Below are positions 1 to 64,000 of a stretch of DNA of 64,000 nt, piece by piece. The stretch comes from Marinoscillum sp. 108 (GTDB taxonomy: Bacteria > Bacteroidota > Bacteroidia > Cytophagales > Cyclobacteriaceae). Where the stretch lies: positions 2,726,501 to 2,790,500 of the forward strand of contig NZ_LR734808.1 in assembly GCF_902506655.1 (NCBI RefSeq), in the 5' to 3' direction. The translations under genes and the position numbers were made by a program. How positions within the stretch are numbered: position 1 is the stretch's first letter; every line of letters begins with the position of its first letter. Under the pieces are notes generated by a model. It was not told where the DNA came from. It saw only the letters and a list, made by a program, of their open reading frames with translations, and made no database searches.

Positions 1-798
1 AAGTCTGTCTGCGACAAACTCTATATACTGACACATGAGGTCAGCATTCATCCCGATCAGTTTCACGGGAAGTGCGTCGGTTACAAATTCCTTTTCTATG
101 ATCACAGCATCTTCTATAATGGCTGTGACTGTCTCCTTAGGTAACTTGTGTTTGATGTGATTATTATACAGCAGACAAGCAAAATCGCAATGAAGACCTT
201 CGTCTCTTGAGATCAGCTCATTTGAAAAAGTGAGTCCGGGCATGAGGCCTCGCTTCTTTAACCAGAAGATGGAACAGAAACTACCGGAGAAGAAGATGCC
301 CTCCACGGCGGCAAATGCGATCAGTCTTTCCTGAAAGTTTCCTTTATCGATCCAGCGTAGGGCCCAGTCTGCTTTTTTCTTCACACAGTCCATCGTATCT
401 ATGGCGTGGAAAAGTGAGTCTTTTTCTTTAGGGTCTTTTACGTAGGTATCTATTAATAAGGAATAGGTTTCTGAGTGGATGTTTTCGATGGCTATCTGAA
501 AGCCGTAGAAGAACTTGGCTTCTGTGTACTGCACGTCAGACACCATGTGCTCGGCAAGGTTTTCGTTGACGATGCCATCGCTGGCTGCAAAGAATGCCAG
601 TACATGTTTAATGAAATGCCTTTCACCATCATTGAGAGAAGCCCAATCTTTAGGATCCTGGCTCAGGTCGATTTCCTCTGCAGTCCAGAAACTTGCTTCG
701 GCTCGTTTATAAAATTGCCATATATCATTGTGCTGTATGGGGAATAAGACGAAGCGATTAGGGTTTTCTTTAAGTAATGGTTCTACTGCTTGGCTCAT
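1..798 (-). CDS. nrdB: Ribonucleoside-diphosphate reductase small (beta) subunit, partial
   Basis: The reading frame is open from the ATG at 798 to the window edge (266 codons); the C-terminus lies outside. NrdB houses the di-iron/tyrosyl-radical cofactor that the large subunit uses to reduce ribonucleotides to deoxyribonucleotides in the cytoplasm. Visible family signatures are WTAEEID near the N-terminus, ENIHSETY (the E-x2-H-x3-Y pattern that combines iron ligands with the radical tyrosine), [12 protein letters not shown], and [12 protein letters not shown] (E-x2-H ligands). The tyrosine is present, which points to a normal class Ia-type subunit rather than a tyrosine-less variant. The upstream spacer carries DnaA-box-like 9-mers, fitting replication-coupled control. 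The large-subunit gene is not in view. Confidence 0.96.
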
Positions 799-821
799 AG
801 GTCACTTAAGTTATTCAATGT

Positions 822-882
822 TTATCCACTAGACAAGTTGAATACGCACAATGTTATCCACAATCAAAACTAGTTATCCACA
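822..882 (-). promoter_or_regulatory. Cluster of three DnaA-box 9-mers upstream of nrdB
   Basis: Three same-orientation 9-mers occur in 61 bp: TTATCCACT at 822-830, TTATCCACA at 854-862 and TTATCCACA at 874-882. The last two equal the classical DnaA box. They lie 24-84 bp upstream of the nrdB start and bracket a candidate -7 element at 865-872, so bound DnaA could touch RNA polymerase. DnaA control of nrd promoters is known in Escherichia coli; applying it here is inference. Confidence 0.6.
865..872 (-). promoter_or_regulatory. Candidate -7 element for nrdB
   Basis: Read on the minus strand this is TAGTTTTG, a match to the Bacteroidota -7 consensus TAnnTTTG. The nearest upstream TTTG (complement of 887-890) is only 14 nt away, shorter than the usual spacing, so the -33 element is weak. 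The perfect DnaA-box 9-mers abut it on both sides. Confidence 0.35.
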
Positions 883-1209
883 CCGACAAAACATTTGGGG
901 GTCGATTTATCGAAATCGCCCTTTTTGAGTGTTTTGCTAAGGTTTGGGATACAGCCCGAAGCGAAAAGTGGTTTATTTTTTTCTAGCTGCGTTTACAAAT
1001 GTGTAAAAAGTCCGTGGAAAAATCAAGCGCCCCGGGGATGGGAAAAGAGGGGTGAAAAAAAGATAAAATATTTGATAACTGGCTGTTAAAAAGATGTTTA
1101 AGTTATCTTTGGCCAATCAAAACTTCATTAAAAAACGCTGCAAAGGGGCATTTAGAAAAGTGAAAAAAAAGTGAATTTTTTTTTAACCTATATTTATGCT
1201 AAAGGATAG

Positions 1210-1241
1210 TTTGATTATTAATATACAAACCCATATCTTTG
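1210..1241 (+). promoter_or_regulatory. rplU-rpmA promoter, Bacteroidota type
   Basis: TTTG at 1210-1213 and TATCTTTG at 1234-1241 are separated by 20 nt, a full match to the Bacteroidota -33/-7 consensus TTTG-N~20-TAnnTTTG. Transcription should begin near 1248, giving a leader of about 24 nt before the rplU ATG at 1272. This is the clearest promoter in the window. Confidence 0.8.
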
Positions 1242-1271
1242 CATTCCTTTTTGAAAAAGCAAACAAAAAAC

Positions 1272-1583
1272 ATGTACGCAATAGTAGACATAGCCGGAAA
1301 ACAATTCAAAGTTGAGAAAGACAACTTTGTGTACGCACCGTTACTTGAAGGAGAAGAAGGAACTAAGGTTGACTTTGATCAAGTGCTGTTGGTAGACAAT
1401 GACGGTAAAGTAAAAGTAGGAGCCCCTACAGTAAAAGGTGCCAAAGTATCCGGTACTATCCTGGGACACGTGAAAGGCGATAAAGTAATCGTATTCAAGA
1501 AAAAGAGAAGAAAGGGATACCAGAAGAAAAATGGTCATCGTCAGAATTTCTCTAAAGTATTAATAGAAGATATTAAAGGTTAA
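1272..1583 (+). CDS. rplU: 50S ribosomal protein L21
   Basis: The 103-aa protein begins MYAIVDIAGKQFKVEKD, the standard L21 start, and has the basic C-terminal stretch KKKRRKGYQKKNGHRQ that contacts 23S rRNA. A TTG at 1239 would give a longer product, but that codon lies inside the -7 promoter element, so the ATG at 1272 is chosen. L21 is a primary large-subunit protein. It is followed 6 nt later by rpmA, the usual rplU-rpmA pair. Confidence 0.97.
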   Translation: MYAIVDIAGKQFKVEKDNFVYAPLLEGEEGTKVDFDQVLLVDNDGKVKVGAPTVKGAKVSGTILGHVKGDKVIVFKKKRRKGYQKKNGHRQNFSKVLIEDIKG

Positions 1584-1589
1584 AGAATC

Positions 1590-1856
1590 ATGGCACACAA
1601 GAAAGGTGTAGGTAGTTCGAAAAACGGAAGAGAGTCAGAAAGTAAACGACTTGGTGTAAAAATATACGGTGGCCAGAAAGCAATCGCAGGGAATATCCTT
1701 GTGCGCCAGAGAGGCACTAAGCATCACCCAGGTGAAAACGTGGGCATCGGTAGAGACCATACTTTGTTTGCGCTGATCGATGGTACTGTGAGATTCCGTA
1801 AAGGAAGACAGGACAGATCTTACGTTCATGTAGACCCGGCTGCAGCAGCTGAGTAA
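1590..1856 (+). CDS. rpmA: 50S ribosomal protein L27
   Basis: This 88-aa L27 begins [19 protein letters not shown]. The flexible N-terminal tail reaches the peptidyl-transferase centre. The family core ([33 protein letters not shown]) is intact. There is no cleavable N-terminal extension of the Firmicutes type. It is co-transcribed with rplU and followed by a strong intrinsic terminator. Confidence 0.97.
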
Positions 1857-1879
1857 TAACTACTTCAAAGAAATCTAAG

Positions 1880-1914
1880 AACCCGTTTCGATACTCTCGT
1901 AACGGGTTTTTTTG
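1880..1914 (+). terminator. Intrinsic terminator of rplU-rpmA
   Basis: AACCCGTT (1880-1887) pairs perfectly with AACGGGTT (1901-1908) across a 13-nt loop and runs into an uninterrupted T tract (1907-1913). It lies 24 nt after the rpmA stop. Confidence 0.85.
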
Positions 1915-2078
1915 TGCCCTGGGTGGGTTGATGGCTTTGTCAGCCTGAGCTCGGATCAAGCGGAATTCCTGTGGGGAGACTGCATTAAAGGTGGATGATG
2001 AAGTAGTGACCTGATACCTTATATACCTCAATCCAAGTGATGGCTACTTACCCTTCATTTTCTTGCGGGCCCTTATGC

Positions 2079-2113
2079 AAAAAAAATGGTCCTTTATCTG
2101 CATAAAGGACCAT
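2079..2113 (-). terminator. Terminator of the NUMOD4/HNH gene
   Basis: ATGGTCCTTTAT (2086-2097) and ATAAAGGACCAT (2102-2113) form a perfect 12-bp stem with a 4-nt loop. On the minus strand the hairpin is followed by a U tract (complement of the A run 2079-2086) just after the stop at 2122. T residues at 2118-2123 could also make it work in the plus direction. Confidence 0.85.
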
Positions 2114-2121
2114 GTGCTTTT

Positions 2122-2628
2122 TTAACCGGCAACGAGTTCTTTTTCCTCTTTGGCCTTCTTAGGTCTGCCAGGCAATACAGTGTCGGGCTTGAATCCGTTT
2201 TTGTATCTTTTCTTTCTGGTTTTCCATACTTTGAAGTTGTCTTTGTTGCCCACTTCAAACTGCCATTTCATATGATCTGAAGCACTCACCCATTTCAGGT
2301 TATCAGCCTTGTTGTTACGAGGGTTGTTGTCCTCATGGATGATCATGTTGAGTGTTTCCGGATCGTTGTTTTCCAAAAATGCCTTGGCTACTTCTTTGTG
2401 CGGATAGACTGTACGTCTTCTCTTTTCGTCATCGATCAAATCCAGGAAGTAACATTTGCACATTTTGTTCCAACGTTGTTTCATCAATTTGCCTTTGATG
2501 GTCATGTTGGTTTTGCTCCCCTTGTGCCAGGTTTTGCGTGTCTTGCTTCTAATCTTTCCCTTATTAGAAATCTCATAATTACTGAAACCATCAATAGGAT
2601 TCCAGATTTCGTCTGTTTGGTTTGCCAT
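2122..2628 (-). CDS. NUMOD4/HNH-type DNA-binding protein
   Basis: The 168-aa protein starts with a NUMOD4 signature (EIWNPIDGFSNYEISNKGKI), a module common next to the nuclease domain of homing endonucleases. It continues with an HNH-like segment (YPHKEVAKAF, then IIHEDNNPRNNKADNLKWVS) in which the two histidines and the asparagines of the fold are visible. The C-terminus is basic and includes LPGRPKKAK, which resembles an AT-hook. There is no intron, intein or phage gene nearby, and it has its own terminator, so it stands alone as a resident gene. It may be a free-standing nuclease or a nuclease-derived DNA-binding protein; cleavage activity is not demonstrated by the sequence. Confidence 0.75.
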   Translation of the reverse strand: MANQTDEIWNPIDGFSNYEISNKGKIRSKTRKTWHKGSKTNMTIKGKLMKQRWNKMCKCYFLDLIDDEKRRRTVYPHKEVAKAFLENNDPETLNMIIHEDNNPRNNKADNLKWVSASDHMKWQFEVGNKDNFKVWKTRKKRYKNGFKPDTVLPGRPKKAKEEKELVAG

Positions 2629-2775
2629 GGTGCTTGTTAGTAAATGTGTTTAAAAACAAGCTGGTTCTTAGTGAGATTTTTCGCTTAATGAATGGTAAAA
2701 ATAATTCTTTTCTGATAACTGTAATGAGAAGTGGGTGTCTTTTCGGTGAATGGTCAATATTTGCTGAGGAAACTG

Positions 2776-3252
2776 CTATTTTTTTCTTCTAATGGTTTGA
2801 TCCTCTTTTGCTTCATATTTTTTTGGCGCGTACAGGAACCCAAAGGCCTCAGCGTCCTCTTTGGTGTGGGTTTCGTGATGCACGTAGTGAGCCTTCATGA
2901 TTCGCTTCATATACTTGTTTTTGGCTTTGTATGGGATATCGATGCGGCGGTGTACAATGATATCATGAAAAACAAAATAGAACAGGCCATAACCCATGAT
3001 GCCAAACCCCACATACTTTAAAAATGCCCACTCAGGGAGCTCAAAGCCTGCCACAATAAGGAGTATGGAAGGGGCACTAAAGACCAATGCAAAAAGATCA
3101 TTCCTTTCCAATGCATGGGGATGTTTTTTGTGATGTGATCGGTGCCAGCTCCAGAGTGGCCCATGCATCACATACTTGTGAGTGGCCCAGGCCACAGCTT
3201 CCATCAGGAGAAAAGTACCGACAACCAGGGCAGTATGGATGAAATAATTCAT
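2776..3252 (-). CDS. crtZ: Beta-carotene 3-hydroxylase (CrtZ family)
   Basis: The 158-aa membrane protein belongs to the fatty-acid hydroxylase/carotene hydroxylase superfamily. It shows the histidine clusters that bind the di-iron centre: HKYVMH, HRSHHKKH, HDIIVHRR and HYVHHETH, between hydrophobic helices. CrtZ adds hydroxyl groups at C3 of beta-ionone rings, making zeaxanthin from beta-carotene or a 3-hydroxy end on monocyclic carotenoids. It is the last gene of the crt operon and starts 2 nt after the ispH stop. No ketolase gene accompanies it here. Confidence 0.9.
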   Translation of the reverse strand: MNYFIHTALVVGTFLLMEAVAWATHKYVMHGPLWSWHRSHHKKHPHALERNDLFALVFSAPSILLIVAGFELPEWAFLKYVGFGIMGYGLFYFVFHDIIVHRRIDIPYKAKNKYMKRIMKAHYVHHETHTKEDAEAFGFLYAPKKYEAKEDQTIRRKK

Positions 3253-3254
3253 TT

Positions 3255-4100
3255 CTAATAAGTATTTAGCTCATCACGAACATCTTCCATCAGCCACATG
3301 GGCGTGGAGGTGGCTCCACAAATACCAATGCTGCTGTGCTCTGTAAACCATTCTTTTTGTAGTTCAGTTTTGTTGCTGATGAAATAGGTCCGTGGGTTGT
3401 TTTCCTTGCAGATATTGTACAGCACTTTTCCATTGGAGGATTTGGTGCCGGATACAAATATGATGTGATCATATTGCTGAGCAAAGGCCCGAAGTTCTTT
3501 GTCCCGGTTGGACACCTGCCTGCAGATGGTGTCGTGGGTGTTGAGTGTTATCCCTGCCGCCTCTAGTTTTGCTTTGATTTCGTAGAATGCGTCTGTGCTT
3601 TTGGTGGTCTGGCTATAGAGTGTGATCGATTTTGGTAATGTGTCCAGATCCAGTTCATCGAGACTCTGAAAAACCACCGCCTCGTTGTTGGTTTGCCCAA
3701 GGAGTCCGATCACCTCCGCATGGCCATGCTTTCCGTAGATGTAGATCTTGTCTTTTTTGTCAAAGGAGTTCTTGATCCTGTTTTGAAGCTTCAGTACTAC
3801 GGGGCAGGAGGCGTCGATCAGGGTCAGGTTATTCTCAATGGCCAGTTGGTAGGTGCTGGGCGGCTCCCCATGGGCTCTGATCAGCACATTGGCGTCACGC
3901 AGACTCAGAAGGTCATCATGGCTAATGATTTTCAGGCCTTTGGCTTCCAGTCGTTTCACTTCTTCATCATTGTGCACAATGTCCCCAAGGCAATACAGGT
4001 GACCCTCTGCTTCCAGCATGTCTTCGGCCATCTCTATGGCATAAACCACTCCGAAGCAGAATCCCGAATTTTGATCTATTTGTACCTTTAGGCTTAACAT
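3255..4100 (-). CDS. ispH: 4-hydroxy-3-methylbut-2-enyl diphosphate reductase
   Basis: IspH (LytB) catalyses the last MEP-pathway step, reducing HMBPP to IPP and DMAPP with a [4Fe-4S] cluster. The 281-aa product has the three cluster cysteines in context (NSGFCFGV, IDASCPVV, IGICGATSTP). It also has the HGEPPSTY segment and SSNGKVLYN. Size fits the family. It sits inside the crt operon, 21 nt after crtYcd, so precursor supply is probably induced together with pigment synthesis. Confidence 0.95.
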   Translation of the reverse strand: MLSLKVQIDQNSGFCFGVVYAIEMAEDMLEAEGHLYCLGDIVHNDEEVKRLEAKGLKIISHDDLLSLRDANVLIRAHGEPPSTYQLAIENNLTLIDASCPVVLKLQNRIKNSFDKKDKIYIYGKHGHAEVIGLLGQTNNEAVVFQSLDELDLDTLPKSITLYSQTTKSTDAFYEIKAKLEAAGITLNTHDTICRQVSNRDKELRAFAQQYDHIIFVSGTKSSNGKVLYNICKENNPRTYFISNKTELQKEWFTEHSSIGICGATSTPMWLMEDVRDELNTY

Positions 4101-4121
4101 GCGACTACAACTGTGTGTTGA

Positions 4122-4820
4122 TTATTTATGTTTGATGCGTATGTAATATTTATTTAAGACTTCATAGAACGTGATATTCATAAGTAATAAAAGTAAAGCA
4201 TAAACAAAATCCTCGATAGGAATGGTGAAGATTCTGAAGTACAGGTTTTCCCTGTTATTATACCAAACAATTGGTTGCTCAAGAAAGCTCCCGGTCAATA
4301 TTCCGTTGATGAAAAGAAAAGGGATGAGATGTATGCTGTAGGCCACCCAGAATTTGCCTAACCAGTGTGGGTTCATGAGCGCGACCAGGATGAGAAATGA
4401 ACCTGCAAAGATGAAATTCCAAAAGGTGTAGGCCTTCTGATCGTTTATCACGGCCATCACCAATAACAAAAAGGCCATCGAAACTGTAAGGATCCGGAAG
4501 CTTCTGCCGGTTTTGATCCCGGGTAGAAAGTACCTGACACACTCATAGATAAACACACTGGCGAAGGGCACGCTTATGAAAAAGAGCCATTCTTCCAGGG
4601 GGAGGTCCCACAGAAATATTCCGATTAAATAATTTTCATTGAAGCCCCAGACCCCTTTTTGGGTGAAGATGATATCCCACGTGATGAAGAATGCGGCTGT
4701 GATGAATATGGCTGGAAATAGGGTCGGCCATTTTTTGGCATACTGAATACGTGGCTCGAACGAGCGAATGAGCGGAAACGCGAGGGTGAAAATGTGCAGC
4801 AGCAGGTAGAGCGATTTCAT
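4122..4820 (-). CDS. crtYcd: Lycopene cyclase, CrtYcd-type membrane protein
   Basis: The 232-aa polytopic membrane protein has two copies of the lycopene-cyclase domain found separately as CrtYc and CrtYd in actinobacteria and fused in archaea, fungi and many Bacteroidota. Family marks include the WDLPLEEWLFF segment near residue 75 and IPIEDFVYALLL in the second half, each with the acidic pair thought to take part in cyclisation. It converts lycopene ends to beta-ionone rings (gamma- and beta-carotene). It overlaps the crtB stop by 4 nt, so the two are translationally coupled. Confidence 0.88.
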   Translation of the reverse strand: MKSLYLLLHIFTLAFPLIRSFEPRIQYAKKWPTLFPAIFITAAFFITWDIIFTQKGVWGFNENYLIGIFLWDLPLEEWLFFISVPFASVFIYECVRYFLPGIKTGRSFRILTVSMAFLLLVMAVINDQKAYTFWNFIFAGSFLILVALMNPHWLGKFWVAYSIHLIPFLFINGILTGSFLEQPIVWYNNRENLYFRIFTIPIEDFVYALLLLLMNITFYEVLNKYYIRIKHK

Positions 4821-5653
4821 CTCAGAAGTTTGAGGCGGTGCATAAGGAGTGTTTTGCTCAGCAGGACCATTTTCTGGAAATCAGGTACCCGGATCCGCTC
4901 AGAGAGTATTCTGGAAGCTGATAGTTTTCTGATTTTCTTAAATAGCTGCAAATAGTAGATATAGGCAAGATACACACCGGCACGGGCTGGTGGTGGCAAT
5001 TGTCTGATGCCGATCAGGGCGGCTTTGAAGTCCTGTTCTATATCGGTTTCGATTTTCTTCTTATCCTCCTGGCTGAAATTGGAAAAGTCTACTCCGGGAA
5101 AATAGATCCTTCCCCGTTCTTTGAAATCGCTCTTGATGTCTCTGAGAAAATTCACTTTCTGAAATGCCGCGCCCAGGTGTTTGGCGGAAGGTTGCAGGCG
5201 GTCATACTCTGCACCGTCACCATCGCAAAATACCCGCAGGCACATGAGGCCTACCACTTCTGCAGAGCCGTATATGTATTCTTCATATCCGGCCTGGTTG
5301 TAGGATTCACCTTGCAGGTCCATCTCCATACTATGCAGAAAGGCTTCGATGAGGTCATGCCCGATGTGATATTGATTAACGACGAGCTGAAATGAGTGCA
5401 AGACAGGATTCAGACTTATTTTTTCGTCAATGGCTTGGTACGTGTCCATCTTGAACCGGGCCAGGAGTTGCGCTTTGTCAAAATCATGGAAGGTATCCAC
5501 AATCTCATCGGCATACCTGACAAACCCATAAATGGCATAAATGGGCATGTGAAATTTCTTATGTAGTGTTTGTATGCCCAGAGTAAACGAAGTGCTGTAG
5601 TTTCTGGTGATAACCTTGCTGCATTGGAGGGCCGTGTGGGTGTATAGATCCAT
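4817..5653 (-). CDS. crtB: Phytoene synthase
   Basis: This 278-aa squalene/phytoene synthase family member condenses two geranylgeranyl diphosphates to phytoene. The two aspartate-rich Mg-diphosphate motifs are visible: VRYADEIVD near residue 45 and NFLRDIKSDFKERGRIYFP near residue 170. NYSTSF at the start and LPPPARAGVYLAY near the end are also typical. It begins 10 nt after crtI and overlaps crtYcd by 4 nt, within the crt operon. Confidence 0.94.
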   Translation of the reverse strand: MDLYTHTALQCSKVITRNYSTSFTLGIQTLHKKFHMPIYAIYGFVRYADEIVDTFHDFDKAQLLARFKMDTYQAIDEKISLNPVLHSFQLVVNQYHIGHDLIEAFLHSMEMDLQGESYNQAGYEEYIYGSAEVVGLMCLRVFCDGDGAEYDRLQPSAKHLGAAFQKVNFLRDIKSDFKERGRIYFPGVDFSNFSQEDKKKIETDIEQDFKAALIGIRQLPPPARAGVYLAYIYYLQLFKKIRKLSASRILSERIRVPDFQKMVLLSKTLLMHRLKLLR

Positions 5654-5663
5654 TATGCTAAAA

Positions 5664-7133
5664 TTACTTAAAATCTTTAGCTATTTCCCGGGCTACTACT
5701 TCGCCGGAGATGATGGAGGGAGGTACACCTGGCCCTGGAACGGTGAGCTGGCCTGTGAAATAAAGGTTGGTCAGCTTTTTACTTTTCATGGCCGGCTTCA
5801 GAATGGCGGTTTGCAGCAGGGTATTGGCGAGTCCATAAGCATTCCCTTTGAATGAGTGGTAATCGGCTACAAAATCATTGTGCGCATAGCTTTTTTTCAC
5901 CACGATATGGTCCCGGATGTTGGTTCCGGTAAATGCTTCCAAACGATCCATGGCCAGCTGAAAATATTTTTCTCTGATGGCTTCAGTGTCCTCAAGGTCT
6001 GGAGCCACCGGAATGAGAATGACCAGGTTTTCATGGCCTGCCGGAGCCACGGTATCATCTGTTTTGGAAGTGACGGATGTGTAGAGGAGGGGTTTTGAGG
6101 GCCACTTAGGATCATTGTAGATTTCGTGGGCATGTTGTTTGAAGTCTTCATCAAAAAACAACACGTGGTGCTTCATATTGGGAAGCGGCTGATCCACCCC
6201 AATATAAAACAGCAGGGAAGAAGGGGCCATGGTGCGGGTGTCCCAATACTTGGGGGAGTAATTGCGATAGCCCTCCGGGAGAATGTGCTGATCCAGGTGA
6301 TGATAATCGGCACCCCCTACTACTATGTCTACACCATGTGATCCCTTTGAGGTGACCAGGTGGGTGATGTTTTTATCTGCAATGTTCACGCTTGTCACTG
6401 CTTCGTCATAATGAAATTTTACGCCCAGGCTTTCTGCCAGCGTCACCATGCCCTCCACTACTTTAAACATTCCTCCCTTGGGGTACCAGGTGCCCAGCTG
6501 AATGTCGGCGTAGTTCATAAGGCTGTAAAGAGCAGGGGTGTTTTCAGGAGTACTGCCCAGGAAAAGCACTGGAAACTCCATGAGCTGAATCAGCTTTTCG
6601 TTTTTGAAAAATTTGCGGATGTGCTTACTCATGGAGGTGAGTACATCCATCTTCAGCAATCCGGTGAGCAGGCGTCTGTCTGCAAATTCCATGAGTGATC
6701 GGCTGGGTTTATACACCAGGTCATTGATGCCCACTTCGTATTTAAAGGCGGCCTGTTTCAGGAATTTCCTTAGTGCCAGACTGCTTCCGGGTTCTATTTC
6801 TTCAAACAAGGCTTCCATTTCAGCCATAGAGGCCGGGAGGTCTATAGACTCCTCTTCAAATCTTACCCTGTAAGATGGATTCAGTCGCTGCAGTTCATAA
6901 TAATCGGATGGTGTTTTCTGGAAGTGCTCAAAGAAGCGCTCAAATACATCGGGCATCCAATACCAGGACGGCCCCATATCAAAAGTAAAGCCAGACATTT
7001 TCAATTGCCTGGCTCTGCCTCCCGGAGTACTGTTTTTCTCCAGAACAATTACCTCATTTCCGGCTTTGGCCAGATGACAAGCGGCCGATAAGCCCGCAAA
7101 ACCTGAGCCAATAACACCTATCTTTTTACCCAT
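5664..7133 (-). CDS. crtI: Phytoene desaturase
   Basis: CrtI is an FAD-dependent desaturase that turns phytoene into lycopene. The 489-aa protein has the N-terminal Rossmann motif (GVIGSGFAGLSAACHLAKAG) followed by the GGRARQL segment, and the C-terminal family signature TGQLTVPGPGVPPSIISG. The ATG at 7133 overlaps the last base of the sigma-factor gene, indicating coupled expression. It could in principle be a related desaturase such as CrtD, but the position next to crtB and the full signature favour CrtI. Confidence 0.93.
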   Translation of the reverse strand: MGKKIGVIGSGFAGLSAACHLAKAGNEVIVLEKNSTPGGRARQLKMSGFTFDMGPSWYWMPDVFERFFEHFQKTPSDYYELQRLNPSYRVRFEEESIDLPASMAEMEALFEEIEPGSSLALRKFLKQAAFKYEVGINDLVYKPSRSLMEFADRRLLTGLLKMDVLTSMSKHIRKFFKNEKLIQLMEFPVLFLGSTPENTPALYSLMNYADIQLGTWYPKGGMFKVVEGMVTLAESLGVKFHYDEAVTSVNIADKNITHLVTSKGSHGVDIVVGGADYHHLDQHILPEGYRNYSPKYWDTRTMAPSSLLFYIGVDQPLPNMKHHVLFFDEDFKQHAHEIYNDPKWPSKPLLYTSVTSKTDDTVAPAGHENLVILIPVAPDLEDTEAIREKYFQLAMDRLEAFTGTNIRDHIVVKKSYAHNDFVADYHSFKGNAYGLANTLLQTAILKPAMKSKKLTNLYFTGQLTVPGPGVPPSIISGEVVAREIAKDFK

Positions 7134-7645
7134 TAGTTCTTATTGCCGTAAACCTTCAGTTTGGTTTTCAACTCTTTTCTGGCAATATGGATTCTGTTTT
7201 TGACAGTTCCAATGGGAATATTCAACTTATCTGCTATTTCGTGGTATTTAAATCCCCTGAAGTGCATCATGAACGGTACTTTGTAAGAATCCTGCAGCTT
7301 GTCTATAGCGCCATTGATGTCACGCATGGCAAAATCCGTATAGGCGTTGTTCTGAATGGTGCTGCTCGTAGAATTAATATAATGCAGATTCTGTGTGGTG
7401 TCTATGAAGGTGTTTCTCCGCATCATTCTTTGGTAGTTGGTGATGAAGGTGTTCTTCATGATGGTATACATCCAGGCCTTCAGGTTAGTCCCTTCGGCAA
7501 ATTTATCCCTGTTAGTGAAAGCCTTTAGAATCGTTTCCTGAAGGAGATCATTGGCATCCTCCATATCTCTGGTAAGCTTCAGAGCAAATGGCTTTAGTGA
7601 GCTGGTTAGTTGATCTACTTTATAACTGAATTCAAGAGCTGTCAT
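7133..7645 (-). CDS. ECF-type RNA polymerase sigma factor heading the crt operon
   Basis: The 170-aa protein has a sigma region 2 (LTRDMEDANDLLQETILKAF, then GTNLKAWMYTIMKNTF) and a region 4 helix-turn-helix (FKYHEIADKLNIPIGTVKNR). It lacks regions 1 and 3, the ECF layout. It is the first gene of the unit sigma-crtI-crtB-crtYcd-ispH-crtZ and overlaps crtI by one base. No anti-sigma gene is adjacent, which is uncommon for ECF factors. Its activity may be controlled at transcription, for example by the MerR/B12 regulator encoded behind it. Target promoters are not known. Confidence 0.9.
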   Translation of the reverse strand: MTALEFSYKVDQLTSSLKPFALKLTRDMEDANDLLQETILKAFTNRDKFAEGTNLKAWMYTIMKNTFITNYQRMMRRNTFIDTTQNLHYINSTSSTIQNNAYTDFAMRDINGAIDKLQDSYKVPFMMHFRGFKYHEIADKLNIPIGTVKNRIHIARKELKTKLKVYGNKN

Positions 7646-7661
7646 AGTCGTCTTTCGTTTT

Positions 7662-7712
7662 GTTTAATTCAAAGATACAAAAAGTTAAACAGAATTTGAT
7701 CCTTTTGTTTAA
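7662..7712. repeat. Three regularly spaced GTTTAA half-sites at the crt promoter
   Basis: GTTTAA (7662-7667), TTAAAC (7685-7690, the inverted form) and GTTTAA (7707-7712) are spaced 23 and 22 bp start to start, about two helical turns. They flank and overlap the candidate -7 element of the sigma-crt operon. This is a candidate operator for the neighbouring MerR/B12 regulator. The region is AT-rich, so chance is possible. Confidence 0.3.
7670..7677 (-). promoter_or_regulatory. Candidate -7 element of the sigma-crt operon
   Basis: On the minus strand the bases read TATCTTTG, a full TAnnTTTG match, about 25 bp upstream of the sigma-factor ATG. No good TTTG lies at the expected -33 distance, which suggests a regulated or alternative promoter. 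Confidence 0.5.
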
Positions 7713-7777
7713 GTTTTTTCTATAAATGCATAAACATTATTACGTGTATAGACATTAAATGGTTTCCAAAAAACGCA

Positions 7778-7806
7778 TAAAAAAACCCTTCACGACAGTG
7801 AGGGGT
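7778..7806 (-). terminator. Terminator behind the MerR/B12 regulator
   Basis: ACCCTTCAC (7785-7793) pairs with GTGAGGGGT (7798-7806) around a GACA loop (one G-T pair). Read on the minus strand it is followed by a U tract from the A run at 7778-7785. It separates the cruF-carH unit from the sigma-crt operon. Confidence 0.75.
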
Positions 7807-7881
7807 GCTTTTGATGAGGTAATGTGAACGAATTTACCGCTTAGATATTGTTTAAGATTTTCTTAAAAATGTGAATCTTTT

Positions 7882-8784
7882 TTAAAGATTCGACAATGTG
7901 AGAGTATGTGATTCCACAAAATCGATCATCTGATCAAACCGGGAGAAAAAAGTGACGTTTTCCGGTGCTTGTACATCCTGGCCAATCACCTGATAGCCGG
8001 TAAGTAAAATCTGACAGTTAGAAAATTTTTCGGATAGGTGATCTACGTAACCCTGCACGTCACTGGGGCCCGGAACCGTGGTGAGTACGGATAGCAGGTA
8101 GTCCGGTTTGTGAATGTCGCAAACAGCTTCCAGATCCATAATGGGGAGTGACTGCCCGAGGTAGATGCTTTTATTATTGCGTGATTTGATGAGGTAATCC
8201 GCAAACAGCAGGCTGAGCTCGTGAAGCTCTCCTTCTGGCAGGTAGAGCACATATTTTTTGGACTTATCCGCCGGCACGGTGTACTGACCGTCGATGGCCA
8301 CGATGAGCTTTTGCCTCACAAGGTTAGAAATAAAGTGCTCCTGGGCGGGGTTGATGGCTCCGGTTTGCCAGAGGATACCTATTTTATTCAGGAAGGGATA
8401 AATGATGTTCATCATCGTTTTCTCAAATCCCAACTTCAGGATATTAGTAGAGATGATTTTTTCAAACCGCTCTTCATCAATGTCCACCATGGAGATGGTC
8501 AGTGCGTGAATTTGCTCCGGGTAGCGGAGGTTGAGTTCTGTGAGCTTCAATACTTCACGCTGCATATCACCATGGGTCATCTCGGCAATCTTGGAGATCT
8601 TGACGCCATTTTCTTTGAGCAGGGCTACATTCAGAATAAGTTTCAGGTCCTGGTCATCATAGAAGCGGATGTTGGTGTCCGTCCTTTTGGGCTTGATGAG
8701 CTCGTATCTCTGCTCCCAAATCCTGATGGTATGGGCTTTGATTCCAGATAAATGCTCTAAATCCCTGATAGAAAATGTACTCAT
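7882..8784 (-). CDS. carH: MerR-family regulator with cobalamin-binding domain (CarH/LitR-like)
   Basis: The 300-aa protein has an N-terminal MerR winged helix (residues 1-75, including IRIWEQRYELIKPKR). A helical bundle and a Rossmann-like B12-binding domain follow. In the CarH family adenosylcobalamin is held by W-x9-EH and a lower-ligand histidine in E-x-H. Here these are W139, E149-H150 and E186-L-H188, with 9 residues between W and E. Such proteins repress carotenoid genes in the dark and release DNA when light breaks the Co-C bond. The last residue of ExHxxG is Ser instead of Gly. It lies 72 nt behind cruF and upstream of the crt operon, on the same strand. Light sensing is inferred, not shown; B12-independent relatives (CarA type) exist. 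Confidence 0.87.
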   Translation of the reverse strand: MSTFSIRDLEHLSGIKAHTIRIWEQRYELIKPKRTDTNIRFYDDQDLKLILNVALLKENGVKISKIAEMTHGDMQREVLKLTELNLRYPEQIHALTISMVDIDEERFEKIISTNILKLGFEKTMMNIIYPFLNKIGILWQTGAINPAQEHFISNLVRQKLIVAIDGQYTVPADKSKKYVLYLPEGELHELSLLFADYLIKSRNNKSIYLGQSLPIMDLEAVCDIHKPDYLLSVLTTVPGPSDVQGYVDHLSEKFSNCQILLTGYQVIGQDVQAPENVTFFSRFDQMIDFVESHTLTLSNL

Positions 8785-8856
8785 TCAAGTAATAATTTTT
8801 CCCTGATCAATATAGATATGGGTATGGTCTGATAACCCCGGTCTTTTCCAAAGTGT

Positions 8857-9492
8857 TTAAATTTTGGTAAAAAAGATGGCGGAAAAATACAGAATTTGTG
8901 ACAGGATTAATGTGACGGATACCGGATTCATTAGTTTCGGCTGATGCCTGTGCATCACCAGGGCCATCACCAGAGAGATCACAAACCACGACAGGTAGTT
9001 TTGTATGGGAATGTCCCCACCGGCCCAGGACCAATAGCCCAGATGAATGGCCACGGGCTCGATGAGTAGATCCATCAAAAGCATGGCTAATGCGGTAAAA
9101 AGGATTCTGAAGGCAGGTTTTTTGAAGAAGTTTCCTATAGAAAAAAAAGCATAAATAAGGAGGAACCAATTGACCCCAATGACGAGGGGTACCTCCAGTA
9201 GTTTCCACCCTAGCACTGGCCCATAAGCATACCTGCCAAAGGGAAATCCGGTATGTACTCCGAGCACTTCCACCCCAAAACCCACCAGAACACAGAAAAG
9301 TAGGGGCGGAAGAACGGATCTGAGCGCACCCGGATGGCAAGCCAGCAATATCCCTGTAGAAACGATGAGGTTCACAGGGGTAAGGGCAACGACCAGCTCG
9401 CTGGTGAGGGGTAGGAGCGTACCCGCCACACCTACTATGTGAAGTAGTATGATAAGAAAGTGGGGCAGAAACTTTTTGGATAGCGCTGGCAT
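8857..9492 (-). CDS. cruF: CruF-like carotenoid hydratase (DUF422 membrane protein)
   Basis: The 211-aa polytopic membrane protein matches the carotenoid biosynthesis family that includes CruF, the 1',2'-hydratase acting on the acyclic end of gamma-carotene-type pigments and on bisanhydrobacterioruberin. Family-like segments are EVLGVHTGFPFGRYAYGP, the LLEVPLVIGVNWFLL helix, and IQNYLSWFVIS near the C-terminus. Together with CrtYcd and CrtZ it suggests a monocyclic 1'-hydroxylated product of the myxol or saproxanthin type. It precedes the MerR/B12 gene, probably in the same transcript. Confidence 0.8.
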   Translation of the reverse strand: MPALSKKFLPHFLIILLHIVGVAGTLLPLTSELVVALTPVNLIVSTGILLACHPGALRSVLPPLLFCVLVGFGVEVLGVHTGFPFGRYAYGPVLGWKLLEVPLVIGVNWFLLIYAFFSIGNFFKKPAFRILFTALAMLLMDLLIEPVAIHLGYWSWAGGDIPIQNYLSWFVISLVMALVMHRHQPKLMNPVSVTLILSQILYFSAIFFTKI

Positions 9493-9547
9493 TGGCGTAG
9501 AAAACCCTTTTACTTTGGAGAAGGTTTGGTCAAGTAAATGAAAATAT

Positions 9548-9853
9548 ATGATCGTTTATAATGTTACAGTAAATATAGAAACAGAAGTAGAGTCTGATTG
9601 GCTTTCCTGGATGAAGCAGACTCACATTCCTGAGGTGTTGCAGACGGGCTGCTTTACAGAGCATCGTTTTCTGAAATTACTGAATGACGACCCGGAGGCG
9701 ACCGGCACCACTTACGCCGTGCAATACTTTGCTCCCGGAATCACCAGCCTGAACAACTACCTGGATAATTTTGCTCCGGGGCTTCAAAAGAAAGTCATCG
9801 ACCGATACAGCAATAAATTTGTGGCCTTCCGTACCTTTTTAGAGGAGGTTTAA
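9548..9853 (+). CDS. DUF4286 family protein
   Basis: The 101-aa protein resembles the DUF4286 family of small alpha/beta proteins in Bacteroidota (MIVYNVTVNIE start, WLSWMKQTHIPEVLQTG, TYAVQYFAP). No signal peptide or membrane segment is present, so it is cytoplasmic. The ferredoxin-like layout recalls dimeric alpha-beta barrel proteins, but no catalytic residue can be named. It diverges from cruF (55-bp spacer) and overlaps the convergent GNAT gene by 4 nt. Confidence 0.75.
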   Translation: MIVYNVTVNIETEVESDWLSWMKQTHIPEVLQTGCFTEHRFLKLLNDDPEATGTTYAVQYFAPGITSLNNYLDNFAPGLQKKVIDRYSNKFVAFRTFLEEV

Positions 9854-10293
9854 AAATTCAGATTACAGTTCAGCCAGCCGTCTTCTATGTTGGCCTGATA
9901 TTTTTTGTAGAAGTTAATGGCAGGTTCGTTCCAGTCGAGTACCTGCCACATCATGCCGGTGGCTCCAGCGGCCTTGCCGATGGCAATGGTCTCTTCGAAA
10001 AGCAATTTCCCGATTCCGGAACCCCTTTTGGCCTCTGTGACAATGAGGTCCTCCAGATAGATGCGCTTTCCTTTCCAGGTGGAGTATCGCCAGTAGTACA
10101 TGGACATCCCATGGATGGTTCCGGCTTCCTCTGCGACGATGAATCCAAAAACCGGATGTTCGCCAAAGCCATCGTTTTCCATCATCTCCAGAGTGTTGGT
10201 CACTTCATCTGGCGCTTTTTCATAAATGGCGAGCTCCCGGATTAGCTCCAGTGCTCTGGGAAGGTCTTCTTTGGTGCCTTTTCGTATGATCAT
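9850..10293 (-). CDS. GNAT family N-acetyltransferase
   Basis: This 147-aa GNAT protein carries the acetyl-CoA motif A (LIVTEAKRGSGIGKLLFEE) and, further on, WQVLDWNEPAINFYKKY. The whole length resembles diamine/spermidine N-acetyltransferase-like proteins: IRELAIYEKAPDEV at the N-terminus and WRYSTWKGKRIYLEDL in the middle. Substrate is uncertain, but a small amine is the best guess. Its 3' end overlaps the convergent DUF4286 gene by 4 nt. Confidence 0.85.
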   Translation of the reverse strand: MIIRKGTKEDLPRALELIRELAIYEKAPDEVTNTLEMMENDGFGEHPVFGFIVAEEAGTIHGMSMYYWRYSTWKGKRIYLEDLIVTEAKRGSGIGKLLFEETIAIGKAAGATGMMWQVLDWNEPAINFYKKYQANIEDGWLNCNLNF

Positions 10294-10359
10294 GGCTCTA
10301 AATTATAAAAGTCTGAGCAGAACGGGCTTTTCGGATTTGATCATCGGGAATAGGTTATT

Positions 10360-10380
10360 TGTGGATAAATCATACATTTG
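10360..10380 (+). promoter_or_regulatory. Candidate promoter of the hybrid kinase with a DnaA-box 9-mer
   Basis: TACATTTG at 10373-10380 fits the -7 consensus, 50 nt before the start codon. Four bases upstream lies TGTGGATAA (10360-10368), the reverse complement of TTATCCACA. No well-spaced -33 TTTG is seen. The single 9-mer could be chance. Confidence 0.35.
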
Positions 10381-10430
10381 TCAAAATTCGTCAATCGAAT
10401 TACCTTCAGAAATAATCTAAACACCGCCAA

Positions 10431-12764
10431 TTGATTCAATTTAGATATTTTTCGGGGCTGGTTTTACTGTGCTGTATGCTTGGGTTAAGGGCACAGTCGG
10501 TAGATAACGGCATACTTGATCTCCGGCAACTTGGGGATGATTTTTCAGAAGTTGAACTGGACGGAGACTGGTTTTTTTACTGGAATGAGTTGGTCTCGCC
10601 AGACAGTACCGATTTCTCCAAAGCCGGATTGGCGAGATTTCCAGGCCTGTGGAACCACATGGAGGAAACGGGATATTCTCCAGAGGGGTATGCCACATAC
10701 CAGCTAAAGGTTCTGATCAATCCTGACCGAAAGTACGCCATCTATACCCCGGCGGTCTACAGTGCCTACCACTTTTATATCAACGATGAGCTGATCACCA
10801 GCAATGGCGTGGTAGGTGATAGTGAAGACAACTCATCGCCGCACTGGATCCAGCTGGTGGAGCCCATAGAGCGTGGTATTCTCAAAGATACCAACGTATT
10901 CACCCTTCAGATTTCAAATTTCCGGCATTCCAGGGGTGGGCCTATCGATAGTATTGTGTTCGGAAAAAAATCGGCTTTACTATCCTATCGAAATTACCTT
11001 TTTACCATAGATGCGCTCCTTACCGGTGCGTTGATCATGGGTGGGTTGTTTTTTCTAGGTCTGTTTCTTTTCGGTCGAAACCACAAGAGCATATTGTATT
11101 TCTCTCTTTTTTGTATGGCTTTCAGCTATTACATTTTTGGCAGTGGCAATTACATCATGCACTGGCTGTTTCCTGATATTCCCTGGATTGTTACCATTAA
11201 GCTGGAGTATGCCACTTTGTATCTGGTGTGCATACTATTCACAAAGTACACCTACCATACCTATCCTTTGGATGCACCCCGGCTGGGTGATAAGATCATT
11301 ATAGGTGTTTGCCTTTTCTTTCTGGCCGTGGCCATTCTTCTGCCGCCAGCCCTGTTTACCCGCATCAATCAGTACTTTCTGATCTTCATTTTTGGTGGTA
11401 TTGCGCTCGGCTTTTATATCTACCTCACTGCACTGCTCAATAAACGCATCGGTGCAGTTTATGCGTTCATTAGTACCAGTATGATTTTATTGGTTTTAAC
11501 CCTGAAAAATCTGCACCAGTTTGAAATTGTGGATCTACCGTTGTTCGTATTGCCAGCCGGCTATATGGTTTTTTTCTTTTTACAATCCGTCACCACGTCA
11601 CAGCAGGTGGCTTTGTCATGGCGAAGGGCCAAGGAAAACGCCGAGGCCTCACTTCAGGTGAAGTCAGATTTTTTGTCTACCATGTCTCATGAGATCCGCA
11701 CCCCTATGAATGCGGTCATCGGCCTCACGCATCACTTACTGGACAGCCACCCGAGAAATGATCAAAAGAATACGCTGGACATCCTCAAGTTTTCATCGGA
11801 GAATCTCCTGCGATTGATAAATGACGTTCTTGACTACAGCAAGTTGGAATCCGGCAATCTGGTGCTGGAAGAATCGCTCCTTGACCTGAAAAGTTTGGGA
11901 AACAACCTGGTGGATGGTTTTGCCACCATAGCGGAGGAGAAAAAGAGTAAAGTGGTTTTCAAATATGATCCGGAACTTCCCACCATGTTTCTGGGGGATG
12001 GGGGGCGTTTGACCCAGGTGCTTTCCAACCTTCTCAACAACGCCATCAAGTTTACCACAGATGGGAAAGTGACTTTGAGTATGACCCAGGAGCAAAGACA
12101 ACCGGAAGGTATTTTTATCAGGTTTGCTGTGGAGGATACCGGGATTGGTATTTCCAATCATGACAAGGGAAAGATTTTTGAAAAGTTCAATCAGGCCAAC
12201 ACTTCAATCACCCGTAAATATGGTGGCACAGGTCTGGGGCTGGCCATTACCAAGAAAATACTGGAGCTGCAAAATGTTAAGATTCAGCTCATCAGTGAGC
12301 TGGGCAAGGGCTCCACCTTCTATTTCACGCAGTACTTCAAAATAGCGAAGGGCTTCAGAAAACAGGTGGTGCGCCCGAGTGCCCTCGTGGATCCGCTCAA
12401 GGATAAGCGGGTGTTGCTCGTGGAGGATAATTCTGTGAATGTGATGGTGGCCAAACGGTTTCTGGAAAAGTGGCACTGTGCCATTGATATCGCTGAAAAT
12501 GGTCTGGAGGCGCTCAATCAGTTTGAGGAGGATAAGTATGATCTCATCTTGATGGATTTGCAGATGCCAGAGATGGATGGCTATGAAGCCACTCGCCAAC
12601 TCAGGGCAAGGGGGGCCGTACTTCCCATTATTGCGCTCACTGCCGCAGCGCTCAGCGATGTGGAGAAGAACATTCTGGAGGCTGGTCTGGATGATTTCGT
12701 AGTGAAACCATTTCATCCCGACCACCTCTATCAGAAGCTGATCAAGTATATGGTGGAGAAGTAA
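10431..12764 (+). CDS. 7TMR-DISM hybrid sensor histidine kinase
   Basis: The 777-aa protein has a signal peptide ending near LRAQ, a periplasmic 7TMR-DISM beta-sandwich (about 25-185), a seven-helix membrane block (about 190-390), a HisKA domain with phospho-acceptor His420 (TMSHEIRTP), and an HATPase (NLLNNAIKF, DTGIGIS, GGTGLGLAIT). A C-terminal receiver has acceptor Asp709 (LILMDLQMPEMDG). Such kinases sense small ligands outside the inner membrane and pass phosphate to partner proteins; ligand and partner are unknown. The start is a TTG, chosen because it gives a complete signal peptide; the next in-frame ATG would cut the hydrophobic core. No response regulator is adjacent. Confidence 0.9.
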   Translation: MIQFRYFSGLVLLCCMLGLRAQSVDNGILDLRQLGDDFSEVELDGDWFFYWNELVSPDSTDFSKAGLARFPGLWNHMEETGYSPEGYATYQLKVLINPDRKYAIYTPAVYSAYHFYINDELITSNGVVGDSEDNSSPHWIQLVEPIERGILKDTNVFTLQISNFRHSRGGPIDSIVFGKKSALLSYRNYLFTIDALLTGALIMGGLFFLGLFLFGRNHKSILYFSLFCMAFSYYIFGSGNYIMHWLFPDIPWIVTIKLEYATLYLVCILFTKYTYHTYPLDAPRLGDKIIIGVCLFFLAVAILLPPALFTRINQYFLIFIFGGIALGFYIYLTALLNKRIGAVYAFISTSMILLVLTLKNLHQFEIVDLPLFVLPAGYMVFFFLQSVTTSQQVALSWRRAKENAEASLQVKSDFLSTMSHEIRTPMNAVIGLTHHLLDSHPRNDQKNTLDILKFSSENLLRLINDVLDYSKLESGNLVLEESLLDLKSLGNNLVDGFATIAEEKKSKVVFKYDPELPTMFLGDGGRLTQVLSNLLNNAIKFTTDGKVTLSMTQEQRQPEGIFIRFAVEDTGIGISNHDKGKIFEKFNQANTSITRKYGGTGLGLAITKKILELQNVKIQLISELGKGSTFYFTQYFKIAKGFRKQVVRPSALVDPLKDKRVLLVEDNSVNVMVAKRFLEKWHCAIDIAENGLEALNQFEEDKYDLILMDLQMPEMDGYEATRQLRARGAVLPIIALTAAALSDVEKNILEAGLDDFVVKPFHPDHLYQKLIKYMVEK

Positions 12765-12783
12765 AGACCACCTCTCAGTGAAC

Positions 12784-14067
12784 TTAAGGCCTTTTGATTA
12801 TATCAAACCCTGTGTACTGTCGGAGTACTTCAGGAATGCGGATGCCCTCTTCCGTCTGATTGTTTTCCAGTAATGCCGCCAGAATTCTGGGTACCGCAAG
12901 GGCTGACCCGTTCAGTGTGTGAGCAAGCACTTTCTTGCCATCCTTGTCCTTAAATCTAAGCTTGAGCCTGTTGGCCTGGTAAGTTTCAAAGTTGGAAACA
13001 GAACTTACCTCCAGCCATTTCTCCTGGGCGGCTGAATACACTTCAAAGTCATAGGTGATGGCTGACGTGAAGCCAAGGTCTCCTCCGCACAGTCTGAGAA
13101 TCCTGTAAGGCAGTCCCAGGCTTTTTACCAGATGCTCCACATGTGCGACCATGCCGTCCAGTATTTCATAAGATTGATCCGGGTGAGCGATCTGCACAAT
13201 CTCCACTTTGTCAAATTGATGTAAACGATTCAGGCCTCTTACGTGAGCACCCCATGAACCAGCCTCTCTTCGGAAGCAGGGCGTATAACCTACATTTTTC
13301 ACAGGCAGACTGCCCGCATCCAGAATCACATCCCGGTAGATGTTGGTAATAGGTACCTCGGCTGTTGGGATCAAATACAGGTTGGTACCAGTGATGCCAT
13401 ACATCTGGCCCTCTTTATCAGGCAGCTGGCCGGTGCCATACCCGGACTCTTCGTTGATCAGAATAGGAGGCTGCACCTCCATGTAGCCGGCTTGCTGTGC
13501 TTCGTCCAGAAAATAGTTGACCAATGAGCGCACCATGCGTGCGCCCTCTCTCTTGTAAAAAGGGAAGCCCGCGCCAGTTACTTTATTGCCAAGATCAAAG
13601 TCTATAATGTCATACTCCGTAATGAGGTCCCAGTGCGGTTTGGCACCATCATACAGGGCAGGGAGGTTCTTGTCATCCAACTTCACCACTTCATTGTCAG
13701 CTTCACTTTTGCCGGCAGGCACCAGTGGATTGGGTATGTTGGGAATGCTGTAAAGTTTGTCCAGTAGTTGGTTTTCGATGGCACTGAGTACCTCACTCAG
13801 CTGCTTGCTTTCTTCTTTGAGTTGGCCGGTTTCTGCCTTGGCAGCATCAGCCTCTTCTTTTTTGCCTTCCTTATAAAGCTGTCCGATTTTCTTGGCCAGA
13901 AGATTAGAATTGGCCAGAATGTCATCAAGGGATTGCTGGGTTTTCTTGCGCTCGTCATCCAGCTGAATGAGCTCATTGAGCTGCTCCTCGGCATTCTGAA
14001 TGCCCCGTTTTTTCAGTCCATTGACGAAATTCTCAAAATTTTCCTTTACTGCAGTTACTTGTAACAT
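12784..14067 (-). CDS. serS: Seryl-tRNA synthetase
   Basis: The 427-aa class II synthetase charges tRNA-Ser. The N-terminal coiled-coil arm that grips the long variable arm covers about residues 30-110 (QLNELIQLDDERKKTQQSL and the following charged helices). Class II motifs follow: motif 2 around PCFRREAGSWG and motif 3 LNGSALAVPRILAALLEN. Length is normal. It converges on the hybrid kinase with only 19 bp between stops. A -7-like TAAATTTG is present on the minus strand at 14090-14097, 23 bp before the ATG. Confidence 0.96.
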   Translation of the reverse strand: MLQVTAVKENFENFVNGLKKRGIQNAEEQLNELIQLDDERKKTQQSLDDILANSNLLAKKIGQLYKEGKKEEADAAKAETGQLKEESKQLSEVLSAIENQLLDKLYSIPNIPNPLVPAGKSEADNEVVKLDDKNLPALYDGAKPHWDLITEYDIIDFDLGNKVTGAGFPFYKREGARMVRSLVNYFLDEAQQAGYMEVQPPILINEESGYGTGQLPDKEGQMYGITGTNLYLIPTAEVPITNIYRDVILDAGSLPVKNVGYTPCFRREAGSWGAHVRGLNRLHQFDKVEIVQIAHPDQSYEILDGMVAHVEHLVKSLGLPYRILRLCGGDLGFTSAITYDFEVYSAAQEKWLEVSSVSNFETYQANRLKLRFKDKDGKKVLAHTLNGSALAVPRILAALLENNQTEEGIRIPEVLRQYTGFDIIKRP

Positions 14068-14168
14068 CGGTGCTTGATTTTTGAAGTGGCAAATTTAAAA
14101 GGCATTGTGCCAATAAAAGGAAAAGCATCCATTATTTATTAACAGCCCCATCACCAGAATTATATGCG

Positions 14169-14176
14169 TATATTTG
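14169..14176 (+). promoter_or_regulatory. Candidate -7 element of rho
   Basis: TATATTTG matches TAnnTTTG. It would give a leader of roughly 130 nt before the rho ATG at 14317, long enough for the autogenous attenuation known for rho in other bacteria. No TTTG at the -33 distance is evident. Confidence 0.4.
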
Positions 14177-14316
14177 TGAAATATTCACCGTTAGCATATA
14201 CTTGTGGTGCAATTCAAGTGGTCTCCACTTAATTTTTATCCATTTCGATATTTATTTCAAAAAAATTCCGCGCGTTTCTATGCAGCGGATCCAGTTATTA
14301 AACCCACAACTTATTT

Positions 14317-15996
14317 ATGTACACTTTAGACGATTTGAGTGTAAGGCTCCTTTCTGAACTAAGAGAGATAGCCGAAAATCTAGGCGTGAAAAACGCCAAA
14401 AAAACTGCTAAAAAAGACCTTATTTACGAAATTCTTGACAAACAGGCCACTTTGCCTGATAGTGAAATCCAAAAGATCAAGAAAGAAGAAAAAAAGCCGG
14501 AAAGCAAACCTGAGAGCAAACCCGAAAGCAAATCTGAAAGCCGGCCTCCAAGACCCGCTAACAAAAAGCGCGAGAATGTAAAGGAAAACAAGCCCACAGA
14601 GAAGGCCGAGGCAAAAAGCCCGGAAGATCTACTGAAATCATTGGACATAGAGATAGAAACTGAGTCATCAGCAGAAGCTCCAGCGGCCAAAGGGGGAGAA
14701 GCCAAAGAGCAAAAGCCAAGAGAAGGAAAATCAGAAGGGCACAATAAGCCCAATAAGCGAAGAGAAAACGAGCGATCTGAGGACCGACCCAAGTCTGAGG
14801 ACCGTGAGTCTAAAGAAAGAAAAGAGCCTCGCAACGAGCACAAAGGCAGAAAGGCACAGTTCAACGAAGACATCAAGGAATTTGACGGTGTGATCGAAAA
14901 TGAAGGGGTACTTGAGATCATGCAGGATGGCTATGGCTTCCTACGGTCAAGTGACTATCATTATCTGGCCAGCCCGGATGATATCTACGTATCGCCATCT
15001 CAGATCAAATTATTTGGTCTGAAAACCGGAGATACCGTGAAAGGACAGATCAGACCACCAAAAGATGGTGAGAAGTATTTTGCCCTGCTGAGAGTATCCA
15101 GTGTCAATGGAAAAACCACTGAAGAAATCAGGGATAGAATTGCTTTCGAATACCTGACACCTTTGTTCCCAGAGGAAAAACTTAACCTGTGTACCAAGGC
15201 AGACAATTACTCCACCCGTATTTTGGACCTTTTCGCACCGATAGGAAAAGGACAAAGGGGGATGATCGTGGCTCAGCCAAAAACAGGTAAAACTGTACTG
15301 TTGAAGCAAATAGCGAATGCGATCGCTGAAAATCATCCTGAAGTTTACCTGATGATTCTCCTGATCGATGAGCGTCCTGAAGAAGTAACAGACATGGCAC
15401 GTTCGGTAAAGGCAGAGGTGATTGCTTCTACTTTTGATGAGCAGGCAGATAAGCATGTAAAAGTATCGAGCATCGTGCTGGAGAAAGCCAAAAGAATGGT
15501 GGAATGCGGACATGATGTAGTGATCCTGTTGGATTCTATTACCAGACTGGCTCGGGCATACAACACCGTGGTACCATCTTCAGGTAAAATTCTTTCTGGT
15601 GGTGTGGATGCCAACGCATTGCACAAGCCTAAGAGATTTTTCGGAGCAGCAAGAAACGTGGAGAACGGTGGTTCATTGACCATCATCGCTACAGCACTGA
15701 TCGAAACCGGATCTAAAATGGACGAAGTGATCTTTGAGGAATTCAAAGGTACTGGTAACATGGAACTCCAGTTGGATAGAAAACTTTCCAACAAGCGGGT
15801 ATACCCTGCCATCGACGTACCGGCATCTGGTACCAGACGTGAGGATCTCCTCATGGATGCTGAAGAGCTTAAACGTGTATGGATCCTTCGTAAGTTCATG
15901 TCTGACATGAATAGCAACGAAGCAATGGAATTCCTACTCAGCAAGATGAAAGGAACCAGAAACAACGACGAGTTTCTGATTTCCATGAATGGCTAA
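14317..15996 (+). CDS. rho: Transcription termination factor Rho with large acidic/basic insert
   Basis: Rho is the hexameric RNA helicase that ends transcription. The 559-aa product has the N-terminal Rho_N helix bundle (about 1-48), a low-complexity charged insert (about 50-190, rich in K, E, R, S, P), the RNA-binding cold-shock fold (about 190-265, [14 protein letters not shown]), and the ATPase. The ATPase has Walker A AQPKTGKT, Walker [15 protein letters not shown] and the [14 protein letters not shown] segment. E. coli Rho is 419 aa; the excess is the insert, which is common in Bacteroidota and is thought to add RNA affinity or promote condensation. The insert carries a 12-bp tandem repeat. 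A strong terminator follows. Confidence 0.96.
14497..14544 (+). repeat. 12-bp tandem repeat inside rho
   Basis: Four imperfect 12-bp units encode [16 protein letters not shown] in the disordered insert of Rho. The unit is a multiple of three, so copy-number change would lengthen or shorten the linker without breaking the frame. Confidence 0.75.
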
Positions 15997-16023
15997 TCAG
16001 CCCTTCGTATTTAAAAAAAAACT

Positions 16024-16053
16024 AGCCAAAGGATTTCCTCCTTTGGCTTTTTT
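16024..16053 (+). terminator. Intrinsic terminator of rho
   Basis: AGCCAAAGGA (16024-16033) and TCCTTTGGCT (16039-16048) form a perfect 10-bp stem with a 5-nt loop followed by T residues to 16053. It begins 27 nt after the rho stop. Confidence 0.88.
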
Positions 16054-16165
16054 CTTGCCCTTTAAAGTGTTCAATGACCGATTACATAAAATGCCGCTTA
16101 TCAAATAGTGTTCGTGGGTACTTGGCTTGTTTCGTATCTATAAACAACCAAACCTTTGCAACATC

Positions 16166-17272
16166 ATGAATAAGCTAATCAATCAACAATTACTTTTCTT
16201 GAGTTTGTCATTGCTGCTGGTGGGAGGAGCTGCAGCTCAGCTGACTACACCCAGGCCTAGCCCTGCGGCAGAGCTTAACCAAACCATCGCGCTTACTACC
16301 ATCACTGTGAACTATTCGCGACCATCAGTGATCAGGGGAAACAACGACCGTACAGGTCAGATATGGGGTTCACAGGTGCCCTGGGGACTTGCTCCCAATG
16401 CTTTCGGCAACCAGAAGCCTATGCCCTGGCGGGCCGGAGCCAATGAAAATACGACTATTTCGTTCTCCACACCAGTGCTCATAGAGGGAGAGCAGCTTGG
16501 GGCTGGCACCTACGGGCTGCACATGATCCCGGAAGAAAGCGGCACAGTGACCATCATCTTTTCGAAAAACACATCCTCGTGGGGAAGTTTCTGGTATGAG
16601 CAGACAGAAGATGCGCTGAGAGTGAAGGTTCAGATGAAGGAAGCACCATTCACCAATGTTTTGACCTATCAGTTTACAGAGGTAGGACTCACCTCCGGCA
16701 CGTTGGCGCTGATGTGGGAAAAGAAGCAGATTCCCATCAAGCTTGCGGTGAGTCAGGAGACCATTTTGGCCAAATTCAGAGATGATCTGAGGGGAGTGCA
16801 GGGATTTGGCTGGCAAGGGCCACTTTCTGCAGCAAATTATTGTCTTCAGAACAACATTAACCATGAAGAGGCCGTTAAATGGGCTGATCAGGCAATCGCC
16901 GCAAACAGAACCGGGCAAACACTCGGAATGAAAGCAGCCTTACTTTTTCAGAAGGGAGATATCGAAGCAGGGGTAAAAACTGCTGATGAGGCTAAGGAGA
17001 TTGCCACAATGAATGAATTGAACACCCTGGGTTATCAGCTGGCTGGCGCCAATCAGTACGAGAAAGCCGAGGAGTTTTTTAAGCTAAATATTAAAAGAAA
17101 TCCAAAAGTGGCCAATGGCTACGATAGTCTGGGTGAGTGCTATGTGGCGATGGGAAAGAATGACGAGGCTATAAAATTATTTAAAAAATCACTTTCAATG
17201 GATCCTCCACCTAACGTGAAGTTGAATTCCATTGCCAATCTCAAGAGGTTGGGAGTCGATTACTCCGAGTGA
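16166..17272 (+). CDS. DUF2911 and tetratricopeptide-repeat exported protein
   Basis: The ATG at 16166 gives a 368-aa protein with a clean signal peptide (hydrophobic core LLFLSLSLLLVGGAAAQ). A longer frame from a TTG at 16127 would only add a non-signal-like tail. After cleavage comes a DUF2911 domain (about residues 25-165, with TITVNYSRPSVIRG and IWGSQVPWGLAPNAFG). About four TPR-type helices follow (DIEAGVKTADEAKEI to NDEAIKLFKKSLSMDPP). DUF2911 proteins are abundant in Bacteroidota and of unknown role. It is periplasmic or outer-membrane associated by inference. It is a single-gene unit with its own terminator. Confidence 0.8.
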   Translation: MNKLINQQLLFLSLSLLLVGGAAAQLTTPRPSPAAELNQTIALTTITVNYSRPSVIRGNNDRTGQIWGSQVPWGLAPNAFGNQKPMPWRAGANENTTISFSTPVLIEGEQLGAGTYGLHMIPEESGTVTIIFSKNTSSWGSFWYEQTEDALRVKVQMKEAPFTNVLTYQFTEVGLTSGTLALMWEKKQIPIKLAVSQETILAKFRDDLRGVQGFGWQGPLSAANYCLQNNINHEEAVKWADQAIAANRTGQTLGMKAALLFQKGDIEAGVKTADEAKEIATMNELNTLGYQLAGANQYEKAEEFFKLNIKRNPKVANGYDSLGECYVAMGKNDEAIKLFKKSLSMDPPPNVKLNSIANLKRLGVDYSE

Positions 17273-17300
17273 TTTAAGAGTTTGAATTAGGTTGAAAAGG

Positions 17301-17328
17301 CCTTGGGATTTTCCCAAGGTTTTTTTTA
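17301..17328 (+). terminator. Terminator after the DUF2911-TPR gene
   Basis: CCTTGGGA (17301-17308) pairs with TCCCAAGG (17312-17319) around a 3-nt loop, followed by T at 17320-17327. It overlaps the 3' end of the convergent rmlD and has A residues on its left side, so it may serve both genes. Confidence 0.8.
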
Positions 17329-18174
17329 TGCCCTATCCAAACACGCCTTGAGGCTCTCCCGCCAGTAGGGGATTTCTATTTCAAAGGTTTCCCTGAACCT
17401 GCTTTTGTCCATTACACTGTAATGAGGCCTTTTGGCCGGAGTGGGATACTTCTCTGTTGGGATCGGATTCACCCGGGTGTTTACCTTTCGGTACTCAAAA
17501 ATGGCTTTGGTAAAATCGTACCAGGAAGCTACCCCTTCATTGCTGTAGTGGTAGAGCCCGTAGGAGGTCGATTTTGCGGAGATGATCAGGAGAATGGCCC
17601 GGGCCAGGTCTCTGGCATAGGTGGGTGTGCCAATCTGATCAGCTATGACATTCAGCTCATCCCTAGTTTGAGAAAGCCTGAGCATGGTTTTCACAAAGTT
17701 CTCACCGTGGGTGGAGTAGAGCCATGAAGTCCTGAAGATAAAGTGCTTCTTCAGCGTATTTTGTATAGCACGCTCACCTTTGAGTTTGGATACACCGTAG
17801 TAATTGACCGGGTCGGTCAGGTGGGACTCCTTCAGTGGTACGGAAGCCCCTCCGTTAAAGACAAAATCTGTGGAGATATGGATGAGCGTGACATCATATG
17901 GCTTACAGGCCTTCGCCAGGTTCAGGCTGCCGGTGAGGTTAATTTTGTCAGAAGCCTCGCGCTCTGTTTCGGCTTTGTCCACGGCGGTATATGCCGCGCA
18001 GTTAATGCAATAGTCGTATTTGTTTTGTTTGAACAGGTCGCTCACGAGGCTCGCATTGGTAATATCTAACTCCGGGTAATCTGTAAAATCAAATTGGAGT
18101 TCGGGGAATTCGCTCACGAGATCCTGAATCTCTGAACCTAACTGACCTCCGGAACCTGTGACAAGAATTTTCAT
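17326..18174 (-). CDS. rmlD: dTDP-4-dehydrorhamnose reductase family protein
   Basis: The 282-aa short-chain dehydrogenase has the NAD(P) motif TGSGGQLGSEI, the RmlD-type NCAAYTAVDKAE segment, the catalytic YGVSKLKGE (Y-x3-K) and the STDFVFNGG motif. RmlD makes dTDP-L-rhamnose for cell-surface glycans. The other rml genes are not here, so a related sugar reductase is possible. Its start overlaps the stop of the lysine-dehydrogenase-like gene by 4 nt, so the two form a coupled pair. Confidence 0.85.
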   Translation of the reverse strand: MKILVTGSGGQLGSEIQDLVSEFPELQFDFTDYPELDITNASLVSDLFKQNKYDYCINCAAYTAVDKAETEREASDKINLTGSLNLAKACKPYDVTLIHISTDFVFNGGASVPLKESHLTDPVNYYGVSKLKGERAIQNTLKKHFIFRTSWLYSTHGENFVKTMLRLSQTRDELNVIADQIGTPTYARDLARAILLIISAKSTSYGLYHYSNEGVASWYDFTKAIFEYRKVNTRVNPIPTEKYPTPAKRPHYSVMDKSRFRETFEIEIPYWRESLKACLDRA

Positions 18175-19391
18175 TTCAGTTCGCCGTTTACATAGTCTCT
18201 CAGGTACTCATAGACCGGGGTGAGATCTCCACCCGCCGTGATGGTAGCACGTTTGATTACTTCTCTGCTGTCATCACTCAGAAGCTCAGGGAGTACGTTG
18301 TTGAGCAACTCATTCCCGAAGCTTTCCGATGCATCTCTGGGAAGCTCGCAGGGCAGGTTGTCTACGGCCATTACCGTGATATTACCCTCATCGGTAAAAG
18401 CACTTTCTACTTCATTATCACTTGGGTTGTAGTCGTACACCGGGTCTTCAATGGTACTTGGTTTCTTGGTGGAAGGGATAGAGCCCTCAATGTCGCAAGT
18501 GATGTCAGCCACAATGTTGATTTTAAAATCATTTTTCAGAATGTCTTCCCGCTTGAAAAGCACGGGTGAGTTGGGATCCCAGAAGGCCGCAGCGATCAAT
18601 AGGTCGGTCACTTTAGCGTATTTTAGGAAGTCCGCATCATATAGCTCCGGGTTTTCATAAAACTCGTGTCTGCTAAATTCTCCCCCATCTTTCCGGACGT
18701 GGTAGTCCCGGGTATTGAGCTGGGTGAAAACCGGGTAATCAAACTGCTCCTCTATGAATGCCGCCGGGGTGACCTTGCGAATGTTCATCCCGTGCAGTAC
18801 TTCCATGGCTCCTTTGGCCACTCTGCCACCACCTGTCAGGGCGATTTTGATGGCGGGCAATTTCACTTTTTCATACTCGGTCTTGAGATCCTCCAGATCA
18901 AAACACTCCGAAGCACGCCTGATATCGAAAAGGTTGTATCGTTTGCCAAACGTCCAGATGCCATTGTAGGCACCCACAATACCGGCCCATCTGCCAAATG
19001 CAATGATCCGCTTGCCGGTTTCGTCTGTGAGGGTTTCATAGTCGATCAAACGGATTTTTTTGGAGATTACCTCCCTGATCAGCGGCTGATTGTAGGGCTG
19101 CTTTTTGATGGTGTGAGAAAAGAAGAAATAGGTTTTATTGGCAATGAGGTTGGGAATGGGCACCTCTTTGACACCTAGCAAAATATCACAATCATCCACA
19201 GAATCCACCACCTGAATGCCTTCGTTGAGGTAGTCCTGGTCTGTAAAACATCGGATGTCTGAGGTCTGGGCCACCAGGTCCACTTCAGGAAATCTTTCCA
19301 TTACCTGTCTGGCCTGATAAGGAGTGAGCGCCACGCGCTTGTCTTTTGGAACCTTCCCCTCTTTGATCAGTGCTATTTTGATTTTTCCCAT
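18171..19391 (-). CDS. Alanine dehydrogenase/PNT-fold NAD-dependent amino-acid dehydrogenase (lysine/saccharopine dehydrogenase-like)
   Basis: The 406-aa protein starts with the AlaDH/PNT N-terminal signature (IALIKEGKVPKDKRVALTP). It includes RWAGIVGAYNGIWTFGKR and a glycine-rich nucleotide-binding loop, ALTGGGRVAKGAMEVL. These resemble the NAD-dependent saccharopine dehydrogenase (lysine-forming) group more than alanine dehydrogenase. The substrate cannot be fixed from sequence. Cytoplasmic. It precedes rmlD with a 4-nt overlap, an unusual pairing without an obvious metabolic link. Confidence 0.8.
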   Translation of the reverse strand: MGKIKIALIKEGKVPKDKRVALTPYQARQVMERFPEVDLVAQTSDIRCFTDQDYLNEGIQVVDSVDDCDILLGVKEVPIPNLIANKTYFFFSHTIKKQPYNQPLIREVISKKIRLIDYETLTDETGKRIIAFGRWAGIVGAYNGIWTFGKRYNLFDIRRASECFDLEDLKTEYEKVKLPAIKIALTGGGRVAKGAMEVLHGMNIRKVTPAAFIEEQFDYPVFTQLNTRDYHVRKDGGEFSRHEFYENPELYDADFLKYAKVTDLLIAAAFWDPNSPVLFKREDILKNDFKINIVADITCDIEGSIPSTKKPSTIEDPVYDYNPSDNEVESAFTDEGNITVMAVDNLPCELPRDASESFGNELLNNVLPELLSDDSREVIKRATITAGGDLTPVYEYLRDYVNGELK

Positions 19392-19443
19392 TTTTTTGGT
19401 GTTAACTTGATGGGCGCAAATTTAAACTTTTTGACGAGGTAAA

Positions 19444-20016
19444 ATGGATTATCTGATCATTGGTGGGGGCTGGGCTTTATATTTTGCCCTCCATAGCTTG
19501 TTAGCCTCGGAGCAGGTGAAAAGAACCGTGCGCAGCAAGGCACCGGCCATTGCCCGGGGCTATCGCTTTTTTTACTCACTCATCAGTACCGTGGGGCTGT
19601 TGTGGCTGCTGTACCTCATAGCCATCACCCCTTCTGCAACGCTTTTCAGTCCGCCGGGGTATGTGCGGTATATCGCCATGATTTTGGCCTCCTGGGGGGT
19701 TATTTTAGTGATTACGTCGTTCAGGCATCTTTCGGGTTGGGCCTTTTTAGGATTGAAAAAAGAGGAGAAAAAAGGGCTGATCAGAAAGGGTACGCATGCC
19801 TATGTGCGACATCCCATTTATTCAGGAATCATTCTGATCGTCATCGGGATGGCTTTGTACACACCCACAGATATAGTAGTACTGTCTGTAGTATGTATAC
19901 TGGCTTACCTGCCTGCAGGTATCTATTTTGAAGAGCAAAAACTGATCGCAGAGTTTGGGGATGATTACCTGACTTATCGTCGGGAGGTACCTGCTATTTT
20001 CCCCAAAAAGCCTTAG
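19444..20016 (+). CDS. Isoprenylcysteine carboxyl methyltransferase-like membrane protein
   Basis: The 190-aa protein has five or so hydrophobic segments and the phospholipid/isoprenylcysteine methyltransferase signature THAYVRHPIYSGIIL, followed by a C-terminal YFEEQKLIAEFGDDYLTYR. Bacterial members methylate small or lipid-linked substrates with S-adenosylmethionine, and most are uncharacterised. The NnrU/methanethiol methyltransferase group is a close alternative. It overlaps the convergent 68-aa gene by 4 nt. Confidence 0.8.
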   Translation: MDYLIIGGGWALYFALHSLLASEQVKRTVRSKAPAIARGYRFFYSLISTVGLLWLLYLIAITPSATLFSPPGYVRYIAMILASWGVILVITSFRHLSGWAFLGLKKEEKKGLIRKGTHAYVRHPIYSGIILIVIGMALYTPTDIVVLSVVCILAYLPAGIYFEEQKLIAEFGDDYLTYRREVPAIFPKKP

Positions 20017-20219
20017 TCCTTTTTTCCTTTCTTCAGCTCCTCCAGATCGTCCCGGTCGCGTAGCTTTTTGTCATCCACAGATTTATTCAGAAACTGATTG
20101 ATCTTATCAATGTCTATGGTCGATTTGATTTCCCCGAAAGGATCAATTCTGATGTCAAAACCTTCAAGCTCTTTGTTCACTTTAGGCTTGTGATCGTCTT
20201 CTGATTTTTTCTTTGTCAT
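20013..20219 (-). CDS. Small charged hypothetical protein
   Basis: The 68-aa protein is very rich in Lys, Asp and Glu and has a central segment GFDIRIDPFGEIKSTIDIDK that looks like a short folded or partner-binding motif between disordered ends. No signal, no cysteine, no membrane segment. It lies 21 nt behind gltX on the same strand, so it is probably co-transcribed. I do not recognise a named family. Confidence 0.6.
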   Translation of the reverse strand: MTKKKSEDDHKPKVNKELEGFDIRIDPFGEIKSTIDIDKINQFLNKSVDDKKLRDRDDLEELKKGKKD

Positions 20220-20240
20220 GGTCCCTCAGTTAAGTGTCTA

Positions 20241-21767
20241 CTACTTTAACTGATCTACGGAGTATTTGATTCGTTCGGCCACTGCTTTTCCTCCCATGAG
20301 GGCAATGATGGCCATGAGATCGGGGCCGGAACCCGCTCCGGTAATGACCATTCTGAGTGCCTGCATGTTTTTACCTGCTTTGATCCCGTGGGTTTCCATC
20401 AGTGAAAAAAACAGCTCTTTGGCCTCTTCGGCATTGATGCTTTCTTTGGTAGCGAGGGCTTCTGCGTAGAGTGATACGGCTTGCTCGGCTTCCTCATTCC
20501 ATTTTTTACTGGTCACACTCTGGTCGTACTCACTGGGGTTTCTGAAAATAAATAAGGCATTGGGAGCCATCTCATGTGGAAATGTCACCCGCTCTTTCAG
20601 CAGGTCCACGATCACCAGGGCAGTTTCCAGGCTACTGTCTATGGCATAGTGGTTTTTGAGGTCGGTGCGTACTATTTCTGCCAGTGCCTGTGGGTTGGTA
20701 GACTTTAAGTACTGCTGGTTAAACCATTTGATTTTGTCCAGGTCAAATTTGGTACCCGCTTTGTTAACTTTTTCCAAACTGAATACATTCGACAATTCCT
20801 CTAAGCTGAAAATCTCCTGCTCGGTGCCGGGGTTCCAGCCCAGAAATGCCAAAAAGTTTACCAGGGCTTCGGGAATGAAGCCCTCTTCTTTAAATCCTTT
20901 TGAGGTTTCACCCGTTTCCGGATCTTGCCAGTCGAGCGGGAATATGGGGAAACCGGCCTGATCAGCCGCTCTCTTACTCAATTTCCCGTTACCATCGGGC
21001 TTCAGAATGAGGGGCAGGTGGGCAAACTGAGGCATCGTGGCTTCAAATCCCAGGTATTTGTAGAGCAGTACGTGCAGCGGTGCTGAGGGCAGCCATTCTT
21101 CACCACGGATCACATGGGTGATTTTCATCAGGTGATCATCCACTATGTTGGCCAGGTGATAGGTAGGCAGGCCGTCAGACTTCATGAGTACTTTGTCATC
21201 GAGCGTGGAGCCATGCACGTGCACCCAGCCCCTGATGATGTCATTCAGCCGAACTTCCTCCTTGGGGTCTATTTTGAAACGGATCACGTAAGGTTCTCCG
21301 CTGGCGATTTTAGCGGCCACTTCCTCAGCGGGCATGGTGAGTGAATTTTTCATGGTCAGCCTCACTGCCGCGTTGTAATGCGGTGTAGCCACACCGGCCG
21401 CTTTCAGTCGGTCACGCATGGCATCCAGTTCCTCAGGGGTGTCAAAGGCGTAGTAGGCGTTGCCTTCATCGATCAGCTTCTGGGCGTAGGACTGATAGAT
21501 TTCTTTGCGCTCCGACTGTCTGTAGGGGCCGTACTCACCCCCCGTCCAGGGACTTTCGTCGGGAGAGATGCCGCACCACTCCAGCGACTGGCGGATGTAG
21601 TCTTCAGCACCGGCTACAAACCGGCTCTGGTCAGTGTCTTCTATTCTTAAGATGAAAGTGCCGTTGTTTTTTTTGGCAAAGAGGTAGTTGAACAGGGCTG
21701 TTCTGACTCCACCTATGTGCAAAGCGCCTGTCGGGCTGGGGGCAAATCTTACTCTTACTGAATCCAT
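20241..21767 (-). CDS. gltX: Glutamyl-tRNA synthetase
   Basis: This 508-aa class I synthetase charges tRNA-Glu. The HIGH-type motif is in RFAPSPTGALHIGGVRTAL and the KMSKS-type motif in GNGKLSKRAADQ. The anticodon-binding helical domain fills the C-terminal third. Size fits the discriminating/non-discriminating GltX family. A -7-like TAGCTTTG (minus strand, 21794-21801) lies 27 bp before the ATG. The gene may also be read from the upstream RidA unit. Confidence 0.96.
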   Translation of the reverse strand: MDSVRVRFAPSPTGALHIGGVRTALFNYLFAKKNNGTFILRIEDTDQSRFVAGAEDYIRQSLEWCGISPDESPWTGGEYGPYRQSERKEIYQSYAQKLIDEGNAYYAFDTPEELDAMRDRLKAAGVATPHYNAAVRLTMKNSLTMPAEEVAAKIASGEPYVIRFKIDPKEEVRLNDIIRGWVHVHGSTLDDKVLMKSDGLPTYHLANIVDDHLMKITHVIRGEEWLPSAPLHVLLYKYLGFEATMPQFAHLPLILKPDGNGKLSKRAADQAGFPIFPLDWQDPETGETSKGFKEEGFIPEALVNFLAFLGWNPGTEQEIFSLEELSNVFSLEKVNKAGTKFDLDKIKWFNQQYLKSTNPQALAEIVRTDLKNHYAIDSSLETALVIVDLLKERVTFPHEMAPNALFIFRNPSEYDQSVTSKKWNEEAEQAVSLYAEALATKESINAEEAKELFFSLMETHGIKAGKNMQALRMVITGAGSGPDLMAIIALMGGKAVAERIKYSVDQLK

Positions 21768-21837
21768 TTATTGGGGGATTTTTTTTTGGTGTGCAAAGCT
21801 ATCAAATACCCAATACTAATGTGAAGGACAATTGCTT

Positions 21838-22308
21838 TTATTCCCCTTCTTCTGCCAGAATCCCCTGAATCTGGTGGATGGTTTCGTGGGCTTTCTGATG
21901 AAAGCTGAGGGTGAGCACCAGATAGTTGGCCAGGGCGATGAGCAGAGCGGTGATTACGGCGAGGGTAAGGGAGGAAAGGGTCAGAAATACCGCCGCTATC
22001 AATACGCACAGGGTGGTGGAAAACCACAAGTAAAGGCGAGCTCCTGGAAAAAGACATAGCCGGAGAAATATTAAGGACCCGCGGGAGGTGTTTTCCACCC
22101 GACCGATGGTCAGGGGGAGTGCATTCTGAGCGGAGCGGATGACCAGCGAAATCCTGAACCCCTCCGGAGAAACAGCCCCATTGAACACCGGCCGATTGAC
22201 CACCACCTCCGAATCGATCAGGCGCGTTTTGAGGGCAATCCTCCTTAATACCTCGTTTTTAGAGTGGCTCGATACCAGGGTTTGCCGGAGAAAGGGCCAG
22301 AGGGACAT
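21838..22308 (-). CDS. Hypothetical membrane protein
   Basis: The 156-aa protein has a soluble, basic N-terminal half (about 1-80) and then two adjacent hydrophobic helices (about 82-130, rich in Leu, Val, Ala) and a short polar tail ending EEGE. It shares one base with the RidA stop and precedes gltX by 70 nt. I recognise no domain. The gene neighbourhood gives no firm clue. Confidence 0.6.
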   Translation of the reverse strand: MSLWPFLRQTLVSSHSKNEVLRRIALKTRLIDSEVVVNRPVFNGAVSPEGFRISLVIRSAQNALPLTIGRVENTSRGSLIFLRLCLFPGARLYLWFSTTLCVLIAAVFLTLSSLTLAVITALLIALANYLVLTLSFHQKAHETIHQIQGILAEEGE

Positions 22309-22685
22309 CAGAGCTGAGCGATGCAGCTGATCTCCACGCTGACATCCTTTGGCAGGCGGCTCACCTCCACCGTTTCTCTGGCTGGCGGGTTTTCGGGGAA
22401 GTACTCACCATACACTGCATTGATCTGCGCAAACTGTCCCATGTCTTTGATGAAGATGCTGCACTTCAACACATTGGCAAATGTGGCTCCGGCGGCTTCC
22501 AGTATGTAGCTGAGGTTTTTCATTACTTGCCGGGTCTCATCCTCTATAGAGGTGCTGACCAGCTGACCGGTGGCCTGATCGATGGGGATTTGACCAGATA
22601 CGTAGAGCACGCTATTGGATAGCACCGCCTGACTGTATGGGCCGATGGGGGCAGGAGCTTTGGGGGAGTTGATGATGGTTTTCAT
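22308..22685 (-). CDS. ridA: RidA family enamine/imine deaminase
   Basis: The 125-aa protein matches the YjgF/YER057c/UK114 family: PIGPYSQAV, LYVSGQIPID, the NLSYILEAAGATFANVLKCSIF segment, and ENPPARETVEVSRLPKDVSVEI near the end. The conserved arginine of the RET/RSxV region that binds the carboxylate is present (R in PARETVEV). RidA removes reactive 2-aminoacrylate and similar enamines formed by PLP enzymes. It forms trimers in the cytoplasm. It is first in a unit with the 156-aa membrane protein and gltX. Confidence 0.93.
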   Translation of the reverse strand: MKTIINSPKAPAPIGPYSQAVLSNSVLYVSGQIPIDQATGQLVSTSIEDETRQVMKNLSYILEAAGATFANVLKCSIFIKDMGQFAQINAVYGEYFPENPPARETVEVSRLPKDVSVEISCIAQL

Positions 22686-22827
22686 GTAACTGCAGGTTTG
22701 AAATTCATTAATGTTCCCTGCAATTTAATCGGATAATGGCGGAGATGAATTAATGGGAGGATAGAAAAGTGGAAGACTGGCCAGGAGGTGAGAGGTCTAG
22801 TGCTTAAAATGGGATTGCATCATTGAA

Positions 22828-22851
22828 GGGAGGGCGAACGACTCCCCTCCC
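22828..22851 (-). terminator. GC-rich hairpin immediately behind the DUF6503-like lipoprotein gene
   Basis: GGGAGGG (22828-22834) and CCCTCCC (22845-22851) can form a 7-bp stem with a 10-nt loop, starting 2 nt after the stop of the minus-strand gene. No U tract follows, so it may be a Rho-stop or RNA-end protector rather than an intrinsic terminator. Confidence 0.4.
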
Positions 22852-22853
22852 AG

Positions 22854-23669
22854 CTACTTCAAAAAATCTTTGGAGCTCAATCCGGTATTGAACTGAATGT
22901 CTGACCAAATGACGGAGATCCAGGGCTCATCGCTTACCTCGGCATCCCAGGTGGATTTCTTATACCTTCTTTGGGTGGGGATCAGCAGGTCCTCGATTTG
23001 CTCGTACTCCAGCTTCATCAGGTAGGGCGTTTCCATCGCACCGAAATCTGCCACGGTAAAGAGAAACTGATCCACTAAAGCTGTTTTCTGATTGATGTAC
23101 AGCTGATAAACATCGGTTAGCTTGTCGTCAGTGGTACGAAAGGTGATTTTCACTACATCGTAGACCGTGTCATCGATGGTTTCTTCCCCCAGGTATTCAT
23201 AGTTCAGGCCCGGATCCATCAATTTCTGGAACATGGCAAACCAGTAAAAATTAGTAGGCCGATTGAAAGCGACACTTTTCAGGCGGTTGGTGTCGTTTTG
23301 GATCTGTCCATTGTGCTTGAGCCAGTATTCCTGGCCATCGAAGCCCTGTTCAATAGGCCCTTCCAGGTCCGGGAAGGTCCGCTCATGGGTTTGATACAAG
23401 CCATAAGACAGTTCTCCATCGAACAGGTATTTTTCCGTTGAAATGTCAGCCTTGCCGTCGGAAGTGCGGTAGGTATAGGTGTAAACCACATCTTTCTTGT
23501 TCCAAAGCGTTTCATAATCGCCCACCTTTTGGGTCATTTGGTAGATCAGTTCGTGCCCCTTGTTTTGAAATTGCGGCAACGCCTTTTCCTGCCGGGCTGT
23601 TTGATCAGTGCCTCCGCAGGACGAAACAATGATACCCACGAATATTGCGATGACTTGATTGTACTTCAT
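22854..23669 (-). CDS. DUF6503-like lipoprotein
   Basis: Starting at the ATG at 23669 gives a 271-aa protein with a lipoprotein signal (FVGIIVSSC, lipidated Cys18). A frame upstream to 23723 would add a non-signal segment and is rejected. The mature part resembles outer-membrane lipoprotein-carrier-like beta sheets seen in a Bacteroidota family of unknown function (YTYRTSDGKADISTEKYLFDG; DVVKITFRTTDDKLTDVYQL). It is probably exported and anchored in a membrane. It is an isolated gene. Confidence 0.65.
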   Translation of the reverse strand: MKYNQVIAIFVGIIVSSCGGTDQTARQEKALPQFQNKGHELIYQMTQKVGDYETLWNKKDVVYTYTYRTSDGKADISTEKYLFDGELSYGLYQTHERTFPDLEGPIEQGFDGQEYWLKHNGQIQNDTNRLKSVAFNRPTNFYWFAMFQKLMDPGLNYEYLGEETIDDTVYDVVKITFRTTDDKLTDVYQLYINQKTALVDQFLFTVADFGAMETPYLMKLEYEQIEDLLIPTQRRYKKSTWDAEVSDEPWISVIWSDIQFNTGLSSKDFLK

Positions 23670-23805
23670 GCTGGATTGCTTTACGATTTTGAGTTGGTAG
23701 ATCCACACTGCGGTGGACCCCACTGGTTAAGAAAGCACTCCTAACACTACCTAAAGGGGCTGAGTTCCCCAAAGACCAAACTAATTGCCCAAATCTTCAT
23801 CCAGC

Positions 23806-24840
23806 TTACGCTCCATTTGCCCGCCGCACTATTTTGACGATGCGACCATAGAAGATCTCCGCCAAATTCCAGTTATATCCATCAAAATTGGTGGTATTGT
23901 TAAATTGAATTACCACCGTATCAATGTCTTTGTGGTATTTGGCAATACTCTGATAGCCCACCAGCAGACCGGTATGTTCATACTCGTAGATGGAGGAGTA
24001 GATGTCCTGCTCCCCCTCATTGAACACGGAGCCCTCATTTAAGGCCCTGATGAATATGCCCACATCCTCAGCCGTGGCCAGCATTAGGCCTGTATTTTCA
24101 GTCTTGAAATCTTCCTCCACACCGACATAGTAGCCGCTCATCACGTCATCTATATTCACTTCACTTAGGGAGCCAAACGTGTTTTTCAGCCCCAGGGGTA
24201 TCAAAATCTCCTCTTTGATGTATTGCTGATGAGGATAGCCCACCACCTGATCTATCAGGTCAGAAATCAGCATATAGTTGGTATTGGAATAACCATAATC
24301 TTCACCCGGTTCGAAATCTGCCGGCAGGTCCAGAGCGTATTCAAGGGTTTCTTGTTTGTTTTTGGGTGGTTTTGTCCAGAAATCAGGGTGGTCTACAAAG
24401 TTGGGAATGCCACTCCGATGCTGCACCATCATTCTCAAGGTGATCCGATCAGCATATTCAATCCTTCCGACAAGTTCCGGAAAGTATTCAGCGAGCGTTT
24501 TGTCCAAAGACAAACGCTCCGCTTTGACCAGTTTGGCCACCGCCACCGCCACGTATAGCTTGGTGATACTGGCTATCTTGAATAAGGCCTGTGGGTAGGC
24601 AGGAATCTTGTTCTTGCGGTCATGCCAGCCGGCAGCATAGTACTCCGGTGGCTTCCCGCCCTGGTCCACGTACGCGATCATTCCATCAAATCCATACCCG
24701 ATGCCTTCCTCCAGCTGCTCCTGAACTGTGTCGGGCAGAGGTAAGATCCAGGCTTTCACCAGTATCCAGGGCACGAAGTACAAAGAGCCTATGCTTGCCA
24801 GGATAAAGGCTACTCTGAGTATATTTTTTGTTTGTTTCAT
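23806..24840 (-). CDS. Serine hydrolase of the beta-lactamase/class C PBP family
   Basis: The 344-aa protein has one N-terminal membrane segment (VAFILASIGSLYFVPWILV) and then the serine-hydrolase fold. The nucleophile motif is SITK (S-x-x-K), the tyrosine motif is YSN (GYSNTNYML), and an HTG sequence (EHTGLLVG) sits where the third motif belongs. Relatives include esterases, D-aminopeptidases and penicillin-binding proteins; antibiotic resistance should not be assumed. The active site is expected in the periplasm. Confidence 0.85.
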   Translation of the reverse strand: MKQTKNILRVAFILASIGSLYFVPWILVKAWILPLPDTVQEQLEEGIGYGFDGMIAYVDQGGKPPEYYAAGWHDRKNKIPAYPQALFKIASITKLYVAVAVAKLVKAERLSLDKTLAEYFPELVGRIEYADRITLRMMVQHRSGIPNFVDHPDFWTKPPKNKQETLEYALDLPADFEPGEDYGYSNTNYMLISDLIDQVVGYPHQQYIKEEILIPLGLKNTFGSLSEVNIDDVMSGYYVGVEEDFKTENTGLMLATAEDVGIFIRALNEGSVFNEGEQDIYSSIYEYEHTGLLVGYQSIAKYHKDIDTVVIQFNNTTNFDGYNWNLAEIFYGRIVKIVRRANGA

Positions 24841-24895
24841 GGCTATACTATTTCAGCGATGTTCTTTTTTATAAAATAACTACCTGTGGGTATGA

Positions 24896-25942
24896 TTATA
24901 CCTTCAACCCAAAAAGTGGTCGTACAAACCGGATTCTCCGCACTACCAACTCGTAGGCTGCAAAGCACCCTATAAAGGTAAGTAATATCACCAGCGCCAG
25001 CTTAAACGGAGCGGGCATATCCAACGGAAACAGCAGCCAAGAGGCGAGGTAGAGGAAGATCATGTGCAGGATATAGATCGGGTATGCCGACTGACTTAAG
25101 TAAGTCAATGCTCCACTCGGTTTGTTGAGGTATCGGTGACCAAAACCAAAGACCGTGAATATCCAAAGGTTGGACTCAATGGACTTTAGGTAAAGTGGTG
25201 CAATAAACTCACCCTCCAGCAAGCGAAGCGTGTATAGAGTGGCAGCAATGGCCAGCATCAACCACCTCCATCGGGTGACGGTGCTCCAAAAAGCCTGCCC
25301 GCTGTAGACACACAAAAAACCGGTGAGGAATGCCAGCATGCCTATCCAGAATCCATGGGCGTTCATGGCGTAGTATTCAAAACTGTCTGGGTGTAACAGC
25401 TCTGCTTCCGCAACAAACGGGATCATCAATAGCAGCAAACCAGCCGGATGGCTCAGTAGCTTGCTCATGATCTGCTGAAACTTGCCATTTGGGTGTTTTT
25501 TCAGATCGAAAAACAATGGGGTAAAGATCAGTACATAGACGAAGATGTTGCCAAGAAACCAAAGGTGCATCGGGCTAAGGGCGAACTCCATGTCCTGATG
25601 GTAGTAGTTCTTCCAAATCCATACGTGGAGCGGCACGATCGCGAGTATTCCAAAAATGTAAGGGACAAGTATTCGTTTGGTTCGCTCTATTAGGAGTGCT
25701 TTCCAGTCGCGCCTCTGGATAGCAAAATACACCCCCATGCCGGAAACAAAGAACAGCAGTGGGATGCGCCACACATTCAGCATGGCCATGGGTGTCCAGA
25801 TCCACTCTGCGGTTTCACTGTTTTGGATGAACCCGAGGAACACTCCCCAGGGCTGAAAGCCAATGGCTATATGGTATATCACCAATAAGCCGATGGCGAT
25901 CACGCGTAACCAATCAATGTCGTATCTTCTGTTGTCGAGCAT
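24896..25942 (-). CDS. Acyltransferase 3 family membrane protein
   Basis: The 348-aa protein has about ten hydrophobic helices and the acyltransferase-3 start RRYDIDWLRVIAIGLLVIYH, whose histidine is the presumed catalytic base. It resembles the group that includes the glucan-modifying OpgC (MdoC) proteins: FFVSGMGVYFAI, HLWFLGNIFVYVL, and SAYPIYILHMIFLYL. It likely adds acetyl or succinyl groups to a cell-surface glycan. It lies 55 nt downstream of nothing obvious in function; the ankyrin gene starts 5 nt before it, so the two may be co-transcribed. Confidence 0.82.
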   Translation of the reverse strand: MLDNRRYDIDWLRVIAIGLLVIYHIAIGFQPWGVFLGFIQNSETAEWIWTPMAMLNVWRIPLLFFVSGMGVYFAIQRRDWKALLIERTKRILVPYIFGILAIVPLHVWIWKNYYHQDMEFALSPMHLWFLGNIFVYVLIFTPLFFDLKKHPNGKFQQIMSKLLSHPAGLLLLMIPFVAEAELLHPDSFEYYAMNAHGFWIGMLAFLTGFLCVYSGQAFWSTVTRWRWLMLAIAATLYTLRLLEGEFIAPLYLKSIESNLWIFTVFGFGHRYLNKPSGALTYLSQSAYPIYILHMIFLYLASWLLFPLDMPAPFKLALVILLTFIGCFAAYELVVRRIRFVRPLFGLKV

Positions 25943-25947
25943 TGTCT

Positions 25948-26541
25948 TTATTGATTGTTGCTGTAGGTTTCAATCATTTCAGCAATGACCGGACGGGCCT
26001 TTTCCAGCTGCTTAAAGTCTAGCTTCAATCCGAAAGGACCAAGGTCTTTGCTCATTTGGTCATAGACAGGTTTCATGTCAGCAAATGGAGCAGACACAGA
26101 CTCGAGGGCTGTAGCATTGTAAGTGTTTCTGATCGTCACATCGGCCTTGTTTTCGAGCAGGGCTTTTACAATGTCTGTTCGCCCAAAGAAGGCTGCAGTG
26201 TGCAAGGGTGTGGAGCCATCGGCACTCGTTGAGTTCAGGTCAGCCCCGCCTGATATCAGTAAAAGAGCGGCTTCAGTTTTGCCAAATGTCGCGGCGATGT
26301 GCAAGGGAGTAGACCCATAAGCGTCTTTCTCGTTGAGATCAGTTTTGGCTGCAATGTGGCCTTTGATGGCGTCAAGATTACCAAAGAAGGTGGCTTCCTG
26401 TAAGGTGGTGCTGGGCGCTTCTACACTCGTCTCTTTGGAAGCTTTTTCCTGTGTCTGGTTGCAGGCAGCTGTGCCTAAAAAGATCATGATAAGACTTAAA
26501 GTCATCCATTTTTGTACTGTTTTCTGTGTTAAAGATTTCAT
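25948..26541 (-). CDS. Ankyrin-repeat lipoprotein
   Basis: The 197-aa protein has a lipoprotein-type signal (LIMIFLGTAAC with the cysteine as lipidation site) and three to four ankyrin repeats (about residues 45-150: GSTPLHIAATFGKTEAALLL, GSTPLHTAAFFGRTDIVKAL and flanking copies). Ankyrin repeats bind other proteins; a periplasmic partner is likely but unknown. It stops 5 nt before the acyltransferase start and is divergent from the AraC-TPR regulator. Confidence 0.82.
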   Translation of the reverse strand: MKSLTQKTVQKWMTLSLIMIFLGTAACNQTQEKASKETSVEAPSTTLQEATFFGNLDAIKGHIAAKTDLNEKDAYGSTPLHIAATFGKTEAALLLISGGADLNSTSADGSTPLHTAAFFGRTDIVKALLENKADVTIRNTYNATALESVSAPFADMKPVYDQMSKDLGPFGLKLDFKQLEKARPVIAEMIETYSNNQ

Positions 26542-26756
26542 CTTGTTTTGTTTAGGGTTTTAATATTTATTTCGATGATACAAAGGTGAGAAGAAGCCCA
26601 GAGGGCCACTAAACAACCATGCGGCAAGTAATGTGAGCTATGCGTTTTGAATAGAAATTATGATGATGGGCTATAAACTATGACGCAAAAGGCTGAATAA
26701 GACCTGTTGCGAGTGGTTTGTAAATTGCCGATTATTGCACCTAATCACTGTATGAT

Positions 26757-28847
26757 ATGTCAGATTTTCAAACCTCCAAAAGTGTATTTCTTCAGAAAAT
26801 AGTTGCGGTAATTGAAGAGAATCTGGCAAACGAGCACTTCGGAGTAACCGAATTGGCCGAGATCACCAACATGAGCCGCTCCAACCTGCTGAGAAAGGTG
26901 AAGCAGGAAACCGGAGGATCGGTGAGTGTATTGATCAGAAATGTAAGGCTGCACCAGGCAAAGCTTTTGTTGGCGGATGACTCTCTCACCGTTTCTGAGA
27001 TCTCTTACAAAGTGGGTTTTAGCAGTACCTCGTATTTCACCAAATGCTTCAGAGAGCTGTACGGTTATACACCGGGAGAGGCTGGTAGCCGAGCCCGGCT
27101 GGCATCAGAGGAGGTAGCAGCTGATGTACCTGATACAGGGGGAGGAAGGGGCAGAGTTCTGGTACTGGTAGTTTTGGCTCTGGTGGTGGTACTGTCCATT
27201 GTTTTGTTCAGTTTCCCTGAGGAGGAAGAAGTCACTCCAAAAAGTCAGGGCAAATCCCTGGCCGTACTGCCCTTCAAAAACGACAGTGCTGACAGTACCA
27301 ATATTTACTTTATGAATGGCCTGATGGAGGCCATTTTGGATAATTTCCAAAAGATTGAAGACATCAGGGTGACGAGCAGAACCACCGTGGAGAAGTACCG
27401 CACCCTCAACAAAACCATCCCCGAACTGTCCAAGGAGCTCAACGTGCGCTATTTCATAGAGGGCAGTGGGCAGAAGATTGGCAATGAAATCCTGCTGACC
27501 ATTCAGCTGATAGAAGCACCAGGCGACAAGCACCTGTGGTCACGGAGGTATAAGCGCGAACTCAAAGATGTCTTTGAGTTGCAGTCGGATGTGGCCAAGA
27601 GTGTTGCCAAAGAGATCAATGCCATCATCACACCAGAAGAGCAGGAGCGCATTGAGAAAATACCTACCCAAAACCTGGTGGCTTATGACCATTACCTGAA
27701 AGGCCTGGCCCTGCTGAATGATAGATCGGGAGCGGGGCTTGCAGAGGGTGTTGAAGAATTCAAGAAGGCCATCCAGGAAGATGGTCAGTTCTCCAATGCC
27801 TATGCCTACATAGCCATCTCCTACTACTATCTGGATATTTTTCTGGCGGAGCCCAAGTATACCCAGGAGCTGAAAGAGTATGCCGACAAAGCCATGCTGC
27901 TGGATGGAGAATCAGGTGAAAGTCTTATTGCCAGGTCATTGTATTATATGCAGATCCGGGATTTTAAGAAAGCCGTTGAGTCATTTGAGGAGGTTTTGGA
28001 GTACTATCCAAACACTGCCTGGGTGCATAATTTCTTGTCAAACATCTATGGGGTGATTCTTCCCGATACAGAAAAGTACCTCACGCATGCCCTGCAAGGC
28101 ATTCAGGCGGCAGTAGCGGATGCAGACTCGGTCACTGCGAGCTATACCTATCTGCATTTGAGCAATGCACTTGCGCAAACAGGTTTTTTCAACGAAGCTG
28201 AAACCTATGTGCAGAAGTCGTTGGCCTTCAATCCTGATAATTTGTATTCACAGTATTTGTATGTGTATATCAGGCAGGCACAGCATCTTGATCTGAATCG
28301 TGCGAAACAATCGTTGATGACCATTTTGCAAAAGGATACCACCAGGATAGACGTAATACAGGAGATCGCCAAGGTGTGCTACACGATGGAGGATTATGAG
28401 CAGGCATGGGTGTATTATGAGAAGATGCTCAACATGAAGGCAGCCCTGAAACTTGATATCTATCAAAATGAGGACAGCAGAATAGGCTTTGTGCTGGAGC
28501 AGCTCGGGAGAAAGGAGGAGGCGAAGCAATATTATGAGAGTTTCCTTGCCTATGCAGAAAAAGATCAGTCACTCTACAAGGACCTGCTTTATTCCTCCTA
28601 CTATGCGGTGACCGGCCAAAGAGATAAGGCCGTCAAGTACCTCAAAGCTTTTTCCGAAAAGGACAATTATCAATACTGGATCGTACTCTTTCTGGACAAA
28701 GATCCTGTTATCCGAAAAATGGCCGGACATCCCGACTATGAGCGCACGCTCAAGAAAATCAATGACAAATTCTGGGCGAAGCACAAGCAGATTAGAAAGA
28801 TGCTTGAAGCGGAGGGCATTACAGTGCCGGTGCGCAGTAATTTATAA
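26757..28847 (+). CDS. Membrane-bound AraC-type regulator with TolB/FlgO-like and TPR domains
   Basis: In the 696-aa protein an AraC double helix-turn-helix occupies residues 12-107 (VTELAEITNMSRSNLLRKVK; DDSLTVSEISYKVGFSSTSY). One transmembrane helix follows (about 126-147, VLVLVVLALVVVLSIVLF). The part outside the cytoplasm begins with a FlgO/TolB-N-like domain (KSLAVLPFKNDSADSTN, ELNVRYFIEGSGQKIGNEIL) and ends with many TPR units. This N-out-to-DNA arrangement is like CadC: the DNA-binding head faces the cytoplasm while the repeats sense something outside. No target or ligand is evident. It diverges from the ankyrin lipoprotein across 215 bp. Confidence 0.85.
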   Translation: MSDFQTSKSVFLQKIVAVIEENLANEHFGVTELAEITNMSRSNLLRKVKQETGGSVSVLIRNVRLHQAKLLLADDSLTVSEISYKVGFSSTSYFTKCFRELYGYTPGEAGSRARLASEEVAADVPDTGGGRGRVLVLVVLALVVVLSIVLFSFPEEEEVTPKSQGKSLAVLPFKNDSADSTNIYFMNGLMEAILDNFQKIEDIRVTSRTTVEKYRTLNKTIPELSKELNVRYFIEGSGQKIGNEILLTIQLIEAPGDKHLWSRRYKRELKDVFELQSDVAKSVAKEINAIITPEEQERIEKIPTQNLVAYDHYLKGLALLNDRSGAGLAEGVEEFKKAIQEDGQFSNAYAYIAISYYYLDIFLAEPKYTQELKEYADKAMLLDGESGESLIARSLYYMQIRDFKKAVESFEEVLEYYPNTAWVHNFLSNIYGVILPDTEKYLTHALQGIQAAVADADSVTASYTYLHLSNALAQTGFFNEAETYVQKSLAFNPDNLYSQYLYVYIRQAQHLDLNRAKQSLMTILQKDTTRIDVIQEIAKVCYTMEDYEQAWVYYEKMLNMKAALKLDIYQNEDSRIGFVLEQLGRKEEAKQYYESFLAYAEKDQSLYKDLLYSSYYAVTGQRDKAVKYLKAFSEKDNYQYWIVLFLDKDPVIRKMAGHPDYERTLKKINDKFWAKHKQIRKMLEAEGITVPVRSNL

Positions 28848-29025
28848 GAGGCATTAGATCAGGTCGCGATTTGAGGCCATACACTCAAAGGCACTCAGTG
28901 TGCCCACACATCCACATATTATAGGGCCATTACCACCTGGTCAAATATTTTCTGCTTTTTCTGTTTTTGGCTCCGGGTCTCAGGAGAGACATGATATTTA
29001 GTATGACAAAGATCATCTTTTTCCA

Positions 29026-29047
29026 TTTCGGATATCATTATCCGAAA
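29026..29047. promoter_or_regulatory. Perfect 9-4-9 palindrome upstream of the Rrf2 gene
   Basis: TTTCGGATA (29026-29034), spacer TCAT, TATCCGAAA (29039-29047). It sits just upstream of a -7 element (29061-29068), over the -33 region, as expected for a repressor. It is probably the operator of the Rrf2 protein encoded immediately downstream, which may control the whole nos cluster. Confidence 0.65.
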
Positions 29048-29060
29048 TTATCTCGGGAAC

Positions 29061-29068
29061 TACATTTG
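29061..29068 (+). promoter_or_regulatory. -7 promoter element of rrf2 / nos cluster
   Basis: TACATTTG matches TAnnTTTG. Transcription would start near 29075, 14 nt before the ATG at 29089. This also argues against a GTG start at 29080. The expected -33 position is occupied by the palindrome and shows no TTTG. Confidence 0.6.
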
Positions 29069-29088
29069 TCCAAAACTCAGTGACAAAA

Positions 29089-29514
29089 ATGTTTTCGAAA
29101 GCTTGTGAGTATGCACTAAAAGTCATGATTTATCTCTGTTCTGTCACGGAAGCGGGCAAGTTGGCTGGTCTGAAGGACATAGCCGGAGCAATAGATTCTC
29201 CGGAGGCCTATACAGCCAAAATATTGCAGCAGCTGGTAAGAGCAGGCTTATTGGAGTCATTGAGGGGGCCGAATGGAGGCTTCAAAGTGGCTGACCGTGA
29301 TATTACCCTAATGGAAGTGGTAACGGCCATAGACGGTGAGCACCTCGTGAAAAGCTGTGTACTGGGCCTTAAGGAATGCTCAGGAGAGCACCCTTGCCCG
29401 GCACATGATAAGTTTATCGCCATCAGAGACCATTTGAAAGGTGTATTGACAACAACCTACCTATCGGACCTGAAAGGTGGAGTAATTGAAGGAAATCGGT
29501 TTTTGAGGACATAA
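29089..29514 (+). CDS. Rrf2 family transcriptional regulator (NsrR/IscR-like)
   Basis: The 141-aa protein starts MFSKACEYALKVMIYL, a typical Rrf2 opening, with a winged helix (LKDIAGAIDSPEAYTAKILQ; LLESLRGPNGGFKV). Three cysteines occur in SCVLGLKECSGEHPCPAHD, the layout that binds an Fe-S cluster in NsrR and IscR. The next gene encodes the NO-damage repair protein Ric and the cluster makes N2O reductase, so NO or nitrosative-stress sensing is the likely role. It probably binds the palindrome upstream of its own promoter. Confidence 0.9.
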   Translation: MFSKACEYALKVMIYLCSVTEAGKLAGLKDIAGAIDSPEAYTAKILQQLVRAGLLESLRGPNGGFKVADRDITLMEVVTAIDGEHLVKSCVLGLKECSGEHPCPAHDKFIAIRDHLKGVLTTTYLSDLKGGVIEGNRFLRT

Positions 29515-29558
29515 AAATTTATTTCAATAAAGGATAAAAGAGTCTTTAAATCTCAAAT

Positions 29559-30287
29559 ATGAAAAATCTAGCAAAATCAAAAGTGGGGGTCATCGTAGCA
29601 TCTAACTTCAGAACCTCCCGGGTATTCTCTTCGCACCACATAGATTTCTGCTGTAGCGGGGGTATCTCTCTGGAAGAGGCCTGCACCAGAAACAATGTGG
29701 ATTTGGACAGGGTGCTGGAGGAGTTGGAAGCGACCTTCCAGACCCCAGATACTATGAACTATCAGGAACTAGACCTTGATAAGCTCATTGACACCATTGT
29801 GAGCATGCATCACAGTTATGTTTGGGCTACTGTGCCAGCGCTCAGGGCTTATTTGGAGAAACTGTGCACAGTGCACGGTGATCGACACCCAGAGCTGCAT
29901 TCGGTCAATGATTTGTTTGCCAAGGGCTCCCAGGCATTGCTCGATCACATGACTAAGGAAGAGCAGATACTCTTTCCTTACATCAAGGCGATGGTACAGG
30001 CAAAGGCAAAAGAGTTTCCCTTATCAAAGCCTCATTTTGGAGATATTGAAAACCCCATTCAGATGATGGAGCAGGAGCACGAAGAAGAGGGCTTCAGGTT
30101 TCGTCAGATTGCAGAATTGACCGGTGGTTATGAATGTCCTCCGGATGGATGTCAAACCTACAAGGTGGCATATGCCATGCTCAAGGAGTTTGAAGAAGAT
30201 TTACACAAGCACATTCACCTGGAAAACAACATCTTATTTCCGGAGGCCAGAAAACTGTTCAGGGAATTCTCATTCAGTAATTCATAA
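29559..30287 (+). CDS. ric: Iron-sulfur cluster repair di-iron protein (Ric/ScdA)
   Basis: The 242-aa protein has the N-terminal ScdA/DUF542 domain with a double cysteine (HHIDFCCSGGISLEEAC) and a hemerythrin-like four-helix domain (VSMHHSYVWATVPALRAYL, HMTKEEQILFPYIKAM, EQEHEEEGFRFRQI, HKHIHLENNILFPEARKLF) whose His and Glu bind two irons. Ric/YtfE proteins repair Fe-S clusters damaged by NO or peroxide. Placement between an Rrf2 gene and nosZ fits defence against NO produced upstream in denitrification. Length matches the family. Confidence 0.94.
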   Translation: MKNLAKSKVGVIVASNFRTSRVFSSHHIDFCCSGGISLEEACTRNNVDLDRVLEELEATFQTPDTMNYQELDLDKLIDTIVSMHHSYVWATVPALRAYLEKLCTVHGDRHPELHSVNDLFAKGSQALLDHMTKEEQILFPYIKAMVQAKAKEFPLSKPHFGDIENPIQMMEQEHEEEGFRFRQIAELTGGYECPPDGCQTYKVAYAMLKEFEEDLHKHIHLENNILFPEARKLFREFSFSNS

Positions 30288-30299
30288 ACCCCAATAATC

Positions 30300-30770
30300 A
30301 TGAAAATTCTAAATCAATACCTTATTGCCGCTTCGTTTTTGGTGTTGCTTTCGGCCTGTGGTGGCGGAGGTAAAAGCCGGATTGAGCAAATCAAAGAGCA
30401 ATCGAAAGTGGAGCCATCCGATCCATACGAAAACTGGAAGCAATTTCACGGAGTAGGTCCTGTGAAGGCATTCACACTGCCCACAGAAGTAGATCAGCAA
30501 CTGGTAGCCAAGGGCCAGGAAATATTTGAATCTAAATGTACTGCCTGCCACAAAGTGGATAAGAAGTTCATTGGTCCATCACCTAAGGACATTTTGTCCA
30601 GAAGAAACCCCGCCTGGGTGATGAACATGATCCTGGATCCGGGAAAAATGGTTCAGGAAGACGCCATCGCGAAGAAGTTATTGATGGAATATAACGGGTC
30701 TCCTATGGCCAATCAAAACCTATCGGAAGAAGAAGCAAGATCCGTCCTGGAGTACTTCAGGACATTGTAG
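30300..30770 (+). CDS. Lipoprotein monohaem cytochrome c
   Basis: The 156-aa protein has a lipoprotein signal (FLVLLSAC) and one haem-binding site CTACHK near residue 80, with a likely axial methionine in NGSPMANQNL. It is of the class I cytochrome c fold. It lies 12 nt after ric and ahead of nosZ, so it is the best candidate electron donor for N2O reductase. Small c-type cytochromes are typical of clade II nos clusters. Confidence 0.92.
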   Translation: MKILNQYLIAASFLVLLSACGGGGKSRIEQIKEQSKVEPSDPYENWKQFHGVGPVKAFTLPTEVDQQLVAKGQEIFESKCTACHKVDKKFIGPSPKDILSRRNPAWVMNMILDPGKMVQEDAIAKKLLMEYNGSPMANQNLSEEEARSVLEYFRTL

Positions 30771-30782
30771 CAACTAAATCAT

Positions 30783-31364
30783 ATGATGATGAAAACTAAA
30801 TCAATTATGTCAATGATGGCCGTACTGGCCATGGGAGTGATGCTCTCCTGTTCATCAGGTAATACTGAGCGTACAGACGATCAGGCCACTTCTGCAGCAA
30901 CGAGTCATCCTAAAGGACAAGCCTCTGTCTCGGATAATGTTTCAGACAGGAACATCCTACAGGTAGCCGTAGCTTCTGATGCGCATACCACGCTGGTGGC
31001 AGCTGTGGAGGCTGCCCAAATAGAGCATGTCTTGGTAAATGCCGGTCCCCTCACAGTTTTTGCACCTACCAATGAGGCTTTCAACTTATTGCCGGAAGGG
31101 GTGGTAGAAAACCTGCTGAAGCCTGAAAACAAAAGCGATCTGGCCACTACCCTCACACGGCACGCCGCACCAGGGTCTTTTGACCTGGAAGCACTCAAAA
31201 GGGAGGCAAGTAAGGGGAGAAAAATTTACATGGCCACCGGAGACTATCTGGAGGTGAAAGTTGACGGTGATAATGTATCAGTGGGGGGAGCCAATATTCT
31301 GGCCACTATATCCACCTCCAATGGGATCATACATGTCATTGATAAAGTGATTGCGTCTAACTAA
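30783..31364 (+). CDS. Fasciclin-domain lipoprotein
   Basis: The 193-aa protein has a lipoprotein signal (VLAMGVMLSC) and one fasciclin (FAS1) domain from about residue 55 to the end, with AAVEAAQIEHVLVNAGPLTV-like H1 text, FAPTNEAFNLLP, and the terminal IHVIDKVIA segment (ANILATISTSNGIIHVIDKV). FAS1 domains mediate adhesion or protein-protein contacts. It is embedded between the cytochrome and nosZ with short spacers, so it is co-transcribed; perhaps it holds the periplasmic enzymes in place, but this is only inference. Confidence 0.9.
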   Translation: MMMKTKSIMSMMAVLAMGVMLSCSSGNTERTDDQATSAATSHPKGQASVSDNVSDRNILQVAVASDAHTTLVAAVEAAQIEHVLVNAGPLTVFAPTNEAFNLLPEGVVENLLKPENKSDLATTLTRHAAPGSFDLEALKREASKGRKIYMATGDYLEVKVDGDNVSVGGANILATISTSNGIIHVIDKVIASN

Positions 31365-31378
31365 AACAACAGATTAAA

Positions 31379-33337
31379 ATGAAAACTATATCAGTATTAT
31401 CCAATGTCTTTATAGTTGGTGCCTTCATATTGATCACCTCATGTGGCCAATCGGGTAGCAATGGAAAAAGTGCCCTCAGCAGTAACGTAGCTGAGAAGGT
31501 GTACATAGCCCCGGGTGAAAGGGACGAGCAGTATGCCTTTTTGTCTGGTGGATACAGCGGCAACCTGACCGTGTATGGATTGCCATCGGGCAGAATGTTC
31601 AAGGAAATCCCTGTCTTTTCACAGTTTCCCACTTCCGGGTATGGGTATTCAGAAGAGACCAAACCCATGCTGAACACTTCGTTTGGTTTTGTACCCTGGG
31701 ATGATTTGCACCATCCGGATATTTCACAGACTAATGGTGAGCTGGACGGCAGGTGGATTTTTGCCAATGGAAACAACACACCCCGAATTGCCAGGATCAG
31801 TCTCAGTACTTTTGAGACCGAGGAGATCATAGAAGTACCCAACAGTGCGGGTAACCATAGCTCCTCTTTTATCACTGAAAATACCGAGTATGTGGTGGCC
31901 GGAACACGTTTCTCTGTTCCGGTACCTCAAAGGGACATACCGATCAGTGAGTACAAGAGCAATTTCAAAGGGGCATTGACCTTTATATCAGTTGAGCCGG
32001 AGCATGGGCACATGGAGATAAAATTTCAACTCTTAATGCCGGGATTTAATTACGATTTATCTCACCCGGGAAGAGACAAATCTCACGGTTGGTTTTTCTT
32101 TTCTACTTACAACACAGAGGAAGCAAACACCCTGTTGGAAGTAAACGCCTCGCAAAATGACAAGGACTTCATAGCGGCGGTGAACTGGAAAATGATAGAA
32201 GCATATGTGAACAACGGAGGAGGAAAGAAAATGTCTACCAGGTATGCCCACAATGTGTATGATGAATCTACACACACGGCTACTTCTACCATGAATAAGG
32301 AGGTACTGACCGTAGACCCCGCAGAAGTACCGGGAGCGATCTATTTTTTACCAACCCCAAAATCACCACATGGATGTGATGTGGACCCTACTGGCCAGTA
32401 CATTATTGGCTCGGGTAAGCTTTCAGCGGATCTTACTGTTCACTCTTTTGATAAAATGCTCGCGGCTATCAAAGCTGAAAAGTTTGATGGAGAAGCATAT
32501 GGCATCCCGATTTTGAATTACCAGGATGTGCTGGCTGGTACCGTAAGCAGCGGAGGCCTGGGGCCATTGCACACAGAGTTTGATGGTCGGGGCAACGCCT
32601 ATACTACCTTCTTTATTTCTTCAGAAGTGGTGAAATGGAAATTGGGAACCTGGGAGGTCATAGACAGAAAGCCTACCTACTACTCTGTGGGGCACCTGAT
32701 GATTCCTGGAGGAAACTCCCGAAAGCCACATGGCAAGTACCTGGTGGCGATGAACAAAATCACCAAAGATCGATACCTTCCAACGGGTCCTGAAATGGAA
32801 CACTCTGCGCAGATATATGACATCACCGGGGAAAAAATGGAGCTGCTGTATGATTTTCCGACTCACGGTGAGCCTCACTATGCGGCAGGTTGTAATGCTG
32901 AGCTTTTGGTGAACAACTCCAAAAAGATCTATCGATTGGATGAAAACAATCACCCTTACGCTATAAAGAGCCCTGCTGAAGCCAGGGTGGAAAGAACCGG
33001 AAACGAGGTGCACATTTACATGTCTACCATCAGAAGTCACTTTACACCTGACAATATAGAAGGCATCAAAGTAGGTGACAAGGTCTACTTCCACATCACC
33101 AACCACGAGCAGGACTTTGATGTGCCACATGGTTTTTCTATGATCGGTCAGGGTACATCTGAAATACTGATCATGCCTGGTCAAACCAAAACCTCGCTTT
33201 GGGAGCCTAAGCGTGTGGGTGTATGGCCGTTCTATTGTACGGACTTTTGCTCCGCACTGCATCAGGAAATGCAAGGCTACGTGCGTGTTTCTCCGGCAAA
33301 TTCCGATCTCGAGTTAAGCTGGTCTTTAGATGATTGA
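31379..33337 (+). CDS. nosZ: Nitrous oxide reductase, clade II, Sec-dependent lipoprotein
   Basis: NosZ reduces N2O to N2 with the copper centres CuA and CuZ. The 652-aa protein has a propeller N-terminal part with the histidines of CuZ (for example near DDLHHPDISQTNG, PHGCDVDPTG, GKPHG-like RKPHGKYL and GEPHYA) and a cupredoxin C-terminal domain with the CuA motif PFYCTDFCSALHQEMQG (C620, C624, H628, M631). The signal is lipoprotein-type (ILITSC, Cys22) with no twin-arginine motif, the mark of clade II. It should be anchored in a membrane facing the periplasm. A long hairpin follows the stop. Confidence 0.96.
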   Translation: MKTISVLSNVFIVGAFILITSCGQSGSNGKSALSSNVAEKVYIAPGERDEQYAFLSGGYSGNLTVYGLPSGRMFKEIPVFSQFPTSGYGYSEETKPMLNTSFGFVPWDDLHHPDISQTNGELDGRWIFANGNNTPRIARISLSTFETEEIIEVPNSAGNHSSSFITENTEYVVAGTRFSVPVPQRDIPISEYKSNFKGALTFISVEPEHGHMEIKFQLLMPGFNYDLSHPGRDKSHGWFFFSTYNTEEANTLLEVNASQNDKDFIAAVNWKMIEAYVNNGGGKKMSTRYAHNVYDESTHTATSTMNKEVLTVDPAEVPGAIYFLPTPKSPHGCDVDPTGQYIIGSGKLSADLTVHSFDKMLAAIKAEKFDGEAYGIPILNYQDVLAGTVSSGGLGPLHTEFDGRGNAYTTFFISSEVVKWKLGTWEVIDRKPTYYSVGHLMIPGGNSRKPHGKYLVAMNKITKDRYLPTGPEMEHSAQIYDITGEKMELLYDFPTHGEPHYAAGCNAELLVNNSKKIYRLDENNHPYAIKSPAEARVERTGNEVHIYMSTIRSHFTPDNIEGIKVGDKVYFHITNHEQDFDVPHGFSMIGQGTSEILIMPGQTKTSLWEPKRVGVWPFYCTDFCSALHQEMQGYVRVSPANSDLELSWSLDD

Positions 33338-33344
33338 TTAAAAG

Positions 33345-33386
33345 CGAGTGGTTAAAATGGACGATTCAGTTGATTTTAACCACTCG
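33345..33386 (+). other. 14-bp perfect hairpin between nosZ and the nosL-type genes
   Basis: CGAGTGGTTAAAAT (33345-33358) pairs perfectly with ATTTTAACCACTCG (33373-33386) across a 14-nt loop, 7 nt after the nosZ stop. No U tract follows (TCTTGATCAC), so termination should be partial or absent. It may stabilise the nosZ transcript and lower expression of the assembly genes behind. Confidence 0.75.
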
Positions 33387-33425
33387 TCTTGATCACACAA
33401 TGAGTACTTGCAAAAAAGCAACAAA

Positions 33426-34493
33426 ATGAAGAAGGCAAGCATATTAATGATTATTGGAAGCGTGATGTTGTTGGGGCTATTCGTTTTTCCCATGTGGAAC
33501 ATCCGGCTGGGAGCACCACAGTATCCTGAACCGCTGGGCATAGATATTTATGTCAACGGACTCCAGGGTGAAAGTGAGTTTGACATCCAGAACATTGATG
33601 GTCTTAATCACTATATAGGCATGAAGACACTGCCTAAACCTGAAGAGATGTGGGAGTTTTCGGTTTTTCCCAAAGTGGTGATGGCCATGGCTTCTCTGGG
33701 GGTATTGATAGGGCTGCTGGGCTTCCTTGGAAAAATAAGACCGATATGGTTTCTCATCTGGTTTCTCACTATGAGTGCGTTGGGAGCCCTTGGTATCTAC
33801 GATTTCAACCTGTGGCTGGTGGCATACGGTACGGACCTGGATCCCAATGCGATCTTAAAACTGGTCAATCCGGATGGAACACCCATGCAATACAATCCAC
33901 CGCTCATTGGACATAAGAAGTTGCTCAATTTCGATGCTTTTTCTTATCCGAGGCTCGGGGGTATCCTACTGGGAATAGGCATGACGCTAGCGGCTGTGGC
34001 TTACTTTGTAGGGAAAAAGTCAAAGTCTAAGCGCTATTTGGCGGCTCTGAAAAACTCGGCATTGGTCGTGTTGATTTTTCTCGTTTCGCAATTGCTCAGT
34101 TCTTGCCAACCGGGCCCTGAGCCTATTCATTACGGACAGGATGCTTGTGATTTTTGCAGGATGACCATTGTGGACAAACAGCACGCTGCACAAATGGTGA
34201 CTGAGAAAGGGCGTGTATATAAGTATGATGCCATAGAGTGTATGCTGAATGATCTGAAGGATTGGGACCGACCGGCCATACAATATCACCTCGTGGCTGA
34301 CTACCAGAATCCTGGCAAGCTCACCGATGCTATAAAAGCCAGTTACCTCATTAGTGATAAGATTCCAAGTCCGATGGGAGCCTACCTGAGTGCTTTCTCG
34401 ACCACCCAATCCAGGGATAAAACTCATCATTCAGTTGGTGGACAGACCCTGGAATGGACCCAACTCCAAAACCAATTCGAAATATCAAATTGA
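33426..34493 (+). CDS. nosL: NosL with N-terminal membrane domain
   Basis: The ATG at 33426 gives 355 aa (a TTG at 33408 is not needed). Residues 1-205 hold about four membrane helices and a periplasmic loop; a fifth hydrophobic stretch (SALVVLIFLVSQLLSSC) ends in Cys227, a lipobox-like site inside the protein. The rest is a NosL domain with DACDFCRMTI, YDAIECMLNDL and IPSPMGAYLSAFS. NosL is a Cu(I) chaperone needed for CuZ assembly and is normally a small lipoprotein, so this is a membrane-domain fusion. The spacer to the next gene is 6 nt. Confidence 0.88.
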   Translation: MKKASILMIIGSVMLLGLFVFPMWNIRLGAPQYPEPLGIDIYVNGLQGESEFDIQNIDGLNHYIGMKTLPKPEEMWEFSVFPKVVMAMASLGVLIGLLGFLGKIRPIWFLIWFLTMSALGALGIYDFNLWLVAYGTDLDPNAILKLVNPDGTPMQYNPPLIGHKKLLNFDAFSYPRLGGILLGIGMTLAAVAYFVGKKSKSKRYLAALKNSALVVLIFLVSQLLSSCQPGPEPIHYGQDACDFCRMTIVDKQHAAQMVTEKGRVYKYDAIECMLNDLKDWDRPAIQYHLVADYQNPGKLTDAIKASYLISDKIPSPMGAYLSAFSTTQSRDKTHHSVGGQTLEWTQLQNQFEISN

Positions 34494-34499
34494 AATGCC

Positions 34500-35906
34500 A
34501 TGATTCGCTCCTTCTTTTTACTGATATATCTGATGAGCACTGTGGTCTTTGCTCAAAGCGTGAACATTGATCAGGATTTGTGCAAACACTGCGGCATGTT
34601 GATCCGGGACCGAAGCTTTGTTGCACTCGCTGTGGATGCTGATCATCGAACACAAACCTTTGATGCGATCGAATGCCTGGTGAATTATTTGAAAGTGCAT
34701 GATGAAGCGTCTTTCAGCCAGCTTTTGGTTACGGACTACTCCAGATCCAATGGGTGGATAGAGGCAAAGGATGCTTTTTATATAAAAAGTAGTGCCATAC
34801 CAAGCCCAATGGGTGCTTACCTGTCTGCTTATTCGAATTTGCAGGAGGTCCAAAACATCCAGACACAGATGGGAGGGGATATTTTCACCTGGACCGAGCT
34901 CTTACGGCAGTTTGAAGGTTCGCGATTTGGAGTGATCAATCACCCAGACCACCATGATCGGGGAGATGCATACGGTCCCATCGGTGTTATGGGCGACCAT
35001 GTGCATCATCAAGGTGGCTGGATGGTCAGTGTGCGCTCCATGTTTATGCAAATGAGTGGAAACCAGACAGGAACGAAATCAGTCAGCAATGAGGAGGTTT
35101 ATACTCAGTACCACGCCGCCCCTCAGCAAATGAGGATGAGCATGTACATGCTAGGTGTGATGTATGCCCCCACCGATCGGCTGACCCTCGCCATGATGCA
35201 ACCATTGATCTGGCGTGAGATGGACATGAATGCCATGAACCATCAGGCAATGCCTATGTCAGAAATGAGCTATCAAACCAGGAGTTTCGGGTTGGGCGAC
35301 CTGAAACTGTCAGCCCTTTACAGCCTGATTGCCAAGACTGGTTCATCGTTTCACCTCAATATTGGGATAAGCTTACCAACAGGGTCTTATGATCAATCGG
35401 ATAACACGCCAATGTCCGACAATATGAAGCTCCCCTATGCCATGCAAATTGGCTCAGGAACCACCGATTTGAATCTTGGTGCTACTTATAAAGTGGCGTT
35501 TGAAAAGGTAGGTTTGGGTGTTCAGCCTATGGCCTTGCTGAGAATCGGAGAAAACAGATCCTCCTACCGGCTGGGCAATCAGTATGGTCTGAACAGCTGG
35601 TTTGTTTATACTCCGGATAATTGGTTGGGTTTGGTGGGCCGGACGGAGCTTATTCTCCGGCACAAGATATCCGGGATAGATTCAGATCTAAATCCGATGA
35701 TGGCTCCACCCTCCAATGTGGAGAATTCCGGCAGTGAACAGGTCAATGTTTTCGCAGGAGTTAACGTTGGTTTTCCAGCGTCGGTCACCTCTTTAAAAAA
35801 CGTAAAATTGGGAATGGAACTGGGAACCCCGATTTATAGAAGTGTTCGGGGGATTCAAATGACCGAATCCTTCACCATCAATTCAGGAATCAGATACATG
35901 TTTTAA
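34500..35906 (+). CDS. NosL domain fused to a predicted outer-membrane beta-barrel
   Basis: The 468-aa protein has a signal peptide (LMSTVVFAQ), then a NosL-like domain to about residue 140 (DLCKHCGMLIRD, FDAIECLVNYL, IPSPMGAYLSAYS), and then a His/Met-rich bridge (HPDHHDRGDAYGPIGVMGDH, followed by HHQGGWM). The C-terminal 290 residues look like an outer-membrane barrel: alternating polar/hydrophobic strands, amphipathic turns, and a terminal aromatic (RYMF). Met-rich loops (MDMNAMNHQAMPMSEM) suggest copper binding. I know of no described NosL-barrel protein. It may load or export copper at the outer membrane, or sense it. Confidence in the NosL half is high, in the barrel half moderate. Confidence 0.75.
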   Translation: MIRSFFLLIYLMSTVVFAQSVNIDQDLCKHCGMLIRDRSFVALAVDADHRTQTFDAIECLVNYLKVHDEASFSQLLVTDYSRSNGWIEAKDAFYIKSSAIPSPMGAYLSAYSNLQEVQNIQTQMGGDIFTWTELLRQFEGSRFGVINHPDHHDRGDAYGPIGVMGDHVHHQGGWMVSVRSMFMQMSGNQTGTKSVSNEEVYTQYHAAPQQMRMSMYMLGVMYAPTDRLTLAMMQPLIWREMDMNAMNHQAMPMSEMSYQTRSFGLGDLKLSALYSLIAKTGSSFHLNIGISLPTGSYDQSDNTPMSDNMKLPYAMQIGSGTTDLNLGATYKVAFEKVGLGVQPMALLRIGENRSSYRLGNQYGLNSWFVYTPDNWLGLVGRTELILRHKISGIDSDLNPMMAPPSNVENSGSEQVNVFAGVNVGFPASVTSLKNVKLGMELGTPIYRSVRGIQMTESFTINSGIRYMF

Positions 35907-35916
35907 TCACAGTAAC

Positions 35917-37152
35917 ATGAGACTAGAACGTTGTATCATGCTAATTATCCTATTCACTTCTCTGGTGAGCCGTGCGTCTGTTACGTCGGTTTGTGGTGAT
36001 TGTGCCATTACCAGTGTAGCGGAGGCAGTAAGGCATGCCAGGGCAAAAGATACGGTGAGGGTTCAGCGCGGGACATACGTTTGCAAAAACCTGACCATCG
36101 ATAAACCCATTACGTTGATTGGGGATTCGGGAGCCATCCTTGATGGAGCCAATGAAAGTTATGTACTCAGGTTATTGGCTGATAGCATTGTGGTGTATGG
36201 TTTTACCATCACCAATTCAGGAAGGAGTTACACCAAGGACTTTGCTGCGATTTATGCTTATAATACCTCGGGTATTTGGATCGAAAATAATCAGGTGAGC
36301 CAGTCATTTTTTGGGATACTGATAGAAAAATCAACTGGAGGAACCATACGAGGAAACAAAGTGACAGGAACGGCCACTCAGGAAGATCAGTCCGGCAATG
36401 GAATTCATCTTTGGAATTGTGATCACATGCAAATCGAGTCAAACGAAGTAAAAGGGATGCGGGATGGGATTTATCTGGAGTTTGTAGATGAGAGCTATGT
36501 GACTGATAACAAAACACACTTCAATGTTCGGTATGGTTTGCACTTTATGTTCTCAAATCATGATGAGTATAGGGGCAACACTTTTCAGCACAATGGGGCA
36601 GGTGTAGCGGTGATGTTTTCCAAATGGATCAGAATGGAGCAAAACAGGTTCATGGATAACTGGGGAACCGCCTCGTACGGACTGTTGCTCAAGGAGATTT
36701 ATGATGGGGAAGTACGGAACAACACCTTTCAGGAAAATACCATTGGGGTATATGTGGATGGATCAGCTAGAGTAACGTACTCGGGCAATACCTTTAGGCA
36801 GAATGGTTGGGCAGTAAAAGTGTCCGGGGGCTGCTATGCCAATGCATTTACTGCCAACAACTTTATTGGCAACTCCTTTGATGTGTCGTACAACTCCAAA
36901 ATGAATGACAATACCTTCAATGGTAACTTTTGGAGTGCCTACAGCGGCTATGATCTGGACAAAGACGGGAGTGGAGATGTGCCGTACCGTCCCGTGAAGC
37001 TATTCTCTTATGTGGTGAATAGAACTCCGGAGACCATAGTGCTGCTCAGAAGTCTTTTTGTGGACATCATCAATTTTTCGGAAAAAGTCTCTCCGGCTTT
37101 TACACCCGCCGACCTGGTAGATCAGACACCTTCAATGCGAATATTCAGATGA
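35917..37152 (+). CDS. nosD: Copper-site maturation protein NosD
   Basis: The 411-aa periplasmic protein has a signal peptide (MLIILFTSLVSRAS) and a right-handed parallel beta-helix of CASH/PbH1 repeats (for example SGIWIENNQVSQSFFGILIE, NGIHLWNCDHMQIESNEVKG, NNTFQENTIGVYVDGSARVT). NosD works with the NosFY ABC transporter to supply or insert the cluster into NosZ. Its last 4 bases overlap nosF. The paired cysteines in SVCGDCAI just after the signal are a possible metal- or disulfide-site. Confidence 0.93.
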   Translation: MRLERCIMLIILFTSLVSRASVTSVCGDCAITSVAEAVRHARAKDTVRVQRGTYVCKNLTIDKPITLIGDSGAILDGANESYVLRLLADSIVVYGFTITNSGRSYTKDFAAIYAYNTSGIWIENNQVSQSFFGILIEKSTGGTIRGNKVTGTATQEDQSGNGIHLWNCDHMQIESNEVKGMRDGIYLEFVDESYVTDNKTHFNVRYGLHFMFSNHDEYRGNTFQHNGAGVAVMFSKWIRMEQNRFMDNWGTASYGLLLKEIYDGEVRNNTFQENTIGVYVDGSARVTYSGNTFRQNGWAVKVSGGCYANAFTANNFIGNSFDVSYNSKMNDNTFNGNFWSAYSGYDLDKDGSGDVPYRPVKLFSYVVNRTPETIVLLRSLFVDIINFSEKVSPAFTPADLVDQTPSMRIFR

Positions 37153-37847
37153 TTACAGTGACCAATATTAGGAAGTCCTTCGGTAACCTTCAGGTACTGA
37201 AAAACCTCAACTTTGAGATCAGCAAAGGCGGGATAGTTGCAATCCTGGGTCCGAATGGCTCTGGAAAAACCACATTTTTAAAGATTTTGCTTGGCATGGT
37301 GATTCCTGACGGTGGCCATATCTTTTATCAGCAAAAAGATATAGCCGGGTCTCATGCATACAGAAAGCATATTGGTTATCTGCCGCAGATTGCTCGTTTC
37401 CCGGATAACCTGAAGGTAAGAGAGATACTGGAGATGATCGCTGACATTCGCAACGAACCCGCCAGCCCGGAGCCACTCATTGAACTCTTTGGGATGGAGA
37501 AATTTATGGAGAAGAAACTGGGAGATCTGTCCGGAGGTACCAGGCAGAAGGTCAATATCGTATTGACCTTTATGTTTGACAGCCCGGTGATCATACTGGA
37601 TGAACCCACAGCAGGCCTTGATCCGGTCTCACTGATCCGGTTGAAGGAACTCATCAATAAGGAAAAGTCAAAGGGTAAGCTCATTTTGATCACTTCTCAC
37701 ATCATGAGCCTGGTAGAAGAACTTGCCGACGAAGTGGTGTTTTTACTAGAGGGCAATATCTACTTCAAAGGGACCGTCACAGACCTGAAGTCCAAAACTG
37801 ACAGTGTAGATTTAGAACACGCGATAGCGAGAATTCTGGAACCATGA
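37149..37847 (+). CDS. nosF: ABC transporter ATP-binding protein NosF
   Basis: The 232-aa ATPase has Walker A GPNGSGKTT, the Q-loop in IGYLPQIARF, the signature LSGGTRQKV, and Walker B VIILDEPTAGLD, with the switch histidine in LITSHIMSLVEE. It powers NosY, and the complex acts on a sulfur or copper-related component for NosZ maturation. It overlaps nosD and nosY by 4 nt each. Confidence 0.95.
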   Translation: MITVTNIRKSFGNLQVLKNLNFEISKGGIVAILGPNGSGKTTFLKILLGMVIPDGGHIFYQQKDIAGSHAYRKHIGYLPQIARFPDNLKVREILEMIADIRNEPASPEPLIELFGMEKFMEKKLGDLSGGTRQKVNIVLTFMFDSPVIILDEPTAGLDPVSLIRLKELINKEKSKGKLILITSHIMSLVEELADEVVFLLEGNIYFKGTVTDLKSKTDSVDLEHAIARILEP

Positions 37848-38626
37848 TCAAGATTTTAAAATATAGTTTTTCTGATTTGACGCGGAGTAGGTGGAGTTTT
37901 ATATACCTGGCTTTTTACCTGCTGCTGGGGTCTGTGCTTCTGTTTCTGAACAACGACCTGTCCAAAGGCATCATTACCTTGATGAATGTGATAGTGGTGC
38001 TCACACCCATGATTGGGACCATTTTTGGGGTGATGTATTTTTACAATTCCAGAGAGTTTACAGAGCTTTTACTTGCCCAACCTGTGAAGCGTTCGGTGAT
38101 CTTTCTGGGGCAGTATTTGGGTATATCCATTTCATTGTCACTAAGCCTTGTCCTAGGGTTGGGTCTTCCTTTTCTGGCCTACGGTCTTTTTCGCTCTGGC
38201 GAAATAGCCAATTTTATCCTATTGATCACTTCTGGTACTTTGTTGACCTTCATCTTCGTGGCCCTTTCTATCTGTATTGCTTTGTTCAATTCTAACAAGA
38301 TTAAGGGCTTTGGCTACGCCATACTGATGTGGTTGTTTTTTGCGGTGATTTATGATGGTCTGGTGCTCTTGTCCATGATGGTGTTTGCAGAGTATCCTCT
38401 AGATAATTTTGCTTTGATTGCGAGCTTTCTGAATCCAATTGATTTGTCCAGAATCATGATCTTGTTGAAGTTGGATATTTCAGCCTTGCTGGGTTATACG
38501 GGAGCTTTGTTTCAGCGATTTTTTGGCACCAGTTTGGGGTTGATTGCTTCCTGGTGTATGCTTTTGATTTGGACCATCGTTCCTACGGTTCTCCTGATCA
38601 GAAAAGCTCAGAGGAAGAATTTCTAA
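37844..38626 (+). CDS. nosY: ABC transporter permease NosY
   Basis: The 260-aa protein has six predicted membrane helices and resembles ABC-2-type permeases (FYNSREFTELLLAQPVKRS, a coupling-helix-like segment). It is the membrane partner of NosF. It is the last gene of the nos cluster. A convergent regulator gene ends 62 nt away; no clear terminator is visible in that gap. Confidence 0.92.
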   Translation: MIKILKYSFSDLTRSRWSFIYLAFYLLLGSVLLFLNNDLSKGIITLMNVIVVLTPMIGTIFGVMYFYNSREFTELLLAQPVKRSVIFLGQYLGISISLSLSLVLGLGLPFLAYGLFRSGEIANFILLITSGTLLTFIFVALSICIALFNSNKIKGFGYAILMWLFFAVIYDGLVLLSMMVFAEYPLDNFALIASFLNPIDLSRIMILLKLDISALLGYTGALFQRFFGTSLGLIASWCMLLIWTIVPTVLLIRKAQRKNF

Positions 38627-38688
38627 AAAGTGGTTTGGTGGTTTTCAGGTGGTCCTACAAAATCATCCGGTAGATTAGATGCTGTATG

Positions 38689-41169
38689 TCAGATTTTGAA
38701 TTGTTTAGGATAATCCTGCTTCATTACTTTTCTGTATCTGATGAGGAATTCGTTATACTTGATTAAGGCCTCATCTCTTCTTTCCATGTTTTGTAGGGAC
38801 TTTATTTGATACTCCAGGGCCACATCGCTTAGTGGGTCTATTTCAAACAAAGCCTTGGATAAGGCGATGCTCATCAGGAATAACCCGGAAGAATAGCTTT
38901 TTTCGATCTCCACAATCAGGATTGGTTCCAATTTTCTTTCGGTAGATGTCTTAAATGAATCAAATATTGGTTCATTAAGGTTGTTTAAGAACTTACCGCG
39001 AGAAACGATTTGGGCAAAAGACTCCTGATGTTCGGCTAACTTATTGGAGGAGAGGATTTCCACAAAATTGATATAGTCACAGTGTAGTTCTGGAGTATGT
39101 GTGAGTCGGTAGTATCCATTTTCATAGATCAATTCTATACCATCTAGTTCCGAGAGCACTTTTCTCAAATTGTTGATGGTCACACCTCGTGAATTCTTCA
39201 ACTTCTCACCCTCCTTGTCTGGCCAGAGCATGTTGCTCAGGTTTTTTGAATTGATACCCTCTTTCACACTATGTTGGAGTATGAGGCAAAACATTTCTGT
39301 TAGTCGGGAGCTAAACATGTAGCTGATATCCTTACCACTTCTATCAAAAACCGTGAAATTACCAAACAGGAATATTGAATTGGGTTTATGCTCATCAGTG
39401 GGGGAGGTTCCTTTCTCCGACATCTCCCGAGACCCTCTCTGTTTTATGGACTTTGCTCTTTTCTTCAATAGAAGGTAGCCCAATACCACGATGAATAGCA
39501 TACTGAGCAAAAGGGTGATCAGCTTCGTGGCCACGGAACTATCTGATTTCACCTGAGTCATCAGTTTGTCCACTGTCACGGCGGGAAACGCGATGGAGTA
39601 GATTTTCAGCTGTGAAGCAATATCATCATCTTCAAATTCCTGTACCAGTGCGTAAAGTGTTTGCTCACTGCTGCTATAATATATGTTGGCATTGGTATTC
39701 ATTTTATCCGAGTGGATCGGGATAGAATCTCCCAGAATATTGAAGACCCCATCTTGTAATGAGTACTGATAAAGCTTGAGAAATGAATCTGTATAATGCT
39801 CCGGATAGCATAAGGTGTAGAAGCTGGAGTCCATAATCACCATACTTCGTACAGGCACCATTTCTATATTATCCCAGGGAATATCCCAGAGTTTCGATGT
39901 TTTCTTTGTTTCCAGGTTCACCTCATAGAGGTCATGCATGTATTTCCTACCCACAATCTGGTCCCCGGATTTATTGCCCATGCCTCCAAAGATGTATATG
40001 GACTGTTCCTGCTCCACATAGCTAATACTGGCAAAGTATCGTGGGGAAATAAAATCTCCTTCCAGATCAGTTAGAATTTCCTCCCAGTCATTGGTGGTCG
40101 TGCTGTAGCTATAAAAAGAGTTGCTATAACGTTTGTCCCCAAACCCTCCGAAAAGCACAAATCGATCACGCTTAGCGTCGAAGAAACGCCCATGATGAAA
40201 TAACCTCTTTTGAAGTTTGTCATAGCTTTCTGTTTTCCATTCGAAGCTGGTTAGATCGAGACTTGCCACTGAGGGCTCGTTGGTGTTGGTATACACCTCA
40301 TACACATATAATTTATTGTTTTCAGCATCAATGAAGCTGGTGCCAGTGGTAAAGTTGATTGGACATTCATTTTTGAGGACGATGACATTGGCCCTGTCCG
40401 TTTTGGTATTGTATTGGAATAAGGTGTCTTTATTGAAGTAATAAATTTCATTATTAGTAGGGTTATGACACGATCCGGCTACTGCCCTGGATTTGAATGA
40501 ATGCTTTAGACGCCAGAAATAGGCATCGTTGATCAGCCAATCCGGATTTTCTACCCATCCGATGGCATTACCCTCCTCATCATGCACAGCTTTGCCACGA
40601 CCTTCGCTTAACTGAAATGTGTATTTGTTGCCATCTCCTATGGAGAGGTCTCTGATGGCGAAAGAAGGCACTTCTATGATGTAGTCACTTTTACCAAAGA
40701 TCACTGTAGGGTGGTAGGTATCCGGCAGATCTAATTTCTCGATGGTATGGATTTGATCCTGTATGGATAGCTTCAGCTGGTTTTGTTGAAGATTAAATGA
40801 TATCCCTACATGAATCCATCTGGCCTTATTTAAAATGTCTTTGTCAAGTCTTGCAGTAACAAGACTGCTTACCCCTTCTTCATTAAACTTGAAAACAAGG
40901 TCATCATTCTGCTCTTCAAAGAAGAGGTTGTAAATCGTACTGTTTTTGGCGTCTTTGATGCGGAGGATATAGCCTATCTGATGAGTAGAGTAGAGTGATA
41001 GATCAAACTCTATGGAAAAATGACCTGAAAATTCTACGGATTGATCATTGAAGACATTATAGGAAGTCCGCTCATCGATCGGGTGGGTATTGTCCTTGAA
41101 CCTCAATCCCTGTGTAGGATTGGTTTGGATAGAAATTACCGATAGAAGTAAAAGGACTAAATGATTCAT
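38689..41169 (-). CDS. Membrane-bound winged-helix/BTAD regulator with LamG- and kelch-like sensor
   Basis: The 826-aa protein has a signal peptide, a LamG/concanavalin-like domain (about 25-190), a kelch propeller (about 225-520, with repeats such as RFVLFGGFGDKRYSNSFYSY and SIYIFGGMGNKSGDQIVG), a transmembrane helix (about 548-570), and a cytoplasmic winged helix plus BTAD-like helices (about 605-826, FGNFTVFDRSGKDIS and NLRKVLSELDGIELIYENGY). The head resembles the SARP/OmpR-type DNA-binding unit. So an extracytoplasmic glycan- or ligand-binding module is coupled directly to DNA binding without phosphorelay. It diverges from the mannan locus across 439 bp and may control it. Confidence 0.75.
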   Translation of the reverse strand: MNHLVLLLLSVISIQTNPTQGLRFKDNTHPIDERTSYNVFNDQSVEFSGHFSIEFDLSLYSTHQIGYILRIKDAKNSTIYNLFFEEQNDDLVFKFNEEGVSSLVTARLDKDILNKARWIHVGISFNLQQNQLKLSIQDQIHTIEKLDLPDTYHPTVIFGKSDYIIEVPSFAIRDLSIGDGNKYTFQLSEGRGKAVHDEEGNAIGWVENPDWLINDAYFWRLKHSFKSRAVAGSCHNPTNNEIYYFNKDTLFQYNTKTDRANVIVLKNECPINFTTGTSFIDAENNKLYVYEVYTNTNEPSVASLDLTSFEWKTESYDKLQKRLFHHGRFFDAKRDRFVLFGGFGDKRYSNSFYSYSTTTNDWEEILTDLEGDFISPRYFASISYVEQEQSIYIFGGMGNKSGDQIVGRKYMHDLYEVNLETKKTSKLWDIPWDNIEMVPVRSMVIMDSSFYTLCYPEHYTDSFLKLYQYSLQDGVFNILGDSIPIHSDKMNTNANIYYSSSEQTLYALVQEFEDDDIASQLKIYSIAFPAVTVDKLMTQVKSDSSVATKLITLLLSMLFIVVLGYLLLKKRAKSIKQRGSREMSEKGTSPTDEHKPNSIFLFGNFTVFDRSGKDISYMFSSRLTEMFCLILQHSVKEGINSKNLSNMLWPDKEGEKLKNSRGVTINNLRKVLSELDGIELIYENGYYRLTHTPELHCDYINFVEILSSNKLAEHQESFAQIVSRGKFLNNLNEPIFDSFKTSTERKLEPILIVEIEKSYSSGLFLMSIALSKALFEIDPLSDVALEYQIKSLQNMERRDEALIKYNEFLIRYRKVMKQDYPKQFKI

Positions 41170-41608
41170 TCAAGGAAAATTAAAATATAAGGCCCTAACC
41201 AGGGAAACCACTTCGGAAGATAATTTATTGAAGACTACTAAAGGCTCACCAAGGAGTCTTATCTGGCTGTAAAAGTAGCAATAGCTTCAAAAATGGGGCA
41301 GAAATATTGAGGTAATTGCGCTTGCACAGAATTCACTTCATTTTTCTCTTCTCTGCGCATTCCTAGGTAATTCTCTCATTCATGGTAATTGATCAGGTTA
41401 TTTGAGGCACCGTGGCCCTTCAGATTGCAAAAATGTCAATAATAAGTGGAGTAGGTTAATAAGATATTTCATGTTTTAACCCCTAATTAATCGCCTGGTT
41501 AACCACCAGCATACATTTTTGACATGTTTGTTCGATGCGAATTCCTCAATAACAGTAGCTGAGAACACTATTAATTTTTCAAAAATGATAACCAAAACAA
41601 CTTAAATT
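41170..41608. promoter_or_regulatory. Divergent intergenic region with GGTAATT repeats
   Basis: The 439-bp spacer between the membrane regulator and the mannan locus has three exact GGTAATT copies (41311-41317, 41366-41372, 41384-41390), a one-mismatch copy GGTTATT (41396-41402), GGTTAAT (41454-41460), and the palindrome CTGGT-taacc-ACCAG (41495-41509). Same-direction repeats are what winged-helix regulators usually bind. No clean TAnnTTTG promoter was found in either direction. Confidence 0.4.
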
Positions 41609-43417
41609 ATGAGAAATGAAATTTTACGCTTTGCTACATGTATGCTGATCGGGCTGGTGTTTCTATCATTAAGCTCCTGCGATAAAGATGAAACTCCTCA
41701 AGCCGCAGAATTGGGGTCAATAACTGGCGTGGTTGTCGATGAGGGCGGGCAGGCCGTTGCAGATGTCAATGTGACGGTTGCGAGTCTGAATGAAGAGGAT
41801 ATTTCCTTAACCACCGGGGCTGACGGAGCATTTCTTGCTGAGAACCTTCCATTGAAAACGCACACGATAACTTTTTCCAAAACAGGATGGCTTACTGTAA
41901 GCATCACTGTGGGAGTAGATAAGTTTGACGACAGTAACGTGGCTACAGCAGATGTGACTATGGTAAATGCTTCTGCAAAGATTAGCGGTACAGTTACTGA
42001 TTCTAAAAATAATGATGCCCCAATAGCAGGTGTAAGTGTAAGCACCGGATCGGAGACCGTCACTACAGGAGAGGATGGTACCTATGCCATCGAGAACCTG
42101 GTGGAAGATGACTATACCATTACCTTTTCGAAAGATACCTATGTGACAGTAGTGAAGGAAATAACTTCATCAGACTTTGTGGATGGTGTGGCTACTGTGG
42201 ATGCCAAACTGGGAGCAGACGAACTCCTGAGGGGTTTTACGTCAGAGGATCTGCTAAATGCAGATAAGTGGTACTACAATGAATACCGCGGTGGTCGCAA
42301 CGCAGATGCCTATCCACATTGGGACTGGGCATGTGATTACATGTCCACACTGGACTTTCAGGGAGCATGGCAGGAGCAAAACGAGGGTACTACCTTGCAG
42401 ATCCGCAATGGCGAGGAGGATCAGGACAATCCAGCAGATCTTGATGTTTTCGATTCGTTTGTCTATGGTAGCAAGCTGATGACAGAGGATAACAAAATAC
42501 TCTCCATCAGATTGCGCACCCACGATGCGGATGAAACAGCTCCGGCTCACTATGGTGTGCAGGTAGTTGATCTTTCCGCGGCTCAGCCGGCTGCAGTAAA
42601 AGTGGGCGGCAATAAGACTTATGGTTCTGGAGATTATGCAGATATTGATTTCGATTTGAGTGATTATGTGGGCAAAGAGGTAATTATAGCTATTGGTATC
42701 TATCGTGAAGCTACCGGTGACTACTGGAAACAACTCGTACTTCGAGCCATCAGGTTCTCTAATCAAAAAGTAGAAGGAACAAACTGGCTACCGGGTACAG
42801 AGGTAATCGAAGGATGGAAGCTCACTCAGGAAACAGTACGTTCAACCATGCCTCACACCAAGTCATCATTTACAGGTATTAGCCCTGTGAGCGGAAACAG
42901 AGATAACTATGTAGACGCATACCGCGCATGGAGAGATGTTGACCATATAGGTGCCGAATGGTCTTTTGTACCACTCAAGAAAGATCCTGAAGTATTTGCT
43001 TCTGAAGGGTACATCATCAAAACCCGAAATACAGCTGAGGTGAGTACTACAGTACCCGAGGCCTATATGTATGCCAAATTTTCTATTGCTTCCGGCAGCA
43101 ATCAAATGACGCTGAATACGCGTAATTTTGGTGATAACCCCACGTATTTCAAGCTTACCGCCATTCAGGACAATGGTACCGTCACTCACATAGCGCCCAC
43201 GTCTAATACAGCCCAGGAAGCCAGTGCAGCCGCAGACGGTTGTTGGACTTTCAAACATGGAGATGGAGGTGCTGATAATCCTGAAGGCTACGCTTCGTTC
43301 GTTTACGATTTGTCGCAGTTCGATGGTGAGGATGTTACACTTGCGTTTGGGGTCTATAATGGAGTTGCAGACTCAGGTGAGAACAAGCTTGTTTTCTACA
43401 GCATTGAATTGAACTAA
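41609..43417 (+). CDS. Lipoprotein with two CarboxypepD_reg-like domains, candidate surface glycan-binding protein
   Basis: The 602-aa protein has a lipoprotein signal (FLSLSSC, Cys24) and two Ig-like carboxypeptidase-regulatory domains (about 35-115, GSITGVVVDEGGQAVADVNV; about 120-205, KISGTVTDSKNNDAPIAGVS). Two related beta-rich domains of about 190 residues follow (one starting LLNADKWYYNEYRGGRN, the other EGWKLTQETVRSTMPHTK), each ending in a FSNQKVEG- or FYSIELN-like strand. No catalytic motif is seen. First-gene position ahead of GH76 and SusCD fits a surface glycan-binding protein. Confidence 0.7.
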   Translation: MRNEILRFATCMLIGLVFLSLSSCDKDETPQAAELGSITGVVVDEGGQAVADVNVTVASLNEEDISLTTGADGAFLAENLPLKTHTITFSKTGWLTVSITVGVDKFDDSNVATADVTMVNASAKISGTVTDSKNNDAPIAGVSVSTGSETVTTGEDGTYAIENLVEDDYTITFSKDTYVTVVKEITSSDFVDGVATVDAKLGADELLRGFTSEDLLNADKWYYNEYRGGRNADAYPHWDWACDYMSTLDFQGAWQEQNEGTTLQIRNGEEDQDNPADLDVFDSFVYGSKLMTEDNKILSIRLRTHDADETAPAHYGVQVVDLSAAQPAAVKVGGNKTYGSGDYADIDFDLSDYVGKEVIIAIGIYREATGDYWKQLVLRAIRFSNQKVEGTNWLPGTEVIEGWKLTQETVRSTMPHTKSSFTGISPVSGNRDNYVDAYRAWRDVDHIGAEWSFVPLKKDPEVFASEGYIIKTRNTAEVSTTVPEAYMYAKFSIASGSNQMTLNTRNFGDNPTYFKLTAIQDNGTVTHIAPTSNTAQEASAAADGCWTFKHGDGGADNPEGYASFVYDLSQFDGEDVTLAFGVYNGVADSGENKLVFYSIELN

Positions 43418-43434
43418 AATTGAATAAGAGCACG

Positions 43435-44880
43435 ATGCTAACATTTAATAAGATAATATCTATCTGTTGTTTTGTTTTACTCATCACCATGGTCGCATGT
43501 GGTGATTCGGGATCTAATCCAGGTCCTGATTCAAAGGAGGAGTTGAGCTTATCTGAGCGAAACCTCCTACGCGCCATGGAGCTCACTGACAGTGCCATCT
43601 CTGCCCACTTTTCGGGGGCAGGGATGGCAATGGCCAGGTATTATAATCCTTATACCGACCTGCGTTCAGATGAAATCGGAAGTATATGGATGTATACCAG
43701 CGCCATTGAAGCAGTGAACGCAATTCTGCACAGCCTTGAGCGCCAAAAGGGAGGGGGTAATTCGAAACTGTATGACGAACACTTCAACAGGTATACCGAG
43801 GTGTTATCCAGCCTGTATGAAAATGCGAAATTTTATCAGGGCACTTTCGAGCTTGTCTCTTATACTCAGACCAAAGAGTGGACCATATATGGGGTGAACC
43901 GTGGGGCAGGTAAAGGAGCTGCGAGTGTGGCTGGTATCATGAATGTGTATGATGATCAGATGTGGTTTATTCGGGAGTTGGTGGAAAGTTATAAACTGAC
44001 CGGCAACGATGCGTACCTCCAGGAGGCTGAGTATTTGACAGAATATGTATTGGATGGATGGGATTGCACCATAGATGACAATGGGGAAGAACTGGGCGGC
44101 ATTACCTGGGGCCCCGGGTATGTGACCAAGCATTCTTGCAGTAACGGCCCCATGATTAGTCCATTGGTGTGGCTGCATGAGATATACCAAGGCAAATCGG
44201 ATCAGATTACGCATCGCTACATTGATGCGCAGGATAAAGAGACCAGAAGAACGGTACAGGTGACTAAGAGTGATTACTACCTGGACTTTGCAAAAAAAAT
44301 CTATGCATGGCAGGAAGAGCGCTTGTTGCGATCTGATGGGGTATATGATGACCTGATGGGCGGTTGCTCCCCTGGAGGACCGGAAACAGAAACCGTCAAT
44401 GGAAAGACTTACCGCAAGGGTATCAGGTGTAGAGATATGGCCGGTCCTGCCATTACTTATAACAGTGGTAGCATGCTCTCAGGAGCAGCTGATCTGTTCA
44501 GAGTCACAGGGGATGACCAGTACCGCAAGGATGCGAGTAATTTGTCTGACGCCAGCTTTGAATATTTTGCCAATCCGGAGCAAACCAAAGAGGGGTATTA
44601 TACCTGGGATATCAGTGGATTCAACAACTGGTTCAATGGTGTACTCATGAGGGCATATGTAGATGCTTACCCGGAACACAAGCCCGTAGCTGACTACATT
44701 GATTCCTTTCAGAAGAACCTTGATTACGGTTATGAAAACTTCTTGTACGAGGGGTTTTTACCTACCAATTTGCTGGTAGGCTGGAGCCAGACCAATAACA
44801 ACAACAGGACAGAAGGCATGTTCAATTTCGCGTTTGCAGCAGAGTATGCCGTATTGGCGAGATACGAACTTGAAAAATGA
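43435..44880 (+). CDS. GH76 endo-alpha-1,6-mannanase lipoprotein
   Basis: The start is taken at the ATG at 43435 (481 aa); a TTG at 43420 adds five residues only. The lipoprotein signal is LLITMVAC (Cys22). The (alpha/alpha)6 fold of GH76 has the family catalytic pair of adjacent aspartates in NVYDDQMWFIREL (D173, D174), followed by TWGPGYVTKHSCSNGPMISP. GH76 enzymes cut the alpha-1,6-mannan backbone of fungal cell-wall mannan. Surface location is expected from the lipoprotein signal and the pairing with SusCD. Confidence 0.9.
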   Translation: MLTFNKIISICCFVLLITMVACGDSGSNPGPDSKEELSLSERNLLRAMELTDSAISAHFSGAGMAMARYYNPYTDLRSDEIGSIWMYTSAIEAVNAILHSLERQKGGGNSKLYDEHFNRYTEVLSSLYENAKFYQGTFELVSYTQTKEWTIYGVNRGAGKGAASVAGIMNVYDDQMWFIRELVESYKLTGNDAYLQEAEYLTEYVLDGWDCTIDDNGEELGGITWGPGYVTKHSCSNGPMISPLVWLHEIYQGKSDQITHRYIDAQDKETRRTVQVTKSDYYLDFAKKIYAWQEERLLRSDGVYDDLMGGCSPGGPETETVNGKTYRKGIRCRDMAGPAITYNSGSMLSGAADLFRVTGDDQYRKDASNLSDASFEYFANPEQTKEGYYTWDISGFNNWFNGVLMRAYVDAYPEHKPVADYIDSFQKNLDYGYENFLYEGFLPTNLLVGWSQTNNNNRTEGMFNFAFAAEYAVLARYELEK

Positions 44881-44896
44881 TAAACTGACTTAACCT

Positions 44897-47800
44897 ATGC
44901 CAAATAAATACAAGCAATTGTCTGTAAGACTGTTAAAGTATTCCGTACGTGGGATGCTTGTTCAGTGCCTGTTTTTAGCTTCCGCTCTCGTGGCGGAGGC
45001 AAGCACTGAGGAGAATGTGAATTATACTGTTGCGGCTGATTTGCAACAGGAGTTGACAGTCACCGGAAAAGTGACTTCAGAGGATGGAGAAGGCTTGCCG
45101 GGTGTGACCATCAAAATTAAGAGTACCGGTCAGGGAACTACCACCAATATCGATGGGACGTACAGGGTCAAGGTGCCGGATGAAGGTGCTGTTTTGGTCT
45201 TCTCATTTATCGGTTATAAGCAGCAGGAAATTACCGTAGGAGCCAGCTCGGTCATTGACGTGGCTTTGGAGCCGGACATTCAGCAGCTGAATGAAGTGAT
45301 AGTGGTTGGGTATGGTACCCAGGAGAAAGTTACAATCACAGGATCTGTGGCCAGTATCAAAGGTGAAGAAATGCTTCAAACCAGAAACGAAAATCCACAA
45401 AATATGCTAACCGGCCGGGTGGCGGGTGTTCGGGTATGGCAAAGAAGCGCAGAGCCGGGAACGTTCAATAACAATTTTGATATACGTGGTTTTGAGGGAA
45501 GTCCCTTGGTGGTGATAGATGGAGTGCCTCGTACCATGGCAGATTTTCAGCGGTTGAATCCCAATGACATAGAGGATATTTCTGTACTCAAAGATGCTTC
45601 AGCAGCCATTTATGGTGTTCGTGCTGCTAGTGGAGTAGTGTTGGTCTCCACTAAAAAAGGATCCGCAGGTAAAACCAAAATTTCCTATAATGGATCATAT
45701 ACCCTACAGAAGCCATCGCGTATGCCGATGCTCGCAGATCCATACGAAACCATGACCCTCTACAACGAGAAATCGATGAATAATATCAGTGGGGGCACGA
45801 TCATCTATGATGAAGATGATTTCGAAGCATTTCGTACGGGCAGGCGCAGAGCCGCAGATTGGAACTCATTGTTGCTATCGGACTACTCTCCTCAGACGCA
45901 GCACAACATCAGCATTACCGGAGGATCCGACCAAACCCAATACTTCATTGGTGGTGGATACTTGTTTCAGGAGGGATTCTTCAAATCCGGGGATTTGAAC
46001 TATGAGAAATTCAACCTTAGATCCAATATTACCACAGAGCTCACGGAAGGGTTGAAGTTTAATATCAACCTGGCAGGGGTGCTGGATCAGCGCAATTCTC
46101 CTTATTCCAGTTCGGTAGATATCATCAGAAATTATTGGAGACAAGGGGTTTTGTTTCCTGCTTATGCAGATCCGGAAAACACATTGCTGAATTATCAGGG
46201 GCTGGATCTGGAGCAAAACACCGTGGCCATGATGACTTCCGATATTTCCGGATACCGTCAATACAATCAGAGAAACTTTCAATCCTCGGCATCTCTGGAA
46301 TACGATATGGAAACACTCGCCAGCGCATTGAAGGGGCTATCTGCCAAGGCGATGATTAGTTATGACTATCGGTTTGATGATAACAATTCCTATCGCAGAG
46401 AATACTATCAGTTCATGTATGATGAAGCGACCGACTCGTACGCTTCTAAGCTTTATAACCTGAGCTCTCCAAATCAGATCAGGCGCGAAATGTTTAACAG
46501 GCAGCAGGTTTTGGGGCAGTTTTTACTGAACTATAACCGAACATTTGATTCCAAACATGATGTGAAAGCCCTACTCGGCTGGGAGAGTCAAAGAAAAAAG
46601 GGGGATAACTTCTTCGCCCGAAATGATCTTGCTTTTGCCATGGATCACCTGGTGGGAGGCACCACCGATAACATGGTGAGCGGCATGCTCGGAGACCCGG
46701 ATAATTTATATGTCATTGCCAACGCAGCTGCTTTAGGAAGGCTGAACTACTCGTTTGCAGATCGATACATCGCTGAGTTTCAGTTTCGCTATGATGGTTC
46801 CTCCAAGTTTGTGGAGGATAACCAATGGGGTTTCTTCCCTTCGGGATCAATCGGCTGGCGTATTTCTGAAGAGCCGTTTTTTAATTCCGTTTCAGCTTTG
46901 TCCTTTATTGACCAGCTCAAATTCAGGGCCAGTTATGGTATGACAGCCAATGATGGTTCGCTGAACTATGAGTGGTACCCGGGATATATTTATCCATCTA
47001 CCAGTGGCAATGCAGAGAATGGATATTACAATCAGTATGCGCCCGGCTATGTGTTTGGTGGCGAATTTGTCAATGGAGTAGACCTGATTGTCGCCAATAG
47101 TCACATCTCCTGGTGGAAAGCCAAAACATTTAATGTTGGGGTGGATTTTGAGGGTTGGAATGGTTTGTTTGGCTTCTCAGCCGACTACTTCGACCGCCGC
47201 AGAGAGGGGCTTTTTGAGCGTCGTTCAGGGGATGTACCCACCGCAGTAGGTACCGGAGCTCCCCTGGAAAATGTGAACAGCGATCGTCAGTTTGGTATCG
47301 ACCTTCAGCTCTCACATTTCAATAGAATCGGTCAGTTTTCATATAAAGTGAAAGCGATTAGTACCATTACCCGAAGGAAATGGCTTACGGCTGTTCAAAA
47401 TGGACCTTATGCTAACTCCTATGATCAATGGCGGAATGACAACCTAACCGACAGGTACCAGGGGGTACAATTTGGCTACGAAGAGGCAGGGCGTTATGAA
47501 GATTGGGAGGATATTTGGTCATACCCCATCTATAAGGATCGAGACATATTGCCGGGAGATTATAAGTATGAAGACTGGAATGGCGATGGCGAAATCAACA
47601 GTTTGGACGAACATCCTTTTGCTTTTGACCAAACTCCGTGGATGAACTTCAGCTTATCCTTTGATGGCTCCTACAAAAATTTTGACCTGAGCTTCCTCTT
47701 TCAGGGTACTGCTATGGGGTCTATGCAATATCAGGAACCACTGTACGGTATCTGGGGAACAAATGGAGGTGGTACTTTGACCCAATACCTGGACCGCTGG

Positions 47801-48127
47801 CATCCGGTAGATCCGTCAGCAGATCCCTACGATCCTGAGACCGATTGGGTAAGCGGATACTATGGGTATACCGGCAACTATCCCTTTGGAAATTCCGATT
47901 TCAACCGTGTCAGTACGGCTTACCTGAGGCTCAAAAGTATAGAGGCGGGCTACACGCTCAAGCCGAAGCAGTCATCTTCTATGAATGTGCGTGTATTTGC
48001 CAACACCTATAATCTATTCACGATCACAGGGGTCAGATTTGTTGATCCGGAACATCCTGATAGCGACCTGGGCCGATTGTATCCGCTCAGTAAAACATAC
48101 ACGTTGGGAATTTCAGCCTCATTTTAA
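44897..48127 (+). CDS. SusC/RagA family TonB-linked outer-membrane transporter
   Basis: The 1,076-aa protein has a signal-like N-terminus, a CarboxypepD_reg-like domain (LTVTGKVTSEDGEGLPGVTI, with FSFIGYKQQEI), the TonB-box region (NEVIVVGYGTQ), a plug domain (NPNDIEDISVLKDASAAIYG), and a long beta-barrel ending in TLGISASF, a typical terminal strand. No STN/FecR-signalling domain precedes the plug. With the SusD partner it imports oligosaccharides, here predicted manno-oligosaccharides. It follows GH76 by 16 nt. Confidence 0.96.
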   Translation: MPNKYKQLSVRLLKYSVRGMLVQCLFLASALVAEASTEENVNYTVAADLQQELTVTGKVTSEDGEGLPGVTIKIKSTGQGTTTNIDGTYRVKVPDEGAVLVFSFIGYKQQEITVGASSVIDVALEPDIQQLNEVIVVGYGTQEKVTITGSVASIKGEEMLQTRNENPQNMLTGRVAGVRVWQRSAEPGTFNNNFDIRGFEGSPLVVIDGVPRTMADFQRLNPNDIEDISVLKDASAAIYGVRAASGVVLVSTKKGSAGKTKISYNGSYTLQKPSRMPMLADPYETMTLYNEKSMNNISGGTIIYDEDDFEAFRTGRRRAADWNSLLLSDYSPQTQHNISITGGSDQTQYFIGGGYLFQEGFFKSGDLNYEKFNLRSNITTELTEGLKFNINLAGVLDQRNSPYSSSVDIIRNYWRQGVLFPAYADPENTLLNYQGLDLEQNTVAMMTSDISGYRQYNQRNFQSSASLEYDMETLASALKGLSAKAMISYDYRFDDNNSYRREYYQFMYDEATDSYASKLYNLSSPNQIRREMFNRQQVLGQFLLNYNRTFDSKHDVKALLGWESQRKKGDNFFARNDLAFAMDHLVGGTTDNMVSGMLGDPDNLYVIANAAALGRLNYSFADRYIAEFQFRYDGSSKFVEDNQWGFFPSGSIGWRISEEPFFNSVSALSFIDQLKFRASYGMTANDGSLNYEWYPGYIYPSTSGNAENGYYNQYAPGYVFGGEFVNGVDLIVANSHISWWKAKTFNVGVDFEGWNGLFGFSADYFDRRREGLFERRSGDVPTAVGTGAPLENVNSDRQFGIDLQLSHFNRIGQFSYKVKAISTITRRKWLTAVQNGPYANSYDQWRNDNLTDRYQGVQFGYEEAGRYEDWEDIWSYPIYKDRDILPGDYKYEDWNGDGEINSLDEHPFAFDQTPWMNFSLSFDGSYKNFDLSFLFQGTAMGSMQYQEPLYGIWGTNGGGTLTQYLDRWHPVDPSADPYDPETDWVSGYYGYTGNYPFGNSDFNRVSTAYLRLKSIEAGYTLKPKQSSSMNVRVFANTYNLFTITGVRFVDPEHPDSDLGRLYPLSKTYTLGISASF

Positions 48128-48171
48128 GAAATGGTTACTGTGAAACAACGAACTGAAAATTTGATGATGAT

Positions 48172-50229
48172 ATGAAAAGGATATATATATTATTTCTGAT
48201 AAGCTTACTCACCATCTCTGCTTGTGCAGACCTGGACATACCACCGCCAAACGTGGTGGGTGATGAAACGCTCTTGACCAGCGAATCCGGAATGAAGGTT
48301 TATCTGGCGCGCATGTATAGCCGAATGCCTTTTGAGGACTTCAAATACATGCCCCAGTGGGGCTTTGAGTACAACGGATGGCTTAATGCCCTGGGAATAG
48401 CCGGCACCGGCGAAGCATTGAATCGAGATGGGATTTGTGCGGCCTTTACCGGTGAACGTACACCCTACTGGGGTCAGGCATTTACATTGCTGAGAGATGC
48501 GAATTACCTGATTGAAACTTTGCCGGAGTATCAGAGCTCATTTCCAAGTGTTACTTACAATCACTATTTGGGAGAGGCATATTTTGCCAGAGCGATGGTG
48601 TTTGCTGCTATGGCTAGACGCTTCGGGGGTGTTCCGCTGGTAACAAAGCTGATCGAATATCCTGCAGATGCTGCAGAAGCGGATATACCACGGGCCACAG
48701 AAGAAGAGACATGGGATCAGGTGTTGGCGGACTTTGACCAGGCCATTGACCTGCTGCAGCCCACCAGCCAGGAGCGTGGCTATGCCAACAAGTACGTGGC
48801 TTTGTCATTCAAGTCTGAGGCTATGTTGTATGCGGGGAGTGTAGCCAAATACAATGAGACCGTTCCCGGACGTCTGACAGGTTTTGGATTGAAAACAGGC
48901 GTGCGAGTGATTGGCTTTGACGAGGGCTCATGGCAGACAGCATCCATCAGATACTTTAGAGAAGCCTATGCGGCTGCACAGGAGGTGATCAACAGTGGGG
49001 CATATTCACTCTATATGAACAAATGGGTAGAAGGTGATCCTGAAGCTCAATATCAGAATATGGTCGATATGTTTAGTGACCTCTCGAGCTCCGAAAATAT
49101 CTATGTAAAGGAATATGTCTACCCGACAGTAACTCATGGATACGATGCTTATAGTGCTCCATTTATCTTTAAGGCACCACTGGCATCAGGGGTTTGTCCT
49201 ACCGCTGATTTTGTGGAATTGTTTGATGGTTTTGATCGGTATCCGAATGGTACCCTCAAGGTAACCACAGGCAATTCCAACACGGAAGGGGACTACCTGA
49301 TGTATGATTCACCAATGGATTTTTTCAGCAATGCTGAGCCACGTCTGCGCGCCTATGTGATCTTCCCGGGGGATGTATTCAAGGGTAAGGAAATAGAAAT
49401 CAGAGCTGGAGTATATACGGGATCAGAGCCTGTAGAGCCCCTTTTCAACGACTACTCATTTGCGGCAGCCGAGACTCGCTACCAGCAGCTGAGTGAGTAC
49501 ACCCAGTCACCAAAGTCGTTGTTTCTTAGCTCCAGAGAAGGAAATGGCCAGGAAACCGTGAATTATAATGGAGCTGAAATGACCGCCGCAGGCGCCAACG
49601 GGCCATTCTATGACAATGGTGAAGGGTGTCTTACAGGGCTTTACGGACGTAAATGGCTGAATGATGACCCTTCGTTTGATGCGGGCGAGGGCAGGTCAGA
49701 TCAGCACTTTATCCTTATGCGATATGCAGAGGTATTGCTCAATGCCGCCGAAGCGGCTGTAGAACTGTCTCTTACCGGAGAGGTCGCACCTGATGGGTCA
49801 GATCTGATGCTTACAGCTACTTCTGCTGTGAACCAAATCCGAAGACGGGCAGGAGCCACTTTGCTGGCAGGCAATATTACTCCGGACATTACAGGTCGTA
49901 ACATCGTGCGCAGGGAGCGACGAAAAGAGCTGGCCCTGGAGCACAAGACCAAATGGGATGTGCGCAGATGGCGGGTACAGCACTACGAAGGCAGAGATGG
50001 ATTTTGGGGCGAAACCCGAGATGCGGATCAATTCAGTAATAACTCTCGCTATCGCTTCCGGGGGCTTTATCCCTTCTTTTCTACAGAGAGCGGTCAGTAC
50101 TTTTTTGATGCGAGGTTTCAGTGGGTAAGTCTGAAAACCTTCGAGTACAATGTGGTGGACTACTATTTCGCCATTCCTGGCAATGAAGTGGCCAAAAGCT
50201 CGATGATTGACCAACAACCAAACAGATAA
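48172..50229 (+). CDS. SusD/RagB family glycan-binding lipoprotein
   Basis: The 685-aa lipoprotein (signal ISLLTISAC, Cys18) has the SusD-type TPR core (LLRDANYLIETLPEYQSS; YLGEAYFARAMVFAAMARRF) and the C-terminal RagB part (RRERRKELALEHKTKWDVRR, KTFEYNVVDYYFAIPGNEV). It forms the lid over the SusC barrel. It starts 44 nt after SusC. The protein is longer than the usual 500-600 aa because of an insert in the middle (about residues 300-480). Confidence 0.95.
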   Translation: MKRIYILFLISLLTISACADLDIPPPNVVGDETLLTSESGMKVYLARMYSRMPFEDFKYMPQWGFEYNGWLNALGIAGTGEALNRDGICAAFTGERTPYWGQAFTLLRDANYLIETLPEYQSSFPSVTYNHYLGEAYFARAMVFAAMARRFGGVPLVTKLIEYPADAAEADIPRATEEETWDQVLADFDQAIDLLQPTSQERGYANKYVALSFKSEAMLYAGSVAKYNETVPGRLTGFGLKTGVRVIGFDEGSWQTASIRYFREAYAAAQEVINSGAYSLYMNKWVEGDPEAQYQNMVDMFSDLSSSENIYVKEYVYPTVTHGYDAYSAPFIFKAPLASGVCPTADFVELFDGFDRYPNGTLKVTTGNSNTEGDYLMYDSPMDFFSNAEPRLRAYVIFPGDVFKGKEIEIRAGVYTGSEPVEPLFNDYSFAAAETRYQQLSEYTQSPKSLFLSSREGNGQETVNYNGAEMTAAGANGPFYDNGEGCLTGLYGRKWLNDDPSFDAGEGRSDQHFILMRYAEVLLNAAEAAVELSLTGEVAPDGSDLMLTATSAVNQIRRRAGATLLAGNITPDITGRNIVRRERRKELALEHKTKWDVRRWRVQHYEGRDGFWGETRDADQFSNNSRYRFRGLYPFFSTESGQYFFDARFQWVSLKTFEYNVVDYYFAIPGNEVAKSSMIDQQPNR

Positions 50230-50233
50230 GGAA

Positions 50234-51076
50234 ATGAGCTTAAATAAGAATATTCAGAAAATGATAAGAATCCCGAATTATGCTGCTATGCTTTTGCTGA
50301 TTTCACTCAGTGCCTGCAGCTTGTTTGAGTTGGATAACTATGACGCACCCGCCGAAACCCTAAAGGGTGAGGTGGTAGATGTAGCCACTGGAGAGCCAGT
50401 GCTCACCGATCAGGGTAGCGAGGGAATCAGGGTACGTCTGACTGAGCTCAGCTGGGGAGATAATGTAGCTCCAAACCCGGACTTCTTCTGTATGCCCGAC
50501 GGCACTTTTCAGAATACAAGGCTCTTCAAAGGTACCTACAACATTCAGGTGGATGGCCCATTCATTCCCTTGCTAAGGGAAGATGATCGAGGTGTTCCTC
50601 TTGCCAACGAAACCCAGACAATGGAAATTGAAGGGGTAACGAAAGCAAGGTTTGAGGTGCAGCCTTTCCTCAAAGTGGAGTGGGTAGGTTCACCTACAGT
50701 GGTCAACGGCAAGGTAAGGGCGCAGGTCAAGGTGACCAGAGGTGTTTCCGAGGAGGATTTCCAATCCAAAATTGAACCTATGGGTGGTTACAGTGATAGT
50801 TTCTTCAATGTGACTGATGTTCAGCTTTTTGTGAGCTATTCATCTTCTGTTGGCTACCGAGCCAGGGACACTCGCTGGTCCAATGCGATCGAATACTCCG
50901 GGGCTTCATTTGACGGTCTGGTAGGAGAGACTATAACCATCGAGTCCACAGGCACCATACCTTCCGGCAGGGCGGTGTTTGTACGGGCAGCAGCTCGTAT
51001 CAACTACGATACACCCAGAGGAAGTGGAATCCGAAGATGGAACTACAATGAGGCCACACAGGTCTTGATTCCTTAG
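50234..51076 (+). CDS. DUF3823 lipoprotein
   Basis: The ATG at 50234, just behind the SusD stop at 50229, gives 280 aa with a lipoprotein signal (AMLLLISLSAC). DUF3823 proteins follow SusCD genes in many polysaccharide loci; the N-terminal part is a carboxypeptidase-regulatory-like domain (ETLKGEVVDVATGEPVL, GTYNIQVDGPFIPL) and the rest a second beta-sandwich. They are taken to be surface accessory glycan-binding proteins. An upstream start at 50207 would overlap SusD by 23 nt and is less likely. Confidence 0.85.
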   Translation: MSLNKNIQKMIRIPNYAAMLLLISLSACSLFELDNYDAPAETLKGEVVDVATGEPVLTDQGSEGIRVRLTELSWGDNVAPNPDFFCMPDGTFQNTRLFKGTYNIQVDGPFIPLLREDDRGVPLANETQTMEIEGVTKARFEVQPFLKVEWVGSPTVVNGKVRAQVKVTRGVSEEDFQSKIEPMGGYSDSFFNVTDVQLFVSYSSSVGYRARDTRWSNAIEYSGASFDGLVGETITIESTGTIPSGRAVFVRAAARINYDTPRGSGIRRWNYNEATQVLIP

Positions 51077-51083
51077 GATATCC

Positions 51084-51124
51084 AAAGGCTTAATACCCTC
51101 TCGGTATGATGGTATTAAGCCTTT
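51084..51124 (+). terminator. 14-bp perfect hairpin behind the SusCD-DUF3823 block
   Basis: AAAGGCTTAATACC (51084-51097) pairs perfectly with GGTATTAAGCCTTT (51111-51124), with a 13-nt loop, 7 nt after the stop. What follows (CAATTTTAATG) is only a weak U-rich stretch. It may separate the SusCD transcript from the enzyme genes behind, or protect its 3' end. Confidence 0.6.
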
Positions 51125-51252
51125 CAATTTTAATGCAGATCCTCCCTTTTTGGCGTCTTAGATAGCTCAGGTTATCTGCCAAATGACAAATGGAATTAGC
51201 CGTTTGTGTGAGGGTGGTTTGCTCTTTTTCTAAATGAAGATTGTTAAGATAA

Positions 51253-53448
51253 ATGCGAATAACCACAGTGATAAACCTTTTCCTGATCATCGTTTTACTC
51301 TCTTGTAGCGATGCCCAGGACCAACGGGCGGAAGATCGTCCTAAAGAAAAGACCGTTTTTCAAACCTCAAATCCGTGGAAGCCTGTGATCGATGTGCGGG
51401 CGGATGTGGCCATTGTGTACAGTGTAAAGGATCACCATGAGAACGGTGGGATGACTTTTGAAGAGCGTGTTCAGTCCTGGAGGGACAGGGGCTACACTAC
51501 TCACTTTATGTCGGGGATAGCATGGGGTGAATATCAGGATTATTTCACAGGTAAGTGGGATGGCAAGTGGCACCTGGATGAGGGGCAGGTCACCCAGCAG
51601 GGAGATACGATCTGGCATGGTCACATGGTACCATACATAGTCCCTTCCACCAACTTCATCCAGTACATGAAGGAGGCGGTCATCAAACGGGTGATAGATG
51701 CTGGCATAGATGCGATATACCTGGAGGAGCCGGAGTTTTGGTCACGATCAGGCTATAGCGAAGCATTTAAGCGGGAATGGAAAGAATACTATGGGTTTGA
51801 CTGGAGACCCCAACACGAGTCTGCCGAAAATACATACCTCTCGAATAAGCTCAAGTATCACCTTTACTACAGGGCTTTGAATGAGTGCTTCACTTATGCC
51901 AAGGCGTATGGTAAAAGCAAGGGTATGGATGTTCGTTGCTATGTGCCCACACACTCCCTTGTCAATTATTCTCAATGGATGATTGTAAGTCCTGAGGCCA
52001 GTCTGGCTTCATTGCCGTGTGTAGACGGGTACATTGCTCAGGTATGGACGGGTACGTCCCGCGAGCCCAATTATTTCAAGGGAGAAAGGAAAGAACGGGT
52101 TTTTGAAACGGCTTTTCTGGAGTACGGATCCATGGAGTCCATGACCGCCCCTACCGGCAGAAAGTTATTCTTTTTAACCGATCCAATAGAGGATTGGCCG
52201 AGGGATTGGGCGGATTACAAAAAGAACTACCAGGCTACATTCACCGCTCAACTTCTCTACCCGATGATCGCCAATTATGAGGTGATGCCATGGCCCAACA
52301 GGATTTATCAGGGCCTCTACAGGACCAGCGCTGATAGTGATGAAAAAGAGCGAATTCCGCGATTTTATTCTACGCAAATGCAGGTCATGATCAATGCCCT
52401 GAACCACATGCCATTATCAGAGAATAAAGTGAGCGGCTCTCAGGGCATTGGCATTTTGATGGCCAACTCTTTGATGTTTCAGCGATTTCCTACACACGCG
52501 GGCTACGAAGATCCGCAACTCTCTAATTTTTACGGTCAGGCATTACCCTTACTGAAGAGGGGCGTACCTGTGAAGACCGTGCACATCGAAAATGTTTCTT
52601 TTCCGGAAACACTGAAGGACATCAGGGTATTGATCATGTCCTACTCCAACATGAAGCCAATGGAAGAGACCGCTCATGGGTACCTGGCTGAGTGGGTAAA
52701 AGCTGGCGGCACTTTGGTGTATAGCGCCAGAGATGAGGATGTCTTTCAGCGGGTGCAGGACTGGTGGAATACCGGGGAGAATGATTTCAAAGCGCCCTCA
52801 GATCACCTGTTTGAGAACCTCGGGCTGGACGTGCCTTTGGAGGCAGGGGAATATCAGTATGGCGAGGGGCTGGTTCGGGTATTGCGCAATGACCCCAAGG
52901 AGTTTGTGCTGGAAGCCGGGAGTGATGATGACTTTGTGAGTGCCATAGATGCACTCTACCGAAAGACCACCGGTGAGGGGTTAGCATTTAAAAACAATTT
53001 CGCGCTTACCCGCGGACCTTATGAGATTATTTCGGTAGTGGATGAAAATGCCGATGTGACTCCTTATACCCTTGAGGGGATGCTGATCGATTTGTTTGAT
53101 CCGGAAATCCCCGTGTTGACTACCAAGGTGATCAACCCGGGAGAGCAGGCCTTACTCTTCAATATCGATAGAGTGGAGAATCGTGATATACCCCAGGTGA
53201 TAGCCACGGCTGCCAGAGTTTACGATGAGGAAATAGCGGAGCACTCCTATGCATTTCTGGTGAAAAGCCCATTGAATACCACCAATGTGATGAGAATTCT
53301 ACTCCCGAAAAAAGTGGCGGATATCAAGGTTATCGATCATTTTGGAGAGGCCATGAAAGTGGAGTCCTCATGGGATGAGGTAAGCAAGACGTGCTTCCTG
53401 AGGTTTGATAATAATCCTGAAGGGGTACATGTGAGTGTGAAGTGGTGA
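51253..53448 (+). CDS. Uncharacterised lipoprotein, TIM-barrel glycosidase-like with GATase-like C-domain
   Basis: The 731-aa protein has a lipoprotein signal (FLIIVLLSC, Cys18). Residues about 45-390 look like an (alpha/beta)8 barrel of the GH42/GH-A type: AIYLEEPEFWSRS carries candidate catalytic acids (E158, E159, E161), and ANYEVMPWPNRIY follows. Residues about 400-530 (IGILMANSLMFQRFPTHAGY, LKDIRVLIMSYSNMKPM, GGTLVYSARDE) resemble the beta-galactosidase trimerisation/GATase-like fold. The end is a beta-sandwich. No known GH family can be assigned. Between SusCD and GH92 it is a strong candidate for a new mannan- or side-chain-active enzyme. Confidence 0.6.
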   Translation: MRITTVINLFLIIVLLSCSDAQDQRAEDRPKEKTVFQTSNPWKPVIDVRADVAIVYSVKDHHENGGMTFEERVQSWRDRGYTTHFMSGIAWGEYQDYFTGKWDGKWHLDEGQVTQQGDTIWHGHMVPYIVPSTNFIQYMKEAVIKRVIDAGIDAIYLEEPEFWSRSGYSEAFKREWKEYYGFDWRPQHESAENTYLSNKLKYHLYYRALNECFTYAKAYGKSKGMDVRCYVPTHSLVNYSQWMIVSPEASLASLPCVDGYIAQVWTGTSREPNYFKGERKERVFETAFLEYGSMESMTAPTGRKLFFLTDPIEDWPRDWADYKKNYQATFTAQLLYPMIANYEVMPWPNRIYQGLYRTSADSDEKERIPRFYSTQMQVMINALNHMPLSENKVSGSQGIGILMANSLMFQRFPTHAGYEDPQLSNFYGQALPLLKRGVPVKTVHIENVSFPETLKDIRVLIMSYSNMKPMEETAHGYLAEWVKAGGTLVYSARDEDVFQRVQDWWNTGENDFKAPSDHLFENLGLDVPLEAGEYQYGEGLVRVLRNDPKEFVLEAGSDDDFVSAIDALYRKTTGEGLAFKNNFALTRGPYEIISVVDENADVTPYTLEGMLIDLFDPEIPVLTTKVINPGEQALLFNIDRVENRDIPQVIATAARVYDEEIAEHSYAFLVKSPLNTTNVMRILLPKKVADIKVIDHFGEAMKVESSWDEVSKTCFLRFDNNPEGVHVSVKW

Positions 53449-53506
53449 GTGACACCGATTAGACAAATTGAAAATAAAGAGTAATTAAGAACTTAAGTGA
53501 ATCATA

Positions 53507-55792
53507 ATGAGAATGAAAATTTGGATTATCAGAGCGTTTTTTCTATGCAGTTTGGTACTGGAAGGGAATGCACAGATCAATGATCCGGTAAGCTATGTGA
53601 GTACAATGGTGGGAACGCAATCCAAGCATTCTTTATCCACTGGTAATACCTATCCGATTATTGCCAGGCCATGGGGTATGAATTTCTGGACACCACAAAC
53701 CGGGAAAATGGGTGATGGCTGGCAGTATGTATACACAGAAGATAAGATACGTGGATTCAAGCAGACACATCAGCCAAGCCCCTGGATCAACGATTATGGT
53801 CAGTTTGCGATCATGCCGGTGACCAATAAGTTGGTTTTCAATCAGGATGACCGTGCGAGTTGGTTTTCACACAAGGCAGAAACAGCCCATCCTTATTACT
53901 ACAAGGTTTATTTGGCTGAGCATGATGTGGTTACTGAAATAGCGCCAACATCGCGGGCATCTGTCTTTCGTTTTACGTTTCCCGAAACGGATCAATCCTA
54001 TGTCGTGGTTGATGCCTTTGACAATGGATCGTCCATTAAGATCCACCCTGAGAGAAACATGATCACGGGCTATAACACCAAGAATACCGGAGGAGTACCG
54101 GCTAACTTCAAAAACTACTTTGTAATGGTGTTTGATAAGCCCTTTGAGTACCAGGCAGCCGTGGAAAGCAACAAGATCAGGGAGGGAACCACTCAATGGA
54201 CCGGTGACCATGCCGGAGCGGTGATTGGCTTTAAAACCACCCGGGGTGAGGTAGTCCATGCACGGGTTGCATCATCATTTGTTAGTCCGGAGCAGGCCTT
54301 GCTTAATCTGAAAGAGGTGGAGGATAAGTCTTTTGACCAGGTAAAGCAGGAAGGCAAAGCCGAATGGAACGACATCCTTGGCCGAATAGAAATTACGGAT
54401 ACCAACATTGATAACATCAGGACTTTCTACTCATGTCTGTATCGTTCGGTATTGTTTCCAAGAACCCTGTCAGAGATCAATGCAAAGGGTGAGGTGATCC
54501 ATTACAGCCCATTCAATGGCAAAGTGGTAGCTGGCGAGATGTTTACCGATACCGGGTTTTGGGACACCTTCAGAGCCCTGTTTCCATTTCTCAATCTGGT
54601 GTATCCTTCCATGAATGCCAAAATGCAGGAAGGTCTGGTAAATACCTATCACGAAAGCGGCTTCTTGCCAGAGTGGGCCAGCCCGGGACATAGGGATTGT
54701 ATGGTAGGCAACAACTCCGCTTCTGTGGTGGCGGATGCCTACTTGAAAGGACTGACAGATCATGACATAGAGGCACTGTGGCAGGCCGTGGTGAGTGGTG
54801 CCAACTCCAGACATCCACAGATAGGATCCACAGGAAGATGGGGTTACGACTATTATAACAAACTGGGCTATGTGCCCTACAATGTTGGGATCAGGGAAAA
54901 TGTGGCCAGAACACTTGAGTACGCTTATGACGACTGGTGTATCTATCAGCTAGGTAAGACATTGGGTAAACCAAAGTCAGAGATAAATGTGTTCGCTAAG
55001 CGGGCCATGAACTACAAAAACGTATTTGATCCTGAGCACAAGCTAATGAGAGGCAAAAATGAGGATGGGACTTTCCAGGCACCCTTCAATCCACTGAAAT
55101 GGGGAGATGCCTTCACAGAGGGCAACAGTTGGCATTATACATGGTCAGTTTTTCATGACCCACAGGGACTGATCGATCTCATGGGGGGCTATGATTCCTT
55201 CAATGGCATGATGGATTCAGTGTTCAATTTGTCCCCGGTTTTTGATGAGAGCTACTATGGCGCAGTGATCCATGAGATCAGAGAAATGCAGATCATGAAC
55301 ATGGGTAACTATGCGCATGGCAATCAGCCGATTCAGCACATGATCTATCTCTATAACTACTCCGGGCAGCCCTGGAAAGCTCAAGCCAGAGTACGCGAGG
55401 TAATGAGCAACCTTTACAGTGCTGCGCCTGATGGATACTGTGGCGATGAAGACAATGGGCAGACCTCTGCATGGTATGTTTTTTCGGCACTCGGATTCTA
55501 CCCGGTATGCCCCGGATCAGATCAGTATGTGATAGGGTCACCACTGTTTGATCGTGCAGTGATATATCTGGAAAATGGCAAAAAGATTGAAATAAGTGCT
55601 CAAGGCAATGGTGAAGACAAAGTGTACATTAATGAACTCACTTTGAATGGCGCTACTTCCAGTCAAAATTATCTGACCCATGAGGACCTGCTGAAGGGAG
55701 CCAAAATCAATTTTGAGATGAGTGAGAATCCCAATAAAAGCCGAGGCACAAAGAAAAAAGATTTTCCTTATTCATTTTCAAACGACAGGTAA
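53507..55792 (+). CDS. GH92 alpha-mannosidase
   Basis: The 761-aa exported enzyme (signal ending EGNAQ) has the GH92 domain pair. The catalytic acid is Glu538 (FTEGNSWHYTW) and the base pair is D647/D649 (GDEDNGQ). These are spaced 109 and 111 residues, the same as I recall for BT3990 (E533, D642, D644). H589-E590 (VIHEIREM) falls where that enzyme has its His-Glu specificity pair, which suggests alpha-1,2-mannosidase activity. GH92 enzymes need Ca2+ and act as exo-inverting mannosidases. A Sec signal without lipobox suggests the periplasm. It should remove mannan side chains after SusCD import. Confidence 0.93.
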   Translation: MRMKIWIIRAFFLCSLVLEGNAQINDPVSYVSTMVGTQSKHSLSTGNTYPIIARPWGMNFWTPQTGKMGDGWQYVYTEDKIRGFKQTHQPSPWINDYGQFAIMPVTNKLVFNQDDRASWFSHKAETAHPYYYKVYLAEHDVVTEIAPTSRASVFRFTFPETDQSYVVVDAFDNGSSIKIHPERNMITGYNTKNTGGVPANFKNYFVMVFDKPFEYQAAVESNKIREGTTQWTGDHAGAVIGFKTTRGEVVHARVASSFVSPEQALLNLKEVEDKSFDQVKQEGKAEWNDILGRIEITDTNIDNIRTFYSCLYRSVLFPRTLSEINAKGEVIHYSPFNGKVVAGEMFTDTGFWDTFRALFPFLNLVYPSMNAKMQEGLVNTYHESGFLPEWASPGHRDCMVGNNSASVVADAYLKGLTDHDIEALWQAVVSGANSRHPQIGSTGRWGYDYYNKLGYVPYNVGIRENVARTLEYAYDDWCIYQLGKTLGKPKSEINVFAKRAMNYKNVFDPEHKLMRGKNEDGTFQAPFNPLKWGDAFTEGNSWHYTWSVFHDPQGLIDLMGGYDSFNGMMDSVFNLSPVFDESYYGAVIHEIREMQIMNMGNYAHGNQPIQHMIYLYNYSGQPWKAQARVREVMSNLYSAAPDGYCGDEDNGQTSAWYVFSALGFYPVCPGSDQYVIGSPLFDRAVIYLENGKKIEISAQGNGEDKVYINELTLNGATSSQNYLTHEDLLKGAKINFEMSENPNKSRGTKKKDFPYSFSNDR

Positions 55793-55845
55793 ATCTAAGT
55801 TTAAGATTGAATGAAACACGTAGTACTTCTTCATATGGTTATTTC

Positions 55846-55874
55846 CCCGGGTATTCTGAAAGCGAGTACCCGGG
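55846..55874 (+). other. Hairpin behind GH92
   Basis: CCCGGGTA (55846-55853) pairs with TACCCGGG (55867-55874), with a 13-nt loop and flanking TT/AA extension past one bulged C. No U tract follows. Its loop size is like that of the hairpins at 33345 and 51084. The rest of the 196-bp gap to the next gene shows no clear promoter. Confidence 0.5.
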
Positions 55875-55988
55875 AATTAACTGCGGCTACCTCGTGCATT
55901 CCGTTTTACAACTTTGACGCACTCCGTGACCAGTTAGATCACCACTATTAAAACACTATTGATAAAATATCGACCAAAAGCTAAAATT

Positions 55989-58493
55989 ATGTCCAGTACA
56001 TTTTTAAACCGTTTATTAGTATTTGCAATCACAGGCCTTGTTCTGACTGCTTGTTCAAAGCCGGTGGAGCCACCAAAAGAGGAGGCGGGCCTGGAATTCA
56101 GAGCACCTGCTTATCCTTTGATCACTATTGACCCATACACCAGTGCCTGGTCTACTTCAGATCAGCTTTTTGACAGTCCGGTCAAACACTGGACAGGAAA
56201 AAACCACTCCCTGATCGGTGCAGTGCGTGTAGATGGCAAGACCTATCGCTTCCTCGGCAAAGAGGAGATTCCTTTGCAGCCTGTGCTCACCAATGCCAAA
56301 TATGAGGCATGGGATGGCACCTATGTGAACGAGGCACCTGCGGCTGGGTGGGAGCAGCCGGAGTTTAATGATGCTTCGTGGAAGTCTGGAAAGGGTGGTT
56401 TTGGAACCCCAAATACCTACCATGTAAAAACCGACTGGTCCACCAGAGAAATCTGGGTCCGTAGGGAATTCACACTATCGGATTTAGGTTCCGGGAAGCT
56501 ATACCTCAACTATTCACACGACGATGATTTTGAACTATACATCAACGGTAAGGAGGTGGTGAACACTGGCAACCGTGCGAAGCAAAACATCACAATAGCG
56601 CTGGATAAGAGTCTGTTGAATGTCAATGGCAAAAACGTGATTGCTGCTCATTGTTTGGACAGAGGAGGCCTGGCTTATGTTGACTTTGGAATCTTCAAAG
56701 ACAGTGAGAGGAAGCCGGTTTTCGGTCAGGTAGCTCAGCAGACGGGTGTGAAAATGACTGCCACACAAACTAAATATAGTTTCACTTGCGGGCCAGTTGA
56801 CCTTTTGGTTGAGTTTGTGTCTCCTTTGGTGATCGATAATCTGGATTTGCTTTCCCGACCGGTTAACTACATCAACTATCAGGTGGTGGCCAATGATGGC
56901 CAGTCTCACGATGTGAAAGTATACCTGGAGGCTACTCCGGAGTGGGCAGTGAATGAACTGAACCAGGAAGTGACCATCAATTCGGGCAAGGTGGGGAACG
57001 TAAACTTCCTGAAAACCGGAACAACAGAGCAATCAGTGCTGGGTAAGAAGGGTGATGATGTACGTATCGATTGGGGGCATTTTTATCTCGCGTCAGAGCA
57101 ATCAGCCAGTAAAACATTTGCATTTGGTGATTTTTCAGAAGTGAAAAAAATCTTCTCCGAAACAGGAGAAATTCAGCCTTCAGGTTCAGAGACCAAAGCA
57201 GTCTTGGCGCAATCAATGCCTGTATTGGCTTTCACCGATGATTTGGAATCGGTATCCTCCAGCCCCGTGAGTGGCTATGTGATGCTTGCCTATGACGACA
57301 TTGAATCCATCCAGTACTTTGGTGACAACCTGAAAGCGTGGTGGACAAAAGATGGTCAGGTGAGTTTCAATCAGGCGTTGACCTCAGCGGCTACAGGTCA
57401 CGATCAAACGATGACTACCTGCGATGAATTGGATGCTAAAATTTATCAGGATGCCAGGCAGGCGGGTGGTGAAAACTATGCCAGGCTATGTGTGCTCTCT
57501 TACCGTCAGTCCATTGCGGCTCACAAGCTGGTAAAAGATACTAAAGGTGAAATTTTGTTTCTTTCCAAAGAGAATTTCAGCAATGGATCTATTGGTACGG
57601 TGGATGTGACATACCCATCTGCGCCATTGTTCCTGGCATACAACCCTGAATTGCTCAAGGGAATGTTGAATCCTATTTTCTATTACTCCGAAAGCGGCAG
57701 GTGGACTAAGCCCTTTGCAGCGCATGATGTGGGGACATATCCGCAGGCAAACGGCCAGACTTATGGTGGTGATATGCCAGTGGAAGAAAGTGGCAACATG
57801 CTCATTTTGGCTACAGCCATTGCCAATGCTGAAGGGGATGCAAAGTACGCGGAGCAGCATTGGGATGTATTGACCACCTGGGCTAATTACCTGCTGGAGA
57901 ATGGGCTTGATCCGGAAAATCAGCTATGTACGGATGACTTTGCAGGACACTTTGCGCACAATGTCAACCTTTCGGTAAAAGCGATTATGGGCATAGCGGG
58001 TTATGGAAAACTGGCCGAAATGCTGGGGAAGGAAGAGATTGCCGAAAAGTATACGGCTCAGGCCAGGCAGATGGCCCAGGAGTGGATCAAAATGGCTGAC
58101 GATGGGGATCATTTCAAATTGACTTTTGACAAGGAAGGAACCTGGAGCCAGAAGTATAATTTGGTTTGGGACAAATTGCTCAATCTGGGCATTTTCCCCG
58201 CTGAAGTAGCTCAGAAAGAGGTTGCCTATTACTTAACCAAGCAAAATGAGTACGGCTTGCCGCTAGACAATAGGAGAACCTATACCAAGGCTGACTGGGT
58301 GATTTGGACTGCCACTCTAGCCAATGATCAGGTGACTTTCCAAAAGTTCATCGATCCGGTGTATGATTATGTGACCGAAACGCCAGATCGTGTGCCAATG
58401 AGTGACTGGTACGAGACACCTAATGCTCATCAGGTGGGCTTCCAGGCCCGGTCTGTAGTAGGCGGTACATTCATCAAAGTGCTGGACAAATAA
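55989..58493 (+). CDS. DUF4965/DUF1793 glutaminase-like lipoprotein
   Basis: The ATG at 55989 gives 834 aa with a lipoprotein signal (ITGLVLTAC, Cys22); a frame from 55959 adds ten non-signal residues. Order of domains: an N-terminal DUF4964-like segment (PLITIDPYTSAWSTSDQLFD), a galactose-binding-like insert (about 105-230, LYLNYSHDDDFELYINGKEV), a DUF5127-like beta region, and an (alpha/alpha) toroid (DUF4965/DUF1793, about 480-834: ARLCVLSYRQSIAAHKLV, HDVGTYPQANGQTY). The fungal relative GtaA is called a glutaminase, yet in Bacteroidota these proteins cluster with mannosidases and are probably glycosidases. Substrate unknown. Confidence 0.8.
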   Translation: MSSTFLNRLLVFAITGLVLTACSKPVEPPKEEAGLEFRAPAYPLITIDPYTSAWSTSDQLFDSPVKHWTGKNHSLIGAVRVDGKTYRFLGKEEIPLQPVLTNAKYEAWDGTYVNEAPAAGWEQPEFNDASWKSGKGGFGTPNTYHVKTDWSTREIWVRREFTLSDLGSGKLYLNYSHDDDFELYINGKEVVNTGNRAKQNITIALDKSLLNVNGKNVIAAHCLDRGGLAYVDFGIFKDSERKPVFGQVAQQTGVKMTATQTKYSFTCGPVDLLVEFVSPLVIDNLDLLSRPVNYINYQVVANDGQSHDVKVYLEATPEWAVNELNQEVTINSGKVGNVNFLKTGTTEQSVLGKKGDDVRIDWGHFYLASEQSASKTFAFGDFSEVKKIFSETGEIQPSGSETKAVLAQSMPVLAFTDDLESVSSSPVSGYVMLAYDDIESIQYFGDNLKAWWTKDGQVSFNQALTSAATGHDQTMTTCDELDAKIYQDARQAGGENYARLCVLSYRQSIAAHKLVKDTKGEILFLSKENFSNGSIGTVDVTYPSAPLFLAYNPELLKGMLNPIFYYSESGRWTKPFAAHDVGTYPQANGQTYGGDMPVEESGNMLILATAIANAEGDAKYAEQHWDVLTTWANYLLENGLDPENQLCTDDFAGHFAHNVNLSVKAIMGIAGYGKLAEMLGKEEIAEKYTAQARQMAQEWIKMADDGDHFKLTFDKEGTWSQKYNLVWDKLLNLGIFPAEVAQKEVAYYLTKQNEYGLPLDNRRTYTKADWVIWTATLANDQVTFQKFIDPVYDYVTETPDRVPMSDWYETPNAHQVGFQARSVVGGTFIKVLDK

Positions 58494-58522
58494 TTCGGTT
58501 AGTCATTCTAGAATCCAAATAC

Positions 58523-59959
58523 ATGAGTAATAGAAGAGATTTTATAAAGACGGGCACCATAGCCATGTCTGGATTGGCCATGGTGCCTCCTAACAGCTTG
58601 TTTGGGATGTTTCAGGCTAAGGAATGGACGACCAACCGACCCCCTTTGGCAGAAAGAAACTTTACTTCTAAGATGGTGGATAGGACCATTTCGGAGACCA
58701 AAAAGAAGATCAAAGACCCTAAGCTGGCCTGGTTGTTTGAAAACTGTTTTCCCAACACACTGGATACCACAGTGGAGTATGCCGAGAAAGATGGAAAGCC
58801 GGATACGTTTGTCATCACCGGAGATATCCACGCCATGTGGTTGCGGGATTCCACGGCACAGGTTTGGCCCTATCTCTCGCTGGCCAGGAAAGACAAGCAC
58901 CTGCAGAATTTGCTGAGGGGTGTTATTCATCGCCAGACACAGTGTGTGTTGCTGGATCCATATGCCAATGCTTTCAACAAAACGACGGAAGACGAAGTGC
59001 ACTGGATGAGCGATGATACGGATATGAAAGCAGGTCTTCATGAGCGCAAGTGGGAAATTGACTCGCTGGCCTACACCGTTCGTCTGGCTTATCATTACTG
59101 GAAAGTGACTGGTGATGATTCTGCTTTCGATGGGGATTGGCAGCAAGCGGCAAAACTGATCGTGAAGACATTTAAAGAGCAGCAGCGAAAAGCGGGTGTC
59201 GGGCCGTACAGATTCCTTCGTAAAAGCGAACGGCAGTTGGATACCCTCTCCAATGAAGGTTTAGGACGTCCTTTGAAGCCTGTTGGATTGATTAATTCGT
59301 CATTCAGACCGTCAGATGATGCCACTACTTATGGCTTTCTCATTCCTTCCAACTTGTTTGCGGTGGTGTCTTTGCGACAAATCGCCGAGATCAATGACCA
59401 CATCAAGGGGGCTGCATCCTTCGCTCAGGAGTGTAGAGCTTTGGCTGATGAAGTGGAAGGAGCCATTAAAGAATATGGGGTGGTCAATCATCCCAAATAT
59501 GGGAAAGTATATGCTTTTGAAGTAGACGGGTTTGGCAATCACACTTTTATGGATGATGCCAATGTACCTAGTTTGCTGGCACTGCCGTATTTGGGGTTGA
59601 TAGAAAAAGATGATGCCATTTATCAGAATACAAGGAAACTGATCTGGAGCACGGATAATCCTTATTTCTTTAAAGGAACTGCCGCTGAGGGGATCGGTGG
59701 ACCACATGTGGGCTATGATATGATCTGGCCTATGAGTATCATCATGCGCGCCCTTACCAGTGCAGAGGATGATGAGATCAGGTGGTGCCTGAGGACCCTT
59801 CGTGATACCGATGCGGATACCGGATTTATGCATGAGACCTTTCATAAGGACAACCCAGAGAAATTTACCCGATCATGGTTTGCCTGGGCCAATACCCTCT
59901 TTGGGGAGTTGGTGCTCAAGCTTGTGACTCAGGGTAGAGAAGACTTACTGTTGGTTTGA
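58523..59959 (+). CDS. GH125 exo-alpha-1,6-mannosidase, Tat-exported
   Basis: The 478-aa protein starts with a twin-arginine signal (SNRRDFIKTG followed by a moderate hydrophobic stretch), so it is folded before export to the periplasm. The GH125 (metal-independent alpha-mannosidase) body shows GDIHAMWLRDSTAQVWPYL, HWMSDDTDMKAGLHERKWEI, RPSDDATTYGFLIPSN and GGPHVGYDMIWPMSI. GH125 hydrolyses alpha-1,6-linked mannose, completing the degradation of backbone fragments made by GH76. It starts 29 nt after the DUF4965 gene. Confidence 0.93.
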   Translation: MSNRRDFIKTGTIAMSGLAMVPPNSLFGMFQAKEWTTNRPPLAERNFTSKMVDRTISETKKKIKDPKLAWLFENCFPNTLDTTVEYAEKDGKPDTFVITGDIHAMWLRDSTAQVWPYLSLARKDKHLQNLLRGVIHRQTQCVLLDPYANAFNKTTEDEVHWMSDDTDMKAGLHERKWEIDSLAYTVRLAYHYWKVTGDDSAFDGDWQQAAKLIVKTFKEQQRKAGVGPYRFLRKSERQLDTLSNEGLGRPLKPVGLINSSFRPSDDATTYGFLIPSNLFAVVSLRQIAEINDHIKGAASFAQECRALADEVEGAIKEYGVVNHPKYGKVYAFEVDGFGNHTFMDDANVPSLLALPYLGLIEKDDAIYQNTRKLIWSTDNPYFFKGTAAEGIGGPHVGYDMIWPMSIIMRALTSAEDDEIRWCLRTLRDTDADTGFMHETFHKDNPEKFTRSWFAWANTLFGELVLKLVTQGREDLLLV

Positions 59960-60108
59960 TTGTTAGGTAGGTTTGAGCTGTCGGGTCACTTCTGCTGATC
60001 TGGCAGCTCTTTAAACCCTTTAATGCTGAGTGCACGATCGCACATTTTTCATACTCAACTAATAGATCAGAAAATCCGTGCTTCACTGGCCGGAAATATC
60101 AATCAACT

Positions 60109-61014
60109 ATGATAGAAAGGAAGTCACGTATAGTGATGGGAATGGATGTAGGCGGATCACATGTGACAGCCGCTTTGGTGGACCTGGATGACCATGTTTT
60201 CCTTCCGGATTCACAGTGCAGATTGGACCTGGATTCCCAACGCCCTGCCGATTACATTTTGGAAGATTGGCAAAAGGTAATTCAGACTTGCTATCGTCAA
60301 TACCCGGATTTGGAGCGGCATATTGGGATGGCCATGCCTGGGCCTTGTGATTACGACTCAGGTGTCTGTATGATCAAAGGACTGAATAAATACGGTAATC
60401 TGTATGGGTTAAACATTCCCGAGGCCCTGTCGCAGACTTTGGACATACCGGATGAAAATGTTGTAATGACCAATGATGCGGCTTGTTTTCTCCAGGGGGA
60501 AATGGCTATGGGAGCAGCCCGGGATAGCCAAAGCTCCATCGGTGTGATACTTGGCACCGGCTGTGGTACTGCCAGGCTGCAAGGGGGGATAGGGTGTGAT
60601 GCAGCGCTGTGGCAGTTGCCCTTCAAAAATGGGATTGCAGAAGATTATCTATCCACTCATTGGTTCAAAACCCGGTACAGGGAGTTGGGTGGAGCGGATA
60701 TTGGCGGAGCTAAAGATCTGGCACTTAGTTATCAGGATGATCCCATTTCCAGAACCGTATTTGAGGAGTTTGCTCAAAATCTGGGTGATTTTTTAGGCAT
60801 TTTCGTCAAAATGGAGCGTGCCGATTCTATTGTGTTGGGGGGTAATATTATGAAAGCGGGGAATTTGTTTCTCCCTGGTGTAAAGGATAGGCTTGCATCT
60901 CTTGGTGTCAATACACCCATACACCTATCCACCCTTGGCGAAGATGCACCCGTCGTAGGCGCGGCTGTGGCCTACGAAAAGAAAACTGTTAATCATTTTA
61001 ACTATCAACCATGA
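60109..61014 (+). CDS. ROK family sugar kinase
   Basis: The 301-aa protein has the ROK phosphate-binding start (GMDVGGSHVTAALVDLDD), a second phosphate loop (GVILGTGCGTA) and the catalytic region MTNDAACFLQGE. The CxCGxxGC zinc motif of many ROK kinases is missing here. Position between the mannosidases and a sugar transporter suggests a manno- or glucokinase that phosphorylates the released mannose at C6. It overlaps the MFS gene by 4 nt, so uptake and phosphorylation are coupled. Confidence 0.88.
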   Translation: MIERKSRIVMGMDVGGSHVTAALVDLDDHVFLPDSQCRLDLDSQRPADYILEDWQKVIQTCYRQYPDLERHIGMAMPGPCDYDSGVCMIKGLNKYGNLYGLNIPEALSQTLDIPDENVVMTNDAACFLQGEMAMGAARDSQSSIGVILGTGCGTARLQGGIGCDAALWQLPFKNGIAEDYLSTHWFKTRYRELGGADIGGAKDLALSYQDDPISRTVFEEFAQNLGDFLGIFVKMERADSIVLGGNIMKAGNLFLPGVKDRLASLGVNTPIHLSTLGEDAPVVGAAVAYEKKTVNHFNYQP

Positions 61015-62339
61015 AAGGAAAATTAATATTTGCGGCGCTCGCTGCGTCATTGTCGGGATTTTTGTTTGGATTTGATACGGTGGTCATTTCAGGGGCGAAT
61101 CTTCCTATCAAAGAACTTTGGAATACTTCAGAGTGGTTTCATGGCACTTTCATCATGTCGATGGCGCTGTGGGGTACTGTGGTCGGGGCGTTACTGGCGG
61201 GGTTTCCTACTGATCGTCTGGGAAGACGCTCTACGTTGATATGGATAGGCGTGTTGTATTTTGTATCTGCCGTGGGGAGTGGTCTAGCTCCTGATCCGTA
61301 TACATTTTCACTGTTCAGGTTTATTGGAGGATTAGGTGTGGGAATCTCCTCTATTGCAGCACCTACTTATATATCGGAGATCTCTTCGGCGAGCAACAGA
61401 GGCAGGCTTGGTGCGCTCTATCAGTTCAATTTGGTGCTGGGGATTCTGGTGGCTTTCATTTCCAATTACCTGCTTCAGGGAGTGGGAGGCGAAAACGACT
61501 GGCGATGGATGCTGGGGATAGAGGCGCTACCAGCGCTATTCTATACCATCATGGTGTTTGGGGTACCCAGAAGTCCTAGATGGTTGGTTTTGTATAAAAA
61601 CAATACCACCGAAGCGTTCGAAATCCTGAAGGGACTGACAGGATCAGAGGAGCGTGCCCAATCTATGCTGAAGGACATAGAGGAGGATCATCAGCGTACC
61701 GCACATGATACCTCTTCGGTCTTCTCTGCCAAATATAAACGCCCACTGATTTTGGCTTTTCTGATTGCCTTCTTCAATCAGCTTTCGGGGATCAATTTCA
61801 TCCTCTACTATGCTCCGGAAATATTGGTGAAAGCGGGGTTCGGAGCTTCGGATTCATTGCTGAGCTCTATTTCCATTGGAGTAATCAATTTGATATTCAC
61901 TTTTGTGGGGATGTCCCTGATTGATCGGGCAGGAAGAAAACAACTGATGTACATTGGATCTGTAGGTTACATCATTAGCTTGTTTATGGTGGCTTATGGT
62001 TTTTACACAGACTCCAGTGCCATTTTCAAACTGGTATTTATCCTGACGTTTATTGCGTCTCACGCCATAGGCCAGGGTGCTGTGATCTGGATATTTATTT
62101 CTGAGATTTTCCCCAATCGCGTGCGGGCTTATGGTCAGGCCTGGGGCAGTGGAACCCATTGGGTTTTTGCAGCTTTGATTACCCTTTTCGGATCAGTTCT
62201 GATCAATTCATTTGCCCCCTGGGTCGCTTTTGTATTCTTCGGGTGCTTTATGGTCTTGCAGTTGCTTTACACACATTTTATGATGCCCGAAACGCGAGGT
62301 AAAAGTTTGGAGAAACTGGAGGAAGAGCTAGTCAATTGA
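61011..62339 (+). CDS. Sugar porter family MFS transporter
   Basis: The 442-aa, 12-helix protein shows the family marks GFLFGFDTVVISGA, DRLGRRST, RFIGGLGVGISSIAAPTYIS, PRSPRWL, and PETRGKSLEKLEEEL at the C-terminus. Relatives such as XylE and GlcP carry monosaccharides by proton symport. In this locus mannose is the probable substrate. It is the last gene of the locus before the terminator. Confidence 0.94.
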   Translation: MKGKLIFAALAASLSGFLFGFDTVVISGANLPIKELWNTSEWFHGTFIMSMALWGTVVGALLAGFPTDRLGRRSTLIWIGVLYFVSAVGSGLAPDPYTFSLFRFIGGLGVGISSIAAPTYISEISSASNRGRLGALYQFNLVLGILVAFISNYLLQGVGGENDWRWMLGIEALPALFYTIMVFGVPRSPRWLVLYKNNTTEAFEILKGLTGSEERAQSMLKDIEEDHQRTAHDTSSVFSAKYKRPLILAFLIAFFNQLSGINFILYYAPEILVKAGFGASDSLLSSISIGVINLIFTFVGMSLIDRAGRKQLMYIGSVGYIISLFMVAYGFYTDSSAIFKLVFILTFIASHAIGQGAVIWIFISEIFPNRVRAYGQAWGSGTHWVFAALITLFGSVLINSFAPWVAFVFFGCFMVLQLLYTHFMMPETRGKSLEKLEEELVN

Positions 62340-62357
62340 CCGTTATTTTAGCTAATT

Positions 62358-62407
62358 GCCCGGGCACTTCCCTAGAAAGAAGTGCTCGGGCGCTTCAGAT
62401 TTTTTTA
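62358..62407 (+). terminator. Terminator at the end of the mannan locus
   Basis: GCCCGGGCACTTC (62358-62370) pairs with GAAGTGCTCGGGC (62379-62391), 13 pairs with one G-T, 8-nt loop, followed after 8 nt by a T run (62400-62407). It also lies just past the convergent regulator gene's stop. Confidence 0.75.
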
Positions 62408-62442
62408 TCAAATAGGACTTTTAACCCGCCCCTTTCTTGGGG

Positions 62443-64000
62443 TCAGATATCCAGAGATTTATCTGATGCACTTGCCCGCTCGCGCTGAAACTCCTTGGGG
62501 GTCATGCCAAACTCTGCTTTGAAGCACTTGGAGAAGTATGAGGCACTGGAAAATCCCACTTTGTACATGGTTTCAGAGACGTTCCCTTCATTGTTTTCCA
62601 GGAGCAGAGAGGCTTTTTTGATGCGGTATTTTTTGATAATGTCCTGAGCAGAGAGATTGGTCAGAGCCTTCAGTCTCCGATAAAGATGTGTGGAACTCAT
62701 CCCTATTTCCTTGCTGATGTTTTCTACTCCAAAGTCAGGCTCACTGATGTTGGCCTCTATGAGGTCCATCACTTTTTTCAAAAACTTATTGTCCTGATTG
62801 TCTTTGGTTTCGGGCGTGTCCTGACTGACTACCAGCTCATTGCGAAAGTAGCTCGTGAGTTCCTTTTTTCTGTGGATGAGGTTGTTCACGTGTGCCTCCA
62901 GTAGTTCTATTTCGAAGGGCTTGGTGAGATACACATCTGCGCCTTTTTTGATGCCTTCCAGGCGATTGGAGGGCATACTCTTGGCAGTGAGTAAGATGAT
63001 GGTGATGTGGCTCGTTTTGGGGTTTTCCTTCACTTTTTCGCATAAGGTCAGTCCATCCATCACCGGCATCATGATGTCTGAGATAATGACCTCAGGCATG
63101 AAGTTGTTGGCTTTTTGCAGTCCTTCTTCCCCATTCTGTGCCACTACAAAATTGAATTTGTGTCCCAGGCTTGTACGTATGAAATCAATGATGTCCGTGT
63201 TGTCCTCAATGATTAGCACCATGGGCTTGTCAGAGTCCAGGTCCAGATGGTATGGCTTGGCCCCTTCCTGGTGGGCATAGAGTGAGCGTGTGGCCCTCAG
63301 GTTGATCTCCTCATCCTGCACAGAATCTATGGGGAAGTGTGTCTTGCCAAGCGGAAGCTGCACGGTGAAGGTAGTACCTGCTCCCAGCGCACTTTCCACA
63401 GTGATGGTGCCGTGGTGCAGGTCTACATACTCTGCGGCCAGTGTGAGCCCTATGCCCGTGCTGGCATCCATTTTTCTCCCTGCCTTGGTTTGGTAAAACC
63501 TTTCGAATACTCGTGTTTTGTCGGCTTCTGAAATGCCCACACCCGTATCACTCACTCTGAATTCAAAAGCTCCTTCCTTAAATGGAGGTGAGTCTTCCAG
63601 TATCCTCAGCTGGAGCGTAATGGAGCCTCCCGCGTGGGTGAATTTGAAGGCGTTGGAGAGGAGGTTGAAAAGTACGGTCTCAATCTTTTCAGCATCTACC
63701 CAGACCCGGTGCTCGTCATGTGAGCTTTCGAAAGAAAAGTGGATTTGCTGTCGTTCGGCCTGGTCTGTGAAGAGCACGAACACCTCCTGGCAAAACTTGA
63801 CCAGATCCACCGGGGCCACTTTGATTTGCAGGGTTTCATTTTCGAGTTTATTGAAATCGAGTATTTGATTGACCAACCGAAGCAGGCGCACAGAGTTCTT
63901 TTCCGCCAGAGCGATGAGTTTGGTGCTTTGGGTATCCAGATGACCTTTTTTTTGAATCTCATGAATGGGTGGCAAAATCAGGCTGATCGGTGTTCTCAGT
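62443..64000 (-). CDS. Hybrid two-component system protein (AraC output), C-terminal part
   Basis: The frame is open from the stop at 62443 to the window edge; the first visible residues LRTPISLILPPI are the tail of the HisKA H-box, so the phospho-acceptor histidine and sensor lie outside. A TTG at 63975 is not the start. Visible domains: HATPase (NLLSNAFKFT, DTGVGIS, GIGLTLA), a receiver (VIISDIMMPVMDGLTL as acceptor site), and a C-terminal AraC helix-turn-helix (GFSSASYFSKCFKAEFGMTP). This is the layout of HTCS regulators that control polysaccharide loci in Bacteroidota and sense the glycan product in the periplasm. Convergent position next to the mannan genes supports that target. Confidence 0.92.
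   Translation of the reverse strand, partial: LRTPISLILPPIHEIQKKGHLDTQSTKLIALAEKNSVRLLRLVNQILDFNKLENETLQIKVAPVDLVKFCQEVFVLFTDQAERQQIHFSFESSHDEHRVWVDAEKIETVLFNLLSNAFKFTHAGGSITLQLRILEDSPPFKEGAFEFRVSDTGVGISEADKTRVFERFYQTKAGRKMDASTGIGLTLAAEYVDLHHGTITVESALGAGTTFTVQLPLGKTHFPIDSVQDEEINLRATRSLYAHQEGAKPYHLDLDSDKPMVLIIEDNTDIIDFIRTSLGHKFNFVVAQNGEEGLQKANNFMPEVIISDIMMPVMDGLTLCEKVKENPKTSHITIILLTAKSMPSNRLEGIKKGADVYLTKPFEIELLEAHVNNLIHRKKELTSYFRNELVVSQDTPETKDNQDNKFLKKVMDLIEANISEPDFGVENISKEIGMSSTHLYRRLKALTNLSAQDIIKKYRIKKASLLLENNEGNVSETMYKVGFSSASYFSKCFKAEFGMTPKEFQRERASASDKSLDI

Follow-up and report, generated by a model that had tools for sequence, protein, structure and literature searches.

A lack of copper disables N2O reductase, the enzyme responsible for removing the greenhouse gas N2O. 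To the question of how its copper gets through the outer membrane, NosA was proposed as an answer and then doubted. The window analyzed here, a stretch of 64,000 nucleotides from Marinoscillum sp. 108, poses this question in the form of a single gene: does a protein in which a NosL copper-chaperone domain is followed by a predicted outer-membrane barrel provide an entry route for this copper? Were that so, copper would pass, within a single polypeptide, from the cell exterior to the chaperone that serves N2O reductase. A channel fused to a dedicated chaperone also makes the copper-entry question testable with one gene.

The fusion gene and its nos cluster

The nos cluster of the window is of the clade II type, with all genes running in one direction on the forward strand. 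It opens with an Rrf2-type regulator (29080..29514), named by eye and having homologs beside nos genes in relatives, and a Ric-type gene for a protein with ScdA_N and hemerythrin domains (29559..30287), identified by domain search. Genes for a cytochrome c (30300..30770) and a fasciclin-domain protein (30783..31364), both recognized by domain search and conserved order, precede the Sec-type (clade II) nosZ (31379..33337; TIGR04246, 921 bits) and a gene for a 361-aa protein joining a membrane domain to a first NosL domain (33408..34493; Pfam NosL at residues 244-355). The fusion gene (34500..35906) starts 6 bases past the end of the latter and stops 10 bases before the start of nosD (35917..37152; TIGR04247, 433 bits). 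It is followed by nosF, an ABC ATPase gene (37149..37847) that matches ABC models, with the listed equivalogs below their cut-offs, and was assigned by position and homology, and by nosY (37844..38626), named by position and without an NCBIfam match. Promoter- and terminator-like sites show no excess, being about as many as, or fewer than, in shuffled sequences. The membrane domain and NosL are likewise encoded by a single gene in a number of other Bacteroidota nos clusters (L088-L093), and the six further long NosL frames that we inspected as candidate fusions proved to be these common genes; in the Flavobacteriaceae loci with the fusion, the two are separate genes. Downstream, on the opposite strand (38689-41169), lies an 826-aa gene whose product, as read by eye, has kelch-like repeats, a transmembrane stretch and a regulator-like C-terminus.

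The fusion gene encodes 468 amino acids from an ATG start, an assignment backed by the reading frame, its translation and homologous one-frame fusions in 16 other genomes. A signal peptide read by eye (residues 1-19; 34500..34556), in which a pattern search found no lipobox, leads into a NosL domain (residues 24-134; 34569..34901; PF05573, 48.6 bits against a cut-off of 24). This carries the clade II NosL motif CXXCXM as CKHCGM (residues 28-33; 34581..34598; motif as in an excerpt of PMC6530538) and the SPMG motif with the second conserved Met (residues 102-105; 34803..34814). A His-rich linker and pre-strand segment with GDHxH (residues 144-173; 34929..35018) connects it to the predicted outer-membrane barrel (residues 174-467; 35019..35900), within which residues 230-380 match the Pfam family Phenol_MetA_deg (PF13557, 24.9 bits against a cut-off of 22). 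A PDB sequence search with the protein retrieved two NosL chains only, weakly (E 0.0066), with OprC absent at E <= 1, and no Pfam match to the TonB Plug domain was found at E <= 1. The reading frame, length and motifs (CKHCGM, FDAIECL, PSPMGAYLS) given in an earlier note on this DNA, made from the sequence alone, are exact, and its description of this NosL unit as a second one agrees with the Pfam NosL domain that ends the upstream 361-aa protein.

Predicted structure

The full-length AlphaFold2 model, built with 15 sequences, has a pLDDT of 78 and a pTM of 0.63, and consists of a NosL-like part followed by long strands over residues 174-467; residues 141-160 between them fall to a pLDDT of about 50. 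DSSP assigns 12 long strands, the last of which (435-467) is 33 residues long, so that the exact strand count leans on the match to the closest known fold. This is the 12-stranded COG4313 channel 4rl8, retrieved by Foldseek and VIA-align with a Z-score of 25.9 and 2.4 Å over 254 of its 267 residues; the next match is FapF, with a Z-score of 24.3-24.6. In that search the NosL part of the model was hardly probed, and it was therefore folded alone. The resulting model (pLDDT 88.6) matches the NosL crystal structure 7og7 with a Z-score of 16.3 and 2.0 Å over 118 residues, and the NosL chains of NosDFYL with Z-scores of 14.3-14.8; it scores 8.1 against MerB and 7.3, below MerB, against the NMR structure of apo-NosL (2hpu). 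Thus, the N-terminal part is predicted to have the NosL fold and the C-terminal part to be a barrel of the outer-membrane type, the reading that the earlier note had given for the last 290 residues.

Ancillary motifs of the NosL part and linker

The CXXCXM and SPMG motifs are kept in all 17 fusions that we recovered. By pattern search, no lipobox precedes these motifs in the 16 of the 17 with a clear start; one (L164) has an unclear start codon to which the test is inapplicable, and in another (L167) the pattern match ends in the first Cys of CXXCXM itself. The fusion loci are listed with 15 separate NosL genes upstream, and by eye each of these has a lipobox-like Cys. Because the lipobox is missing, the fusions contain a NosL domain without being canonical NosL lipoproteins, and the barrel seems to take the place of the lipid by which ordinary NosL is anchored. 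The 14-residue stretch ahead of the RPDxHA box holds at least three His in 17/17 fusions, in one of 68 unfused barrels outside nos clusters and in two of the four unfused barrels linked to nos genes. The earlier note had spoken of His- and Met-rich loops: the residues are there, but the His cluster lies in the linker before strand 1 and the Met with the highest conservation sit on strands 1-3 rather than in loops.

Two other small proteins were seen in this part of nos clusters. One is a 171-aa protein resembling a diverged NosL without CXXCXM, as judged by eye, beside NosL and a separate barrel gene (L157:7954-8469). The other is a cupin-like (by eye) protein of ~97 aa encoded between nosL and nosD (L206:12724-13017; also L204, L205, L218, L219), which belongs to several fusion-free clusters and to one that has the fusion (L168).

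Phyletic distribution and provenance

Full-length fusions in one reading frame were found in 17 genomes: that of the window, those of YR2-618, Flaviramulus and two close Maribacter (the four named Flavobacteriaceae), G403 from the window's order, G200, G601 and G602 from another family, and eight more from the family of G272, which is Flavobacteriaceae by content. They are rare in every set sampled, sets that overlap and in which strongly diverged fusions could be missed: at least 2/395 genomes of the class sample (at least 2/129 of those with nosZ), at least 2/194 of the order sample, at least 3/46 of the G200 family, at least 9/329 of the G272 family (one of them, G957, apparently the YR2-618 genome) and at least 1/395 of the phylum sample. 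Of 94 G272-family genomes scored in one run, 43 have nosZ, and four of those 43 have the fusion. The fusion sits between nosL and nosD in 16/17 genomes; in the exception (G1018) it lies on a separate 8.8-kb contig, with an ordinary nos cluster elsewhere. All 17 genomes have nosZ (in G1059 as two contig-edge fragments), bearing out the co-occurrence on which the earlier note had staked its reading.

In a tree of 89 barrels, the 17 fusions fall on one side of a branch with an SH-aLRT support of 100; being one clade, they are not independent cases. The same observations bear on whether an assembly error or frameshift joined two genes, for which one might cite a locus where the barrel is a separate gene after nosL (L157). 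Its recurrence as an uninterrupted frame in 17 genomes, with barrels that form one well-supported clade, indicates that the fusion is not such an artifact, and we regard the chance of one, raised by the earlier note itself, as negligible.

The fusion is not typical of nos clusters in Cytophagales, given at least 2/194 genomes in the order sample, and it is missing from the nos clusters examined in seven further members of the window's family. Six of these members carry another NosZ branch; the seventh (G127, locus L088) has the same type of nos cluster as the window, without the fusion. The fusion, being rare and missing there, is therefore dispensable. On the NosZ tree the fusion genomes are scattered and the fusion label needs 8 changes, which is compatible with one origin plus losses or transfers; the fusion has probably undergone repeated loss or transfer. 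The NosZ of the window, 90% identical to that of G403, nests among flavobacterial types, apart from those of the six family members, so that the nos cluster of the window was probably acquired by transfer. Eight plasmid records matched in both searches, and none of the five regions examined shows a link to nos genes.

The barrel family and its conserved methionines

The barrel alignment comprises 89 rows, namely, the 17 fusions and 72 of 83 unfused barrels, with eight barrels from reduced genomes and three of deviating length left out. Met is found in 78-87 of the 89 rows at columns 175, 181, 183 and 185 of strand 1, 211, 213, 215, 217 and 221 of strand 2, and 231, 233 and 241 of strand 3, and in 89/89 rows at column 315. 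Ten of the twelve columns in strands 1-3 (35022..35222 in the window, which has Ala at 231) keep Met in 17/17 fusions, and conservation is alike in fusions and stand-alone barrels. Within each of the three strands, all conserved Met lie on one face. With Met excluded, the fraction of aliphatic and aromatic residues on the Met face versus the other is 0.04 versus 0.43 for strand 1, 0.04 versus 0.39 for strand 2 and 0.11 versus 0.45 for strand 3. By hydropathy, the Met face is the more polar one on strands 1 and 3; on strand 2 the two faces are nearly equal and the non-Met face has more polar residues. It is thus a fair inference from residue composition that the Met face of strands 1 and 3 looks into the lumen, but that of strand 2 is not clearly the lumen face.

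The eight barrels left out (L078-L083, L086, L087), of which two are incomplete or masked, come from reduced genomes of the window's order. They have lost most of the conserved Met, with a mean of 2.3% Met against 7.1-9.3% in the fusions, and the complete ones have a different N-terminal part of ~155 residues. A further relative is a 738-aa protein from a Methylosinus plasmid (L099:5576-7792), which combines an OMP_b-brl domain with the barrel and adjoins feoB, with a PepSY gene nearby.

Genomic neighborhoods of unfused barrels

The 83 unfused barrel loci are those retrieved rather than a random sample, mostly spanning 9-19 kb, with some short contigs. Their neighbors are nos genes in 4, MbnP, a copper protein, in 17, and a small Cys-motif ORF without MbnP in 32; 8 belong to the reduced-genome group and 22 are other. 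With 79 of the 83 elsewhere, the barrel is not a nos-only family. The four nos-linked cases are an Oleispira barrel gene divergent from nosR-nosZ (L039), one after nosY (L056), one ahead of the nos cluster (L192) and a separate gene between nosL and nosD (L157), an unfused equivalent of the fusion. The four require 4 changes on the barrel tree, of which well-supported branches force at least three, and L056 has a long branch; nos genes thus have an unfused barrel for a neighbor in at least three lineages. Within the G272 family, nosZ is present in 9/9 genomes with the fusion and in 7/32 with only an unfused barrel, leaving 25/32 without nosZ. Other company of the relatives includes cytochrome c maturation genes in Ruegeria, nitrate and nitrite genes in one Methylocystis and feoB in Methylosinus.

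The small ORF (L043, L047, L206, L260 and others) encodes ~122 aa with a motif of the C-x(7-11)-CxGxC type and a Pro-Pro near the C-terminus, the two being 63-70 residues apart in 56 of the 57 measured among 58 sequences. It lies directly upstream of 52/83 unfused barrels, one class of which is partly defined by it, and of 0/16 fusion loci, and is also found in six of seven nos-linked OprC-like loci shown. Two representatives tested had no Pfam match. The ORF may recall the copper-sensing DUF2946 leader ORF of Bordetella, which, in an excerpt of PMC9426467, has CXXC and RAPP motifs and precedes a TonB receptor gene and a PepSY gene. A TonB gene beside the L043 barrel was considered as a copper receptor and set aside, its best model being of the siderophore type and under the cut-off.

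The fusion and OprC-like copper receptors

Among 48 nos loci compared, an OprC-related TonB receptor occurs in 4 of the 32 without the fusion (L093, L203, L206, L208) and in none of the 16 with it (one a duplicate). The L206 receptor matches PDB 6fok with E 9.8e-15, and its best NCBIfam model is TonB-copper, at 115 bits under the cut-off of 472. Such loci also hold a YtkA-type protein and often the small Cys-motif ORF. In whole genomes, an OprC-like receptor scored at E <= 1e-60, a threshold under which weaker copper receptors may exist in fusion genomes, is present in 22 of 45 NosZ-positive genomes that lack the fusion (the 45 being 38 of the 94-genome run and 7 with an unfused barrel), in 0/14 searched fusion genomes and in 3/42 genomes without nosZ. 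By coordinates, 11 of the 22 receptors lie within 10 kb of nosZ, two of them (L260, L261) in line with it. Neither fusion nor receptor was found in 23 of the 45.

Kinship ignored, the mutual exclusion has a Fisher p of 0.0009, or 0.007 within one family. Kinship was corrected for on the NosZ tree, which covered 56 of the 59 genomes because three had a split or partial NosZ; the independent pairs then number 0 going the same way and 1-3 going the other, which is not significant. Consequently, we dropped the exclusion as proof of replacement and treat it as suggestive. The apparent exclusion suggests more than one solution to copper entry among clade II N2O reducers.

Proposed function and alternative explanations

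We lean toward the view that the fusion is an outer-membrane copper entry-and-handover module for N2O reductase, an alternative to NosA/OprC. The C-terminal barrel, going by its predicted structure, would insert in the outer membrane. Copper would then enter it and, as the conservation suggests, pass by way of the strand 1-3 Met and the GDHxH segment; from there it would reach the His-rich linker, on the periplasmic side. Because the N-terminus of the COG4313 channel enters the barrel from the periplasmic side (PMC4493636, in excerpt), the NosL domain is placed in the periplasm, where, tethered at the mouth, it would take Cu(I) at CXXCXM and the second Met, as studied NosL proteins might lead one to expect. 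In line with the operon, it would hand copper to NosZ together with NosDFY, alongside the NosL domain of the preceding gene. The barrel would thereby stand in for the lipid anchor and may stand in for a receptor of the OprC/NosA type. Copper passage, its direction, handover to NosZ and OprC replacement are all steps of this inferred scheme. Counted in its favor are the position between nosL and nosD, nosZ in 17/17 genomes, the kept NosL motifs, the conserved Met, the His linker, the COG4313 fold match, the nos-linked unfused barrels in at least three lineages and the distribution of OprC-like receptors. Counted against it are the 79/83 unfused barrels outside nos clusters and the 25/32 unfused-only genomes without nosZ, the doubtful face of strand 2, the eight Met-poor barrels, the rarity of the fusion and the L088 cluster without it, the exclusion that loses significance after kinship correction and the 23/45 genomes with neither protein. 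The doubt that the authors of the COG4313 study express about hydrophilic transport (excerpt of PMC4493636) counts in the same direction. A wider proposal, which we hold only tentatively, is that a family of Met-lined, TonB-independent channels imports copper in Bacteroidota and beyond, with one branch having become fused to NosL and replaced the OprC/NosA route.

Other roles for the barrel have to be weighed against entry and handover. It might be an anchor only, keeping the second NosL on the outer membrane as a lipid otherwise would, with no copper passing through it. The fusion has no lipobox, an outer-membrane location is predicted for NosL lipoproteins in any case (PMC6530538, in excerpt) and the studied COG4313 channel is almost completely occluded (PMC4493636, in excerpt). 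However, the Met columns of strands 1-3, ten of twelve in 17/17 fusions, are kept beyond the needs of an anchor and the His-rich linker is nearly confined to fusions, which makes a mere anchor unlikely in our estimation. That the Met serve a hydrophobic or other small molecule taken up by the barrel, with copper linked indirectly, would fit the relatives that adjoin cytochrome c maturation or nitrate genes and those implicated in uptake of sphingosine or trichlorophenol (excerpt of PMC4493636); yet the fusion to NosL and the recurrence of the barrel beside nos and MbnP genes point to copper, and we judge this reading to be unlikely as well. Channels have no inherent direction, and Met- and His-rich proteins are common in copper tolerance, so that the barrel might move copper outward or guard against its excess, with NosL as a buffer at the periplasmic mouth. 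Against such a role, no efflux gene is recognized in the nos operon of the window as annotated and the receptor missing where the fusion occurs, OprC, is of the import type; we consider this role, too, unlikely.

Comparison with known systems

For a NosL-barrel fusion, we found no description in open-access titles and abstract openings, a range that takes in few subscription journals; the earlier note likewise knew of none. NosL and a barrel protein appear as separate genes in the excerpted text of PMC9603813. The outer membrane as such is a different matter: the earlier note had placed it outside the standard Nos scheme, which is overstated, as canonical NosL itself is predicted to sit in the outer membrane as a lipoprotein turned toward the periplasm (Bennett et al. 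2019, PMC6530538, in excerpt) and the TonB-dependent outer-membrane protein NosA of Pseudomonas stutzeri was linked to NosZ copper (excerpt of PMC7558416). Hence, of that interpretation, a NosL domain and a barrel in a nos operon, recurring with nosZ, holds, and the novelty of the outer membrane does not. The difference lies in a chaperone and a channel in one chain, with no TonB plug found; an outer-membrane copper step itself is not new.

Ordinary NosL (PF05573; 7og7, 7osf) shares with the fusion the domain, the fold, CXXCXM, the second conserved Met and the place in the nos operon, but it is a lipoprotein without a barrel, whereas the fusion lacks a lipobox and has a barrel after NosL. The COG4313/PF13557 channel Pput2725 (4rl8) resembles the fusion in predicted fold over 254 residues and in having an N-terminal segment before strand 1; it differs in that the conserved Met on strands 1-3 and the folded N-terminal domain belong to the fusion, and in that studied COG4313 members are tied to hydrophobic molecules. 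Its authors, in the excerpted text, consider hydrophilic solutes unlikely, describe a channel mostly non-conducting at low voltage and implicate relatives in the uptake of hydrophobic compounds such as sphingosine and trichlorophenol (PMC4493636). The MbnP-linked barrels of Bacteroidota belong to the same barrel family and have most of the Met columns, but are unfused and lie beside MbnP and usually the small Cys-motif ORF, not beside nos genes. The amyloid exporter FapF is a barrel of like fold that, unlike the fusion, secretes amyloid, and we know of no link between it and metals. Like the role proposed for the fusion, the TonB-dependent receptors NosA and OprC represent an outer-membrane copper step connected with N2O reductase. 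In excerpts of PMC8610252, the residues of the OprC methionine track are conserved in NosA, OprC occurs in non-denitrifiers too and a later nosA knockout is cited as having made no difference. In contrast to these receptors, the fusion shows no TonB plug match, draws on another barrel family and has its chaperone covalently attached.
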